From a virus, in the IMG/VR virus record IMGVR_UViG_3300048588_000233, positions 1 to 45,167 of that record: a DNA stretch of 45,167 nt; one strand, 5' to 3'. Position numbers and translations under genes: made by a program. Below are positions 1-45,167 of this stretch, in pieces; position 1 is the first letter of the stretch; each line of letters starts with the position of its first letter. Under the pieces are notes generated by a model. It was not told where the DNA came from, did no database searches, and saw only the letters and a list, made by a program, of their open reading frames with translations.

Positions 1-127
1 TTTCGATGTTGAATTTCATTTAAAATATAGGTTAGCTTCTTTTGCTCGTCTTTTAACAAGCCCTTGAAGCGTTCTTCCTCCTGCCTTAACCCATTTATTG
101 AATTGGTTTTTTATGTCGGGGTCGTTT
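1..127. repeat. Left copy of the 127-bp terminal direct repeat
   Basis: Bases 1-127 are identical to 45041-45167. The repeat carries the 3' end of the lysozyme gene and the start codon of a 28-aa ORF that runs backwards across the junction. The repeat ends with the window and no other terminus signal is seen. 127 is a common maximum k-mer in assembly, so this is best read as the overlap of a circular contig (unit 45,040 bp) rather than a biological terminal repeat. Confidence 0.97.
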
Positions 128-516
128 GGGTTTGCATTAACCCTTTTTAAAAGTGTGCTGCTTTTTAAAGCACCTTTTCCAAGATTGTAAGTAAAGGAAA
201 CGAGCGCATCAAATTGATTTTGGTTTATCAACGGCACTACAAGCGCATCAACCGCATTTTCATAAACAACCACCATATTTCTAAGTAAGTCCGTAGCCTG
301 TTTTTCAGAAATTGGAATATCATTCATTGTTACTTTTTTTCCATTTGGATAATAGGTAGCACCATAACCAATTGTCGGGACACCTACTGCATCCAAATAA
401 GGTGCGCTCCTAAATCCCTCAAACTCTTTGATAAGGTTTAATCCGTTTTCGCTAATTTTCATAATTCTGGTTTTATAGTCAAAATATTTTCTAAACCAAT
501 TAAATGGAAGTATCAT
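16..516 (-). CDS. Endolysin, T4-type lysozyme (GH24 muramidase)
   Basis: This peptidoglycan hydrolase cleaves the MurNAc-GlcNAc bond at host lysis. The GH24 catalytic triad is visible as Glu33 (in FEGF), Asp42 (YLDA) and Thr48 (PTIGYG), with the same 9 and 6 residue spacing as T4 lysozyme E11/D20/T26. The QFDALVSFTYNLG motif follows. The ATG at 516 overlaps the upstream stop as ATGA, supporting the 166-aa form; an internal Met19 (MKISENG) would give the usual compact lysozyme. The N-terminus (MILPFNWFRKYF) is aromatic and basic rather than a signal peptide, so export probably relies on the holin. Its own stop overlaps the start of the 28-aa ORF at the circle junction. Confidence 0.93.
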   Translation of the reverse strand: MILPFNWFRKYFDYKTRIMKISENGLNLIKEFEGFRSAPYLDAVGVPTIGYGATYYPNGKKVTMNDIPISEKQATDLLRNMVVVYENAVDALVVPLINQNQFDALVSFTYNLGKGALKSSTLLKRVNANPNDPDIKNQFNKWVKAGGRTLQGLVKRRAKEANLYFK

Positions 517-896
517 TTTGCCTGTCTTTTTCTTAATATTTCATTTTCAACTTTTAATTCTGAAACCATCCTGCGCAATTCGTTGTTCTCGGTCATTAAC
601 TTGGATATTTCTACGTGAAGTTTACTATTGTCTTTTTGAAGCGCAACAATAGCAGAGCGTTGTTCTCTATTCTCAACCTTTATATCGTCCATTTCTGAAA
701 GTATGCGGTCAATCTGTTTATTGGCTTGCTCAGTAAACTTATCATAAGCAACTTGCATATTTTGTAAAGCACTTGCTTGCTGGTCTTGCTCACTAATTTT
801 CCGTGTTTTTCTTCCTAAAAAAAAGGTGAGAATAGCTGTAAAAAATCCTCCAAGCGTGGTAAGGATTATCTCAAAATTATTGGTAAAAAAATTCAT
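513..896 (-). CDS. Membrane-anchored coiled-coil protein of the lysis cassette
   Basis: The 127-aa protein has one N-terminal membrane segment (about residues 8-27, IILTTLGGFFTAILTFFLG), then a basic patch (RKTRK) and an uninterrupted charged heptad-type coiled coil to the end. This fits a signal-anchored periplasmic or cytoplasmic rod. It lies between a two-helix holin candidate and the lysozyme, and overlaps the latter by ATGA. An inner-membrane spanin-like role or a holin regulator is possible from position and topology, but no family is recognised. Confidence 0.7.
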   Translation of the reverse strand: MNFFTNNFEIILTTLGGFFTAILTFFLGRKTRKISEQDQQASALQNMQVAYDKFTEQANKQIDRILSEMDDIKVENREQRSAIVALQKDNSKLHVEISKLMTENNELRRMVSELKVENEILRKRQAK

Positions 897-916
897 AGAT
901 TTGGGGTCTTTCTTAT

Positions 917-1144
917 TTATTTCAATTCTTCATAATCGCTAACAGTCATTCCCATTGCCTTATGAAAAGTGTCCTTTATTTTTTGCTTTTCCTTTTTCTC
1001 CTGTGTGGAATTGTACTTTTCATAGATGGCAAGTATCAAAAGAATAGCACCCGAAATATATTCAAGGTCTTTCCCTATTGCCATTAAAACAATCGCTCCG
1101 ACTATTGCCAGAATGTAAACCACGTTTTTCATATTTAATTCCAT
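917..1144 (-). CDS. Candidate holin, two membrane helices
   Basis: The 75-aa protein has two hydrophobic stretches (about residues 8-23 and 29-42, VVYILAIVGAIVLMAIG and YISGAILLILAIY) and a charged C-terminal tail rich in Lys and Glu. Size, topology and its place two genes upstream of the lysozyme fit a small class II-like holin. The start may be Met1 or Met5 (MKNVV). The call is by context; no holin family signature is evident. Confidence 0.65.
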   Translation of the reverse strand: MELNMKNVVYILAIVGAIVLMAIGKDLEYISGAILLILAIYEKYNSTQEKKEKQKIKDTFHKAMGMTVSDYEELK

Positions 1145-1155
1145 ATCTCTTATTT

Positions 1156-2283
1156 TTAAGCCATTAATCTATTACTTGCATCCAATAAATCAGCATCGCC
1201 CATAGCTACACTAAATCCAGCAAGAGCCTGTACCTTTCCGCCGAAGTAAAGACTTCCCGAAAGTTGCCTTCCAAGCTCCAAAACAGTAGTTGCAGAGAAC
1301 GTTTCAGCGTTGGTAATGCTACCCACAAAAACACCATTTAAAAAACCCTCGGTTAAACTTCCTGTCCGTCTAAGTGCCAAACATTGTCTTGTGCTTGTCG
1401 GTCTTTGGCTTCCGTAACTTATAAGGCTTGCTGTGGTTGCAGGGTTATAGTTTGAATGTCGGAATAAGGTCGCTCTCGTATCGCTGTAAATACCGACCCT
1501 GTTTCCTGTGGTTACGCCCTGTTCGGTAAAAACACCTTGCACGGCTAATCCACTTTGGCTTTCAAACACAACGAAAACAGTGCTGTTCTTATCCAAAATG
1601 GAAGTTCCCGAAGCAGACGTTAAAAGGTCATTTGTTCCATCAAATTTCATAGCTTGCTTTCCGCCCGAAGTATCGGGTGTTCCTGCGTTATACCCTCTTG
1701 GCTGGTTTGCGGCTGTACCCTGTGTTAGTGTTCGACTTCCAACGTGGTCATAAAGCGCAGTTACATAACCACTATTTGCACCTAAGAACGTTGCCTGCGC
1801 TGCGCTATCATAGTCGTTTCCGCTAAAACCAATATCTAAGTTTCCACCCGCAGAACTTCTTTTGTTGTCCGCATAGCCACTATAAGCGGTACGCATTTTC
1901 TTATATCCATACCCGAAAACCCCGTTTGCGTATTTGTCGAATAGCAATATCAAATCTGTGCTTTGTGTTACCACGTTGCTGAAATCGCTTTTATTGCCAT
2001 TTATATCAACCGTCCTTAACTTAAATGAATATTCAACGCCATCCGCCAAATCTTCATTCACCCATCCCTCTGCATCATCATCTGTATTTTCAGAAAAAAC
2101 ATCATCTTTAAATACTTCATAATAAGCAATAGGGAAATCACTGCTTGGCGTAGTCCAATCTAAAGTAATGCTGTCATAGTCAAAAGCGGTTACGTTCAAA
2201 TCTGAAATTGCGCCAACGAAAACAGGGGGCGAATTTTGGGCACTCGCCAATCTCATTTGTTGTATGTGGTGGTTTCGGTTCAT
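1156..2283 (-). CDS. Tail fibre or receptor-binding protein: FN3 plus lectin-like domain
   Basis: The 375-aa structural protein has a fibronectin type III domain at about residues 24-108 (ITLDWTTPS, YYEVFKDD, SFKLRTVDINGNKS). A concanavalin A/LamG-like fold follows from about residue 190, with a VTALYDHVG stretch resembling arabinofuranosidase-type lectin domains and an AMKFDGTNDLLTS strand. Both are carbohydrate- or surface-binding folds common on distal tail fibres. It abuts the long fibre gene (2284) and is the last structural gene before lysis, so it is a strong candidate for host recognition. Confidence 0.75.
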   Translation of the reverse strand: MNRNHHIQQMRLASAQNSPPVFVGAISDLNVTAFDYDSITLDWTTPSSDFPIAYYEVFKDDVFSENTDDDAEGWVNEDLADGVEYSFKLRTVDINGNKSDFSNVVTQSTDLILLFDKYANGVFGYGYKKMRTAYSGYADNKRSSAGGNLDIGFSGNDYDSAAQATFLGANSGYVTALYDHVGSRTLTQGTAANQPRGYNAGTPDTSGGKQAMKFDGTNDLLTSASGTSILDKNSTVFVVFESQSGLAVQGVFTEQGVTTGNRVGIYSDTRATLFRHSNYNPATTASLISYGSQRPTSTRQCLALRRTGSLTEGFLNGVFVGSITNAETFSATTVLELGRQLSGSLYFGGKVQALAGFSVAMGDADLLDASNRLMA

Positions 2284-4338
2284 TTAGTCAAGCCAAATAA
2301 TTTCTTTAATTCCCGAAATATCATATCCTTTATTTGAATCTATTGAAGAATATGCTACATCCCAAGTTATAGAACCATCTACCCATTCAGCCGAAGAAAC
2401 ACCATTTACAAAAATCTCAACTTTTCCAATCTCACAAACAATTCTTACAGTATCTCCTATTGAAACTGTTGCGGTATCTTGAGTTACAAAAGATGAATTT
2501 TTTATAGTAAGACTTCCTGAAAAATAACTTAAATATACACTTGAAATTAGAAATGTTCCAACACCTGAAGTAGCAACCAAAAACCTTAATTCTCCACCAG
2601 ACTGCACTCTATCAATTACAAACTCCAAAGCCCATTTTGAAAAAGGAATATCCGAAGTTTTTAACAATCCGAAAGCCCCCCCATTTGGAGCGCCATAAGA
2701 GCCATCAGCTAAACTTAAAGTTCCAAATCCAATTATAGGATTACTGTTAATCTTAATCCAATCCCTAATAGATCCATCCCCCAAATCATCGGGTATAATT
2801 TCCCACGGTGGTGGCGCACTTCTTCTCAAAAAGGTATATGCAACAATAGCGTTATTGTGCCAAGCATACAAATCATAATACGCTTCTTCCTCAAACGGCG
2901 CGCCCTCAATATATTCCGCAGGGTTTCCGTCCGCATCTTCCAACGTTGGAAAATCCAAATCCCCTGTTTCTGTCTTTATGATTACCGTTGCGCTTTCTCC
3001 TGCGGGTGTAGCTGGATTGGTAAGCGAAAAAACAAACGCTTTTTCAAGGTTCGCAACATAACTATTACAGAAATTCCCGAAAGGATATAAAACAATATCT
3101 GCTTCTGTGTCAACTGTTACTAATGGTTTGCTTAATACTATTGGGTTATTTGCATCTGTGTTATCTACGTTTCCATTATCGCCTGTAACGCTTTCTACTG
3201 TTCCGCCACCGCCATTTTCAGAATAAGGCGCAGACATTAATTCATAATCATCAATATCTTCATCGGTAGTGCCAGTCCATCTATAAAAAGCCTGTAACTT
3301 TGTTTCGCCTACACCGAAAGTTATGTTTGGGTCATCGCTTGCGTCTTTAACACAAAGATCGTTCTGTAAACTTTGGTTTTCTTGGTCGGCTATCATAGCC
3401 GCTATATCTTCGTAGAATAGTTTGCTTACTTCTGAAGGCACAGTTGGCTGTGCTGTTAAATCCAAAAAGTCATCTGCCGTTGCTAATGTACCCGAACTTC
3501 CAAAAGTTCCATCGCCACCTCTCCATTGCCATAGTTTTAATACTCCGTCTTGCGTAGCCTGTACAAACTTTTCGTCTGTCATTTCAAAAGGCTGGTTTAC
3601 ATCGACATTAAAAGCATCTTCAACATCGGAGCTTCCAATATCCCCCAAATCAATTAATAATTCCGAAGGTATTTGAAAAGTATCTGAACCATCGGGCATT
3701 AATTCTGTATAAGCATTGCCAATAGAACTGCATACTGTTGTGCCAGAATTTAGTCTAAAAAACAATCTTCTTAAAACCGTTGGAGTTCCTCCACTTGTAG
3801 TAAATGAAGATGCAAGATTAAAAACAAATGTTATTAACTCCCCTTGATTGCAAGTATAGTTTCCGTAAGTGGCTATCGCTTGATTGATTGCGTCTTTCGC
3901 CCATTCTACACTCGGTCTATTTGTAGCTATTCCAATTAAGGAAACATTACGAAATACAGTCTTTATTTTATTGGGTTCTATTTTAACCCACTCTACGCCA
4001 TTATACTGCCAAAATGAAACTATTGCTGTTGATGGGCTAATTACTTGTGCAAAAAAATCACCCAATCCAAAAGAAGCGGGTGGTGTTACTAAAGGGGTCG
4101 TTGCTCCGTAATGTATTACAAGACCACTATTGTTATCTGCAATGCTTTTAACCTCGTTTATTGCAGCAACTAAATTTGTTCTGTCGGTAGTATCTAAGTC
4201 GTCAAGGTCGCCAATCAAATCGTTTGGTTGGTTTACCATTGCCTCCAAAATAGGACGTAAAACATCTGCGGTAATTTCTTCGTTTCCGTTCTCTATTATC
4301 CAAGTTTGGATAAGGTCTATTACATCTTCTAAACTCAT
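2284..4338 (-). CDS. Long tail fibre protein with C-terminal lectin-like domain
   Basis: The 684-aa protein has a modular build. Residues 1 to about 125 are a module paralogous to the whole 119-aa product of the preceding gene (both contain ENGNEEITADVLRP, NEVKSIA/NEVRSIA and VTPP...LGD). A central region carries the fibre-type ESVTGDNGNVDNTDANNP segment. The last 140 residues look like a beta-sandwich lectin (LFVATSG-like strands, VEIFVNGVSSAEW). Its start overlaps the preceding gene by ATGA. The N-terminal module probably attaches the fibre to the tail tip, which is inference. Confidence 0.75.
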   Translation of the reverse strand: MSLEDVIDLIQTWIIENGNEEITADVLRPILEAMVNQPNDLIGDLDDLDTTDRTNLVAAINEVKSIADNNSGLVIHYGATTPLVTPPASFGLGDFFAQVISPSTAIVSFWQYNGVEWVKIEPNKIKTVFRNVSLIGIATNRPSVEWAKDAINQAIATYGNYTCNQGELITFVFNLASSFTTSGGTPTVLRRLFFRLNSGTTVCSSIGNAYTELMPDGSDTFQIPSELLIDLGDIGSSDVEDAFNVDVNQPFEMTDEKFVQATQDGVLKLWQWRGGDGTFGSSGTLATADDFLDLTAQPTVPSEVSKLFYEDIAAMIADQENQSLQNDLCVKDASDDPNITFGVGETKLQAFYRWTGTTDEDIDDYELMSAPYSENGGGGTVESVTGDNGNVDNTDANNPIVLSKPLVTVDTEADIVLYPFGNFCNSYVANLEKAFVFSLTNPATPAGESATVIIKTETGDLDFPTLEDADGNPAEYIEGAPFEEEAYYDLYAWHNNAIVAYTFLRRSAPPPWEIIPDDLGDGSIRDWIKINSNPIIGFGTLSLADGSYGAPNGGAFGLLKTSDIPFSKWALEFVIDRVQSGGELRFLVATSGVGTFLISSVYLSYFSGSLTIKNSSFVTQDTATVSIGDTVRIVCEIGKVEIFVNGVSSAEWVDGSITWDVAYSSIDSNKGYDISGIKEIIWLD

Positions 4339-4694
4339 ATTATTTCAATCCAGTTATAGCCGTTATATTGATAGTATGCAATTAGCGTTGCCCCTGTGTA
4401 TCTTGCGTAATAATCGCCAAGAGAATAACCAACGGGAGGCGTAACGTTTGGGTCTGCGCTACCTGTGAATGTTGTATGTCCTTGTGCGTTTAATGCTATT
4501 GACCTTACTTCGTTTACAGCTTGAACTAAATTCAAAGCAAGTGTGTTTAGGTTTGCGGGGTCGCCCGTAACGCCTTTTACCGCATTTCCCAAATCAACAA
4601 GCAACGGTCTTAACACGTCTGCTGTGATTTCCTCATTGCCATTTTCTACAATGTAGTCCTCTATTTGCTGTATTGCATCTCCTATTGCGCTCAT
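4335..4694 (-). CDS. Short fibre-associated protein, copy of the fibre N-terminal module
   Basis: The 119-aa protein aligns along its whole length with the first 125 or so residues of the 684-aa fibre: IEDYIVENGNEEITADVLRP near the start, VNEVRSIALNAQG in the middle and YYQYNGYNWIEI at the end, matching FWQYNGVEWVKIEP. It appears to be a free-standing copy of the fibre attachment module, perhaps a trimerisation or adaptor partner. It overlaps the fibre gene by 4 nt and the upstream gene by 1 nt, so the three are translationally linked. Confidence 0.65.
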   Translation of the reverse strand: MSAIGDAIQQIEDYIVENGNEEITADVLRPLLVDLGNAVKGVTGDPANLNTLALNLVQAVNEVRSIALNAQGHTTFTGSADPNVTPPVGYSLGDYYARYTGATLIAYYQYNGYNWIEII

Positions 4695-5335
4695 TATGTT
4701 ATATCAAAGTCATCGTTAAAATCATTGTTAAAGTCGCCAAGTTCAACATTTGGAATATCCACGAACAGATTGTTAAAGTCTGTATTGGCATCGCCATCCA
4801 ACGGAACATATATATAAGGTGGTTCGTCCTCCATTCCGTTCTCTGGACTTATAAGCGTTAGAAAAGAACCGCCGCCGTTGTTCTGTAAATCAAAATCGTA
4901 ATCATCGGTTGTAAGTCCGTTCTCAAAACCGTAAATCTCTACCGTACCATCCGTAAATTGAACCGCCCCGAAATAGTTCGCTAAGTCCAAAGTCTTTAAT
5001 AAAACTTTTGTGGTTTCCTTTGCGCTAAATATTGGTAATTGAATACTGTGTATATATTGCGGTATGTTATCTTCAGTTTCTTTTGAGAAGGTTGCAAAAT
5101 ATCCGTTTCCGTTTGGCTGTCCTCTAAATAAATATCCCGTCTTTCCTGCGAACAATGAAAATCTAATGCGGTGCAGATAATTACTAAATCCTGTTCCTAT
5201 CTCGCTGCCAATAGTTGAGTTAATAACAAAACTTTCCACATCGCTTTTATTAACAAGCACAACAGATTGGTAGTACTTCTTAAAATTGCTCCTGCAAGAA
5301 ACATCTTGACCGCTATACAGCTTTATACAACTCAT
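4694..5335 (-). CDS. Virion structural protein, paralogue of the 7626-8225 product
   Basis: The 213-aa protein shares an N-terminal pattern (GQDVSCRSNFKKYYQSVVLVNK) and a core motif (QFTDGTVEIYGFENGLTTDDY, then NNGGG) with the 199-aa protein encoded just after the capsid gene, so the two are duplicates. The C-terminus is acidic and Asn/Asp-rich. It sits between the connector candidate and the fibres. Tail tube, tail terminator or decoration protein are all possible. The four-base overlap with the upstream gene indicates one operon. Confidence 0.6.
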   Translation of the reverse strand: MSCIKLYSGQDVSCRSNFKKYYQSVVLVNKSDVESFVINSTIGSEIGTGFSNYLHRIRFSLFAGKTGYLFRGQPNGNGYFATFSKETEDNIPQYIHSIQLPIFSAKETTKVLLKTLDLANYFGAVQFTDGTVEIYGFENGLTTDDYDFDLQNNGGGSFLTLISPENGMEDEPPYIYVPLDGDANTDFNNLFVDIPNVELGDFNNDFNDDFDIT

Positions 5336-5904
5336 AATCTTTTTGTAACTATGGAGCTTGAAATACCAAATCCCTTAGTGTTTGTTTTTGTCTTTCCACA
5401 ATTACCACCACAACCACAACCTTTACAGTCGTAGGTATTGAAGTTTTCGTAATCACTTGAATTTTTGCATAGATAGGAAAGTGTTTTTTCGTAGGTAAGT
5501 TTTCCCATATTGCGGTACTTATCAGAATACGCCTGTAATTCCTTTAATGGAGTGGGTATTGAGAATTGATTTGTTTTTGAAACCAATCCCGAAGGGGTAT
5601 CATTAAAGCCATTCAGTATTACATACCTTGAATAGCTGTAATACGCCCAAATACGCTTAATTCCTGCGTGTTTTCGTGTTCCATTGCACCCTTCGTACTC
5701 GCCACCATCAATAAGGTTTACCCATTTATCTTCCTCACTATCCCAATTATCAATAATATCCTGCCAAAAATCACAGAAAAGACCATCCATATCGAAGTCC
5801 GAAGCCTCGTTAATAGCAATATTCAGCTTGTTTAGGTCGCAGTGGTTGGCTATTTCGCCAATTCCATCAAAATCAGTTCTCGTTAGTAGTGGCATTTTGC
5901 TCAA
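5332..5904 (-). CDS. Candidate head-tail connector (adaptor) protein
   Basis: The 190-aa protein has the feel of the DUF6712-type adaptors of Bacteroidota phages: a start such as MPLLTRTDFDGIGEIANH, helical N-terminal half, and position directly after the portal. The C-terminus holds a compact Cys cluster (CKGCGCGGNCGK), which could bind metal. The first 32 bases overlap the portal gene; a start at Met4 shortens this to about 23. Family assignment is from memory of pattern only. Confidence 0.5.
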   Translation of the reverse strand: MSKMPLLTRTDFDGIGEIANHCDLNKLNIAINEASDFDMDGLFCDFWQDIIDNWDSEEDKWVNLIDGGEYEGCNGTRKHAGIKRIWAYYSYSRYVILNGFNDTPSGLVSKTNQFSIPTPLKELQAYSDKYRNMGKLTYEKTLSYLCKNSSDYENFNTYDCKGCGCGGNCGKTKTNTKGFGISSSIVTKRL

Positions 5905-7078
5905 TTATTTGTTGTTCATCGACCAATGGGATAATATTTGTTTCAAAACCAAGATATTTAAGTGTTCTTTCAATGGTTTTTCGCTCTTTTTGGGTCTGCT
6001 CTTGGTAGAAAAGCTTCATTTCTCGGTAGGTGTCGCCCGAAGTTCCGAACAAAGCACCTTCTCCAGCGTAAATCAAAGGCTCTGGCAGGTTGTTTGCAGC
6101 CCCTAAAATGTTTCTTCTTATACGCTTGTCCTGTTCGACAAACATTTTATCATCTATTTGGGATTTAATCTGCTCAATTTTTAGGACGTTATCCAAGCTG
6201 TCTGCTTGCTCTGTTCTTAAATGAAGTAAACTGCCTACGTTTTCCGCTCCCAATAACTTACCTAAGTCCTCCGAAACTGTATCTTCTTCTCCCTCATCCA
6301 ATCCTTGTGTTATCGCGATGACCTTTCCTAAAAAGCCTGTTCGCATTTCACGGTTTACGTAAAGAGAAAACCTAAACTCACTGTCCGCATCATTGAAAAC
6401 ACTATCAAATTTTGAAAGGGCGTACTTATATTTAGGGGTCATATTCAAATAGAACACTTGACCTCTGTAATGTTTTACCATTTGTTCAACGGTAACTTCA
6501 TCGTCCTTTTTAAGTTTCAATCCCACTCTTGCATCTGCCTTCATTTGTGCAATTACAATTTCAGGATTTGGATTGTATGGGTAGTACCAAGTTTCGTTTT
6601 CCGTTCCCCTTGACTTATAGAAATTGTTCTTTACTTGGTAATCCTTATAATATATTTTTCCCTTATACTCGTTGTCATCTTCCTTAGATATACGTGTATT
6701 GGAATAATCCAAAAGGTCAAGTTTTTGTTGGAATGGTTTTTCTGAAACTGGATCAAAACCATAACCAATCCAAATAAAAGAACCATTCTGCGTAGATACA
6801 TCTTCAGCGACCATATCCACGACATCGGAAAGCATATAGCCTTTTTTGGAGTTTACAAGCACATCATTTGTAACACCCTCACCACTAATAAACCGTTGCA
6901 TTATATCAGTGGCTCTTGTTGCGGTAGGGGAGTTGTTGATTGCTCGTTCTATCTCATAAGGATATAGGTTGTTCTCTCCGTTTAAATAGATGTTGTTATT
7001 TTTGTCATCTACTTTAATTTCACGGCTGAACAACTCAACAAGCGTGGCTCTTACCTTTCCGATAATGTCTTTAGCCAT
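5873..7078 (-). CDS. Portal protein
   Basis: The 401-aa protein forms the dodecameric DNA channel at the capsid vertex. It shows portal-type features: an ATRATDIMQRFISGEG helix early on, a central alpha/beta wing, and a C-terminal stem/crown with RRNILGAANNLPEPLIY followed by YREMKLFYQEQTQKERKTIE. Length is in the range of small siphophage portals. It lies downstream of the capsid gene rather than next to the terminase, which is unusual. Confidence comes from the C-terminal pattern and from the absence of any other portal-like ORF. Confidence 0.75.
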   Translation of the reverse strand: MAKDIIGKVRATLVELFSREIKVDDKNNNIYLNGENNLYPYEIERAINNSPTATRATDIMQRFISGEGVTNDVLVNSKKGYMLSDVVDMVAEDVSTQNGSFIWIGYGFDPVSEKPFQQKLDLLDYSNTRISKEDDNEYKGKIYYKDYQVKNNFYKSRGTENETWYYPYNPNPEIVIAQMKADARVGLKLKKDDEVTVEQMVKHYRGQVFYLNMTPKYKYALSKFDSVFNDADSEFRFSLYVNREMRTGFLGKVIAITQGLDEGEEDTVSEDLGKLLGAENVGSLLHLRTEQADSLDNVLKIEQIKSQIDDKMFVEQDKRIRRNILGAANNLPEPLIYAGEGALFGTSGDTYREMKLFYQEQTQKERKTIERTLKYLGFETNIIPLVDEQQIIEQNATTNEN

Positions 7079-7079
7079 C

Positions 7080-7610
7080 TTACAGGGTTTTTGCTATAAC
7101 GGCTCTTTTTTCATCTACTTTCTTTGCATCACCAAAATCAATATTGTTTTCGGCTGCGTAGGCGTTAAGTTGTCTGCCTACTGCTTCTGAAAGTTTTATT
7201 TCCTCACCATCAACCAAAATGGTTTTATCGGCTTCGATTTTGGGAAGTGTCTTAAAGTGTTTTTTTCGCTGCTCAATTTCTTCCTTTGTTCCGTTTGTTA
7301 GGTAACTTACCGCAAAATCTTCGGTCATTGTGTTTCCTCGGCTTCTATATGGAATCTTACCTATTTTGTATGTATGGATAATTGATTTTGCGTTTTTTTC
7401 AAGTTCAAATTGCTTACTTGTTTTCATCTTAAAATATTTAGGTGTTTGTTTGCCTTGCACAAATCGTTTCCAATCTGTTTTAAATGTGCATCCTGCGCAC
7501 TTTGGCTTTCGCCCGAACAAGGCTTCAAATTCTGTTAAATAAGAAAGCATAAGGTGTTCATTGCTGCGCACCTTATGCTCTCCAAGTGTGATTAAATCCT
7601 CACGTGTCAT
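7080..7610 (-). CDS. Hypothetical head-region protein with a CAGC motif
   Basis: The 176-aa basic protein is encoded between the capsid-side genes and the portal. Visible features are a Cys pair (KPKCAGCTFKTDWKRF), a helical C-terminal third (GEEIKLSEAVGRQLNAYA) and no membrane segment. It ends one base before the portal gene, so it is in the same operon. It may be a head-completion or DNA-binding virion component; no family is recognised. Confidence 0.6.
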   Translation of the reverse strand: MTREDLITLGEHKVRSNEHLMLSYLTEFEALFGRKPKCAGCTFKTDWKRFVQGKQTPKYFKMKTSKQFELEKNAKSIIHTYKIGKIPYRSRGNTMTEDFAVSYLTNGTKEEIEQRKKHFKTLPKIEADKTILVDGEEIKLSEAVGRQLNAYAAENNIDFGDAKKVDEKRAVIAKTL

Positions 7611-7625
7611 AAGATTTGTTTTTCC

Positions 7626-8225
7626 TTATGAAGCTGGATTTTCAAATGCTGCGTCAAAGTCTGCGCTTTCCTCGCCCGGTACGGCTGAAACATAAACCAA
7701 AGGCAAGTAGCTTTCTGGTGTCTGTTCGTTGGAAGAAAGAACTATTGCAGTTCCCCCACCATTTTCAGCTATTGAATAAGTATAGTCGCCTGTACTCAAT
7801 CCGTTCTCTGCCCCATAGATTTCAACTGTTCCGTCCGTAAATTGAAGGGCAACTAAATAGCTACCTTTGTCTAAACTTTCAAGAATACATTTTGAAACCT
7901 CGTCCGCACCTACAACAAGCATCTGTACTTCGTGAGCGTAACTCCCAAAGCCTAAGTCAGAAGTTGTTTTGTTAAAGCGTCCGAAGTAGTTTGAACCGTT
8001 TTCCGACCCTGTAAATCTGTAACCAGTTGCTCCCTCTTTCAAGGTAAACGATACTTGGTACTTACATTCAGGGGTTTCTAATTCAAAGTCCGTTTTTGTG
8101 ATTGTCAGCGTATCAATATCAACTTTGTTCACGACTACCGCTTGCTGGAAATACTTTCTTTTAAGAGGTGTACAAGCTGCGTCCTGACCGTTTAATAATC
8201 TCGCACATAATGGTAATACTGCCAT
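7626..8225 (-). CDS. Virion structural protein encoded next to the capsid gene
   Basis: The 199-aa protein follows the capsid gene by 13 bases and is paralogous to the 213-aa product at 4694-5335 (shared LNGQDAAC start and QFTDGTVEIYGAENGLSTGDY core with a following ENGGG). The core reads as beta-strands. Position after the capsid suggests capsid decoration or tail tube; the duplicate near the fibres suggests a pair of related virion subunits, for example tube and terminator. Confidence 0.62.
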   Translation of the reverse strand: MAVLPLCARLLNGQDAACTPLKRKYFQQAVVVNKVDIDTLTITKTDFELETPECKYQVSFTLKEGATGYRFTGSENGSNYFGRFNKTTSDLGFGSYAHEVQMLVVGADEVSKCILESLDKGSYLVALQFTDGTVEIYGAENGLSTGDYTYSIAENGGGTAIVLSSNEQTPESYLPLVYVSAVPGEESADFDAAFENPAS

Positions 8226-8238
8226 AATTTATTTGTTT

Positions 8239-9336
8239 TTACGAGCCTTGCGCCCCTGTTGCTAAAATGAATGTATCTTGTGGCACACCTACACCGAACA
8301 ATGAAGCTCCTTTAATGTAGATTACATCTTCTCTCTCATCGTAGCCTACTTTAAATCTTTTTAAAGTATCTTCGATTTCGTAACCAATAATCATATTCTC
8401 ACGTCTTGTAAGAATTATTCTGTTTCGGTTTACGTAAGTTCCATCTGTATCATCGTAGATTTCAGCGATTGAGCGCATTGCATCCAAGAAGGGAAGTGGC
8501 TCAATTGGAATACCTTGAAATGAAAGGTTATCCCACGCATATATTCTGGCGTTGGTTACTTTTGTAGGGTCTAAGCACTCACAGTTATACATTGAGCTGT
8601 CTGCTTTGGTGTTTAACCATCCAGCTAAAAGCATTGCAAGGCTTCTGTCCATTCTCCATACCATTTTGGTAGGGTCAAACCAAGGCTTTGTAACCGCTAT
8701 GTTATACATAGAAACTAAATAAGCGTATAGGTCATCCCCACTTGAAATGGTTTGTCCTGCTGCTGTTGACGCTGCGTTTTCGGTAATGGTAACTATTTGG
8801 TCTGCTGGAGCGATTGCTTCCATTTGAGTAAAGAAACCATCAAATCCATCAATCAATGGGTCAGAAGAAGCGGTATCGCCAAAGTAGGCAACACGTATTT
8901 CAGCTTTTAGGTGTCTTGATTGGAAACGCTCGATTATGAATTGAACTACCGCACTGTTAATGTCGCCCTCGTTCATTTTCTTCCAAGTGTTGAAGAAAAT
9001 TAAGAAGTCATTAGTAAAGTTTTCCATACAAATAGTTAACTCGCAACCAATTTGTCCAAGTGTCCAAGTGTACTCACTCCAATTATCAGTAATTGTACAG
9101 GCAGGAAGTGTACAGTTTCCTTCAGTAAAAGGGAAACCACCATAATCTTCTGTTTCCAAAAGAATAGGTACTTTGGTGCCGCTACGCACTTCTGAAAGGG
9201 TAGGGTGTGTATCTTTAATGTTCTTTGCTGCAAACGTTTCAGTAAAGATTAAGTTTGCAATGTTCATCTTCTCCGCTTGGGTAAGTCCGTTTAAGTCGGA
9301 AAGAATGTCTGTTAGTGCTGTTGGATCGTATGCCAT
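8239..9336 (-). CDS. Major capsid protein (HK97-fold type)
   Basis: The 365-aa protein lies directly after the protease/scaffold gene. The pattern fits Bacteroidota HK97-fold capsids: helical N-terminal arm (LTDILSDLNGLTQAEKMNIANLIF), a long spine-helix region (GDINSAVVQFIIERFQSRHLKAEIRVAYFGD), and a C-terminal P/A-domain with WRMDRSLAMLLAGWL, IPIEPLPFLD and RRENMIIGYE. There is no long cleavable delta-domain, consistent with scaffold fused to the protease. Confidence 0.82.
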   Translation of the reverse strand: MAYDPTALTDILSDLNGLTQAEKMNIANLIFTETFAAKNIKDTHPTLSEVRSGTKVPILLETEDYGGFPFTEGNCTLPACTITDNWSEYTWTLGQIGCELTICMENFTNDFLIFFNTWKKMNEGDINSAVVQFIIERFQSRHLKAEIRVAYFGDTASSDPLIDGFDGFFTQMEAIAPADQIVTITENAASTAAGQTISSGDDLYAYLVSMYNIAVTKPWFDPTKMVWRMDRSLAMLLAGWLNTKADSSMYNCECLDPTKVTNARIYAWDNLSFQGIPIEPLPFLDAMRSIAEIYDDTDGTYVNRNRIILTRRENMIIGYEIEDTLKRFKVGYDEREDVIYIKGASLFGVGVPQDTFILATGAQGS

Positions 9337-9337
9337 T

Positions 9338-10477
9338 TTATTTTCGTGTTTTAGTTAGGTTTGTAATTCCTGCCGCTATTCGGTTTTCCTTAGCTGGCGT
9401 GGCTGTGGGGTTTTGTTTCGCTTTCGCTGGCTGTGCTGGCGTGTGTTCCGTTTCGATTGCCTTAATAGCTGCGATTGCTTTTTTGTAAGAAGAATTGCTT
9501 TCTTTTAAAGCGGTAACTTCTCCCGTGAGGTCTATTACCTTTCCATCATACTCTGCAAGTTGTGTTTTAAGGTTTTCGTTCTCTTCTTTCAAGGCTTGCA
9601 TTTCCTCGCTGTCGGCTTCTTCTTCGGCTGCCACATCTGCTTCTTTAATTTCGAGTAGCACACCATTTTCAAATACATAGGTTTCAACCAGTGCAGGGTC
9701 GTTTTCGCTTGGTACGGAATATTCGCCATTGGCTGCCGTTCCATCGTAATTTGCTTTTGCGCCAAGTTCAATAGTAGCGGAATCCTCCAACTCGTAGAAG
9801 TCCAACTCTTTGCCCTCTGCGTCAAAAACAATCTTGTTAGTGGGGATTTTGTGGGATTTAAGCACATCCATTATTTTGGATATGATTCCCTTTTCGTTTT
9901 TGCTCATATTAATTTTGGGTTTAAGATTAGGTTTGAAGTACGCCACCACTTCGGGCGCATTTATTTTTTCATTTGCAAAGCCAAGTTTATAGGCTTCATC
10001 TGCATTTAGGAATGTTTCCTTTTGGAGTAGTGGCAATATTTCGCTTTCTGAAAGTCCTGCGGTTTCATTGTAGAACTTCACGACACGCTTTTCAATGTCC
10101 TTAATGTATTTGGAGTAGTTTTCGATTTCGTCTGAATTTCCCTCAACGCCCCCGCTTGGAAGGTGTATCATAAATTCAGTGTTTGGCTTCAATACCCTTG
10201 TATTTCCTGCCATAAAAATCACAGTCGCTATACTCGCAACCATTCCCTGTCCAATTGTCTTGATTGGCTTTCCTAAAGACTTTAAGTAATCGTATATTTC
10301 AAAGCCTACATCTACATATCCACCTTGTGAATTGATGTAAACATTGAAACTTTCGGCTTTAGGTTGGTTCTTTACTTGCAGAATAACGTCCAAAAGCTCA
10401 ACGCCTTTCTCCACAACCGCCCCATTTTCATCAAGGAAAGTTCCGATAACACCGTTTATATAGATATTGCCATTCAT
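9338..10477 (-). CDS. ClpP-type prohead protease fused to a scaffold-like domain
   Basis: Residues 1 to about 175 are a ClpP/S14-fold serine protease: Ser82 in GMVASIATVIFMAG and His105 in EFMIHLPSGG have ClpP-like spacing. From about residue 190 the protein changes to an acidic, coiled-coil, low-complexity region (EEEADSEEMQALKEENENLKT) ending in a basic tail, as expected for a scaffold that is digested during capsid maturation. An in-frame ATG at 9907 (MSKNEKG, residue 191) could give a free scaffold, as for lambda C/Nu3. It ends one base before the capsid gene. Confidence 0.85.
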   Translation of the reverse strand: MNGNIYINGVIGTFLDENGAVVEKGVELLDVILQVKNQPKAESFNVYINSQGGYVDVGFEIYDYLKSLGKPIKTIGQGMVASIATVIFMAGNTRVLKPNTEFMIHLPSGGVEGNSDEIENYSKYIKDIEKRVVKFYNETAGLSESEILPLLQKETFLNADEAYKLGFANEKINAPEVVAYFKPNLKPKINMSKNEKGIISKIMDVLKSHKIPTNKIVFDAEGKELDFYELEDSATIELGAKANYDGTAANGEYSVPSENDPALVETYVFENGVLLEIKEADVAAEEEADSEEMQALKEENENLKTQLAEYDGKVIDLTGEVTALKESNSSYKKAIAAIKAIETEHTPAQPAKAKQNPTATPAKENRIAAGITNLTKTRK

Positions 10478-10510
10478 ATCTGCTAAATTACCGTGTTAAA
10501 GTCCTGTTTG

Positions 10511-10545
10511 TTTGAACGTTATTGTTCAAATAAACCCTATCTTTG
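10511..10545 (+). promoter_or_regulatory. Promoter of the plus-strand membrane gene
   Basis: There is a TTTG at 10511-10514 and a perfect Bacteroidota -7 box TATCTTTG at 10538-10545, 23 nt apart. ATG follows at 10551, so the transcript would have essentially no leader. Confidence 0.6.
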
Positions 10546-10550
10546 TTGGG

Positions 10551-10757
10551 ATGATTTACTTTATAGTGGTATTGACCGTTATAATAGCGGGCTACTTTTT
10601 TATAAAAGCGGCTATCTTTTTTATTGCAGGGTGTTATCGGTTCTTAAAGCCAATGATTATTATGATTTTTAAGGGAACTGATGCAGGATTGCAAAGTGAA
10701 GTTGAGAAAACAAAAGAGTTTAAAAAGTTTGAGGATGAATTAAAGGATTTGTTATAG
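10551..10757 (+). CDS. Small two-helix membrane protein on the opposite strand
   Basis: The 68-aa protein starts at ATG 10551 (an in-frame TTG at 10512 would add 13 residues). It has two hydrophobic segments (MIYFIVVLTVIIAGYFFIKAA and the following IFFIAG..., then FLKPMIIMIF) and a charged, coiled tail. It is the only plus-strand gene in the 22-kb morphogenesis block, diverging from the protease gene and converging on the glycosyltransferase. A TATCTTTG -7 box lies 5 nt before the ATG. It looks like a moron gene, possibly expressed in the lysogen; function unknown. Confidence 0.6.
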   Translation: MIYFIVVLTVIIAGYFFIKAAIFFIAGCYRFLKPMIIMIFKGTDAGLQSEVEKTKEFKKFEDELKDLL

Positions 10758-11954
10758 CAAATGCCCTCTATCCCTTCTCGGTGCTTTGCTCCAAATACGA
10801 TAAGCGTGGTAAACATAAAGTCCTTTCATTAATCCCAACTTACCGCCTTTCCTTGTAATTGATTTACTAAAGGCATCATCAAAAGCAGGATTGTTTTCTT
10901 CAAATTTATGATTTAACCAAACCGACTTAGGAAACAACATAAATAAACCAGCGATATATTTTTTATTTGTAATGTCCTCAACTACTCCGAAATGTTCTTT
11001 GCTTAATTTATTTGCTATCTCGTAATGGTATTTAATATCGTGGTTGTCGTAATCGTTTATATCATTTATCTGTATCAATCGCCCCAACCTATTAGTAAGG
11101 CATCCTATCAACGAATACTTATCCCCGTACATTGATATTGCCTGTTCAATTTGCACTCCCCAATCGGGGGTTAAATACATCATATCGCCATCCTGTAAAC
11201 ATATCCAGTCATCATCTGGCACTAACTCACAAAAATCATTTAATGCCTTGCCTATATTCTTTTTAGTAGAATAGGGATTTGAATACCAAACTTTGGGAAC
11301 GGTCTTAAAACTGTGGTAGTCTTTTGAGTTTATTGTGTCGAAATATCTTTGCTTGTTCTTTGCCAAGAATTTTCTGCGGTCTGGGCGTGAAGTCTGCACC
11401 GTCCTTTTTTCATCCATTGAACAAAACAGTTTATCACTTCCGATAACATCAATGAATGGGGCAGAAGTTAACCCTGCATTATAGATACGGTTTGAAAACG
11501 CACCGTGCCAATAACCATAAAATTTAAACCCTGTATCAAAACCACCCACCGCATCCAATACAGAACGATGGTAATACATCATACAGCCGTTTGGGTTTTC
11601 ATGTACTTTATGTCCATCTACAATCTCATAACTATATTTAAAAGTGTAGTTTAGGTGCGGTTCTTTACTTTCGATATATGGTTTTTCCCATCCCGAAACT
11701 ATCGGAAAACAGTCGCTATCAAACAAAAAGAAATGTTCGCATCCCTTATTGTAAAGAATTTCCAAACATTTGTTTTTAGCTATTGGCGTTCCTTGATTGG
11801 TTTTAAATCGGTAGGTTGCTTGTGGGTGCGGTGTCTTGCTTCCATCATCAACAACTACTATCTCACAATCCTTTGGCGCAAACTCCCTTATCTTTTCCAG
11901 CGCACGATCTAAAACTGCATTTCTATTGTAAGTGGTTATGCCTATCCCTATCAT
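10752..11954 (-). CDS. Two-domain GT2-type glycosyltransferase
   Basis: The 400-aa protein contains two GT-A folds in tandem. Domain 1 (N-terminal half) has IGIGITTYNRNAVLDRAL, EIVVVDDGS and a DSD metal-binding motif (FFLFDSDCFP). Domain 2 has the NIGKALNDFCELVPDDDW helix, a DGD motif (CLQDGDMMYLTPDW) and a later AGLFMLFPKSVW strand. The start at 11954 (MIGIGITTYN) overlaps the previous stop as ATGA; the longer 413-aa reading begins inside that gene. It lies between the tape-measure and head genes. Possible targets are virion proteins or host surface glycans; the target cannot be read from sequence. Confidence 0.85.
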   Translation of the reverse strand: MIGIGITTYNRNAVLDRALEKIREFAPKDCEIVVVDDGSKTPHPQATYRFKTNQGTPIAKNKCLEILYNKGCEHFFLFDSDCFPIVSGWEKPYIESKEPHLNYTFKYSYEIVDGHKVHENPNGCMMYYHRSVLDAVGGFDTGFKFYGYWHGAFSNRIYNAGLTSAPFIDVIGSDKLFCSMDEKRTVQTSRPDRRKFLAKNKQRYFDTINSKDYHSFKTVPKVWYSNPYSTKKNIGKALNDFCELVPDDDWICLQDGDMMYLTPDWGVQIEQAISMYGDKYSLIGCLTNRLGRLIQINDINDYDNHDIKYHYEIANKLSKEHFGVVEDITNKKYIAGLFMLFPKSVWLNHKFEENNPAFDDAFSKSITRKGGKLGLMKGLYVYHAYRIWSKAPRRDRGHLL

Positions 11955-12190
11955 ACAGCTTTTTTCATTTCGTTTACAGACTTCATTACCCACCTCGTAG
12001 TAACCCCCATCGCTTCGGCTGTATTCTCATATCGTTGCATCTTGCTCTTGATATGTGATGTGGTATTGTAGTACTGGTATATCTCATACTGCTGTTTTAA
12101 GGTCAGGGAAATCGCCCCCGCCTTTAATAGTTTTTCAACTACTTGATAATTCTTTGTAACAAATTCAGCTAAACATCCCATTTCTTGCAC
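11951..12190 (-). CDS. Hypothetical small helical protein upstream of the glycosyltransferase
   Basis: The 79-aa protein is mostly alpha-helical. The C-terminal half (NTAEAMGVTTRWVMKSVNEM) resembles a helix-turn-helix, suggesting nucleic-acid binding. It overlaps the zinc-ribbon gene upstream by 22 bases and the glycosyltransferase by ATGA. No family is recognised. Confidence 0.55.
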   Translation of the reverse strand: MQEMGCLAEFVTKNYQVVEKLLKAGAISLTLKQQYEIYQYYNTTSHIKSKMQRYENTAEAMGVTTRWVMKSVNEMKKAV

Positions 12191-12456
12191 ATAGATTTTG
12201 ATTGTCTTAATTTATATGGTAACTCACACCCGCAATCCCCACACATCATTTCGCTTGCTTCTTTTATTCTTTCGTCTTTTATACGAAGGAAACTTATAGG
12301 CTCTTTTTTGAAATGCTCACAACCCATACAAATCTTTAATCTTTGTATTGCCAATAGTTCAACTTCATCTTTTGGATTGCTGAAGTTCTCAAAACCTATC
12401 CTAAAGGCTTCGGCTGTCTGTTTTGGATTGTTCAATATTGTTTTAATCTTTCCCAT
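12169..12456 (-). CDS. Small cysteine-rich (zinc-ribbon-like) protein
   Basis: The 95-aa protein has a CMGCEHF pair at about residues 43-46 and a second set, MMCGDCGCELPYKL and MCKKWDV, forming a likely Cys4 zinc site. Such small proteins are common near tail genes of Bacteroidota phages. Its start overlaps the tape-measure stop by one base, so it is probably made with tail proteins; role unknown. Confidence 0.62.
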   Translation of the reverse strand: MGKIKTILNNPKQTAEAFRIGFENFSNPKDEVELLAIQRLKICMGCEHFKKEPISFLRIKDERIKEASEMMCGDCGCELPYKLRQSKSMCKKWDV

Positions 12457-15452
12457 TAGAAACTGCTTGCTTGTTGTACTGTTCTGTTTTCGCTAAGTCC
12501 AATAAATCCTTCTTGGCTTCCTGCTCGGCTACCTATTGCGCTTCCTTCCATACTTCCTTCACGTACTGCCTCCGCTACTAATTCACTCATACTTGCAGAA
12601 TTTGCATCTTGTAAAAGTCTGGTCTGAATGTTTGAGTTTTTAGAAGAAGAACCGCCTACTATTGCGCCACGTGCCGCCAATGGAATACCGCCCCCCGCTA
12701 CATTAATTGCTGAAAGTAAACCGCCAAACATTGAAGTACTTCGCTTGTTTATTATTGCCTCACCTCCTTCGGCTTCTATATTTATTCCACCTTGTTTATG
12801 TGAACGCCCTCTAAGCATTGTTCCCCACTTCGGAACTTTCATTCCTCGCTCGGCTCTTCCCGCTGTTGGTGGTTTGGATGAAACAATCTTTTTAACGTTT
12901 GCAAGTCCTGCCGCAACTGCCGCTCCTGCCGCTAATGCTCCAAGTACTGGTCCAACTATTGTTATTCCTGCAAGTGCTGAATAAGCTGCCGTTGCTGATT
13001 TGTACGTGTCTATTGTTGTTTGTGCTATTGCCACCGCTTTTCCTACCGCACTTTCCTTTCCAAGTATAGTAGCAATATTATTGAACGCATCGGACGCAAG
13101 CTGTACTTTGCTCTCTTGTTGTTTTCGGTTTATTTCCTCGTTATAGGCTGCATACTTTTCGTTAATAAGTGATATGTCCGCACCTGTTTTTTCTGCGGCT
13201 GCAACTTCGGCAATTCTCTTTTGTTCAAGTCTGAATTTTTGAAGGGCAAACTCATCATTGTATTTTTGTTCAGCAAGCACCCTTTCATTTTCTGCATCAA
13301 TCAAAAGGCGTTCTTTATTAGCTTCATCAAAAGCCATTTGCGCTTCCAGTTCCGCATCCCTTGCCTCCGCTTTTTTCTCGGCAATTATTGTGTCGTATTC
13401 CTCTTGATTAATTACGCCCTGTTCAAGTTGTTGTTCTGCAAAATCCTGTTCAACTTGTAAACGGTCTTGAGCATTGGCAATGTCAATCTGTAATTTTTCC
13501 TCTGTGAAGTCTGCGTAATCGGTTTTGCGCTGCTCGATATTGGCAAGCATTTCATCCCTTTCATTTTCTGCGTTCTCAATTACTAAATCCCTTTCAAGTT
13601 CTAAGTACTCATTATTGATTTTTATTTTCTCGGCATTGAACGCTTCTAAGGAAATTCTTTTATACTCCAACTCCTGTTCAAGTATTTCAATTTCCTTATC
13701 TCTTTTGGTTCGAGCTATCTGTAACTCTTCCTCTGCGGACTTCTTTTTAAACCCTTGTTGTGCTAAGAATAGATTGAGTTGTTCCTCATTCGCTTTAATA
13801 GCTTCGTCCTGTACTTTTTTGATAGCGGCTATCTGCGCATTTCTCGCATCCTCATAGAGTTGTTTCTTGTCGCCCAAAGCACGTTTCTCAACGTCAAGTA
13901 TTTTACTCTCGTTGGAAATTCGTTGTGCAATCAAACTCTGCAATTCTTTTTCTTCCTCTCGGCTTGTGTCGTTTAGGGATTGCTTTATTTTAAGTTGCTC
14001 AATCTGTAAATCCAATATTTCATTCTCCCTTGCCACCAATTCTTTTGAGATTGCCTCACCCTCGCTTATAGCTTTGTTTCTTTCCTCTGCACTTAACAAT
14101 TGGTTCTTTTGGATATTCTCCAAACGTTTTAATTGTATCTCCTGTTCGGCTCTATAAGCAATTATGTCAATTTCTTTTTGCTCCTGTGCCTTTTGTAGCT
14201 CGTCAATTCTTTGCCCTTTTTTGTAGGCTTCCTCAAAACGCTCTCCAACTTTTTGCGCTGCGCCGGCAATCATATTTATATTTTCACTTGCTTGGTCTGC
14301 TAAATCGGAAAACCCTTCTTTAATCTTTCCAAAGTCCAAAGTGAATATCCCCTCAAGTATTTTTCCGAAGGATTCAAACTGTCGCATCACTTGGTTTTTG
14401 ATAAAGTCGTATAGGCTTTTAATTGTTTCTTGTGGCTTACTGAAAGCCTCAAATAAAAACTCCCCAACCTCCTGAAGTATCCCTACAAGCGTTGAGAATA
14501 TTGCACTTAACGGGCGTGTTACCTTTGTTACAAGGTCAATTCCTGCTTGTGTTGATGATAGATAAGCTATAAGACTACCCAAAATCGCTACGATTGCACC
14601 TATTCCTGTGCTTATTAAAGCAATTCTAAACAATTTTAATGCTCCCGAAGTGGTGGCGGTAGTAACCGCCATTGCTTTTTGAGCAGTTGAAAACCCTTCT
14701 GTTGCCGTTGCTGCGGTCTGGAAACTTGTTTTTATGCTTGTAAGTTCGCCTTTTATAAGGTTTAGAACAGGTGTAAAGTTTGCGAGTTGTGATTTAACGT
14801 CATTTAAACCAACCCCAAATAATTTAGTACCGCCTAAAGCGTTCTCGATTGCGGTCTGGTAATCCCCAATTCCGATTTTTTGCTGTTCGTAGGCACTAAC
14901 ATTCTCTTTTATGAAGGCATTGTTGCGGTCTAATGCGGCGTTTAGTTCTTTTAACGCTTCCTCATTTTCCCCTCCTGCAATATCAAGCTGGTTTCTAAGT
15001 GCTAAAAGTTCTTTATTGCTCGCCCTCGCATCCGCAATACTCTTTACTTCCTTGTCCAAAGCAACGTTGATAGCCTGTGTACTGCTAACCAAATTCCCTT
15101 CCGCATCGGTCATAGACTTTATTACGCTCGTTGCCTGTTTGTATTCAGCGTTTACTTTCTTTTGGGCTTCAGATGTTTGTTGCTGTGATTTGAATACATC
15201 GTACTGCGTCTTTACAAGTGCTTCAAGAAGTTTCTCGTTGTCTTTATATTGTTTACTGTTCTGTTTTCCACTTGCCAATAAATCGTTCTGCTCCTTTACA
15301 ACTCCCGAAATTGTTTTTTCAAGTTCCTTATTTTGGTTTGCATACTCCTTGCTCTCGGCACGTAGGGCAAACATTTCCTTTCGCAATCTTTCGAGTTGCG
15401 TATCTACTGCCTGTGCATCAAATGTGAATGTTCCTAAATCTATATTTGCCAT
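12456..15452 (-). CDS. Tail tape measure protein
   Basis: The 998-aa protein is the longest in the genome. It has long coiled-coil stretches rich in Gln, Glu and Lys (about residues 15-200 and 400-790), a hydrophobic segment at about 270-295 (ALISTGIGAIVAILGSLIAYL) and another near 825-855 (GPVLGALAAGAAVAAG). The C-terminal region has WGTMLRGRSHKQGGINIEAEGGE, typical of the ends of tape-measure proteins. It sets tail length and probably helps DNA entry through the envelope. The length suggests a tail of roughly 150 nm by the usual 1.5 Angstrom per residue rule, an inference. Confidence 0.9.
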   Translation of the reverse strand: MANIDLGTFTFDAQAVDTQLERLRKEMFALRAESKEYANQNKELEKTISGVVKEQNDLLASGKQNSKQYKDNEKLLEALVKTQYDVFKSQQQTSEAQKKVNAEYKQATSVIKSMTDAEGNLVSSTQAINVALDKEVKSIADARASNKELLALRNQLDIAGGENEEALKELNAALDRNNAFIKENVSAYEQQKIGIGDYQTAIENALGGTKLFGVGLNDVKSQLANFTPVLNLIKGELTSIKTSFQTAATATEGFSTAQKAMAVTTATTSGALKLFRIALISTGIGAIVAILGSLIAYLSSTQAGIDLVTKVTRPLSAIFSTLVGILQEVGEFLFEAFSKPQETIKSLYDFIKNQVMRQFESFGKILEGIFTLDFGKIKEGFSDLADQASENINMIAGAAQKVGERFEEAYKKGQRIDELQKAQEQKEIDIIAYRAEQEIQLKRLENIQKNQLLSAEERNKAISEGEAISKELVARENEILDLQIEQLKIKQSLNDTSREEEKELQSLIAQRISNESKILDVEKRALGDKKQLYEDARNAQIAAIKKVQDEAIKANEEQLNLFLAQQGFKKKSAEEELQIARTKRDKEIEILEQELEYKRISLEAFNAEKIKINNEYLELERDLVIENAENERDEMLANIEQRKTDYADFTEEKLQIDIANAQDRLQVEQDFAEQQLEQGVINQEEYDTIIAEKKAEARDAELEAQMAFDEANKERLLIDAENERVLAEQKYNDEFALQKFRLEQKRIAEVAAAEKTGADISLINEKYAAYNEEINRKQQESKVQLASDAFNNIATILGKESAVGKAVAIAQTTIDTYKSATAAYSALAGITIVGPVLGALAAGAAVAAGLANVKKIVSSKPPTAGRAERGMKVPKWGTMLRGRSHKQGGINIEAEGGEAIINKRSTSMFGGLLSAINVAGGGIPLAARGAIVGGSSSKNSNIQTRLLQDANSASMSELVAEAVREGSMEGSAIGSRAGSQEGFIGLSENRTVQQASSF

Positions 15453-17362
15453 TAGTTACTAATTTTTAGAAATTCCCCAGAAGCAAGTTTGCCACTTTCG
15501 TAATTGAGTTTATTTAATAGATAAAATGCGCCCTCTTGTTCAAAATAATAAGGTAGGTCAAGTCTTAGTGTAGCGACATCATATTCATTCAATGCAAGTT
15601 CAATATCCTGTATTGTCAACCGATTGAATATTACGCCCCAACTTGAATAGTAATCATTAACAACATCACTCATTTTAGTACCGTCCATTATTGCCTTTGG
15701 GAAACTTGTTACTTCTATTTCTCCAATTTCAATAGTTTTGTTTACTGTCTGCTCCTTTAACAAGAAGAACCTATTTGATAATGGTTTATATTCTATCACC
15801 TGCGCTCCGTCATCTTCTTTAACTTCACGCTCCCAAAACTTTATTTCCAAGAAAAACTCACCGTTTATATTTCTTATAGCCTTTAGGTCTCCAGACGGTG
15901 CGAAGTATTTTGACTGTAACAAAGTCGTGCTATCCTTTAGGTTATCGTTTGGAACAGGAAGATATCCGTTTCCGAAAGTTTCCTCTTGGTTATCGTGCTT
16001 CATTACCAAAGAGTTCTGTTTTGCATAAATACCAAACTGATATTCCTCTTTTGTTCTTCTTGCATATTTAGAAGTCCAGTTGATAGCGTTTGAAGTGCTT
16101 ACCCTTTGCGCAAGTGTTTTAAAGCTAATGTGCTTTGCGTTTACATCGGGAAATGGTGTCAATGATTTTCTAAACATTACTTCCTTTACAAAGTCTGTCA
16201 TTGAATAATCTTTAAACGCTTCTCCGAAGTCAAATACTTCAACGCCCATCGTGCTTATCTCTGCGTTAAACGCTCCTATTATAATCTTGGCGATATAGAA
16301 CGTTCCATCTTCCAAAGCATTTAAGAAACGTTCATCGTTATATCCCAAATCTTCCGCCTCTTGCCTTGTTAATGTATCGGGGTAAAACTCAAGCACATTG
16401 TTTGCGCCACCGTTAAAGTTTTTTATTGTTGCGTTTGGGGATATTACAGAAGATATAGGATTTCCATTTTGATACAATACCATCTTAATAGGCATTGATT
16501 GCGTGTAAAGTTGGTTTCCTTCCAATACTGCGTAAAGCATTGAACCGCTTATATTGAAGTCCGCTTTATAGTTTCCTGTCTGTTTAATTTTTAACTTCCA
16601 GTTATTTATAAGCTGTAAAAAAGCTGTATCATAAGTGGTTACACTCCCCCAAGTTGGAATAAAATAATCCCTCCAATCTTCGTAAAGTGTAATATCCTGC
16701 GTAACAGAAAGGAAGCCTTTAAACCTTAGTATCTCTTCATCTGTTGGTATTGTTGGGGGCGTTGGAAATGTCGTCCATTCATTGCTTATGTCAGGCATAT
16801 TCTCATAAGTATAACCCGCATAAGCCATTATCTTATCGAATATGTATTTGTTGTTTATGCTCGGCACTTGATAATCTGGGTTAAGCGTTCCGTCCCTTAC
16901 CGTCCACCCGTTGTATTCCGAAATAAGATACTTGTAATCGGTTCTCCCGAAACTTGCCACAATGTTAACATCGTTCTTCGTGTGGGATAGTTCAGACAGG
17001 TCAAGGTCAAGTCCTATCGTCCTGTTCTCTATTGACCTAAAGAAATCAACAATACCATCCTGTATTACTATTTTGTAATCGTCCGCAGTTTCCTTTACGT
17101 AAGAAACGCCATTTGGTATAAGCACCACGCCATTATCAATAAGCCTCGTTAGGTTCTTTTTGTATGGCACATTTGAAGTATTCCCAATCAATCCAAGACC
17201 TAAAAATATCTGCGTATTGGTAGGCGTTTTCTCTGCTTTTATAGAGTAGGAGTAAGAGGCATTAACGGTCGTAACATCTGCAAGGTCATTAACTTGCTTT
17301 ATGTACTTTACTTTGGAATCGCTTATATCTACGCTCCTGTTGTTAATTATTAATTCGACCAT
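15452..17362 (-). CDS. Tail tip / baseplate protein
   Basis: The 636-aa protein directly follows the tape measure in the physical map (it is transcribed before it). It is beta-rich with a start (MVELIINNRSVDI, VKYIKQVNDLADVTTVNASYS) that I associate with tail proteins of Bacteroidota siphophages. No enzymatic motif is seen. It overlaps the 302-aa gene by 13 bases and the tape measure by one base. A distal-tail or hub role is inferred from size and neighbourhood. Confidence 0.6.
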   Translation of the reverse strand: MVELIINNRSVDISDSKVKYIKQVNDLADVTTVNASYSYSIKAEKTPTNTQIFLGLGLIGNTSNVPYKKNLTRLIDNGVVLIPNGVSYVKETADDYKIVIQDGIVDFFRSIENRTIGLDLDLSELSHTKNDVNIVASFGRTDYKYLISEYNGWTVRDGTLNPDYQVPSINNKYIFDKIMAYAGYTYENMPDISNEWTTFPTPPTIPTDEEILRFKGFLSVTQDITLYEDWRDYFIPTWGSVTTYDTAFLQLINNWKLKIKQTGNYKADFNISGSMLYAVLEGNQLYTQSMPIKMVLYQNGNPISSVISPNATIKNFNGGANNVLEFYPDTLTRQEAEDLGYNDERFLNALEDGTFYIAKIIIGAFNAEISTMGVEVFDFGEAFKDYSMTDFVKEVMFRKSLTPFPDVNAKHISFKTLAQRVSTSNAINWTSKYARRTKEEYQFGIYAKQNSLVMKHDNQEETFGNGYLPVPNDNLKDSTTLLQSKYFAPSGDLKAIRNINGEFFLEIKFWEREVKEDDGAQVIEYKPLSNRFFLLKEQTVNKTIEIGEIEVTSFPKAIMDGTKMSDVVNDYYSSWGVIFNRLTIQDIELALNEYDVATLRLDLPYYFEQEGAFYLLNKLNYESGKLASGEFLKISN

Positions 17363-18258
17363 AGCAAAGATGGGTTGTATCTGTGGTGTCTTTCAAACTT
17401 CAGTTTTACCTTCTCGTTTGTATTGAAATTGTTTTGGTTTACCTTATTATTATCTGAAGAAAGCCTTTCCCATTGGTTATTTCCTTTGTATAAATAAATC
17501 TCTTGGCTAATAGCAAGGTCAAACATCAACGGCATAAATCTTTTTGGCACTTTGGATGTTAACGTAATACCGCTTTCAACTTCATTTCCTAAATCCTTTA
17601 GGTAATCTATTCCGTCAATCGTGCCGTAGTTTTTTGCTTTATCTTCAAACTCTGAATTTTCAAATAGCCAATAGGAATAACCCCCTAAAGAGTTTTTGAA
17701 TTTTACATACGATGCCTCACAGCCCTTAATCTTTCTAATTTCTTTTAATTCGTCCGGTACAACATTGCTCTTTTCCATCTGCTTTGCGCTATTGAAATAA
17801 TAATAATCAATAGGATAACCGCCCCACTGTGGTATCTTTTCAGTTGGAATTAATGGAGTGTTTGTTGATACAGTTTGATTGGAGGCGTAAGTTCTTTTAC
17901 CACCACTTACAAATGTTTTATCAAATGGAGCTTTGAAAGTTGCTGTGCCGTTATTCAATACTTCTTTGATTAGAAATTTAATCTTTATCCAATTGTTCTG
18001 CACCACAAAAGGTGTTAGGGTAGAGTAGTTTGTATTGTGTGTAATATCTTTAAAGGCTGTTCTAACAACAGGCGAAATATCAAACTTTATCGAAGTCTGT
18101 CCGTAGGTATAAAGCCTTAAAGGGTTTATTGAAATAGGAGATTCAAAAGAAGAAGGGAAATACTCAATATATCTTGTGTCCGAACTCAACCCCGAAACTG
18201 TTAAAAAGATTGGGTTGTGTGCAAGATATAAGTCTGCGGTTATTGTTATTGCGCTCAT
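17350..18258 (-). CDS. Tail protein, probable distal tail component
   Basis: The 302-aa protein has beta-sandwich-like strands throughout (SAITITADLYLAHNPIFLTVSGL, SIKFDISPVVRTAF). It is coupled to the neck-type gene upstream (ATGA) and to the 636-aa tail gene downstream. Position suggests a tail-tip or tail-tube-associated protein; no named family is recognised. Confidence 0.55.
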   Translation of the reverse strand: MSAITITADLYLAHNPIFLTVSGLSSDTRYIEYFPSSFESPISINPLRLYTYGQTSIKFDISPVVRTAFKDITHNTNYSTLTPFVVQNNWIKIKFLIKEVLNNGTATFKAPFDKTFVSGGKRTYASNQTVSTNTPLIPTEKIPQWGGYPIDYYYFNSAKQMEKSNVVPDELKEIRKIKGCEASYVKFKNSLGGYSYWLFENSEFEDKAKNYGTIDGIDYLKDLGNEVESGITLTSKVPKRFMPLMFDLAISQEIYLYKGNNQWERLSSDNNKVNQNNFNTNEKVKLKFERHHRYNPSLLWSN

Positions 18259-18740
18259 ACAAATATTTCTTTTACGTTTCTTTCAAATTCATTTTTTACC
18301 GCTAAGGCTACAAGGTTTCGGTATTCGTTCTGTACAAATGAAACCACTTCGGGGCTTTCCAATACTTCCAATAAATCCGTTCCCTCTGGATAAGATAAAC
18401 TTCCATTCTCTCCGAGCCTATAAGCAATCTGCACTCCAAAATCCGTTAAGCCTCTCGCATTTAACCATCCTTTAAATTCTGGATTAAAATTTGCCATTCC
18501 ATAAGCCCATTTTCTCAAGGCATCAGGTTCTTGATTTTGGTTAGGGCCACGACCTCTTGCCAAAAACTCGGAATAGTCCTGCCCACGAATGACCCCGATA
18601 TTGGGTTCTCTTGCTTCGGTTTCAAGACTATCCAACCATTGCCCCGTGGCGTTCATTCCCAACTCATTGAATTTTGGGATAAGGAAACGTTCTACAACGG
18701 TGTCCATTATACTAACTATGTCCTCTGGTGGTATCGTCAA
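18255..18740 (-). CDS. Neck / tail-completion-like protein
   Basis: The 161-aa protein contains a YSEFLARGRGPNQN stretch that recalls the HK97 gp10-like and related tail-completion proteins of Bacteroidota phages, followed by a helical C-terminus. It overlaps the small membrane gene by 29 bases upstream and the tail gene by 4 bases downstream. The role is inferred from motif and location. Confidence 0.5.
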   Translation of the reverse strand: MTIPPEDIVSIMDTVVERFLIPKFNELGMNATGQWLDSLETEAREPNIGVIRGQDYSEFLARGRGPNQNQEPDALRKWAYGMANFNPEFKGWLNARGLTDFGVQIAYRLGENGSLSYPEGTDLLEVLESPEVVSFVQNEYRNLVALAVKNEFERNVKEIFV

Positions 18741-18918
18741 AATTCATTAATTGGTTAATTCGTTTATTGTACTGCTGCGCTGCGTATCTTCCTTTCTCGG
18801 TTGATAAATCACAGGCGTTTCGTTTCTTTTGCAAGTCTCTTAGCTTATAATATCTTACTGCGTGAAAACCCATCCCTATAAGGACAAGTATTAAAATTAT
18901 TAGTAGTGCTGTTTTCAT
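18712..18918 (-). CDS. Small membrane protein with N-terminal anchor
   Basis: The 68-aa protein has one strong membrane helix at residues 3-20 (TALLIILILVLIGMGFHA) and a basic helical tail. It is an odd member of the tail module. An ATTCTAAATA dyad (18928-18950) lies only 9 bases upstream of its start, so this gene and those downstream may be separately regulated. Function unknown. Confidence 0.58.
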   Translation of the reverse strand: MKTALLIILILVLIGMGFHAVRYYKLRDLQKKRNACDLSTEKGRYAAQQYNKRINQLMNFDDTTRGHS

Positions 18919-18927
18919 ATCTTATTT

Positions 18928-18950
18928 TTATTTAGTCTAATTCTAAATAA
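18928..18950. promoter_or_regulatory. ATTCTAAATA dyad, site 1
   Basis: TTATTTAG and CTAAATAA form a perfect 8-bp inverted repeat with a 7-base spacer (TCTAATT). It is immediately upstream of the 68-aa membrane gene. It shares a 17-base identity (ATTCTAAATAAGGAATT) with site 2 at 22835. Confidence 0.6.
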
Positions 18951-18973
18951 GGAATTAGGCAAAAATTTTTTAG

Positions 18974-19474
18974 TTATCTCGGCAATCTAAAATTAGCGGT
19001 TACTCTCCATCCAAAATAATTGTTATCCAAATACGCTTGTTCCATCGTTTCAACCCAGCTCAACTCATTTACTTGCAATCCTATAAACTCGCAGAAGTCA
19101 AGTTCCAAATCGCAATCAATACAATCTGCAATGGGTTTATAGATGGTGTCATATCTTCCATCTGCAACGGCATAACCTTTTATTTCGTTGTAATTGTTAG
19201 TTCCCAAATCACCCTTTCTAATAAAGTGAACGTTGAAAGAGTAATCACAACTATCAACAAACGTTTGTCCAGTACCTCCATTTCCATTATACGTCTTATA
19301 ATTCTTAACCTTTTTGATATTAGTTAGGAATACATAAGTACAGCAATCTTCTTCTGTTTGGGTTATGTTCGTGGCGTTCTCAAATAGGGGAGCAGAAAAC
19401 TCCCAGCACATATCGCACTTTTCATCTTCTTTCCACTTGGCTACTTGGTCTGCCCAAAATTTTACGATGTCCAT
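18974..19474 (-). CDS. Hypothetical tail-region protein, cysteine-rich
   Basis: The 166-aa protein has nine or more Cys residues (CDMCW, EEDCCTY, DCIDCDLELDFC), unusual for a cytoplasmic phage protein, and may bind metal or form disulphides in the virion. It sits between the tail-chaperone-like gene and the small membrane gene. A tail-terminator role is possible from size and order; no family is recognised. Confidence 0.55.
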   Translation of the reverse strand: MDIVKFWADQVAKWKEDEKCDMCWEFSAPLFENATNITQTEEDCCTYVFLTNIKKVKNYKTYNGNGGTGQTFVDSCDYSFNVHFIRKGDLGTNNYNEIKGYAVADGRYDTIYKPIADCIDCDLELDFCEFIGLQVNELSWVETMEQAYLDNNYFGWRVTANFRLPR

Positions 19475-19476
19475 TG

Positions 19477-19992
19477 TTAAAATTTACGTTTGCTTTTATC
19501 TTTTTGTATTCTAATCAAATTCTTCTGTATGTCCGCTTCCAGTTTCATCTTGCGCTGTTTATCGAATATCTTGTGGTAAGGCATCATTTCGATTTCTTCG
19601 TGGGTATAAACGCCCCATTCTTTAACAAGCATATCAATTAAATTATATTCCCCCAACTCGTTCAACGTTTCAATTCCAGCATTAACCATATCTGCATCGG
19701 GCTGGCTATTCAAAAATTCCTGCTCCATTTTTGCGATGGCTTTCAATTCATCATAGCAATATAAGATAATTTTCATTGCATCCCTTAAACTTATAACGGG
19801 AGATATTCCAAATTCTTTTAATATTTCCTCAAACTTCCCATCCATCAACATAGTTGGAAGCTCCGATTTGACAAACTTATAAGGGTAGTAAATCAACGGT
19901 TTGATTTCATTCCCTTTGTAACGTGCGCCCGTTTTCAATATAAACTTAAAATCCTTTGGCGGTATGCTTAATATCTTTTCGTTCAAACTCAT
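19477..19992 (-). CDS. Hypothetical protein after the large terminase, tail-chaperone-like
   Basis: The 171-aa alpha-helical protein contains LGEYNLIDMLVKEWGVYTHEEIEMMPYH, similar in feel to tail assembly chaperones (GpG type) that precede tape-measure genes. It overlaps the large terminase by 4 bases. No slippery sequence for a GpG-GpT frameshift was identified. The call is tentative. Confidence 0.5.
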   Translation of the reverse strand: MSLNEKILSIPPKDFKFILKTGARYKGNEIKPLIYYPYKFVKSELPTMLMDGKFEEILKEFGISPVISLRDAMKIILYCYDELKAIAKMEQEFLNSQPDADMVNAGIETLNELGEYNLIDMLVKEWGVYTHEEIEMMPYHKIFDKQRKMKLEADIQKNLIRIQKDKSKRKF

Positions 19993-21194
19993 CTTACACC
20001 TCCTGAACGGACTTTAATATTGTTCTTTTTTATCAAAGGATATAAGGCGTATCTAATAGCGTCAATATAATGGTTATTTTTATCCACGATTATTGGAAGT
20101 ATATCACCACTCCTTTTATCAATTTTATATGAATACAATCCAAACTCCTTTATTGTTTCTTTGCAATCTGGATGTATAATAATGCTATTGTAATTTCTTA
20201 AAAACTCAATGCCATCCTCAATTTTTAGTTTTGGTTCGCCAACTATTTTTTTAAGCCCTTTTCTCTTTACGTGACTAATACTTTCAGGTCTTGCGTTATC
20301 TGCTCTTACAGAGTACTTATCAAAGTCAGGTATTCTACTATTAATAAATTCAGCTGTATCATCAAGCTCTATCCCAACATCACCAGCCTCGTGTCTTACG
20401 TATAGGTTTACACTATCTGTATAAACACATATTCCAACAGTAGGGTCTTGGCTAAATCCCCAATCCAAACCTTGAAGCCTTGTCCATTCTTTTTCAGGTT
20501 CAAAATAATCAATGTAATACTTATCCTTAAAAACTAAAGCATCTGATTTTTTATTATACGCACCGTTCCATATATGGTCGTAATCTTCTGGACTTAACCT
20601 AAGCCTATCTGCTTCTCTTTCCCTTCTTAATGTTTCTGGAAGAAATGGATTCTGTTCAGAGTTTACGTGAACCAAAACCATATCATTGTTTAATTTTTGA
20701 AAGAATAAATCTACCGGATCTGTTTCTCTTTCTGGATTCCAACTAAACCACAATTCAGAATTTTCCTTTCTTATAGTTGGTCTTAATAATTTCAATGAAC
20801 GTGCCGAAAGGTTTTGCCCTTCTTCAACCCAAGCAATATCAAAACCCTCTAAAGACTTTATACTGTCTGCCGTATGGTCTTGCATCCCTTGAAACAATAT
20901 AACTCCATTTCCTTCTAACGCTCTTATTTCAGATTGTGTTATTCCAAACAAATGCGAAACCTTTAAATCTTCAATCTTTTGTTCAAGCAACCTTTTAGCC
21001 GAAAACTTCAAAGACTTTTGTATTTCACGAATACATACAGCTGATTTATTTGGGTCTAATATTAATTGCTCTATAAGTGCTTCAGCAAAAAAATGTGATT
21101 TCCCAGAACCTCTTCCACCTTTAGCGCCTTTATAGCGTTTCGGATATAATAATATTTCAGCCCACTCAGGGGTTTTAATTTTCAGTTCTAACAA
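19989..21194 (-). CDS. terL: Terminase large subunit (PBSX/Terminase_3 type)
   Basis: The 401-aa ATPase-nuclease packages DNA into proheads. The Walker A motif is at residues 26-33 (GGRGSGKS), Walker B and the catalytic Glu at about 119-125 (DIAWVEEG), and the C-terminal RNase H-like nuclease shows DWGFSQDP, RADNARPESI and a final HYIDAIRYAL. Length is normal for this class. It overlaps the small-subunit gene by 20 bases. Confidence 0.94.
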   Translation of the reverse strand: MLELKIKTPEWAEILLYPKRYKGAKGGRGSGKSHFFAEALIEQLILDPNKSAVCIREIQKSLKFSAKRLLEQKIEDLKVSHLFGITQSEIRALEGNGVILFQGMQDHTADSIKSLEGFDIAWVEEGQNLSARSLKLLRPTIRKENSELWFSWNPERETDPVDLFFQKLNNDMVLVHVNSEQNPFLPETLRREREADRLRLSPEDYDHIWNGAYNKKSDALVFKDKYYIDYFEPEKEWTRLQGLDWGFSQDPTVGICVYTDSVNLYVRHEAGDVGIELDDTAEFINSRIPDFDKYSVRADNARPESISHVKRKGLKKIVGEPKLKIEDGIEFLRNYNSIIIHPDCKETIKEFGLYSYKIDKRSGDILPIIVDKNNHYIDAIRYALYPLIKKNNIKVRSGGVR

Positions 21195-21660
21195 TCTGCC
21201 TTGTTATAGAGGTTATCTTATCTCCTTTAGTTGTATGGTCAATAGACTGCGAATCCTTCCATCCAAAGTTCTTTAATACAAATATATTTCCAGTGCATTT
21301 ATCACCATAAGCGGCTTGTATCTCGTGGTATTTCTCAATTCTTGTGATTGCTCTTTTTATAGGGTTGGAAAACTCTTCTTTATCTTGGTAGTCATAAAGG
21401 CTTGATTTATTACAAAATCCAACGTGTAATGTTAATCCTGTAATTGTTGGTGGTTCTGGTTTTCTAGTACATACTTGTATTTTTACTTTCTTTGTTCCAC
21501 CGTCCTTTTCATCCTCTTCAATCTCTTTGGTTTCATAATCGCCTTGTATCCAAATAAAATAATCCTCTACAAGTTTTGAGAACTTTAAAGGATCTGTGTG
21601 TATGGGTGGCCTTCCACCTTCATTGCCTTCTGCGTATTTATTTCCTTTTGGGGCTGCCAT
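21175..21660 (-). CDS. terS: Terminase small subunit
   Basis: The 161-aa protein is upstream of and overlaps terL. It begins with a Gly/Asn-rich basic arm (APKGNKYAEGNEGGRPP), then an HTH-like region (TITGLTLHVGFCNKSSLYDYQ) and a helical oligomerisation segment (PIKRAITRIEKYHEIQ), ending with LKNFGWKDSQ as seen in several small terminases. It recognises the packaging site. Its start overlaps the GIY-YIG-like gene stop as TAATG. Confidence 0.85.
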   Translation of the reverse strand: MAAPKGNKYAEGNEGGRPPIHTDPLKFSKLVEDYFIWIQGDYETKEIEEDEKDGGTKKVKIQVCTRKPEPPTITGLTLHVGFCNKSSLYDYQDKEEFSNPIKRAITRIEKYHEIQAAYGDKCTGNIFVLKNFGWKDSQSIDHTTKGDKITSITRQIVRTEN

Positions 21661-22064
21661 TATTTTCTAATTAAATAAAATCCCTCTTCTGACATTTCTT
21701 TTAAATGTTCTGAAAAGCCTTTTATAGTTTCGGGGCAAACTTTAAACCATTCTTTTCTTAATTCACAATCCCTTAAGTTGTCGTGTACGCATTCTTCCAT
21801 TTCATATACGTTTTTAAAATGGTTTATAGATATTAATTCAACTCCAAACGGATTGGCAGAATCTATATCGTTTATTCTTCTTCTTGGATTTGAACTGACG
21901 CCTATTTTATAAATATCAAAACCTTTAAGTTTTAAAATATATAAATATCCATCAGGTCTTTGTTTTGAATTTGCTAAACGTGCATTTTGAGTCATTAACT
22001 CTGATTGCCCTTTATAGTTGTATGTTTTTTTAAGAATAGGTTTTTTACAATATGTTTTTGCCAT
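21660..22064 (-). CDS. GIY-YIG-like nuclease (T5orf172 type) next to the terminase
   Basis: The 134-aa protein carries GYLYILKL...DIYKIGVSSNPRRRIND, a GIY-YIG-superfamily start of the T5orf172/MUG113 type, with Arg in NPRRRI and a later acidic residue in MEECVHDNL. The C-terminus (LRKEWFKVCPETI) fits the same family. It is coupled to terS by a TAATG overlap. It may be a free-standing mobile nuclease or a packaging accessory; HNH nucleases play such a role beside terminases in other phages. Confidence 0.72.
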   Translation of the reverse strand: MAKTYCKKPILKKTYNYKGQSELMTQNARLANSKQRPDGYLYILKLKGFDIYKIGVSSNPRRRINDIDSANPFGVELISINHFKNVYEMEECVHDNLRDCELRKEWFKVCPETIKGFSEHLKEMSEEGFYLIRK

Positions 22065-22068
22065 AGTC

Positions 22069-22284
22069 TTATTTGCTTAAATACTCGTCAACAATTTCGT
22101 TAGCTGTATGCTCTTGTAATTCTTTTTCATTCTTTATGAAGTAAATAAAAAAATCTGAAAGCTGTTCCCTTAAATTACAGATATGAAGTGTTTCCTTCTG
22201 TGTAGTATCGGGATTAGCCAAAGCGTATTTCTTTGTGACTATCTTTCCTGTTATTGAGGAACGGTATATTGTTTTGGTTTTCAT
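22069..22284 (-). CDS. Small hypothetical phage protein
   Basis: The 71-aa protein starts MKTKTIYRSSITGKIVTKKYALANPDTT, a pattern found in many short phage proteins (YR-S-TG-FVTK-YA-ANP-TT). The rest is helical and acidic. It abuts the 92-aa gene upstream with no gap. Function unknown. Confidence 0.6.
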   Translation of the reverse strand: MKTKTIYRSSITGKIVTKKYALANPDTTQKETLHICNLREQLSDFFIYFIKNEKELQEHTANEIVDEYLSK

Positions 22285-22563
22285 TTATGAATGGATTGAA
22301 CTTAATTCGTAATATTCAATTAATCTTTCCGCATAAGCTTCAACCTTTTCTTTTATTCTGGTCTGCTTAACTATTCCGAGTTTAGATTTATTGTTTAGGA
22401 TTAAAGCGTACTGTTCTAAATATTCAATTGATATCCCAAGACCTTCGTTTGGGTTTTTTTTAAATGGTTTTAACTCAATTGAATTTCTATGTGAATAATT
22501 ATCCATTCCGCCCATCATTGCTGACATAGCCGCCATTAAAACTAATCTTTCTTTCATTCCCAT
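22285..22563 (-). CDS. Small hypothetical protein
   Basis: The 92-aa protein has a Met-rich N-terminus (LVLMAAMSAMMGGMD) and a basic helical C-terminus. It starts at ATG 22563 preceded by the leader TAGAAATTATG that occurs before three other genes. A GC-rich hairpin (22581-22642) lies upstream. Function unknown. Confidence 0.58.
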   Translation of the reverse strand: MGMKERLVLMAAMSAMMGGMDNYSHRNSIELKPFKKNPNEGLGISIEYLEQYALILNNKSKLGIVKQTRIKEKVEAYAERLIEYYELSSIHS

Positions 22564-22580
22564 AATTTCTATTTTATTAA

Positions 22581-22642
22581 ACCCCCTCGCATTTTAAAAA
22601 GCATTCATCCTTACTTGGTCTTTTCTTCGATGGGAAGGGGGT
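22581..22642. other. Intercistronic hairpin, long loop
   Basis: ACCCCCT (22581-22587) pairs with AGGGGGT (22636-22642) around a 48-base loop between two minus-strand genes. It could be a weak terminator, processing site or structured leader of the 92-aa gene. Confidence 0.4.
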
Positions 22643-22645
22643 GTT

Positions 22646-22798
22646 TTAATATTCTATGTCTTGTAATGATTTTATCTCAATTACGTTTTCTTTCTCCGCC
22701 CAATCCAAAACAGCAAATCCTATAAGTGTGGGGTCGGTTGTTTCTTTCATCTTTCCCTCGATGTTTATATATACTTTGCTGTTTTTTATTTCAATCAT
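22646..22798 (-). CDS. Small 50-aa protein
   Basis: The ORF begins MIEIKNSKVYINIEGKMKE and ends SLQDIEY. It is acidic, with beta-strand-like alternation at the start. It has its own -7 box (TATATTTG on the minus strand, 22816-22823) and an ATTCTAAATA dyad above it, so it is probably a regulated first gene rather than noise. Function unknown. Confidence 0.55.
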   Translation of the reverse strand: MIEIKNSKVYINIEGKMKETTDPTLIGFAVLDWAEKENVIEIKSLQDIEY

Positions 22799-22815
22799 TG
22801 ATTGATAGGTATTTA

Positions 22816-22823
22816 CAAATATA
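22816..22823 (-). promoter_or_regulatory. -7 box upstream of the 50-aa gene
   Basis: TATATTTG on the minus strand matches TAnnTTTG, 17 bases before the ATG at 22798. There is no clear -33 TTG; that region is occupied by dyad site 2, which suggests repression or activation from there. Confidence 0.55.
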
Positions 22824-22834
22824 AAACTTTTTTG

Positions 22835-22857
22835 TTAATTAGAACCATTCTAAATAA
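22835..22857. promoter_or_regulatory. ATTCTAAATA dyad, site 2
   Basis: TTAATTAG - AACCATT - CTAAATAA is an 8-bp inverted repeat with one mismatch and the same 7-base spacer as site 1. It covers the -33 region of the promoter at 22816-22823. Confidence 0.62.
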
Positions 22858-22864
22858 GGAATTT

Positions 22865-23320
22865 TTAAAGAATGTTTTTTAAGGCGTTTTCTGTTAGGGT
22901 TAAGTTGTATTTGATTAAATCTTCGATGGTTTTATGCTCGCTTAATAAAATAAGACCTCTTCCATTAACCCTAAAAGCCATTTCATTATTCACTTTGCAT
23001 ATTTCAAACCCTTCAAATAAAACACGCTCTTTTGCATCGTAATAATCATATATTTCTTGCTTCAGACCAACAACAGACCTATCGCTGTAATCTAAAAAGT
23101 TTTTCCAATACTCAGGTTCTTCCAATACATTACCATCTTCATCTGTCGGGATAAACATTCCAAGTGATAGGGGAGTGGATAAAAATTTAGCGTAGTTATT
23201 TATTTCGTGAATAGCTTTTACAAAATCAATAGGTTTTGTGTTATTCATTTTTTCAAGTACATATTGCACCATTGTTTTATTCAGTGTTTTCATTTCACTT
23301 GCCTTTATTTGTTCTTCCAT
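22865..23320 (-). CDS. Hypothetical protein, 151 aa
   Basis: The protein is mixed alpha/beta, with a PTDEDGNVLEEPEYWKNF acidic loop and a VLFEGFEICKVNNEMAFRVNGRG strand region. No motif or membrane segment is seen. It follows a large-loop hairpin (23353-23431). Function unknown. Confidence 0.62.
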   Translation of the reverse strand: MEEQIKASEMKTLNKTMVQYVLEKMNNTKPIDFVKAIHEINNYAKFLSTPLSLGMFIPTDEDGNVLEEPEYWKNFLDYSDRSVVGLKQEIYDYYDAKERVLFEGFEICKVNNEMAFRVNGRGLILLSEHKTIEDLIKYNLTLTENALKNIL

Positions 23321-23352
23321 TGCTTTATTTGTTTTGGGTTGTGGGGGAGATT

Positions 23353-23431
23353 AAAAAGAGGTGTTACCCATATCCCGTTTATTGCTCTTGGACTGTGAGG
23401 CGTCATTAATCGCCCTTTCGCACCTCTTTTT
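23353..23431 (-). terminator. Hairpin terminator with large loop
   Basis: AAAAAGAGGTG (23353-23363) pairs perfectly with CACCTCTTTTT (23421-23431). On the minus strand the stem is followed by a T run. The 5' arm lies in the last codons of the 132-aa gene. An inner hairpin (GGCG...CGCC) occupies part of the loop. Confidence 0.5.
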
Positions 23432-23804
23432 TTAATGAATATTTCTTTTTATAAAACTCTTGTATTTCTAACAATTCAAGGTATTTTATTTTATTTGATT
23501 TTGATAATTGGTCAATTTCGTATTTCATTAAATCTAATTTTTTGGGCTCGTAACGTAAATATCTTTTATTGTAAATATTGTGAATTTTCAAATCAAAACG
23601 CCATCCTTTAAAAAATGGACAAAGAAATGAATAAAGCCAATCTATTTGATTATTGAACCTTTGGTATTTATTGTGTCGGTTAGCGTCATTATACCTTATA
23701 GGATAGCCCCAATCGGGATTAGTTGATTGATATACGTGGTCGTAAACGTACCTATGTAGTTTTTCAAACCAAACATTAAAAATATATTTAATTTTTGCAA
23801 TCAT
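23406..23804 (-). CDS. Hypothetical protein, 132 aa, rich in aromatic and basic residues
   Basis: The protein has an unusual density of Tyr, Trp, Phe and Lys (VYDHVYQSTNPDWGYPIRYND, WLYSFLCPFFKGWRF). No known domain is seen. One moderately hydrophobic patch (WLYSFLCPFF) is too short for a clear membrane helix. Function unknown. Confidence 0.55.
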   Translation of the reverse strand: MIAKIKYIFNVWFEKLHRYVYDHVYQSTNPDWGYPIRYNDANRHNKYQRFNNQIDWLYSFLCPFFKGWRFDLKIHNIYNKRYLRYEPKKLDLMKYEIDQLSKSNKIKYLELLEIQEFYKKKYSLKKEVRKGD

Positions 23805-23881
23805 ATTCCTACCTTTAATTTACTCTAATATACTGAAAAATAAGGACTTTCCAGCGTTTTTCTCGATTTATTTTTGTATAT

Positions 23882-24310
23882 TTAACTTTGTTTTTGTTCT
23901 TTGGAATCGTGTAATTTTACCCATCCCCAAGAAACCAATGTTTCAACACCTACCCCCATAAATGGAAGTGCGTAGCCTTTGGAGCGTAGATAGTCTAATA
24001 TTTCAAAACATTCAAATCTATGCTCTATTCTACCAAAACCAAATCTACAATCAATCCATTCTCTTACCTCGTTAATTAAATATTGAGGTTTAAAATCAAT
24101 TTTTAAAATTCTACCAACCTCAATAGCATCTTCAGCACTTATACTTGAAAGGGGTTTTAGTTTGAGAAAAGTATTTTCCATGTATTGAATTATAAATCTA
24201 TTTATTTGAGCCACTTGAAACTCTTCCCCGCCCGAATTTAAACCGTTATGAACATTTTGACCCCAATAAAGAGCGAAGAATTTAGCCTTGTTTCCTAATG
24301 TATTTTCCAT
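23882..24310 (-). CDS. Hypothetical protein common in flavobacterial phages
   Basis: The 142-aa protein starts MENTLGNKAKFFALYWGQNV, a pattern I associate with unannotated proteins of Bacteroidota phages. The remainder is helical with INEVREWIDCRFGFG. It follows the beta-barrel gene by 3 bases. Function unknown. Confidence 0.58.
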   Translation of the reverse strand: MENTLGNKAKFFALYWGQNVHNGLNSGGEEFQVAQINRFIIQYMENTFLKLKPLSSISAEDAIEVGRILKIDFKPQYLINEVREWIDCRFGFGRIEHRFECFEILDYLRSKGYALPFMGVGVETLVSWGWVKLHDSKEQKQS

Positions 24311-24313
24311 AAT

Positions 24314-24850
24314 TTAAAATCTTGTTTGTTTTCCTTTTAAATAATTAGTATTGACATCAAACCGAAGCCCAAAACCTAAGTTATAGCCCCATTTTTGGTT
24401 TTCAAGTTCTTTTCTCTGGTTAACGTTCACAAGGCAGATTGCAGATAGTTCTTTTGTAATTGGCAACTTTACCTCTCCGCTAAATTCAAAGTTATCATAA
24501 CGCTCATTCCATCGAAACGCATAACCGTAACCGATTAAAGGTGTTACATCAATTTTAAGTATATACGTATGGAACGAAAAACCAGCTTCAAATCCGAAAC
24601 GTGAATAGTCGCCACCGTAAAGCTGCGCATATTCATATTTCGGACTTACAACCAAATATCCTAAATCGCTATCGTTGCCTTGTAAGACAATCTTCATTTG
24701 AATATCTGCGGTGAACGGATCATTTCCGTGGTCGTCTTTTGTAAATGCTAATCTTGCATCTTGACTAATCTGAAAGCCTATTGCTTCCTGCGCCAATCCC
24801 GCTATTGTGAATAACAGGAAAATAATAATTAACTTTGTTTTCATAATCAT
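24314..24850 (-). CDS. Secreted outer-membrane beta-barrel protein
   Basis: The 178-aa protein has a clear Sec signal peptide (MKTKLIIIFLLFTIAGLAQEA, starting at Met3) with cleavage likely after AGLA. After it come amphipathic strands with Gly/aromatic alternation (GYLVVSPKYEYAQLYGG, FGFEAGFSFHTYILKIDVTPLIGYGYAF, WGYNLGFGLRFDV) typical of a small outer-membrane barrel. It lies among early accessory genes, not with virion genes. It may alter the host surface, for example to block superinfection; that is inference. Confidence 0.72.
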   Translation of the reverse strand: MIMKTKLIIIFLLFTIAGLAQEAIGFQISQDARLAFTKDDHGNDPFTADIQMKIVLQGNDSDLGYLVVSPKYEYAQLYGGDYSRFGFEAGFSFHTYILKIDVTPLIGYGYAFRWNERYDNFEFSGEVKLPITKELSAICLVNVNQRKELENQKWGYNLGFGLRFDVNTNYLKGKQTRF

Positions 24851-24875
24851 TTGTGTTTAAGTGGTTATTTTTAAG

Positions 24876-24909
24876 AGGGTGGTTATTGCTTCCGACGGCT
24901 TGCCACCCT
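24876..24909. other. Intercistronic hairpin
   Basis: AGGGTGG (24876-24882) pairs with CCACCCT (24903-24909) around a 20-base loop, between the 58-aa gene and the beta-barrel gene. On the plus strand a T-rich tract follows. It may act as a processing or terminator structure. Confidence 0.4.
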
Positions 24910-24914
24910 TTGTT

Positions 24915-25091
24915 TTATTTTGAATTAACAACCCTTTCTATTTTATCAAGGGCTGTTTTTACCTTATCCGACAAGCTATCTACATCATAAACCTCCGAAA
25001 TAAGTTCGTGAAGTATATCAAGTTCATAATCCATTTTCCTCGCCTCTTGTTGGGTATAAGTTTTGTTTTTATATTTATTCCAATTGGCCAT
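24915..25091 (-). CDS. Small helical protein, 58 aa
   Basis: The ORF reads MANWNKYKNKTYTQQEARKMD and then an acidic helical stretch ending IERVVNSK. It starts at 25091 behind the recurring leader TAGAAATTATG. No function is recognised. Confidence 0.55.
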   Translation of the reverse strand: MANWNKYKNKTYTQQEARKMDYELDILHELISEVYDVDSLSDKVKTALDKIERVVNSK

Positions 25092-25115
25092 AATTTCTAT
25101 TTTTATTAATTTAAT

Positions 25116-25149
25116 AGGGGCGGGTTAATCTTGGCGGATGTCTGCCCCT
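25116..25149. other. Intercistronic hairpin
   Basis: AGGGGC (25116-25121) pairs with GCCCCT (25144-25149), followed on the plus strand by a T-rich run. It is another example of a GC-rich hairpin directly before a leader in this accessory region. Confidence 0.38.
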
Positions 25150-25155
25150 TGTTTT

Positions 25156-25398
25156 TTATGTTTTAGGGTTAAGGGCGATTTTAGCAAAATTCCAAGCCTT
25201 ACAAACCAACCTATCAAACGCTGTAACTTTTAATTGACATTTGTTTATAGTATAGGTTAATCTTAAAGCATCTTCAATTTCTTTAAATTGCCATATTGGA
25301 ATAATCACATTTTCTTCTTCCAATTTCTTTATCCTTTCTTTCAAGGCTTCATTTTCTTTCAGTAGGTTTGTGTTTACTTTTGAGTTATCTGTATTCAT
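25156..25398 (-). CDS. Small coiled-coil protein, 80 aa
   Basis: The N-terminal half is a leucine-zipper-like coil (NLLKENEALKERIKKLEEEN). The C-terminal half is more globular, with two Cys (INKCQLKVTAFDRLVCKAW). It may be a dimeric regulator or adaptor; function unknown. Confidence 0.55.
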   Translation of the reverse strand: MNTDNSKVNTNLLKENEALKERIKKLEEENVIIPIWQFKEIEDALRLTYTINKCQLKVTAFDRLVCKAWNFAKIALNPKT

Positions 25399-25434
25399 AG
25401 TGTTTTATAGTTTGGTTATTTCTTGTTTAACGGA

Positions 25435-25830
25435 TTATTTCTTTTGTTCAATTTCCATCCACTCAATAAATTCATCAATTGTTATATTTAATGAATATCC
25501 ATCACATCCATTTAAACTGGCTAATTTACTTTCAATATGATAGTGATTTTTCCAAGCGCGTTGTTTATATTCACACACAAAAATTTTATAATAATATTTG
25601 CAGTCATAACACCAAGTGCTAATTACCCATCCATATTCATCAACACTTTCAATTTCATTGAGTAATTTTTCATCTGTTTTCGTATTAACTTTTTTGGCAG
25701 ACAAAAATAAAAATTCTCCATCGTGAAAATCATCAACCGATACTTGGAAAAAACTTTCAACTTTAAATTTTGTATTGCGTTTCGGAAACTTATCTACCAG
25801 TTCCTTTGCTTTTTGCTTTGCTTCGTTCAT
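25435..25830 (-). CDS. Hypothetical protein, 131 aa
   Basis: It has a helical N-terminus (NEAKQKAKELVDKF), then beta strands with a WCYDCKYYYKIFVCEY motif holding three Cys, and a final acidic helix (FIEWMEIEQKK). It is the last gene before structured block A on the minus strand. Function unknown. Confidence 0.58.
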   Translation of the reverse strand: MNEAKQKAKELVDKFPKRNTKFKVESFFQVSVDDFHDGEFLFLSAKKVNTKTDEKLLNEIESVDEYGWVISTWCYDCKYYYKIFVCEYKQRAWKNHYHIESKLASLNGCDGYSLNITIDEFIEWMEIEQKK

Positions 25831-25897
25831 AATTAAATTTTTTAGTTAAACGTTTTATAACAGTCAATAAAAATCATTGAAACGCTTTTTATTTTGG

Positions 25898-26058
25898 TGT
25901 TCACGGGCATAACCTCAACAAAGGCAAGTGTCAACTCGTTGCACCGTTACCACTTGCCTTTGCATCGGATACGTAAATCCGCAATTTGCGAAAAGCAAAA
26001 GGCTCAAGATTTCCTAATGCCCGTGAACGAATGGGGAGTATTCGATTTAAAAAGCCCT
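25898..26058. ncRNA. Structured GC-richer block A (candidate ncRNA or recombination site)
   Basis: No ORF of note. A 12-bp perfect inverted repeat (GTTCACGGGCAT 25899-25910, ATGCCCGTGAAC 26017-26028) encloses a second 12-bp hairpin (CAAAGGCAAGTG 25919-25930, CACTTGCCTTTG 25951-25962). To its right lie AACGAATGGGGAGTAT (26026-26041) and CGATTTAAAAAGCCCT (26043-26058), both found again in inverse orientation in block B. It is clearly less AT-rich than its surroundings. The strand and nature of any transcript are unknown. Confidence 0.55.
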
Positions 26059-26082
26059 TTCCCCTCGCTATCGCTCACGGAT

Positions 26083-26352
26083 TTAATTAATTCTATGAAA
26101 TACGTGCCAAACAAGTCCATCACAAAAAGCAGTTCCTAAATATTCTCTTTTAGTTGATTCAATTTCATAAATAGGGTTTCCAGTTCCGTGAACTTCAATT
26201 TCAATTTCTTCATTTTGATTTTCAGTATCAACAAGAGCCCATATAACAATTGAATTAAATTGATTTTTAACTACTAAAATTTGGAATCCTTTAGGTATTA
26301 GCAATAATTGTGAGGTTTTAGTTTTAATGGGATATTTAAAAATTGTTTTCAT
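26083..26352 (-). CDS. DUF7352-like protein flanked by structured blocks
   Basis: The 89-aa protein matches the pattern of the small phage family DUF7352: MKTIFKYPI, LLIPKGFQILVVKNQ, VIWALVDTE, EVHGTGNPI and a C-terminal WHVFH. No enzymatic role is known to me. The gene sits alone between block A and block B, which share inverted motifs, so it looks like a cassette cargo. Confidence 0.68.
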   Translation of the reverse strand: MKTIFKYPIKTKTSQLLLIPKGFQILVVKNQFNSIVIWALVDTENQNEEIEIEVHGTGNPIYEIESTKREYLGTAFCDGLVWHVFHRIN

Positions 26353-26381
26353 AATCTATAATTTAATCAGTTAATATTTAG

Positions 26382-26529
26382 TTTGTTAAGGTTACGACCC
26401 GCGAACACGGATTATGTATCATTGCCTACGGCAGGGCTTTTTAAATCGTTCATTGCCTTTCGTGTTCCCGAAACAGCCGAAAAAGGCTATTTCTACACAC
26501 ACGGCAACGAAACATACTCCCCATTCGTT
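26382..26529. ncRNA. Structured GC-richer block B (candidate ncRNA or recombination site)
   Basis: It contains the inverse of block A motifs: AGGGCTTTTTAAATCG (26433-26448) and ATACTCCCCATTCGTT (26514-26529). It also holds a diverged inverse copy of block A's left end (26382-26408, with the reverse strand reading GTGTTCGCGGG then TAACCTTAACAAA). A compound hairpin is formed by TCATTGCC (26450-26457) with GGCAACGA (26503-26510), enclosing AGCC/GGCT at 26475-26488. It lies directly upstream of the DUF7352 gene. Confidence 0.55.
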
Positions 26530-26659
26530 ATAAACCATTCTCATTACGTTTCACATCCTTTATCCGTTCTTCAAGTTCCTGTTTTTGAACAGTCATTTCA
26601 TAAATAGCTTTTTCCATTATAGATAAACTGCTTTGTAGTATTTCGATTGTTTCTTTCAT
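26528..26659 (-). CDS. Small coiled-coil protein, 43 aa
   Basis: The ORF (MKETIEILQSSLSIMEKAIY... ending KRNENGL) is a single helical, coiled-coil-like segment. Its ATG overlaps the previous stop as ATGA, which supports translation. It ends at the edge of block B. Confidence 0.5.
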   Translation of the reverse strand: MKETIEILQSSLSIMEKAIYEMTVQKQELEERIKDVKRNENGL

Positions 26660-27075
26660 TGGTTTACATCGTTAAAATCTAAAATAATTCCCTTTTCAAA
26701 GTAGGATTGGTCACCTAACCAAAAGTGCCATTGCATTAAGGTTTTTGCATCTTCATAAGAAATAAATGGTGGTGTAAAAACCTCTTTGTAATTATTTATT
26801 TCTTCAAGGCTCATTCTTGAAGTATTGAAACAACTATTTTTTAATAATTCTTCAAGAGGCATAAAAGGTTCACTTCCATTATGTTTTATCTCCCTTGTCA
26901 AATCAGTAGCAAGGTTTCGGAAGATGGGTTTCTTATTTGAGTCAGATATAATATAAGGCATATTTCCGCACGACATTATATTTATAGAATTGTTATTTTT
27001 ATCAATCCAGTACTGCCATTTCAAATCATACGGAAGATAACCGCATAAATCGTTTAGTGTTAGTTGTTCTTTCAT
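26656..27075 (-). CDS. Hypothetical phage protein, 139 aa
   Basis: The start LTLNDLCGYLPYDLKWQY is a pattern I associate with an unannotated protein of many Bacteroidota phages. The middle carries PYIISDSNKKPIFRNLATDL and a C-terminal DAKTLMQWHFWLGDQSYF. Likely cytoplasmic; role unknown. Confidence 0.6.
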   Translation of the reverse strand: MKEQLTLNDLCGYLPYDLKWQYWIDKNNNSINIMSCGNMPYIISDSNKKPIFRNLATDLTREIKHNGSEPFMPLEELLKNSCFNTSRMSLEEINNYKEVFTPPFISYEDAKTLMQWHFWLGDQSYFEKGIILDFNDVNQ

Positions 27076-27087
27076 TGGTGGGTGGGT

Positions 27088-27264
27088 TTAAAGTGATTCA
27101 AGCAAAGTTTCAATCATTGCTTTTTTAATTAATCTCGCATCATTAATCGAATATTCATTATCTATTTCTCTAATGTGATTTTTCATTAAAGAACAATAAT
27201 CGTTAATTTCATTTTCAACCTCGTATGGATCTTCTACTGGATTTCGTCTGCCTGTGCTTTTCAT
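27088..27264 (-). CDS. Small helical protein, 58 aa
   Basis: The ORF reads MKSTGRRNPVEDPYEVENEI and ends KKAMIETLLESL. It is charged and helical with one Cys. It fills the gap between two larger minus-strand genes in the same direction. Function unknown. Confidence 0.5.
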   Translation of the reverse strand: MKSTGRRNPVEDPYEVENEINDYCSLMKNHIREIDNEYSINDARLIKKAMIETLLESL

Positions 27265-27304
27265 AACTATAATTATTAACTGTTAGTTGATTGTTTTAAT
27301 TGGT

Positions 27305-27490
27305 TTAGTGTAAATAATTCCAAACTGCTTCGTGAACAAAATCTCCGTTATCGTTTAGCTTGTCAATTTCTTCATCCGTCATTGGCTCTCCTTCATAATC
27401 TGCGCTTGCTATAAAAGCATCACAGAAATCTGGAGCATCCTTAAAGTCAATTCCTTCAATTTCTATATTGTCTATTTTTGTTAAGTCCAT
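27305..27490 (-). CDS. Small acidic protein, 61 aa
   Basis: The protein is strongly acidic (GIDFKDAPDFCDAF, YEGEPMTDEEIDKLND) and ends HEAVWNYLH, a shape seen in small phage proteins with unknown role. The strong negative charge would allow DNA mimicry, but nothing shows it. Confidence 0.58.
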   Translation of the reverse strand: MDLTKIDNIEIEGIDFKDAPDFCDAFIASADYEGEPMTDEEIDKLNDNGDFVHEAVWNYLH

Positions 27491-27535
27491 AATATCTGTT
27501 TTAGATTGTTTGATTGAATGGGGTAAGTTTCATAA

Positions 27536-27769
27536 CTAAATTATTTTAAAGTCATTTCCGCACCAACGGCAATAAGGTATATTGTCGTTATCTTCATTTA
27601 TAAAAGGATCGCTTTCTGTGCATTGACAATTTTTATTATATATAATTTTATCCATTGGACATATTTCTGGATTAAATTTTCTTTTCCAAACAACATCATA
27701 TTTTTCTTGATTAGAAGTAACTACGATGCCATTATTTCGACATCGTAGTTTATATTTTTGGTTTTCCAT
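27536..27769 (-). CDS. Small cysteine-rich protein, zinc-ribbon-like
   Basis: The start at ATG 27769 (MENQKYKLRCRNNG) is chosen because it overlaps the upstream stop as TAATG; a longer 98-aa reading exists. Cys residues occur as EICPMD, NCQCTES and YCRWCGND, a plausible Cys4 metal site. Function unknown. Confidence 0.58.
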   Translation of the reverse strand: MENQKYKLRCRNNGIVVTSNQEKYDVVWKRKFNPEICPMDKIIYNKNCQCTESDPFINEDNDNIPYCRWCGNDFKII

Positions 27770-27909
27770 TACAAAACTGAAAACATTAGTTTTTGAATAT
27801 TCTCTATAACAACTTCGTTTCCGATTGCGCATTGACTCACAACAGCATCAAAAGTTCTATTGGTTAAGTTTGCGTAAGTTTCGATTGCTATTCTCATTGT
27901 GGTTTCCAT
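27769..27909 (-). CDS. Small protein, 46 aa
   Basis: The ORF reads METTMRIAIETYANLTNRTF and ends QKLMFSVL. It begins behind the leader TAGAAATTATG and a -7 box (27948-27955), and its stop overlaps the next start. It is thus the first gene of a leftward unit on the other side of the XRE/GIY-YIG cassette. Confidence 0.5.
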   Translation of the reverse strand: METTMRIAIETYANLTNRTFDAVVSQCAIGNEVVIENIQKLMFSVL

Positions 27910-27947
27910 AATTTCTAATATTTAGTTATTGTTTAGTTTTGATACTT

Positions 27948-27955
27948 CAAAGATA
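27948..27955 (-). promoter_or_regulatory. -7 box for the leftward accessory unit
   Basis: TATCTTTG on the minus strand is a perfect TAnnTTTG box, 38 bases before the ATG at 27909. The TTTG -33 element is not at ideal spacing. Confidence 0.55.
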
Positions 27956-28009
27956 AAACAAATATTTCAAATACATATCATTAAATTGTAATTTTAACAT
28001 ATTAATAAA

Positions 28010-28038
28010 TTGCATTTTGTTTTTTATCACTATCTTTA
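28010..28038 (+). promoter_or_regulatory. Promoter of the XRE / GIY-YIG cassette
   Basis: TTG (28010-28012) and TATCTTTA (28031-28038, one mismatch to TAnnTTTG) are separated by 18 bases. The ATG of the XRE gene follows at 28053. Confidence 0.55.
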
Positions 28039-28052
28039 CAAAAAGAAATAAT

Positions 28053-28256
28053 ATGACTACTTTTACAGCGATGGCAATCGCAGACGAAATAAAACGTGTT
28101 CGTAAAGAGCAACGATACAGCCAAAGGCAACTGGCTGAAATTTGTGGGTTTAAACAACAAGAGCTTTCCTTATACGAAAAAGGAAAAGTAACCCCTACAT
28201 TAGAACGCCTTGAAACTATTGCAAAGGCTTTAGGTAAAGAATGGAAACTTAAATAG
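28053..28256 (+). CDS. XRE-family HTH regulator of the reverse-strand cassette
   Basis: The 67-aa protein is one HTH_3 domain: IADEIKRVRKEQRYSQRQLAEICGFKQQELSLYEKGKVTPTLERLETIAKALG. The start at Met13 of the longer frame (MTTFTAMA, 28053) is preferred because the promoter lies upstream of it. It is followed after one base by the GIY-YIG gene, so the two form an operon on the strand opposite to their surroundings. It probably represses its own operon. Confidence 0.85.
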   Translation: MTTFTAMAIADEIKRVRKEQRYSQRQLAEICGFKQQELSLYEKGKVTPTLERLETIAKALGKEWKLK

Positions 28257-28257
28257 T

Positions 28258-28686
28258 ATGACATCAGGAATTTATATTATTAAAAACATTGAAAATGGAT
28301 ATTGCTATATTGGAAGTTCCGTTGATATTGATGTTAGATTGTCAGCTCATTTTTACTCTCTATTAAAGGGCAATCATTCTAATAGTCAATTGCAAAATGA
28401 TTTTAATACCTATGATATTTGTAGTTTCGTTTCAGAGCCTATTTATTTTTGTTCTATTGAAAAATTAGAGGAAAAAGAACAATATTATATCGACAAATAC
28501 GATAAGACTTATAACAAACGCACATCAGCAATAGGAATATCTTCAAGGAGAAGAAACAAAAAAAATCAATTAAGTATTAAACTTCCTAATTATTTGATTG
28601 ATGAGTTAACTGAAATTGCAAACACTGAAAATAGAAGTGTACCAAATCTTATCGAAACCATAATAATAGAGAAAATTACAGACTAA
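28258..28686 (+). CDS. GIY-YIG nuclease with C-terminal ribbon-helix-helix domain
   Basis: Residues 1 to about 95 are a GIY-YIG nuclease: SGIYIIKN, YCYIGSSVDIDVRLSAH with the catalytic-type Arg, and Glu in the EKLEEKEQYYIDKY helix followed by YNKR. Residues about 102-142 (NQLSIKLPNYLIDELTEIA, then NRSVPNLIETIIIEKI) look like a ribbon-helix-helix DNA-binding domain. Known homing GIY-YIG enzymes usually carry other DNA-binding modules, so the pairing is notable. Its stop overlaps the convergent 38-aa gene. Confidence 0.82.
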   Translation: MTSGIYIIKNIENGYCYIGSSVDIDVRLSAHFYSLLKGNHSNSQLQNDFNTYDICSFVSEPIYFCSIEKLEEKEQYYIDKYDKTYNKRTSAIGISSRRRNKKNQLSIKLPNYLIDELTEIANTENRSVPNLIETIIIEKITD

Positions 28687-28799
28687 CCCTCCACTTCCTC
28701 CAATCTCTCAAATGCACGTTCCATTTCTTCATTATTTGAATAGTGGAGGCTTTTTACTGTGTTTGCCATCCATTCTGCAAAATTGTTTTTTTGTATCAT
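28683..28799 (-). CDS. Small protein, 38 aa, coupled to the methyltransferase
   Basis: The ORF reads MIQKNNFAEWMANTVKSLHY and then an acidic helix (EEMERAFERLEEVEG). Its ATG overlaps the methyltransferase stop as ATGA. It converges on the GIY-YIG gene, sharing three bases. It may be a small partner; unknown. Confidence 0.5.
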   Translation of the reverse strand: MIQKNNFAEWMANTVKSLHYSNNEEMERAFERLEEVEG

Positions 28800-29452
28800 A
28801 ATGTAAGTTCTAATTGTTCGGTATTTTGTTTTGACGTAATATTTAAAACTGTTTGGAATATTGTTCTTCCAGCTTCGTAGTCCACAAGGTTTCTCCCAAT
28901 CTTTACAAGACTTTGACTTCCATTATATGTCGAAACATCAATTTCGTGAAACTTACACAGTTCTTTTAATTCATTTTTTGTTTGAGAAATTGCAAATCTT
29001 CTATCCATTAAATCAGTTGGAAGATTAAAATTAGTCCAATATAAGTGTCTGCCTTTTTTCTTTGCGGGTACTAAAGGATCATAATATGGAATTACATTTT
29101 CAACAACATATTTACCTTCAAACCAGTTATCTAAAAAGATAATTTCCTCATATAGTTTCATATCCGGGAATTTCATTTTCCTTATATTTTTTTGTGATAT
29201 GTTTATTTTACTATGTGTGGGGCAAGGTGGGGAGCTCCATATAAAATCAAACTCTTTATAGTGTTCTAAAAGGTATTGGTGCGCATCCGCAATTATTACA
29301 ATATCATTTGGAAAACGCTCTTGGTACAATCTTGCAAGTTCGGGGTCAAGTTCAACCGCCGTAACCTGTATTTCAATTCCAGCTTCTTTTGCGACTTCAT
29401 CCCATTTATAACGGTTTCCACCAAGACAAGCATAAAGGTTTAATATCTTCAT
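28796..29452 (-). CDS. Short C5-cytosine methyltransferase-like protein
   Basis: Motif I is LNLYACLGGNRYKW (residues 4-17), an acidic AdoMet-binding strand VTAVELDPE follows, motif IV is SSPPCPTHS with catalytic-type Cys77, and motif VI is YVVENV (Glu118). At 218 aa it is much shorter than typical Dcm enzymes and has little room for a target-recognition domain. It could methylate phage DNA against host restriction, or act on a modified base. It overlaps the DnaA-like gene by 4 bases. Confidence 0.82.
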   Translation of the reverse strand: MKILNLYACLGGNRYKWDEVAKEAGIEIQVTAVELDPELARLYQERFPNDIVIIADAHQYLLEHYKEFDFIWSSPPCPTHSKINISQKNIRKMKFPDMKLYEEIIFLDNWFEGKYVVENVIPYYDPLVPAKKKGRHLYWTNFNLPTDLMDRRFAISQTKNELKELCKFHEIDVSTYNGSQSLVKIGRNLVDYEAGRTIFQTVLNITSKQNTEQLELTL

Positions 29453-29958
29453 ATTGCGTTCATTTTTAAATATGGTTTAAGTCTTGTTTCTTTGAAATGT
29501 TCGTGCTTATGCTCTGGTATCAAAGCAAGCATCCTTTTTATTTCATTGTCAAATTTTCGGTTGGTTCGTTTTCTTAATTTGTCGAGTTCCCGCTCCTTGT
29601 CCTTGATTTCCTTTTTTAATAAGCGTGTTTCAAATTGTTCGGGTGTTTCCTCAACTTGGATTTTCTCCTCTTTGTTATACATTTTTTCCAGTAACTTTCC
29701 TACACGTTCAAATTTTACCTCAAATTCCTTTTCGGGCTTATATGTTTCCTCTAATTTTTTTAAAGCATTTGTTACGGTGGAATGATCCCGACCAGCCATA
29801 TACTTTCCAAGTTCATCGTGTGTAATCTTTGGATAATATTCTTTGCAATAGAAATAAAATGTAGCACGTCCTTCAGGAGCTTTTCCTTTTCTGCTCGGTG
29901 TCTTTATTTCACACTCAAATACTTTTTTACAGGTTTTATAAATGGTGTCTATTTTCAT
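29449..29958 (-). CDS. DnaA domain IV-like DNA-binding protein
   Basis: Residues about 28-75 match the DnaA C-terminal domain: RATFYFYCKEYYPKITHDELGKYMAGRDHSTVTNALKKLEE, including the GRDHSTV loop that contacts the DnaA box. The rest is a charged coil (KDKERELDKLRKRTNRKFDNEIKRM). There is no AAA+ ATPase. It may direct host replication proteins to phage DNA or compete with host DnaA. Confidence 0.85.
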   Translation of the reverse strand: MKIDTIYKTCKKVFECEIKTPSRKGKAPEGRATFYFYCKEYYPKITHDELGKYMAGRDHSTVTNALKKLEETYKPEKEFEVKFERVGKLLEKMYNKEEKIQVEETPEQFETRLLKKEIKDKERELDKLRKRTNRKFDNEIKRMLALIPEHKHEHFKETRLKPYLKMNAI

Positions 29959-29976
29959 CTGTATTTGTTTATTGCG

Positions 29977-30111
29977 TTATTTACTTGCTGAAACTTCAGC
30001 TTTGCCTTTATAGAAATAATATCTTGGCTCGTAACCGCCATTATAATAATAACCAAGAATGGGATGCTTTCCGTTATCCCAAAATGGTATTTCTTTTTCT
30101 TTGTCAATCAT
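29977..30111 (-). CDS. Small protein, 44 aa
   Basis: The ORF reads MIDKEKEIPFWDNGKHPILG and is rich in Tyr and Gly (YYYNGGYEPRYYFYKG). Its start overlaps the preceding stop as ATGA, which supports translation. Function unknown. Confidence 0.52.
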   Translation of the reverse strand: MIDKEKEIPFWDNGKHPILGYYYNGGYEPRYYFYKGKAEVSASK

Positions 30112-30341
30112 TTTAAAGATGGCATTAAGTTTAAATTGGATTCTATTGTCATTGTCTTTAATCTTGTTACTCTTTGGCGTTCGGTTTTTGTCATTTCTTC
30201 TATTTCTGAAACCCTACGTCTTAGACTTCCTAATTCGTTGAGTATCTCGTTTTTCCCTTCTTCGTCTTTGCAGTACGGAATGAAATTTAACAGTAGGTCA
30301 ATTTGCCGTACATTGTCCATTAGTTTCTGTTGGTAGGTCAT
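30108..30341 (-). CDS. Small coiled-coil protein, 77 aa
   Basis: The protein is helical and charged (LLNFIPYCKDEEGKNEILNELGSLRRRVSEIEEM). It overlaps its neighbours by 4 bases on each side. It may be an accessory of the replication proteins encoded upstream; unknown. Confidence 0.55.
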   Translation of the reverse strand: MTYQQKLMDNVRQIDLLLNFIPYCKDEEGKNEILNELGSLRRRVSEIEEMTKTERQRVTRLKTMTIESNLNLMPSLK

Positions 30342-31129
30342 TTCATTTCATCTTTGATGTCTATATTTTCTTTTATCAGTTTATCGAAATATTCACGAAG
30401 GATTATCTCTTTGCACTTAACCGCTATTGTTGAAGGCTGAATTGATTTTAATGCTTCTTTTACCTGAAGATTAATTCCACCGCTTTTGATTTCGTTTTCA
30501 AGTTCCGTTTTTGCTTTAGCTTTTACGATTGTTTTAAATTCGTTGGTGTGCTTTGGAAGCCGTCCTTTTTCAAAGAAGAAATCATAAACCCAACCCTTGC
30601 CAGATTCAATATGTTTTGTTTCCTCGTATTTCCTGAAACATCCAATAACCCCTGCATAAACAATCAACTGTTTTTCTTCTTCGGTGATTTCTTTTGGTTT
30701 TTCAGCTTCAGCAATCGGAAGGTTATTATTAACCCTTGTTTCGTTTAGCCATTTTTTGTACTTGTTTAAAATCGTAGAAACAAACTCGCTGTTAAAAAGT
30801 TGATAGTGGGGTGTTTTATCGCCATACGCTCCGTATCGTTCCAGTTTAAAGGCAAAGTCTATTTCCTCAAGAGATAGCCCCGCAAAACGGCTTAAAATCA
30901 TTTCTTTGATGTCTTGCTTGTTTATATCGCTTATCGGGTCTTTTAGTCCAGATAGATTTGAAACCTTTGTGAATATCATTCCAAGACCTTCGCCAACTTC
31001 TTGGCGTGGGATATTGCGTATTTTATCAAAAGAGATTGTTTTTCTTGCAAATGCTATTTCGATAATCTCCCCAGCCTGTGCTATTTTTTCTAATTGTGTC
31101 TGCTGTCTGGCGGTTAATTGTTGGCTCAT
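30338..31129 (-). CDS. Hypothetical replication-region protein, 263 aa
   Basis: The helical protein overlaps the DUF1376 gene by 104 bases in another frame. Residues 77-145 (LSRFAGLSLEEIDFAFKLERYGAYGD, TILNKYKKWLNETR) recall phage replication accessory proteins, and the place after a DUF1376 protein is where a helicase loader would be expected. No P-loop is visible. A helicase-loader or primosome role is inference only. Confidence 0.6.
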   Translation of the reverse strand: MSQQLTARQQTQLEKIAQAGEIIEIAFARKTISFDKIRNIPRQEVGEGLGMIFTKVSNLSGLKDPISDINKQDIKEMILSRFAGLSLEEIDFAFKLERYGAYGDKTPHYQLFNSEFVSTILNKYKKWLNETRVNNNLPIAEAEKPKEITEEEKQLIVYAGVIGCFRKYEETKHIESGKGWVYDFFFEKGRLPKHTNEFKTIVKAKAKTELENEIKSGGINLQVKEALKSIQPSTIAVKCKEIILREYFDKLIKENIDIKDEMK

Positions 31130-31766
31130 TTTGTTTCGTTTTATCGGTTTCTTTTAAATGCGGTAATGTGTTTAGTAAAGTTGATTTCCAGTTTTTAATG
31201 GGCTTCGGTGTTTTTCCGTTGGTCTGCCATCCGTTTGCAATCCAAGATTTGTATTTTAATTTTACGCTCTCTTCATCGACATTTGGTTTTTCACGGATTG
31301 CGTACTCCAAAAATTCTTCAAGCGTTGGCGGTTCTTTTAATTTTTTTTCGGTTTTTTCGTCTATTAAACCTTTATTTTTTAATACTTCTTTTTCATCTTC
31401 TTTTTCATGTTCATGTTCTAAAGGCTTTTTTTGGCTTTTAGTTGGGTTTTTATGTTTAGGTGGTCTGCCTCCTTTTTTACCGTTTTCCCTTTGGCTTTCA
31501 ATAAATCTTTCTTTCATCGCTCTTTCTTTCTCAAGCCTTTTGTTTACTACATATTCGCCCTTATCTTCAAACTTGCTTTTTAGTTCTTCTGAAAGGTTTT
31601 CCCAATCATAACCCACTAAAAACCCAAGCCTTTTTTTGGGTATTTTTTCATCAGTCCATTGCTTAGCTAACATTTTTATATAAATTCCAATTTCTTCATT
31701 GGTTAAATACATAGTTCCTGTTAGAAAATCCTGTGCGTAAAATTGAAATGCGGGGGCTTTATTCAT
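31026..31766 (-). CDS. DUF1376 (YdaU-like) replication protein
   Basis: The N-terminal winged-helix domain of phage replication initiators is visible: APAFQFYAQDFLTGTMYLTNEEIGIYIKMLAKQW, then DEKIPKKRLGFLVGYDW. A charged linker follows and a small C-terminal domain (VKLKYKSWIANGWQTNGKTPKPIKNWKSTLLNTL). It most likely opens the origin or recruits the host helicase. Overlaps are 4 bases with the HNH gene and 104 bases with the next gene. Confidence 0.8.
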   Translation of the reverse strand: MNKAPAFQFYAQDFLTGTMYLTNEEIGIYIKMLAKQWTDEKIPKKRLGFLVGYDWENLSEELKSKFEDKGEYVVNKRLEKERAMKERFIESQRENGKKGGRPPKHKNPTKSQKKPLEHEHEKEDEKEVLKNKGLIDEKTEKKLKEPPTLEEFLEYAIREKPNVDEESVKLKYKSWIANGWQTNGKTPKPIKNWKSTLLNTLPHLKETDKTKQNEPTINRQTADTIRKNSTGWGDYRNSICKKNNLF

Positions 31767-32398
31767 TGTTTCTTTTTTCTATAATCAATTGTATTAGTTC
31801 CTTTCTTTGAATTACAAGACTTACATAGTGGCTGAAGATTTTCTATTTCATTTGCCCCTCCATTAAAAACAGGAACGATGTGGTCTAATGATATTTTTTT
31901 ATCAGAACCACAGCGCAGGCATTTTTTTCCGTGAAGCTCAAATACTGCTTTCCTAATATTTTTTTTGCTTATAAATGATTGTGCCTCTCGCCTTGGTCTT
32001 TGAAATGAATATTCCTTAAAAATCCTATGGTTGTTGTATTGCTCTTTTATTATTTGATTACAATGAAATATGATATCAGATTCAAATATTCTCAAGCGCC
32101 TTATTCGACAAAGCGCATCATCTAAAACATTCTTTTCTTCTTGGTCTATTGAATATTTATTATCTCTCTTTTCCCAAGTCAAATAAATTACCCTGCAATA
32201 TGCCGTTAAAAGATATTCTCCTGTTTCTTTGAAGTGATAAAATAGAATGTTTAAATGTTCTGGCGATATGTCAAAAAAACCACTAAAAGTATTTCCAGAA
32301 ACAAAGTATTTACACCGCTGCTTAAATTCTAATATTTCCTTTTCTTGTAATTTTTGTTCGGTAAAAGAATAATTACCTACATTTGCAGAAGTAGTCAT
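31763..32398 (-). CDS. HNH endonuclease with N-terminal helical domain
   Basis: The C-terminal 70 residues form an HNH domain: KCLRCGSDKKISLDHIVPVFNGG and NEIENLQPLCKSCNSKKG, with two Cys pairs for structural zinc and the His of LDHIVP. The N-terminal 130 residues are helical and unrecognised. A promoter-like pair (32466-32495) sits before it, so it may be expressed by itself, as expected for a mobile nuclease. Confidence 0.83.
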   Translation of the reverse strand: MTTSANVGNYSFTEQKLQEKEILEFKQRCKYFVSGNTFSGFFDISPEHLNILFYHFKETGEYLLTAYCRVIYLTWEKRDNKYSIDQEEKNVLDDALCRIRRLRIFESDIIFHCNQIIKEQYNNHRIFKEYSFQRPRREAQSFISKKNIRKAVFELHGKKCLRCGSDKKISLDHIVPVFNGGANEIENLQPLCKSCNSKKGTNTIDYRKKKQ

Positions 32399-32465
32399 AA
32401 TAAGTCGTTTTTATTTTGATTATCAGAAGCCGTCAAGTACTGGTAATACTGGCGGTTTCGCTTTA

Positions 32466-32495
32466 TAAATATAACACTTTTTCCTTTCATATCAA
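32466..32495 (-). promoter_or_regulatory. Candidate promoter of the HNH gene
   Basis: On the minus strand TTG (32495-32493) and TATATTTA (32473-32466) are separated by 19 bases; the -7 element has one mismatch. The start codon is 68 bases downstream, after an imperfect hairpin (GAAACCG / CGGCTTC). Confidence 0.45.
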
Positions 32496-32780
32496 CTATA
32501 TTTTTCGTAAATTATACTGTAATTCAGAGCGTCCGAACATACCTTTTACACGTTCGCCTGTTTCCGATATTAAGTCAGTATTTTTAAGGGTATTAATCGA
32601 ACGCCTTATACTTGTGATTGGAACATTTGCAACTGGATAGCGTTTATAAATTTGGGATGCTGAAAATGGTTTATTTAAAGACTTGATAATATTTAAAACA
32701 ATCTCGTCCTGTTTGTTATTTGACGTTTTGAAAATCTGCACTTGTTCTGGTGCTTCGGATGTTGTGTTGTAGTAACTCAT
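32496..32780 (-). CDS. Winged-helix DNA-binding protein, 94 aa
   Basis: The middle is a winged helix: KQDEIVLNIIKSLNKPFSASQIYKRYP, PITSIRRSINTLKNTDLISETGERVKGMFGRSE, with a recognition helix and wing. It is likely a transcription or replication regulator of the early region. Confidence 0.68.
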   Translation of the reverse strand: MSYYNTTSEAPEQVQIFKTSNNKQDEIVLNIIKSLNKPFSASQIYKRYPVANVPITSIRRSINTLKNTDLISETGERVKGMFGRSELQYNLRKI

Positions 32781-32791
32781 TGCTTTAGGTT

Positions 32792-32980
32792 TTAAATTAA
32801 TCCCTCTTGTTTGATATTTACGCCAAGCTGAAAAAGTGTTGACGCATTAAAAATGTCTTTTAGAAAACTTACTCTTTGTTCAATAGTTCTATTTGCAATA
32901 TTTAAAGAGTTTGATATTTCATTATAATTATGTCCTTTTGCGAGCATTTCAATAATGCCTTTATCTTTTTCATCAATCAT
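32792..32980 (-). CDS. LuxR-type (GerE) HTH protein, 62 aa
   Basis: The protein is essentially one LuxR-like HTH: DKGIIEMLAKGHNYNEISNSLNIANRTIEQRVSFLKDIFN. It has no receiver or sensor domain. Its start is coupled to the preceding 24-aa ORF by ATGA. It probably regulates early transcription. Confidence 0.75.
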   Translation of the reverse strand: MIDEKDKGIIEMLAKGHNYNEISNSLNIANRTIEQRVSFLKDIFNASTLFQLGVNIKQEGLI

Positions 32981-33051
32981 AACTCCTTATTTAAAATCAT
33001 TTCAATAATCACATATACTGCTAATATGATTAGTATGGCTGTTAGTATCAT
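32977..33051 (-). CDS. Micro-protein, 24 aa, single membrane helix
   Basis: The ORF reads MILTAILIILAVYVIIEMIL plus NKEL. It is nearly all hydrophobic, with an ATGA overlap at both ends (with NinG and with the LuxR-HTH gene). The double coupling argues for translation. It could be a membrane micro-protein, or simply a coupling ORF. Confidence 0.5.
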   Translation of the reverse strand: MILTAILIILAVYVIIEMILNKEL

Positions 33052-33653
33052 TGGGTTAGTTGTTTAAGTTTTTGCTTGTAATAATCTCTAATCTCAATTA
33101 GTTTAGATCGTTCCCACTTATGGTCTGTTTGTTTTTCAAGTGATGCCAGATGTTCCAATTCACGGTAATTTTCAATTCCTATTCTGTTTGGAAGGTTAAC
33201 CCTATATTGGCTTTCGTTTCCGTCCTTTGGAATGTTACACCCGACACATTGACCGTTAATATTGTATTCATTAAATTTCAAACTGCTGAACAATTCAGCT
33301 TTATAAAAGTGTCCTGCTTGATGTGTGTCGTTCCAAGCCTCGCCACAACTAATACAAGGTTTATATCTATCTCTTAACCGTATGTATTTATGGCAAACAT
33401 TTTGAACATTCTTTAATAGCGTTCCTAACTTGTTTGTTTCCTTTAATTCCTTTTCAGCTTTTTCAAGTTCTCTTCTTGGTTTGGATGCTTTTAAAGTCAG
33501 CTTTTCAAAAAACACTTTCCCTGTTTCAGTAGCGAACCAATCAGAAAGGCAAGAGGGGCAAAGACCGTATTTTCTGTAATAAGTTTCAGTACCGCATCCC
33601 TTAAAGCCTTGTGCTTTATTTATCCCCTTGCATTTCTTTTTTGGTTGTTTCAT
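33048..33653 (-). CDS. ninG: NinG-family recombination endonuclease
   Basis: The 201-aa protein has the NinG/Rap layout: an N-terminal Cys cluster (CGTETYYRKYGLCPSC), a helical region, then CHKYIRLRDRYKPCISCGEAW, HQAGHFYKAELFSSLKFNEYNINGQCVGCN and YRVNLPNRIG. In lambda, Rap is a Holliday-junction endonuclease. Here it sits with ERF, YqaJ and SSB-like genes in a recombination module. Confidence 0.88.
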   Translation of the reverse strand: MKQPKKKCKGINKAQGFKGCGTETYYRKYGLCPSCLSDWFATETGKVFFEKLTLKASKPRRELEKAEKELKETNKLGTLLKNVQNVCHKYIRLRDRYKPCISCGEAWNDTHQAGHFYKAELFSSLKFNEYNINGQCVGCNIPKDGNESQYRVNLPNRIGIENYRELEHLASLEKQTDHKWERSKLIEIRDYYKQKLKQLTQ

Positions 33654-33656
33654 AGA

Positions 33657-34010
33657 TTAAAATGGTAAGTCGTCCTCTTCTTCATTCAATTCTCCTGCTG
33701 GCTGGAAAGGCTCTGCTGGAAGTGGGTTGTTTTGTCCTGTGTTAATAATAGACCATCCCTGTATTGAGTTGAAATACTTGGTTTCTCCCTGTGGGTTAAC
33801 CCATTCACGCCCTCGTATATTGATGCAGATTTTTACCTTTTGACCTACCACGTAATTGTTTAGGATGTCGCATTTATCCTGTACAAACTCAATAAGAATA
33901 TCCTGCGGGTATTGTTCTTCAGTAGTTAATACTAATTCACGTTTGCGGAAATTGTTTGTTCCGAAACTTGCTGTGTTTCCAATTGATTTGATTGTTCCTT
34001 GTAGTCCCAT
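33657..34010 (-). CDS. SSB-like protein (DUF3127 type)
   Basis: The 117-aa protein has an OB-fold-like pattern (GTIKSIGNTASFGTNNFRKRELVLTTEE, VGQKVKICINIRGREW) and an acidic tail ending EEDDLPF like the partner-binding tip of SSB. It binds single-stranded DNA by inference and is encoded between the exonuclease and NinG. Confidence 0.8.
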   Translation of the reverse strand: MGLQGTIKSIGNTASFGTNNFRKRELVLTTEEQYPQDILIEFVQDKCDILNNYVVGQKVKICINIRGREWVNPQGETKYFNSIQGWSIINTGQNNPLPAEPFQPAGELNEEEDDLPF

Positions 34011-34020
34011 TTGTTGTTTA

Positions 34021-34788
34021 TTATTCGATTACTAAATATCCTTCTCTTTCATTTTTAAATATTTTCCCGTGCCAAGTAAGAAGGTTTGACTTGTCTTTAA
34101 ACCGGGTTATTTTTTTGCCTTGTGATGCCATTGTGAAATATTCACGGTCAGAAATAAGGTTGGCATTCATTAAGTCCTCCAGTATCAAATCTCGCATCGG
34201 GAAAAATTCATTAATACGCTTTAGTATTTCTTCTTGATAAACTTCGTCTGCGTCCATTGGAATAAATGCGTGGCGTTCTTCTACTGGAATATCATACTCA
34301 ATCTTGTTTCCCCATTCATCTATTGAATTGCTTGTTAAGTAGAGAACTACAAAGCCTTTTTTATGTCCTGTGCCTATCATTTGCATTTGATTTTGTGCTA
34401 TGTAGGTGTCGGGGAGTTTCTTTAAATTACCGTAGTAAGTATAGATTGTATAAGGGCATTTAATATCCATTGTGATGCCTTCAAAGTCATCGGTTACATC
34501 GGGAGTTACCCACATACCATCTGCAATATGTATGCTTTCATCGCTTCGGTAATTAGATAGGGCGTAAGCTGGTTTGATAACTAACTTGTAGGCTTCTTCT
34601 TCATTGAAAACTCCGTGTTGCATTGCAACCGTTGTAATGCTTTTCCGATAACCATTAATTATTTCCTCTGCTTTCTCATAGGCTAAGGTTTGGGCTGTTT
34701 TTGCTTTCAGCCCATCCCTTGTGAAAAGTTTACCTACCTCGCTTGCGCCAATCCCGCCTATTTTGTTTATTTCGTTTAGAATTTCCAT
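34021..34788 (-). CDS. YqaJ-type recombination exonuclease
   Basis: The 255-aa PD-(D/E)XK nuclease shows GIGASEVGKLF, MQHGVFNEEEAYKLV, a catalytic-type ITMDIKCPY (D-x-K) and a following QNQMQMIGTGHKKGFVVLY. It resects DNA ends to give single strands for the ERF annealing protein, the next gene upstream. The two form a phage recombination pair. Confidence 0.88.
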   Translation of the reverse strand: MEILNEINKIGGIGASEVGKLFTRDGLKAKTAQTLAYEKAEEIINGYRKSITTVAMQHGVFNEEEAYKLVIKPAYALSNYRSDESIHIADGMWVTPDVTDDFEGITMDIKCPYTIYTYYGNLKKLPDTYIAQNQMQMIGTGHKKGFVVLYLTSNSIDEWGNKIEYDIPVEERHAFIPMDADEVYQEEILKRINEFFPMRDLILEDLMNANLISDREYFTMASQGKKITRFKDKSNLLTWHGKIFKNEREGYLVIE

Positions 34789-34790
34789 AA

Positions 34791-35372
34791 TTAGACGGTT
34801 TGTAGTTTTTCAAGTTCAATTTTCTTTCTTGTGAAAAGTTGCTTTATTTGAGGAACGTTTTTTAATGTTTCCTTTTTAAAAAGTTCGCTAAGTGCTTCTA
34901 TTTCGTCAACTTCGGAAAGTGCTTTTGAAACCCTATTTATATCATCATTGCTTACGGTTTGAATGTTTGGTGCTTTTGAAGCTGTCGGTGTGTTGTTTGG
35001 TGTCTGTTCTCCACCAGCGTCAGTATCTTTATCGGTAACTAATCCCAAAGCACTTGAAAGGGCGTATCTACGTATGTAAGTGATTGCACTTCCTAAAACT
35101 TGAAAATCATTCATTCCCTTTAGCTGTACGCCTTGCGGAATATCTGTTAGGCTTTCCAGTGTTTCACCGCTTTCACAATGGAATACTATTGTCTTTATGG
35201 AAGTGCCCTCAACTAATTGAGTAAAGCCTAAGCCGTGTTTTTTTAATAAAGGATTGATAGTTTCAAATATTGCTGGAAGATCTGCATACGTATAGCCATA
35301 ACCTTTAGTTCCCTTATGGATTACTGGTACTTCTTGTTGAAATTCCGCAAGTGCTTTAAATAAATTTTTCAT
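34791..35372 (-). CDS. ERF-family single-strand annealing protein
   Basis: The ERF core spans residues 1 to about 125: TKGYGYTYADLPAIFETINPLLKKHGL, VEGTSIKTIVFHCESGETL and LGSAITYIRRYALSSALGLVTDKDTDAGG. The C-terminal third is a linker with a small helical domain. It anneals complementary strands in recombination and genome circularisation. Confidence 0.92.
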   Translation of the reverse strand: MKNLFKALAEFQQEVPVIHKGTKGYGYTYADLPAIFETINPLLKKHGLGFTQLVEGTSIKTIVFHCESGETLESLTDIPQGVQLKGMNDFQVLGSAITYIRRYALSSALGLVTDKDTDAGGEQTPNNTPTASKAPNIQTVSNDDINRVSKALSEVDEIEALSELFKKETLKNVPQIKQLFTRKKIELEKLQTV

Positions 35373-35383
35373 AATTTTGTCTT

Positions 35384-35527
35384 TTAAGAATTAATTATTT
35401 GATTTGCCCTGTTGTCGCAGGGCTTTTCCTTTTTATCAATTTCAATCTTTCTATTAATAGAATTGATTGCATCGTTTAACATTAGGGCAAGTGCGCCCTC
35501 TTGAATTGCGTTTTGTAGGTTTTCCAT
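35384..35527 (-). CDS. Small protein, 47 aa
   Basis: The ORF reads MENLQNAIQEGALALMLNDA and ends NRANQIINS. It precedes the ERF gene by 11 bases. A compact hairpin (35406-35423) lies in its last third, so either the ORF or a structured leader is the functional element, or both. Confidence 0.45.
   Translation of the reverse strand: MENLQNAIQEGALALMLNDAINSINRKIEIDKKEKPCDNRANQIINS
35406..35423. other. Hairpin before the ERF gene
   Basis: GCCCTG-TTGTCG-CAGGGC is a perfect 6-bp stem with a 6-base loop. On the plus strand TTTTCCTTTTT follows, like a terminator; on the minus strand it sits 33 bases before the ERF start. Confidence 0.45.
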
Positions 35528-35547
35528 TTTGATTTGGGGATTGGGGT

Positions 35548-36093
35548 TTATTTTAGCATTTCGATAATTTTATCTTTGCCGAGTTCTTCAATAAGTTTTT
35601 GTAGTTTCTTTGGGATTGGGTTTTCTATTATTTCTGCCCATTTGCCGTTTAAAAAAACCCATTGATTGGATGTAAAAAGTCCATTATTTTCAAATTGGTA
35701 TCTTAATTCACAAACCTCACCGCTATTTTTAGGATGACAACTTTCTGTATATGCATTATTAAATTTAACCCCCTTTTTAAACCCTCTCTTTTTAGCTTCT
35801 TGTATCAAAGCTGTTTCTACTTCTTGGTTGGTGGCTGTTTTCCATTCAGCACACCCCATCCAATATATATCAGCATTTTCTAACCATCCAGCGGTTGCTC
35901 CAAAACCATAAGTTTTAATATCAAAACCTTGAAAAAGGTATAAACTTCCAGTCTCCGAATTGTACCACTTTCCAACTTCAAGAGTTGGTTTTTTAAGTTC
36001 CGGCACGTGTTCTTCAATACGTTGTTTCCAATAATTGCCAGATGCTTTATGCGCTTCTTTTACAAATTCTAAGGGTAGTGTTACTGTTTTCAT
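35548..36093 (-). CDS. Hypothetical phage protein, 181 aa
   Basis: It contains KPTLEVGKWYNSETGSLYLFQGF and an SNQWVFLNGKWAEI strand, a layout seen in unannotated phage proteins with two small beta modules and a helical C-terminus (PKKLQKLIEELGKDKIIEML). It follows the terminator-like hairpin at 36123-36188. Function unknown. Confidence 0.6.
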   Translation of the reverse strand: MKTVTLPLEFVKEAHKASGNYWKQRIEEHVPELKKPTLEVGKWYNSETGSLYLFQGFDIKTYGFGATAGWLENADIYWMGCAEWKTATNQEVETALIQEAKKRGFKKGVKFNNAYTESCHPKNSGEVCELRYQFENNGLFTSNQWVFLNGKWAEIIENPIPKKLQKLIEELGKDKIIEMLK

Positions 36094-36122
36094 ATTTAGT
36101 GTTTTAATTGATTAATAAAAAA

Positions 36123-36188
36123 GAGCCGAGAACGTGTCTAACCAAAAACTAACTTTAACTATTATGAAAAAAATTGTGTTCTCGGCTC
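36123..36188 (-). terminator. Strong hairpin with 44-base loop and T tract
   Basis: GAGCCGAGAAC (36123-36133) pairs perfectly with GTTCTCGGCTC (36178-36188). On the minus strand the stem is followed by TTTTTTATT, so it can end or attenuate leftward early transcription between the HTH-like genes and the 181-aa gene. The large loop is unusual for a simple terminator. Confidence 0.6.
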
Positions 36189-36206
36189 AATAGAATTAGT
36201 GGGGAG

Positions 36207-36464
36207 TTATTTAAAATTTAATAGTCTTTCCTGCTCTCGTAATACACTTGCAACCGTGTAGGTATTTGGGATAAGTGTTTTTTCGAGTTTGCAGTTATTT
36301 TTGTCTTTTTGTAGTTCTGTTAACTGGCGTTTATTTTTTAATGCAAGAAATTCAACTACCTCTTCAGCCCTTAGCCATTTCTTTTTGATGTCCTGCCTTT
36401 GTGAAGCTGTTACACGTCTTATTTCATCTTGCAAGTCCTTACGGTTTAATACTACCATTTCCAT
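36207..36464 (-). CDS. Small HTH-like protein, possible excisionase
   Basis: The 85-aa protein contains KKWLRAEEVVEFLALKNKRQLTELQKDK, which resembles the winged-helix HTH_17 domains of excisionases and small regulators, though the match is partial. It is basic and has a helical C-terminus. In the early operon opposite the repressor such a protein could be the recombination directionality factor. Confidence 0.5.
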   Translation of the reverse strand: MEMVVLNRKDLQDEIRRVTASQRQDIKKKWLRAEEVVEFLALKNKRQLTELQKDKNNCKLEKTLIPNTYTVASVLREQERLLNFK

Positions 36465-36467
36465 AAC

Positions 36468-36677
36468 TTATACTGTTTCGGGTTGTTTTTGATTTTTAAT
36501 AGTGTTTTGAAGTAGTTCAACTACTCTTGGCTGGTGTTCTTCAGGAACTTGCCAAAACCTCGCAAACCAATGATTATGCAATGTATTTGGGGAGCGATCT
36601 AAATCTTCCGCAACGAGTTTTATAAACTCTGTCTTATTGTCCAACTTTTTCCAAAGTTTTTGAATGTTCTCTATCAT
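36468..36677 (-). CDS. Small HTH-like early protein, 69 aa
   Basis: It reads FIKLVAEDLDRSPNTLHNHWFARFWQVPEEHQPRVVELLQ, a helical pattern with an HTH-like LDRSPNTLHNHW segment. It overlaps the upstream stop by one base and lies three bases before the next gene. Probable regulator. Confidence 0.55.
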   Translation of the reverse strand: MIENIQKLWKKLDNKTEFIKLVAEDLDRSPNTLHNHWFARFWQVPEEHQPRVVELLQNTIKNQKQPETV

Positions 36678-36895
36678 TATGCTGAAATTTGAGTTTGTTG
36701 TTTTTGTGGGAAGAAGTCAATCCCTGTCTTTTTCGTTACCTTGTTGAAAAATTCTTCAAGGTTATAGCCTTCAAAAAACATTTTAGAAACCACTGTATCG
36801 TTTCCGTTTTCATCGGTAATTATTCCACCGATTAGCAAATCTTGTATCCAGACCTTTGCTTTGTTTTTTCCTTTGTTGATTATTAGAGTTGTCAT
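36677..36895 (-). CDS. Small early protein, 72 aa
   Basis: It has two beta-strand pairs at the start (TTLIINKGKNKAKVWIQDLLIGGII) and a helical segment (YNLEEFFNKVTKKTG). No family is recognised. It is part of the first leftward early operon. Confidence 0.55.
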   Translation of the reverse strand: MTTLIINKGKNKAKVWIQDLLIGGIITDENGNDTVVSKMFFEGYNLEEFFNKVTKKTGIDFFPQKQQTQISA

Positions 36896-36932
36896 AGTTT
36901 TAGTTTTTAGCGATTTTGATTGAATGGGTTAA

Positions 36933-37175
36933 TTACTCCTCAACTAATTTGATTAATCCAATAATGTCGATTTCAGAAGCTTCTCTGAAATTTATACCTA
37001 ATTTTTCTATAGCGTTTTGAACCAACTTATCATATGTCCAAGCTCCACTCATAATAGTTTTCAATCCTTTTTCCTTATTAAACTTATGAATGATAGCCCT
37101 TTTCTCGTCAATTGGCTTCCACCAACTATCTGTGTTTGTTACTGCCTCTGTATTTGTTATTTCTTGAGTTCTCAT
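36933..37175 (-). CDS. Small early protein, 80 aa
   Basis: The protein is rich in Thr/Asn at the start (TQEITNTEAVTNTDSWWKP) with a helical C-terminus. It begins behind the leader TAGAAATTATG, identical over 21 bases to that of the 46-aa gene at 27909. Function unknown. Confidence 0.55.
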   Translation of the reverse strand: MRTQEITNTEAVTNTDSWWKPIDEKRAIIHKFNKEKGLKTIMSGAWTYDKLVQNAIEKLGINFREASEIDIIGLIKLVEE

Positions 37176-37203
37176 AATTTCTAATATTTAGTTTATAGGT
37201 TAA

Positions 37204-37566
37204 TTATCTGTTATTCCAAAGGCTCGCAACGTGGTCGTAGTCCGCTTCGCAAAGTCCTGTTTCGTTGTTTTCGTTTTCCTTAATCCACCCAATGAAGTTT
37301 TCCTTTAATACTTTACGCATCATTTCGATTTGCTCTTGCGTTGGTTCGTATTGCAACCATTCACCAGTCTTGGTAGTTCTTCCGAAGTTGTCAATGGAAG
37401 GAGTGAAGTTGTTTAAATCGTAAGTGTAGAAATCTACCTTATATGTCTTATACGAAAACTCAACCGCTGAAATGTCGTTATAGGTGTTTTCGTTGTTGTA
37501 AGCCTGTGTTAATATTGTATTAAATATCTCTTGGCTTATTCTTGGTGTAGTTGCGATTGTTTCCAT
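37204..37566 (-). CDS. First gene of the leftward early operon, 120 aa
   Basis: The start at 37566 (METIATTPRISQEIF) is chosen because a -7 box lies at 37595-37602; a longer frame to 37647 would start upstream of the promoter. The protein is mixed alpha/beta with EFSYKTYKVDFYTYDLNNF. In a lambda-like plan this is the position of an early regulator, but no domain is recognised. Confidence 0.6.
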   Translation of the reverse strand: METIATTPRISQEIFNTILTQAYNNENTYNDISAVEFSYKTYKVDFYTYDLNNFTPSIDNFGRTTKTGEWLQYEPTQEQIEMMRKVLKENFIGWIKENENNETGLCEADYDHVASLWNNR

Positions 37567-37594
37567 TTTGTTATCTTTGTTTTGTTGTATGGTA

Positions 37595-37621
37595 CAAATA
37601 TAAAACGATTTTTCCGAACAA
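37595..37621 (-). promoter_or_regulatory. Main leftward early promoter
   Basis: On the minus strand TTG (37621-37619) and TATATTTG (37602-37595) are 16 bases apart. It drives the early operon and diverges from the repressor promoter. Dyad site 3 and operator 1 lie between the two. Confidence 0.62.
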
Positions 37622-37655
37622 AAAAGACTTTTAAGAAAAAAGTACAAAATAGTTG

Positions 37656-37678
37656 TTATTTATATTAATTCTAAATAA
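37656..37678. promoter_or_regulatory. ATTCTAAATA dyad, site 3
   Basis: TTATTTAT - ATTAATT - CTAAATAA has the same 8-7-8 build with one mismatch. It is in the divergent control region between the early operon and the repressor gene. Confidence 0.6.
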
Positions 37679-37680
37679 GT

Positions 37681-37705
37681 AAAAATCGCAATAGTTGCGA
37701 TTTTT
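37681..37705. promoter_or_regulatory. Operator 1 (AAAAATCGCAA / TTGCGATTTTT)
   Basis: This is a perfect 11-bp inverted repeat with spacer TAG, containing TCGCA-N5-TGCGA. It ends 5 bases before the repressor -7 box, so binding would block that promoter. The same core occurs at 39270-39284. Confidence 0.72.
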
Positions 37706-37710
37706 TAAAT

Positions 37711-37718
37711 TACTTTTG
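37711..37718 (+). promoter_or_regulatory. -7 box of the repressor gene
   Basis: TACTTTTG matches TAnnTTTG. The ATG lies 4 bases further, so the mRNA is probably leaderless. The -33 region is occupied by operator 1. Confidence 0.65.
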
Positions 37719-37722
37719 TTTT

Positions 37723-38136
37723 ATGACTTTATTTGAAAAAATAGAAAAAATACAGTACGAAATGGGTTTGACTATGAACGCCTTTGTAGAAAAGGCGGGG
37801 TTTTCGAAAGGTCTATATTATGATATTAAAAATGGAAAGAAGAAGGAGTTGAAGCCTTTACAGGCAAAGAATATAAATGACGCTTTCCCAAATTACAGTT
37901 TTGACTGGCTAATGGAAAAGTCGGAAACTTCCGATTTAGTCAACGAAAAAACCGCCACTTATAATAAGGAAGGTTTAAGTTTTAGCAGTTACGATGAATT
38001 TTTAATCTACATAGACGAGCATTTTGAAGAAATATTCAAAAGCAGAATGTTAAACAATAGATATAAGTCAGACGTTTATAGAGAAGCGTTTAATCTTCTG
38101 GTTGAAAAGAAACTCGAAAAATCAAAAACACCCTAA
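37723..38136 (+). CDS. CI-like phage repressor (HTH)
   Basis: The 137-aa protein has an N-terminal HTH: FEKIEKIQYEMGLTMNAFVEKAGFSKGLYYDIKNGKKKELKPLQAKNINDAFP, ending FDWLMEKSE as in phage repressors of the Bacteroidota (usually '...NWLLTGEG'). A short helical C-terminus may serve for dimerisation; there is no S24 protease domain, so induction is not by RecA self-cleavage. It is divergent from the early operon and has its own operator. Probable master repressor. Confidence 0.82.
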   Translation: MTLFEKIEKIQYEMGLTMNAFVEKAGFSKGLYYDIKNGKKKELKPLQAKNINDAFPNYSFDWLMEKSETSDLVNEKTATYNKEGLSFSSYDEFLIYIDEHFEEIFKSRMLNNRYKSDVYREAFNLLVEKKLEKSKTP

Positions 38137-38310
38137 AAAAGTAATCGTTGGGCTTGTGGTCGGTTCTCCAGTTTCGCAGTTTACAGGATTGGCAGTAATT
38201 ATTTCGCCCTGTGCATTTTGAAAACGCCCTCTGCAAGTACATTCAGTATCATCATCTTTTTTACAGCCAAAAGCTAATAACACAATCGATAGTAATAGTA
38301 ATTTTTTCAT
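38122..38310 (-). CDS. Small lipoprotein, 62 aa
   Basis: The signal MKKLLLLSIVLLAFGC ends in a lipobox with Cys16, followed by the acidic KKDDDTEC tether. The mature part has four more Cys (CTC, NC, GC). It overlaps the convergent repressor gene by 15 bases. Expressed from a prophage, it could be an exclusion or surface protein. Start coupled by ATGA to the 56-aa ORF. Confidence 0.78.
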   Translation of the reverse strand: MKKLLLLSIVLLAFGCKKDDDTECTCRGRFQNAQGEIITANPVNCETGEPTTSPTITFLGCF

Positions 38311-38477
38311 AATATTGGTTTTTGTTTAAATTTTTCGGCAAGCCTTTCAAATCTACTTATTTCGTTTTTAAGCTCTGCGGATGTTTCTAATTCCCTTCTC
38401 TTAATATAAGCATCTGCCGTTTCATCCCGAAGAAGTCCAGCCTTTAATAGAATATCTATATTTTTGTTTTGGGGCAT
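38307..38477 (-). CDS. Small soluble helical protein, 56 aa
   Basis: The ORF begins MPQNKNIDILLKAGLLRDET and continues as one charged helix (RRELETSAELKNEISRFERL). It is 6 bases after the membrane gene and overlaps the lipoprotein start, so it belongs to the envelope operon. Confidence 0.58.
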   Translation of the reverse strand: MPQNKNIDILLKAGLLRDETADAYIKRRELETSAELKNEISRFERLAEKFKQKPIL

Positions 38478-38483
38478 ATCGTT

Positions 38484-39089
38484 TTAGATGTGTTTGGCTT
38501 CGTTGGCAGTCCACGCAAATACTTCATCCAATTCCACATCATAATTTAGTACATTCAATTCAGGATGGTTGTTTTTTGTGTCCACTACTATAAAGTGGAA
38601 CAGTTTACGGATGATCCCTTTTAATATTTCTTCGGTTTTCATAAAGAATTTATGTGCTTTTACCGAAACATATCCAGCAATCAAAGCCATAACGATTCCT
38701 GTTGAATAGTATTGCCATTCTGGTAGGTCTGTCATTGGAACTAAAGCCCAATAAATATAAAAGCAAGCTGTAACGATAACCGCCCTTGAAAGTAATTCAA
38801 AGATTTTTCTCATATCATTCTCAATGTGGTAAGCGGAAATCTTCAGTAGTATTCCGAAGAAAAAAGCCATTAACGGATAACCAATAGCGAATAAAAAAGA
38901 GGACATATAGGTAAAACCCAATATCCCCTTTGCGGTTGATCCGTAATAAAGCAGGTTAGCAAATGGACTTAATAAAGCGCCAAACGCCACCAGCGTAATA
39001 TAAATACTATTCTTGGCTGTCAGGTATGCCGTTGCAATTTCTGTCCCAATTAGGGCAAACTTTTTCTTTGTCTGTTTGGTACTCATCAC
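38484..39089 (-). CDS. Polytopic membrane protein of the lysogeny region
   Basis: The 201-aa protein has about four membrane helices (residues 31-50, 58-86, 101-122, 128-145: ITLVAFGALLSPFANLLYYG, FTYMSSFLFAIGYPLMAFFFGILL, AVIVTACFYIYWALV, STGIVMALIAGYVSV), then an amphipathic cytoplasmic tail. It overlaps the 51-aa lipoprotein gene by 83 bases in another frame. With two lipoproteins beside it, a superinfection-exclusion or lysogenic-conversion role is likely but unproven. Confidence 0.72.
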   Translation of the reverse strand: MMSTKQTKKKFALIGTEIATAYLTAKNSIYITLVAFGALLSPFANLLYYGSTAKGILGFTYMSSFLFAIGYPLMAFFFGILLKISAYHIENDMRKIFELLSRAVIVTACFYIYWALVPMTDLPEWQYYSTGIVMALIAGYVSVKAHKFFMKTEEILKGIIRKLFHFIVVDTKNNHPELNVLNYDVELDEVFAWTANEAKHI

Positions 39090-39162
39090 TGTTTACTTGT
39101 TGTTCGGGTGTGCAGGCAAAAGCGAAAGTTGCGATTAGTACTGCGAAAATTACTTTTTTCAT
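39007..39162 (-). CDS. Small lipoprotein, 51 aa, with DxNxNGxxD-like loop
   Basis: The signal MKKVIFAVLIATFAFAC ends in a lipobox with Cys17. The mature part ends with CPNWDRNCNGIPDSQE, a DxNxNGxxD-type calcium loop as in thrombospondin type 3 or EF-hand-like repeats, with a Cys pair. The gene overlaps the membrane gene by 83 bases. A promoter with dyad site 4 stands upstream, so it is the first gene of the envelope operon. Confidence 0.7.
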   Translation of the reverse strand: MKKVIFAVLIATFAFACTPEQQVNSDEYQTDKEKVCPNWDRNCNGIPDSQE

Positions 39163-39187
39163 TGTATTGGCTTTTAGCGATTAAGCC

Positions 39188-39210
39188 TTAAATATAATGA
39201 TTCTAAATAA
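39188..39210. promoter_or_regulatory. ATTCTAAATA dyad, site 4
   Basis: TTAAATAT - AATGATT - CTAAATAA keeps the right half-site and spacing; the left half is degenerate. It covers the candidate -7 box (TATATTTA on the minus strand, 39189-39196) of the envelope operon. Confidence 0.52.
39189..39196 (-). promoter_or_regulatory. Candidate -7 box of the envelope operon
   Basis: TATATTTA on the minus strand (one mismatch to TAnnTTTG), 26 bases before the lipoprotein ATG at 39162, and inside dyad site 4. Confidence 0.42.
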
Positions 39211-39268
39211 CTTACACTCGATGGTTAATAATTATTTTTGTTCAAATGTATAAAATATTTTAATATAA

Positions 39269-39285
39269 TTCGCAGATATTGCGAA
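39269..39285. promoter_or_regulatory. Operator 2 (TTCGCA-GATAT-TGCGAA)
   Basis: This 6-bp inverted repeat with a 5-base spacer has the same TCGCA-N5-TGCGA core as operator 1. The end of the core is 9 bases from the -7 box of the second HTH gene (10 bases for operator 1). The matching layout points to one shared binding protein. Confidence 0.68.
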
Positions 39286-39293
39286 ATTTTATT

Positions 39294-39301
39294 TATCTTT
39301 G
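39294..39301 (+). promoter_or_regulatory. -7 box of the second regulator
   Basis: TATCTTTG is a perfect TAnnTTTG box, 5 bases before the ATG at 39307, again predicting a leaderless transcript. Confidence 0.65.
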
Positions 39302-39306
39302 GTATT

Positions 39307-39570
39307 ATGAAAGAACTTGATTTTAATGGTCTGTTAGAATTTTTGGAAGTTTCTAAAATTGGCGAATTTTGCGAACTTACTGGAATCGCACCTAACACCG
39401 TAACCAAATTAAAAAGCCAAACATCGGACGGTAAAATGTATCTTGAAACGATATTAAAGATTCAAGAAGCCTATCCGAAAAAAGATTTAACACCATATTT
39501 TCCTGTCTATTCTCAAATAATTGAAAATTCACAGTGGAAATATAAGCGGAAAAGTCCTAATAAAAAATAG
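39307..39570 (+). CDS. Second HTH regulator, 87 aa
   Basis: The start at 39307 (MKELDFNGLLEFLEV) is preferred to a longer frame because the promoter lies between. The core KIGEFCELTGIAPNTVTKLKSQTSDGKMYLETILKIQEAYPKKDLTPYFPVY is HTH-like with a C-terminal arm. It shares its operator type with the repressor gene and may be a Cro-like or auxiliary regulator. Confidence 0.7.
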   Translation: MKELDFNGLLEFLEVSKIGEFCELTGIAPNTVTKLKSQTSDGKMYLETILKIQEAYPKKDLTPYFPVYSQIIENSQWKYKRKSPNKK

Positions 39571-39607
39571 GAAAAACCCTGTTTTTGCACAGGAAAAACC
39601 CTGTTTT
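39569..39607. repeat. Tandem pair of 17-bp direct repeats
   Basis: AGGAAAAACCCTGTTTT occurs at 39569-39585 and 39591-39607 (period 22). The first copy overlaps the stop of the HTH gene. CCTGT...ACAGG also forms a hairpin, so this may be a terminator or a protein-binding array. A second hairpin, TTACGG-TTTT-CCGTAA, follows nearby. Confidence 0.6.
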
Positions 39608-39673
39608 GGGATTGTATAATGAAATAAAAATTAACTTCTTTACGGTTTTCCGTAAGGGCAAAATGAATAAACA

Positions 39674-39886
39674 ATGGAATGGATTAATGTGAAAAATGAA
39701 TTACCTAAAAAAAGCGAACATCTTTCTTGGTGCAGTAAAAATGTCTTGTGTTTAACAGATGGTAAACAACAATATATTTGCTTTTATCACACAGCGAATA
39801 AATGTTTTTATGATTACTCTTTAATGGCGATTACCGAACATAAAATTACCCATTGGATGCCATTGCCCGAACCCCCAAATAATTGA
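39674..39886 (+). CDS. DUF551-like protein
   Basis: The 70-aa protein has the DUF551 shape: MEWINVKNELPKKSEHL at the start, VLCLTDGKQQYICFYH in the middle, and ITHWMPLPEPP at the end. It is common in phages with no known function. The stop overlaps the next ORF as TTGA. Confidence 0.85.
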   Translation: MEWINVKNELPKKSEHLSWCSKNVLCLTDGKQQYICFYHTANKCFYDYSLMAITEHKITHWMPLPEPPNN

Positions 39887-39975
39887 AAACACTTTTAACC
39901 ATACTAATCTTTATAATCCTTTGGATAATAGGACTATATTTAAGGGATTATATCTATAAAAATAAAGGGAAATGA
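39883..39975 (+). CDS. Micro-protein, 30 aa, single membrane helix, TTG start
   Basis: The ORF reads (M)KTLLTILIFIILWIIGLYL followed by RDYIYKNKGK. The TTG start overlaps the DUF551 stop (TTGA) and the stop overlaps the next start (ATGA). The coupling on both sides supports translation. Function unknown. Confidence 0.5.
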   Translation: MKTLLTILIFIILWIIGLYLRDYIYKNKGK

Positions 39976-40154
39976 AAGAAGCTGAATATATTAAAGTTAA
40001 GGATTTAGGTACAATTACAGGTGCTAAAAATGTACTTCGTGGATTGGTTCCTGAAACATCTGATATAATTAAAGAAGAAGATTATAATAAAGTAATGGAG
40101 ATATTAACCAAATGGGAAATAAAACATTACTCAAGCATCACTACAAACCAATAA
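39972..40154 (+). CDS. Small protein, 60 aa
   Basis: The protein begins MKEAEYIKVKDLGTITGAKNVLRGL and has an acidic helical second half. It is coupled to the preceding micro-protein. Function unknown. Confidence 0.58.
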   Translation: MKEAEYIKVKDLGTITGAKNVLRGLVPETSDIIKEEDYNKVMEILTKWEIKHYSSITTNQ

Positions 40155-40164
40155 TTAAATAGTT

Positions 40165-40323
40165 ATGGAAGAAAACAATCTTTATTTAGTAGAATTAGAA
40201 GGATTGTCATTGCCTCAAACAGTTTTGTATATTGGCGGTGGACTTATGTTCAAATTGCCTATGCAAATTCCTCTTAAATGGAAAGTAAAAGAAATTATAA
40301 GGAATGTTACACCAACTCAATAA
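40165..40323 (+). CDS. Small protein, 52 aa
   Basis: The ORF reads MEENNLYLVELEGLSLPQTV, then a hydrophobic glycine-rich segment (LYIGGGLMFKLPM) and a basic end. It continues the rightward operon with a gap of 10 bases. Function unknown. Confidence 0.52.
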   Translation: MEENNLYLVELEGLSLPQTVLYIGGGLMFKLPMQIPLKWKVKEIIRNVTPTQ

Positions 40324-40341
40324 CCCTTAAACAAAAACAAA

Positions 40342-40551
40342 ATGAATAATCTATACTTTTATAACATCAATAGCGGTCATCTGTTCCAATTATCTGGCAA
40401 ATTAAAAGTCGCTAAATTCTTAAAAGAATATCCTGACTGGAGGGATTTAGATTCTAATGATGATAGATTGATCTTGGTTAAAAACTATTTTTTAGAGCAT
40501 GGCAAAAAAGCTGCTTCTGATAGCGACTTAAACGTTAAAGCCAGTTATTAA
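40342..40551 (+). CDS. Small protein, 69 aa
   Basis: It begins MNNLYFYNINSGHLFQLSGK and ends DLNVKASY, and is soluble and mixed in character. It is the last gene of the rightward operon and converges on the integrase gene with a 4-base overlap. Function unknown. Confidence 0.58.
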   Translation: MNNLYFYNINSGHLFQLSGKLKVAKFLKEYPDWRDLDSNDDRLILVKNYFLEHGKKAASDSDLNVKASY

Positions 40552-41801
40552 ATAAGTTCCAAAACCCTTAAATGCTCCCTATCTTGCAAATCATAGTTAA
40601 GACGTTGTGAATAGGTAAACGTTTCCCCTTTTGATTTATGACCCTGCAACCGTTCAACTATTTCTTTTTGCACCCCGATAGAATAGGCGTAAGAGTTGAA
40701 AATATATCTCGGCAGCTTTGTTCTTAATATTGGATTGTAGCGTTTTAGACTGTTATAGTAGTTTTTGCGCCAATTATTATAGGCTCTTACATTTTTGCGT
40801 ATATCAGGAATAAAACCAAATATCCTTTCATCTTCCTTTGTACCGTATTCGTTTATGATTTCCATTGCCCTATCACAAAGAATATTGTTTATCAATAACC
40901 TTTCCTTATCCTGTAACTTATGGCGTTTAAAACTAATCCTGCCGTTCTTTATTGACTTCCATTTTAAGAGCGATATTTCCACAATATCCTGTCCAGCAAG
41001 TAATATCTGAAGTTCAAAGATTGCGATATTTCTTTTGGTGGATCTAAATGTTTTTTTGGTCTGTGCTTTCTTTCGCTCACATTTAAAAATCTCACGCAAC
41101 TCGTCAAGCGTTGGCAATGTAGTTTCTTTACGGTCTGTTTTTTTAATCAATCCTATAAATGGATTGTCCTGCTTTACGTTATACTTTGTTCTTCTTTGCG
41201 CTTCCTTATAGACCGCCCTTAGATTTTTAAGATAATAATTTACCCCTGCACGTTTGCAAGTTCCCGATGACAATTTGAAGTTTATAAAACCATTTAAAAA
41301 ATCGTAATCGATGGAATTAATGTTTATGTCGTTTCCTGTAAGATAATTGTAAAACTCGTTTCTGCATTGTACATAAGCACTTATTGAACGGTTTATTTTT
41401 TTCAGTTCCTCAATCCTTATATCGTAAAACTCGATCAATCCTATTCCTGTTTGCTTTCGTAGTTTGTCTATTTCCTGTTGGAGTAGGAATATTTTTAAAT
41501 CTGTGTTTTCCTCCAGTCCGTTTTTTATTATTTCGATGGACTGGGAAAGGTTTAAGCGGTGTTCGTTGCAATAGTCAACTTCCCGTATCAAATCACTTTC
41601 ACGCTTTAATAGGAACGCTTTTAACCTCTTATAGTCGGGGTGGGATGGAAGTACGGTATCTTTCCAATATCGCATATCGCAATATTCGTTTAGGTGGATA
41701 TACTTTGCAACTCGGTTTTGAACCCTTATCTTTATTGGGTAGCCGTTCTTTGTTTTTCTTCTGGTGTCCAAAAGTATCGTTGCGCTCGTCAAAATTTGCA
41801 A
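40548..41801 (-). CDS. int: Tyrosine integrase (Bacteroidota type)
   Basis: The 417-aa protein has an arm-binding N-terminal domain (LLDTRRKTKNGYPIKIRVQN), a SAM-like core-binding domain (about 105-200) and a catalytic domain. The end shows RYIFNSYAY, RLQGHKS (His388) and the Tyr397 nucleophile in FTYSQR. At the first catalytic Arg (LLAGQDIVEISLLKW) and at the His of HxxR (Lys here) the usual residues are missing, as known in part for IntDOT-like enzymes. The start is a TTG at 41801; the first ATG would cut the arm domain. It lies next to attP. Confidence 0.88.
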   Translation of the reverse strand: MQILTSATILLDTRRKTKNGYPIKIRVQNRVAKYIHLNEYCDMRYWKDTVLPSHPDYKRLKAFLLKRESDLIREVDYCNEHRLNLSQSIEIIKNGLEENTDLKIFLLQQEIDKLRKQTGIGLIEFYDIRIEELKKINRSISAYVQCRNEFYNYLTGNDININSIDYDFLNGFINFKLSSGTCKRAGVNYYLKNLRAVYKEAQRRTKYNVKQDNPFIGLIKKTDRKETTLPTLDELREIFKCERKKAQTKKTFRSTKRNIAIFELQILLAGQDIVEISLLKWKSIKNGRISFKRHKLQDKERLLINNILCDRAMEIINEYGTKEDERIFGFIPDIRKNVRAYNNWRKNYYNSLKRYNPILRTKLPRYIFNSYAYSIGVQKEIVERLQGHKSKGETFTYSQRLNYDLQDREHLRVLELI

Positions 41802-41804
41802 TTT

Positions 41805-41816
41805 ATTTGCAACGAA
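41805..41816 (+). repeat. Candidate integrase arm site, copy 1
   Basis: ATTTGCAACGAA occurs here and at 42037-42048, in the same orientation on either side of the attP core. Placement fits arm-type sites of a tyrosine recombinase. Confidence 0.45.
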
Positions 41817-41863
41817 ATTAGAATAAAAATGTAGCTTTTTGTAGCTTTTTGTAAATTTTGGGG

Positions 41864-41886
41864 AAATTTGGAATTATTCTAAATAG
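41864..41886. promoter_or_regulatory. ATTCTAAATA dyad, site 5
   Basis: ATTTGGAAT-T-ATTCTAAAT (41866-41884) matches 8 of 9 positions in a palindrome. It lies 63 bases upstream of the integrase start, next to two TGTAGCTTTT direct repeats (41829-41850). Confidence 0.58.
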
Positions 41887-41894
41887 GGTAAAAT

Positions 41895-41934
41895 AAAAGC
41901 CGTAACGCCCGAAAGTACGGTATATACGGCTTTT
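41895..41934. terminator. Hairpin between attP and integrase, possible bidirectional terminator
   Basis: AAAAGCCGTA (41895-41904) pairs perfectly with TACGGCTTTT (41925-41934). The ends are A and T runs, so it can act in both directions. It may insulate the integrase from host tRNA transcription after integration. Confidence 0.6.
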
Positions 41935-41943
41935 GTTGATTAG

Positions 41944-41985
41944 TCGGAATGGTCGGATTCGAACCGACGACCCCACGCCCCCCAG
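41944..41985 (-). other. attP: attP core: 3' half of a tRNA-Pro(GGG) gene
   Basis: On the minus strand one can read: anticodon loop CTGGGGG (anticodon GGG), 3' anticodon stem GCGTG, variable loop GGGTC, T stem and loop GTCGG-TTCGAAT-CCGAC, acceptor strand CATTCCG and discriminator A. No 5' anticodon stem, D arm or 5' acceptor strand precedes it, so it is not a functional tRNA. The break in the anticodon loop and the neighbouring integrase identify it as the attachment core. On integration it would rebuild the host tRNA-Pro gene. Confidence 0.85.
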
Positions 41986-42036
41986 TATTATTCAAAAGCC
42001 TTTGTTTATGCGGGTTTAACTCATATAAAGATACAA

Positions 42037-42048
42037 ATTTGCAACGAA
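42037..42048 (+). repeat. Candidate integrase arm site, copy 2
   Basis: Second copy of ATTTGCAACGAA, 52 bases beyond the 5' end of the tRNA half. See copy 1. Confidence 0.45.
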
Positions 42049-42087
42049 TTTAAAACGAAAATATATAATTTGTATTGATATTTTCCT

Positions 42088-42095
42088 TATCTTTA
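42088..42095 (+). promoter_or_regulatory. Candidate -7 box of the homing endonuclease gene
   Basis: TATCTTTA (one mismatch to TAnnTTTG) lies 66 bases before the ATG. The leader contains a hairpin (AAACCG / CGGTTT). Confidence 0.4.
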
Positions 42096-42161
42096 TAACT
42101 CAAAACCGCCTGAATTTCTGACGTTCAAACGGTTTCTAATACTCACATAAAAACGCCTTAT

Positions 42162-42728
42162 ATGAATACTCCTGCAAATGTAAACAATATTCCTCATTGT
42201 GATAATCTATCACTTGAAAATTTACCAAATGAGATATGGAAGCCAATTAAAGGTTGCGAAGAAACTTATTTGATTTCAAATTTTGGAAGGGTTAAATCCT
42301 TATTAAGAAATATTATTTTAAAACAGGAAAAAGATCAGGGTTATAGAAGGGTCTCACTCCAAAGAAAAAACAAAAGAGTTCATCAATTAGTTGCGATAGC
42401 TTTTTTAGGTCATATAAAATGCGGTTTGAAATTAGTGGTAAACCATAAAGATCATATTAGGTCAAATAACCACGTAGATAATTTAGAAATAATTACAGGG
42501 CGTAAAAATTCTGGATTTACAATTAATAAAAGTACTTCCAAATACATAGGAGTTTCAAAAGTAAGTAATAGATGGAGGGCTTCTATTAAATACAATGGCA
42601 AAACTTTTTATCTTGGAAGTTTTAAAACTGAATTACAGGCTCATACCGCCTATGAAAAACGTTTAGAAAAATTTAAGCAGAAAGAAGAAGCGCACCAAGC
42701 AAGAATGAAACATTTGGAAAGTGCTTAA
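42162..42728 (+). CDS. Homing endonuclease: NUMOD4, HNH and AP2 domains
   Basis: Residues 24-45 are a NUMOD4 motif (EIWKPIKGCEETYLISNFGRVKSL). The HNH core follows (VHQLVAIAFLGH, LVVNHKDHIRSNNHVDNLEIIT). An AP2-like DNA-binding domain occupies about 126-170 (KYIGVSKVSNRWRASIKYNGKTFYLGSF, TAYEKRL). This is the standard build of phage-borne selfish nucleases. It lies just beyond attP, not inside a visible intron. Confidence 0.9.
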   Translation: MNTPANVNNIPHCDNLSLENLPNEIWKPIKGCEETYLISNFGRVKSLLRNIILKQEKDQGYRRVSLQRKNKRVHQLVAIAFLGHIKCGLKLVVNHKDHIRSNNHVDNLEIITGRKNSGFTINKSTSKYIGVSKVSNRWRASIKYNGKTFYLGSFKTELQAHTAYEKRLEKFKQKEEAHQARMKHLESA

Positions 42729-42763
42729 AACAACTGTTATATTAACCTTAATTAATAATTGAT

Positions 42764-42964
42764 ATGGAAGAAAAAACAATGATTGATGGTATTTTATTTG
42801 CTTGCCAATATTTAGTATTAGTTCGTGATGAACCAACTTTTGCAGAGGAATTAATCAAAGAAAGTAAATTTACAATTCAAGAGTATATAAATGCTCAAGC
42901 TAAAACAGGCTATGAGGATAGAAAAATGAACCGAATTATTAAAAAGGCTTTCTCAAAAAGTTAA
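42764..42964 (+). CDS. Small protein, 66 aa
   Basis: It reads MEEKTMIDGILFACQYLVLV and then a helical segment (FAEELIKESKFTIQEYINAQ) with a basic end. It is soluble and of unknown function. It follows the homing endonuclease gene in the same direction. Confidence 0.55.
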   Translation: MEEKTMIDGILFACQYLVLVRDEPTFAEELIKESKFTIQEYINAQAKTGYEDRKMNRIIKKAFSKS

Positions 42965-42983
42965 ACACTAAGGTAAATAGATT

Positions 42984-43187
42984 ATGGAAAAATTAACTTT
43001 AGAATATTCAATAGAAAATAAGTTTACACCAAATATGTGCGTTAATTGGTATTTTCCCGACTATTCAGACGAACAATGTAATTATGTTTTATGGGAAGAA
43101 ACTTGTTTTCCTATGTCTATGGAAACCACCCTTGAACAGTTATATAAAATGTATTTAAAATCTACCCAACCCACCCCAAAGGATTAA
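42984..43187 (+). CDS. Small protein, 67 aa
   Basis: It reads MEKLTLEYSIENKFTPNMCV, is acidic and aromatic (WYFPDYSDEQCNYVLWEETCF) and has three Cys. It is the last plus-strand gene of the genome and converges on the 226-aa gene. Function unknown. Confidence 0.55.
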   Translation: MEKLTLEYSIENKFTPNMCVNWYFPDYSDEQCNYVLWEETCFPMSMETTLEQLYKMYLKSTQPTPKD

Positions 43188-43211
43188 GAGTTTTTCTAAA
43201 GTAGGAAACAA

Positions 43212-43892
43212 CTAAAACCTCAATAATTGATAACTCAAGCCTATTCCAGCTATCGGACTTATTCCGTCTTTAGAAAGTCCATATCCTGCGAAAATTGATA
43301 CGCCTAAGCGTTTCTGTGGCACTTTTACAGAATAACTATCCAAACCCAACGTTTTAATGTTTGGATTGCTGTTAACCGCTTCAATTACATATTCAGAATT
43401 AAACAATCCTTTTTTTCTTTTACCTATTGCGAAACTTAAAGTATTGGGAACTTCCAAAGAGTTTATAGTTATTCCGTTTTTATTTGAAAATCCATCAATG
43501 GAATAGTACTTATCTTTTTTGCTCCAATGTTTGTTAAATTCAAAATCTATTGGAACATCATAACCTATTCTAATGGTATCAAATTTTGTGATAGTGGTTA
43601 TATTTCCCGCTGCATCTACCTTACGGAAATTCTTAACCAGTCTTTTTAATTGCCCTGTACTGTCTATTTGTTTGCTCAATAATACTTCCAAATTTGATTT
43701 TTCCCCCTGCAAAGCTGTTTTAACCGCTATTTCCTGCCCTAATTCGTTTTTATAGTATCTTATGCTATCTGAAAGAAAATCCTTTGTGCTTTGTGCTTCA
43801 TTCTTTAATTGGGTTGTTTTGTCGCATTGCCTAAACAATAGGATAGAAAGAACGGCACTTAAAATTATTAATAGGATTGTTAGGTGTTTCAT
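43212..43892 (-). CDS. Candidate spanin: inner-membrane anchor, coiled coil, beta-rich C-terminus
   Basis: The 226-aa protein starts with a membrane anchor (residues 4-20, LTILLIILSAVLSILLF), then a periplasmic coiled coil (about 25-90), and a beta-rich domain whose last strands (VSIFAGYGLSKDGISPIAGIGLSYQLLRF) end in Phe, the signature of outer-membrane strands. This plan could bridge the two membranes like a unimolecular spanin. It lies after the lysis operon but behind a terminator, so timing is uncertain. Confidence 0.6.
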   Translation of the reverse strand: MKHLTILLIILSAVLSILLFRQCDKTTQLKNEAQSTKDFLSDSIRYYKNELGQEIAVKTALQGEKSNLEVLLSKQIDSTGQLKRLVKNFRKVDAAGNITTITKFDTIRIGYDVPIDFEFNKHWSKKDKYYSIDGFSNKNGITINSLEVPNTLSFAIGKRKKGLFNSEYVIEAVNSNPNIKTLGLDSYSVKVPQKRLGVSIFAGYGLSKDGISPIAGIGLSYQLLRF

Positions 43893-43959
43893 AATTATTT
43901 TGTATTTTTACGTTATCAAGTAGGAATCTTGAATAAGACAATTAAGTCCTTCGTTAGCT

Positions 43960-43991
43960 AAAAAGCCTTTGTGAAATATAAAAGGCTTTTT
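43960..43991. terminator. Terminator after the phosphoesterase gene
   Basis: AAAAAGCCTTT and AAAAGGCTTTTT form an 11-bp stem with a short loop, flanked by A and T runs, so it can work on both strands. It probably ends the long leftward late transcript. The rest of the 43,893-44,077 gap shows no ORF or clear promoter. Confidence 0.7.
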
Positions 43992-44077
43992 TATGCCTTT
44001 TCCTTACTTAAATATACAACTTTTTTATTTCATAATACACTGAAAAACACTATATTTACTAAGGTTCTTTGACATTT

Positions 44078-44935
44078 TTAATGCGTTAATGTCGCTTCAA
44101 ATTTTATGTCCGAACTTGAATTATAGGTAATATCCAAAAAGCATCCACCGAGATATTTCGGCATACCTATTCGCTCAACCGCCCAACCTTTACCGCCTGC
44201 AAATTCCTCTTTATAGGTTCCTGTTTTTATATGCCATTGGTTTTTTACTTCAACGGTCTTTTTATATTCATTCCTTACAAGTCTTGGCTGTGGCATTATC
44301 CATCCGTCGTGCGTATGTCCTGAAAATATCAAATCGGCATCAGGCATCATGCAAGCCATTCTAACAACCGATAATGTGCCTTTGGTTATGATACCTCCCC
44401 AATTACCGTGAGAGTAACCTACGTTTAAAGTACGTCTGTTAGCGTTGTTGCTTTTGAACTGCAAAGAGTAGTACCCTGTATAGTTTCCGATTTGGATATT
44501 TGAACCAGCGATAAGATTGAGCCTTTCAACAAACCGTTCCATAACATCTGTTTCGGCACGTCTTGAAACACTTGTTTCGTGGTTTCCTCTGCTAATCAAA
44601 AGAATATTCTTTGCGTATGGTATAAGTTTTTCGGCTGTATCGTTTATTACCGCATCGAGATAATTATTTTTGTTGTGTTCTGGCAATATGTCGGACTTAC
44701 TGCCTCGTGGGTCGTACTTCCCCTGCATAAAACAGAATAGATCCCCTGTAACAACTATTTTAGCATCCATTTCCATTGCCTTGTCCAAGTGGCTAAACAA
44801 AAGTTTTCGGTTGCATTTTGGATTATCAAAGTGCCAATCGGAAGAAACAAAGAGTTTTAGTGTATCGGTATTGTCGCAGTCAAACTTAAATTGGTGGTAA
44901 TTGGATTGAAATTTATTCGTTTCCTTTAATTCCAT
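44078..44935 (-). CDS. Calcineurin-like metallophosphoesterase
   Basis: The 285-aa enzyme has the full metal-binding set: SSDWHFD (Asp33, His35), VTGDLF (Asp65), SRGNHET (about 115-120), GYSHGNWG and SGHTHDG. It has no signal peptide. Substrates may be nucleotides, DNA ends or phosphoesters; related phage enzymes repair or degrade nucleic acid. It comes after the lysozyme and the 28-aa ORF in the circular map. Confidence 0.85.
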   Translation of the reverse strand: MELKETNKFQSNYHQFKFDCDNTDTLKLFVSSDWHFDNPKCNRKLLFSHLDKAMEMDAKIVVTGDLFCFMQGKYDPRGSKSDILPEHNKNNYLDAVINDTAEKLIPYAKNILLISRGNHETSVSRRAETDVMERFVERLNLIAGSNIQIGNYTGYYSLQFKSNNANRRTLNVGYSHGNWGGIITKGTLSVVRMACMMPDADLIFSGHTHDGWIMPQPRLVRNEYKKTVEVKNQWHIKTGTYKEEFAGGKGWAVERIGMPKYLGGCFLDITYNSSSDIKFEATLTH

Positions 44936-44972
44936 TTATTAGTGAATTAGTTAATAAAGTAGGTTTATTAGC

Positions 44973-45059
44973 CTAAAGACTAATATATTCAACAACAATT
45001 AAATAGATAGCGCAAAGCATCATTCCCCAACAAATGATTTTTTCGATGTTGAATTTCAT
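44973..45059 (-). CDS. Micro-protein, 28 aa, across the circle junction
   Basis: The ORF reads MKFNIEKIICWGMMLCAIYL and ends IVVEYISL, one membrane helix. In the circle its ATG (equivalent to bases 17-19) overlaps the lysozyme stop (16-18) as ATGA. It is missed if the window is treated as linear. As part of the lysis cassette it could be an antiholin or second holin; only the position supports this. Confidence 0.55.
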   Translation of the reverse strand: MKFNIEKIICWGMMLCAIYLIVVEYISL

Positions 45060-45167
45060 TTAAAATATAGGTTAGCTTCTTTTGCTCGTCTTTTAACAAG
45101 CCCTTGAAGCGTTCTTCCTCCTGCCTTAACCCATTTATTGAATTGGTTTTTTATGTCGGGGTCGTTT
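45041..45167. repeat. Right copy of the 127-bp terminal direct repeat
   Basis: This is the exact repeat of bases 1-127. It repeats the C-terminal coding end of the lysozyme gene, so no separate gene should be annotated here apart from the 28-aa ORF that starts at 45059. Confidence 0.97.

Follow-up and report, generated by a model that had tools for sequence, protein, structure and literature searches.

A probable integron-like mobile gene cassette in phages of Flavobacteriia

Phage morons are extra genes lying between phage genes with flanking sequences of their own, a promoter and a terminator. The p-dif modules of Acinetobacter plasmids, which are XerC/XerD modules, have sites of ~28 bp in which both the XerC and the XerD arm are conserved and the spacer is 6 bp. 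Moreover, two kinds of element, the IS1111-attC elements and the group IIC-attC introns, target attC-like hairpins. The attC sites of integrons are strand-biased (PMC8946536). Clusters of attC sites are also present in phages, including Polaribacter phage P12002L, one site of which was recombined by IntI1 (Qi et al. 2023, PMC9892861). Here we describe a locus with likenesses to several of these systems. It lies in a 45-kb IMG/VR record (IMGVR_UViG_3300048588_000233), analysed over all 45,167 nucleotides and hereafter called the window, which carries phage portal, tape measure and terminase genes and whose best matches are phages of Flavobacteriia. We hypothesise, with a probability of roughly 60%, that positions 25899-26529 form a mobile cassette, integron-like in kind, which flavobacterial phages carry and a recombinase moves at GTT/AAC.

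The element proper (25899-26529) has two folded blocks, A (25899-26059) and B (26381-26529). Most of block A is a 130-bp hairpin unit without a gene, U5 (25899-26028, plus strand), which runs from GTT to AAC and has a 12-bp basal stem (25899-25910 with 26017-26028) and an inner 12-bp stem (25919-25930 with 25951-25962), both perfect and nested. It overlaps by three bases, AAC, with a large palindrome of 504 bp, U4 (26026-26529, minus strand), which runs from AAC to GTT and has arms of 16 bp with, in the loop between them, hairpin B together with the cargo gene. The outer arm x, AACGAATGGGGAGTAT (26026-26041, plus), is inverted at 26514-26529 as arm x', ATACTCCCCATTCGTT (plus), the outer right end of the element. 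Arm y, CGATTTAAAAAGCCCT (26043-26058, plus), is identical in every copy of block A and pairs with arm y', AGGGCTTTTTAAATCG (26433-26448, plus). The two perfect 16-bp inverted repeats, spanning 26026-26529 and 26043-26448, are thus nested. Between y' and x' lies the block B inner hairpin (26449-26511, minus), which folds on the strand of the genes. Motif z, GTTCGCGGGTCGTAACCTTAACAAAC (26381-26406, minus), repeats the outer end of block A in diverged form, with GTTCrCGGG..TAACCTyAACAAA at 25899-25922 (plus) and at 26381-26406 (minus). In the L018 phage contig group, the CACGGG/CACAGG difference in this motif follows the one seen in block A. The cargo gene (26083-26352, minus) encodes an 89-aa protein of the domain-of-unknown-function family DUF7352 (PF24043; phrog_3848). 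Homologues of this protein occur in 36 phage records from many hosts, a collection in which the element DNA has no match; the cargo therefore appears to be an ordinary phage gene that was picked up.

A preliminary description of this DNA had reported nested hairpins, shared inverted 16-mers and a common end motif, and every one of these was found in place. It was likewise correct that the blocks differ in composition from their surroundings: blocks A and B have a GC content of 45% and 46%, respectively, compared with 36% for the window and 27-30% for the flanks, and only ~2.5% of window positions reach the GC of the blocks. A perfect inverted repeat with an arm of at least 16 within 700 bp occurred in 3/200 second-order Markov genomes, and the window has two, nested. 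Moreover, there are 4 GC-balanced repeats with arms of at least 12 in the window, against a mean of 0.5 in second-order Markov genomes.

Searches of 2.9 million IMG/VR viral contigs with three independent exact patterns returned the same four contigs each time, and looser and gapped relaxed pattern scans of viral contigs yielded no further member. The 16-mer scans mostly gave chance matches, which lay in unrelated contigs. Blocks A and B recur only jointly, at 78-99% identity, in the phage contig groups L005/L010, L017 and L018. The element is known from four phage sequence groups, at least three of them unrelated, and since L005 and L010 hold one and the same copy there are four distinct copies including the window. 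One co-directional gene always lies between the blocks, in the sense order B, gene, A, and the cargo is an unrelated gene every time: DUF7352 in the window and, in the three other groups, one gene each for an uncharacterised 126-aa protein, an uncharacterised 80-aa protein and YopX. The neighbourhood varies too: terL precedes the element in L018, a recombinase gene follows it in L017, and small genes surround it in the window and L005/L010. Beyond A and B, the compared stretches of L017, L018 and the window have no DNA in common bar one hairpin in the L017 and L018 arrays described below. Joint recurrence of both blocks in other phages around other genes excludes chance.

The folds are conserved as well. 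Among the four copies of block A, 3 base pairs are changed on both sides, and 97% of cells are paired compared with 28-44% when slid. The block B inner hairpin has 6 pairs with changes on both sides, and its covariation score was reached by 0/500 shuffles. Between the blocks, pair 5 of arms x-x' has changed in both its bases in L017 and L018, being T-A there instead of A-T. With just four distinct copies, this covariation rests on few events. The preliminary description would have fallen back on chance or decayed host sequence had there been neither homologues beside other genes nor covariation; homologues were found in three further phage contig groups, and covariation within each block as well as between the two. 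The reading that these are relics of decayed host integron cassette DNA carried passively and without present activity in the phage is very improbable: it would fit the irregular site consensus and the single copy in the window, a record that may be a fragment and in which no XerA/IntI-like recombinase was found, but the level of identity between different phages (78-99%), the compensatory changes and the intact cargo genes point to maintenance.

In each copy, homology stops at GTT on both outer edges. The edges read GGT-GTT-CACGGG and CCATTC-GTT-ATAAACC in the window, ACTA-GTT-CACGGG and CATAC-GTT-AGAGGTC in L017, and GAGC-GTT-CACAGG and CATAC-GTT-CTAACC in L018. Moreover, the far flanks are complementary across 680-780 bp, as TTTATAAC/GTTATAAA in the window and TTATAAC/GTTATAA in L005/L010. 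In the window, the R''-like end TTTATAAC (25854-25861, plus) belongs to a flanking attC-like hairpin and is complementary across the whole insertion to the R'-like half GTTATAAA (26527-26534, plus), at whose GTT the homology to other copies ends. The body of this hairpin (25862-25901, plus) pairs AATAAAAA (25866-25873) with TTTTTATT (25886-25893), has unpaired spacers and finishes with GTT at 25899-25901; the fold of 25854-25901 is weak (about -4 kcal/mol) and the spacers were judged by eye. L005/L010 match the window at 97.5% over 25848-26088, this hairpin included, and keep its flank arrangement with other neighbouring genes. The complementary flanks fit, without proving, entry into an attC-like site at its GTT. 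The window element, a lone copy, probably entered a short attC-like hairpin (25854-25901 plus 26527-26534) in this way. A true empty site was not found via the TerL relatives of L018; the nearest of these (69% protein identity) are without the element and have other genes behind terL, so that the junction is unreadable there. In L018 itself, where the element lies behind terL, its right flank is a 31-bp hairpin, GTTCTAACC..GGTTAGAAC (L018:12101-12131), a minimal GTT..AAC unit.

Two of the phages carry the element within arrays. That of L017 (L060:7644-12646; IMGVR_UViG_2675903128_000002) is a 5-kb chain of abutting inverted repeats in which neighbours overlap by 3-9 bases containing GTT or AAC, compared with 1-3 chained pairs per 20 kb by chance. 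Its GTT..AAC units mostly contain small ORFs (27-115 aa) and its AAC..GTT units are mostly hairpins of 164-245 bp, one of which (164 bp) is present in three identical copies. Around ten small phage genes lie in it, including those for a MazG-like nucleotide pyrophosphohydrolase, DUF7768 and a 27-aa membrane peptide. The chain closes with the A/B element as a pair of units, and ~47 bp separate it from the start codon of a tyrosine recombinase of 270 aa. A similar array in L018 (L062:5928-9656; IMGVR_UViG_3300030392_002189) lies beside a 281-aa recombinase, and the two arrays have an 89-bp hairpin in common (92%). Within L062:5083-9656 a DMP19-like cassette gene (6030-6677) points the other way. 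The final AAC of each array stands ~47 bp in L017 and ~75 bp in L018 ahead of the recombinase ATG, and a CACC-rich stretch that is loosely alike in the two would be a candidate for an attI site. Cellulophaga phages phi10:1 and phiST and Polaribacter phage Leef_1, which have genes in common with the L017 phage, served as negative controls, and no GTT/AAC chains were found in the stretches read.

The two recombinases are 34% identical, and each has a SAM_4 N-domain and a phage integrase domain. They score best to the XerA/'integron integrase' model NF040815, at 173 and 197 bits under its cutoff of 220, and fall far short of the IntI cutoffs (118 and 145 versus 265 bits for the integron-integrase model). 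The IntI4 or IntI model is matched by both in two pieces. From the YLF to the HxLRH motif there are just ~38-41 residues, leaving no room for the IntI additional domain. Directly behind the L017 recombinase gene (L060:13578-13970) there are dense GTTCCAAC/GTTGGAAC inverted repeats, possibly binding sites or the phage attachment site.

The locus could also be a transposase-less insertion element that targets attC-like hairpins, carries a passenger gene inside and has U5 and arm x' as its own ends. Such an element would have a fixed two-ended structure with variable cargo, would sit at the GTT of attC-like sites as it does in the window and L005/L010, and could occur both within arrays (L017, L018) and alone. 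However, the outermost ends (left GTTCACGGGC, right CATTCGTT) do not form an inverted repeat, searches matched neither a transposase nor an intron or RNA family, and the U5 arms follow the GTT/AAC palindrome rule of the other units in the L017 array; we consider this reading unlikely. Mobile insertion cassettes and MITE-like elements resemble the locus in having a passenger gene between structured inverted repeats and no transposase, and differ in that the units here chain through GTT/AAC and the outer ends are not inverted repeats. Comparison of GTTCACGGGC with CATTCGTT did not give the terminal inverted repeats with target duplication of a transposon, MITE or mobile insertion cassette, and this class was rejected. 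Group I or II introns and retrons were also dropped: Rfam gave no match, and the genes of the element include neither a reverse transcriptase nor a homing nuclease.

Folding depends on the strand. Block B folds clearly better on the gene strand, and the gene-sense strand gives the better DNA fold in 10/11 distinct units. A pair of structured RNAs, forming the 5' and 3' UTR of the cargo mRNA and regulating or protecting the message, would not explain why the edges are at GTT, why unrelated palindromes are arrayed with these same junctions or why recombinases lie next to them, even if the blocks were spread by homologous recombination with A and B as homology arms. The sense strand does keep GU pairs besides folding better, the element is always co-directional with the operon with B upstream and A downstream of the cargo, and x-x' and y-y' are complementary over a long range, all as RNAs of this kind might be. 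Nonetheless, Rfam 15 gave no match over the whole window at the gathering threshold and only a chance match (E 1.3) in the element region at E <= 5, and we regard the RNA pair as quite improbable. A tRNA scan found none.

The suggestion in the preliminary description of a cassette with attC-like recombination sites is largely borne out by four genes in four contig groups, the GTT edges, and the arrays with their recombinases. As in integron cassettes and CALINs (attC clusters without integrase), there are palindromic sites with an AAC/GTT base, small genes between sites in arrays, a tyrosine recombinase adjoining the arrays (L017 and L018) and strand-biased folding. Different genes with like sites, as in an integron array, are found in L017 and L018; the window has a single unit. 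Unlike in integrons, the L017 and L018 recombinases are without the IntI extra domain, the arms vary freely, and genes mostly point towards the recombinase. The R boxes RYYYAAC/GTTRRRY are not kept, GTT/AAC being present at every junction with CACG, ATAA, AGAG, CTAA or ATGC as the next bases. With neither the IntI domain nor GTTRRRY boxes found, we describe the element as integron-like and stop short of classing it as an integron. Counting against even this looser reading, the stems at the U5/U4 junctions are continuous without an unpaired spacer (of the attC traits, spacers are seen, by eye, only in hairpin 25854-25901), and the gene lies inside an attC-phase palindrome and not between attC sites. 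The locus resembles p-dif modules in its small gene modules, its sites in alternating orientation and a related Xer-type recombinase; however, the units have hairpins of 130-250 bp and the arms differ from site to site. A p-dif module was rejected because only GTT, and no 28-bp site, is common to the sites. It is also like a moron in being an extra co-directional gene with its own flanks inserted between phage genes, but here the flanks are conserved 150-160 bp structures of recombination type.

Phage-borne attC clusters are already known. An attC-like hairpin of P12002L, CTAACGGCTACGGCTA..TAGCCATTGTTAG (L120:30008-30057), lies between two methyltransferase genes and may or may not be the site tested with IntI1. 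The L017 array has exactly the half-sites of this hairpin: the same 16-mer and 12-mer are found at L060:9340 and 9619 (unit 9340-9630) with a 70-aa gene between them. Thus, a gene inside the palindrome occurs in at least one other unit.

From the recurrence, cargo change, GTT edges, covariation, arrays and neighbouring recombinases, which are features read in sequence, we infer movement by recombination at GTT, the acting enzyme, a single-stranded substrate and the direction. We propose that the integron-like cassette would be a pair of palindromes that abut each other: U5 (GTT-hairpin A-AAC) is one, and U4 (AAC-arms, hairpin B and cargo gene-GTT) is the other. A XerA/IntI-like tyrosine recombinase would exchange strands at the GTT/AAC junctions of hairpins in folded single-stranded DNA, and whole cassettes would in this way enter or leave a resident site. 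An enzyme of this kind, for which some of these phages and many flavobacterial hosts have a gene, may come from another phage or from the host. In the window, two phage genes would have had a short attC-like hairpin between them, and the copy would have come to lie at the GTT of this hairpin, its cargo pointing along the phage operon. A change of cargo with both blocks kept may result from exchange in the loop or from homologous recombination between blocks.

Recombinase homologues were found in at least 58/399 Flavobacteriales genomes (E <= 1e-40). At ~12/30 of the top loci the contig ends 50-245 bp past the recombinase stop codon, as repeats would cause. In the host loci (L073-L102, and especially L112:7300-9150), a ATAAGTAAGTTA-like motif follows many of the recombinase stop codons, and contigs frequently stop directly after this motif. 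At L112, genes downstream of the recombinase are set apart by two attC-like hairpins, and repeats and a short-arm array lie beside one chromosomal homologue; no long-arm chains were found in 15-kb stretches around the chromosomal homologues. This looks like a widespread integron-like platform of Flavobacteriales chromosomes, with an integrase lacking the IntI domain. The element itself was not recovered outside the IMG/VR contigs: a block A covariance model, run with a positive control, found no copy in the 399 Flavobacteriales genomes, an 18-base exact word found none in 85,000 species genomes, and the element DNA had no similarity in INPHARED phages or PLSDB plasmids. Five matches to genome contigs were chance, lying inside coding sequence.

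We tentatively extend the cassette reading, at somewhat less than even odds, to an integron variant proper to flavobacterial phages, with a Xer-like integrase that lacks the IntI domain, sites defined by GTT alone and 'inside-out' cassettes, in which the recombining hairpin encloses the gene, traded among unrelated phages and fed by host chromosomal arrays of the same recombinase family. If right, marine and freshwater flavobacterial phages would assemble accessory genes as cassettes, and phage gene mosaicism would be due in part to site-specific recombination and not only to homologous exchange. There would also be a further group of integron-like recombinases, expected to escape searches keyed on the IntI domain, and a form of cassette with the gene inside the recombination hairpin. 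The small phage genes of the arrays (MazG-like, YopX, DUF7352, DUF7768 and others) would be traded between phages and so would probably be useful in infection.
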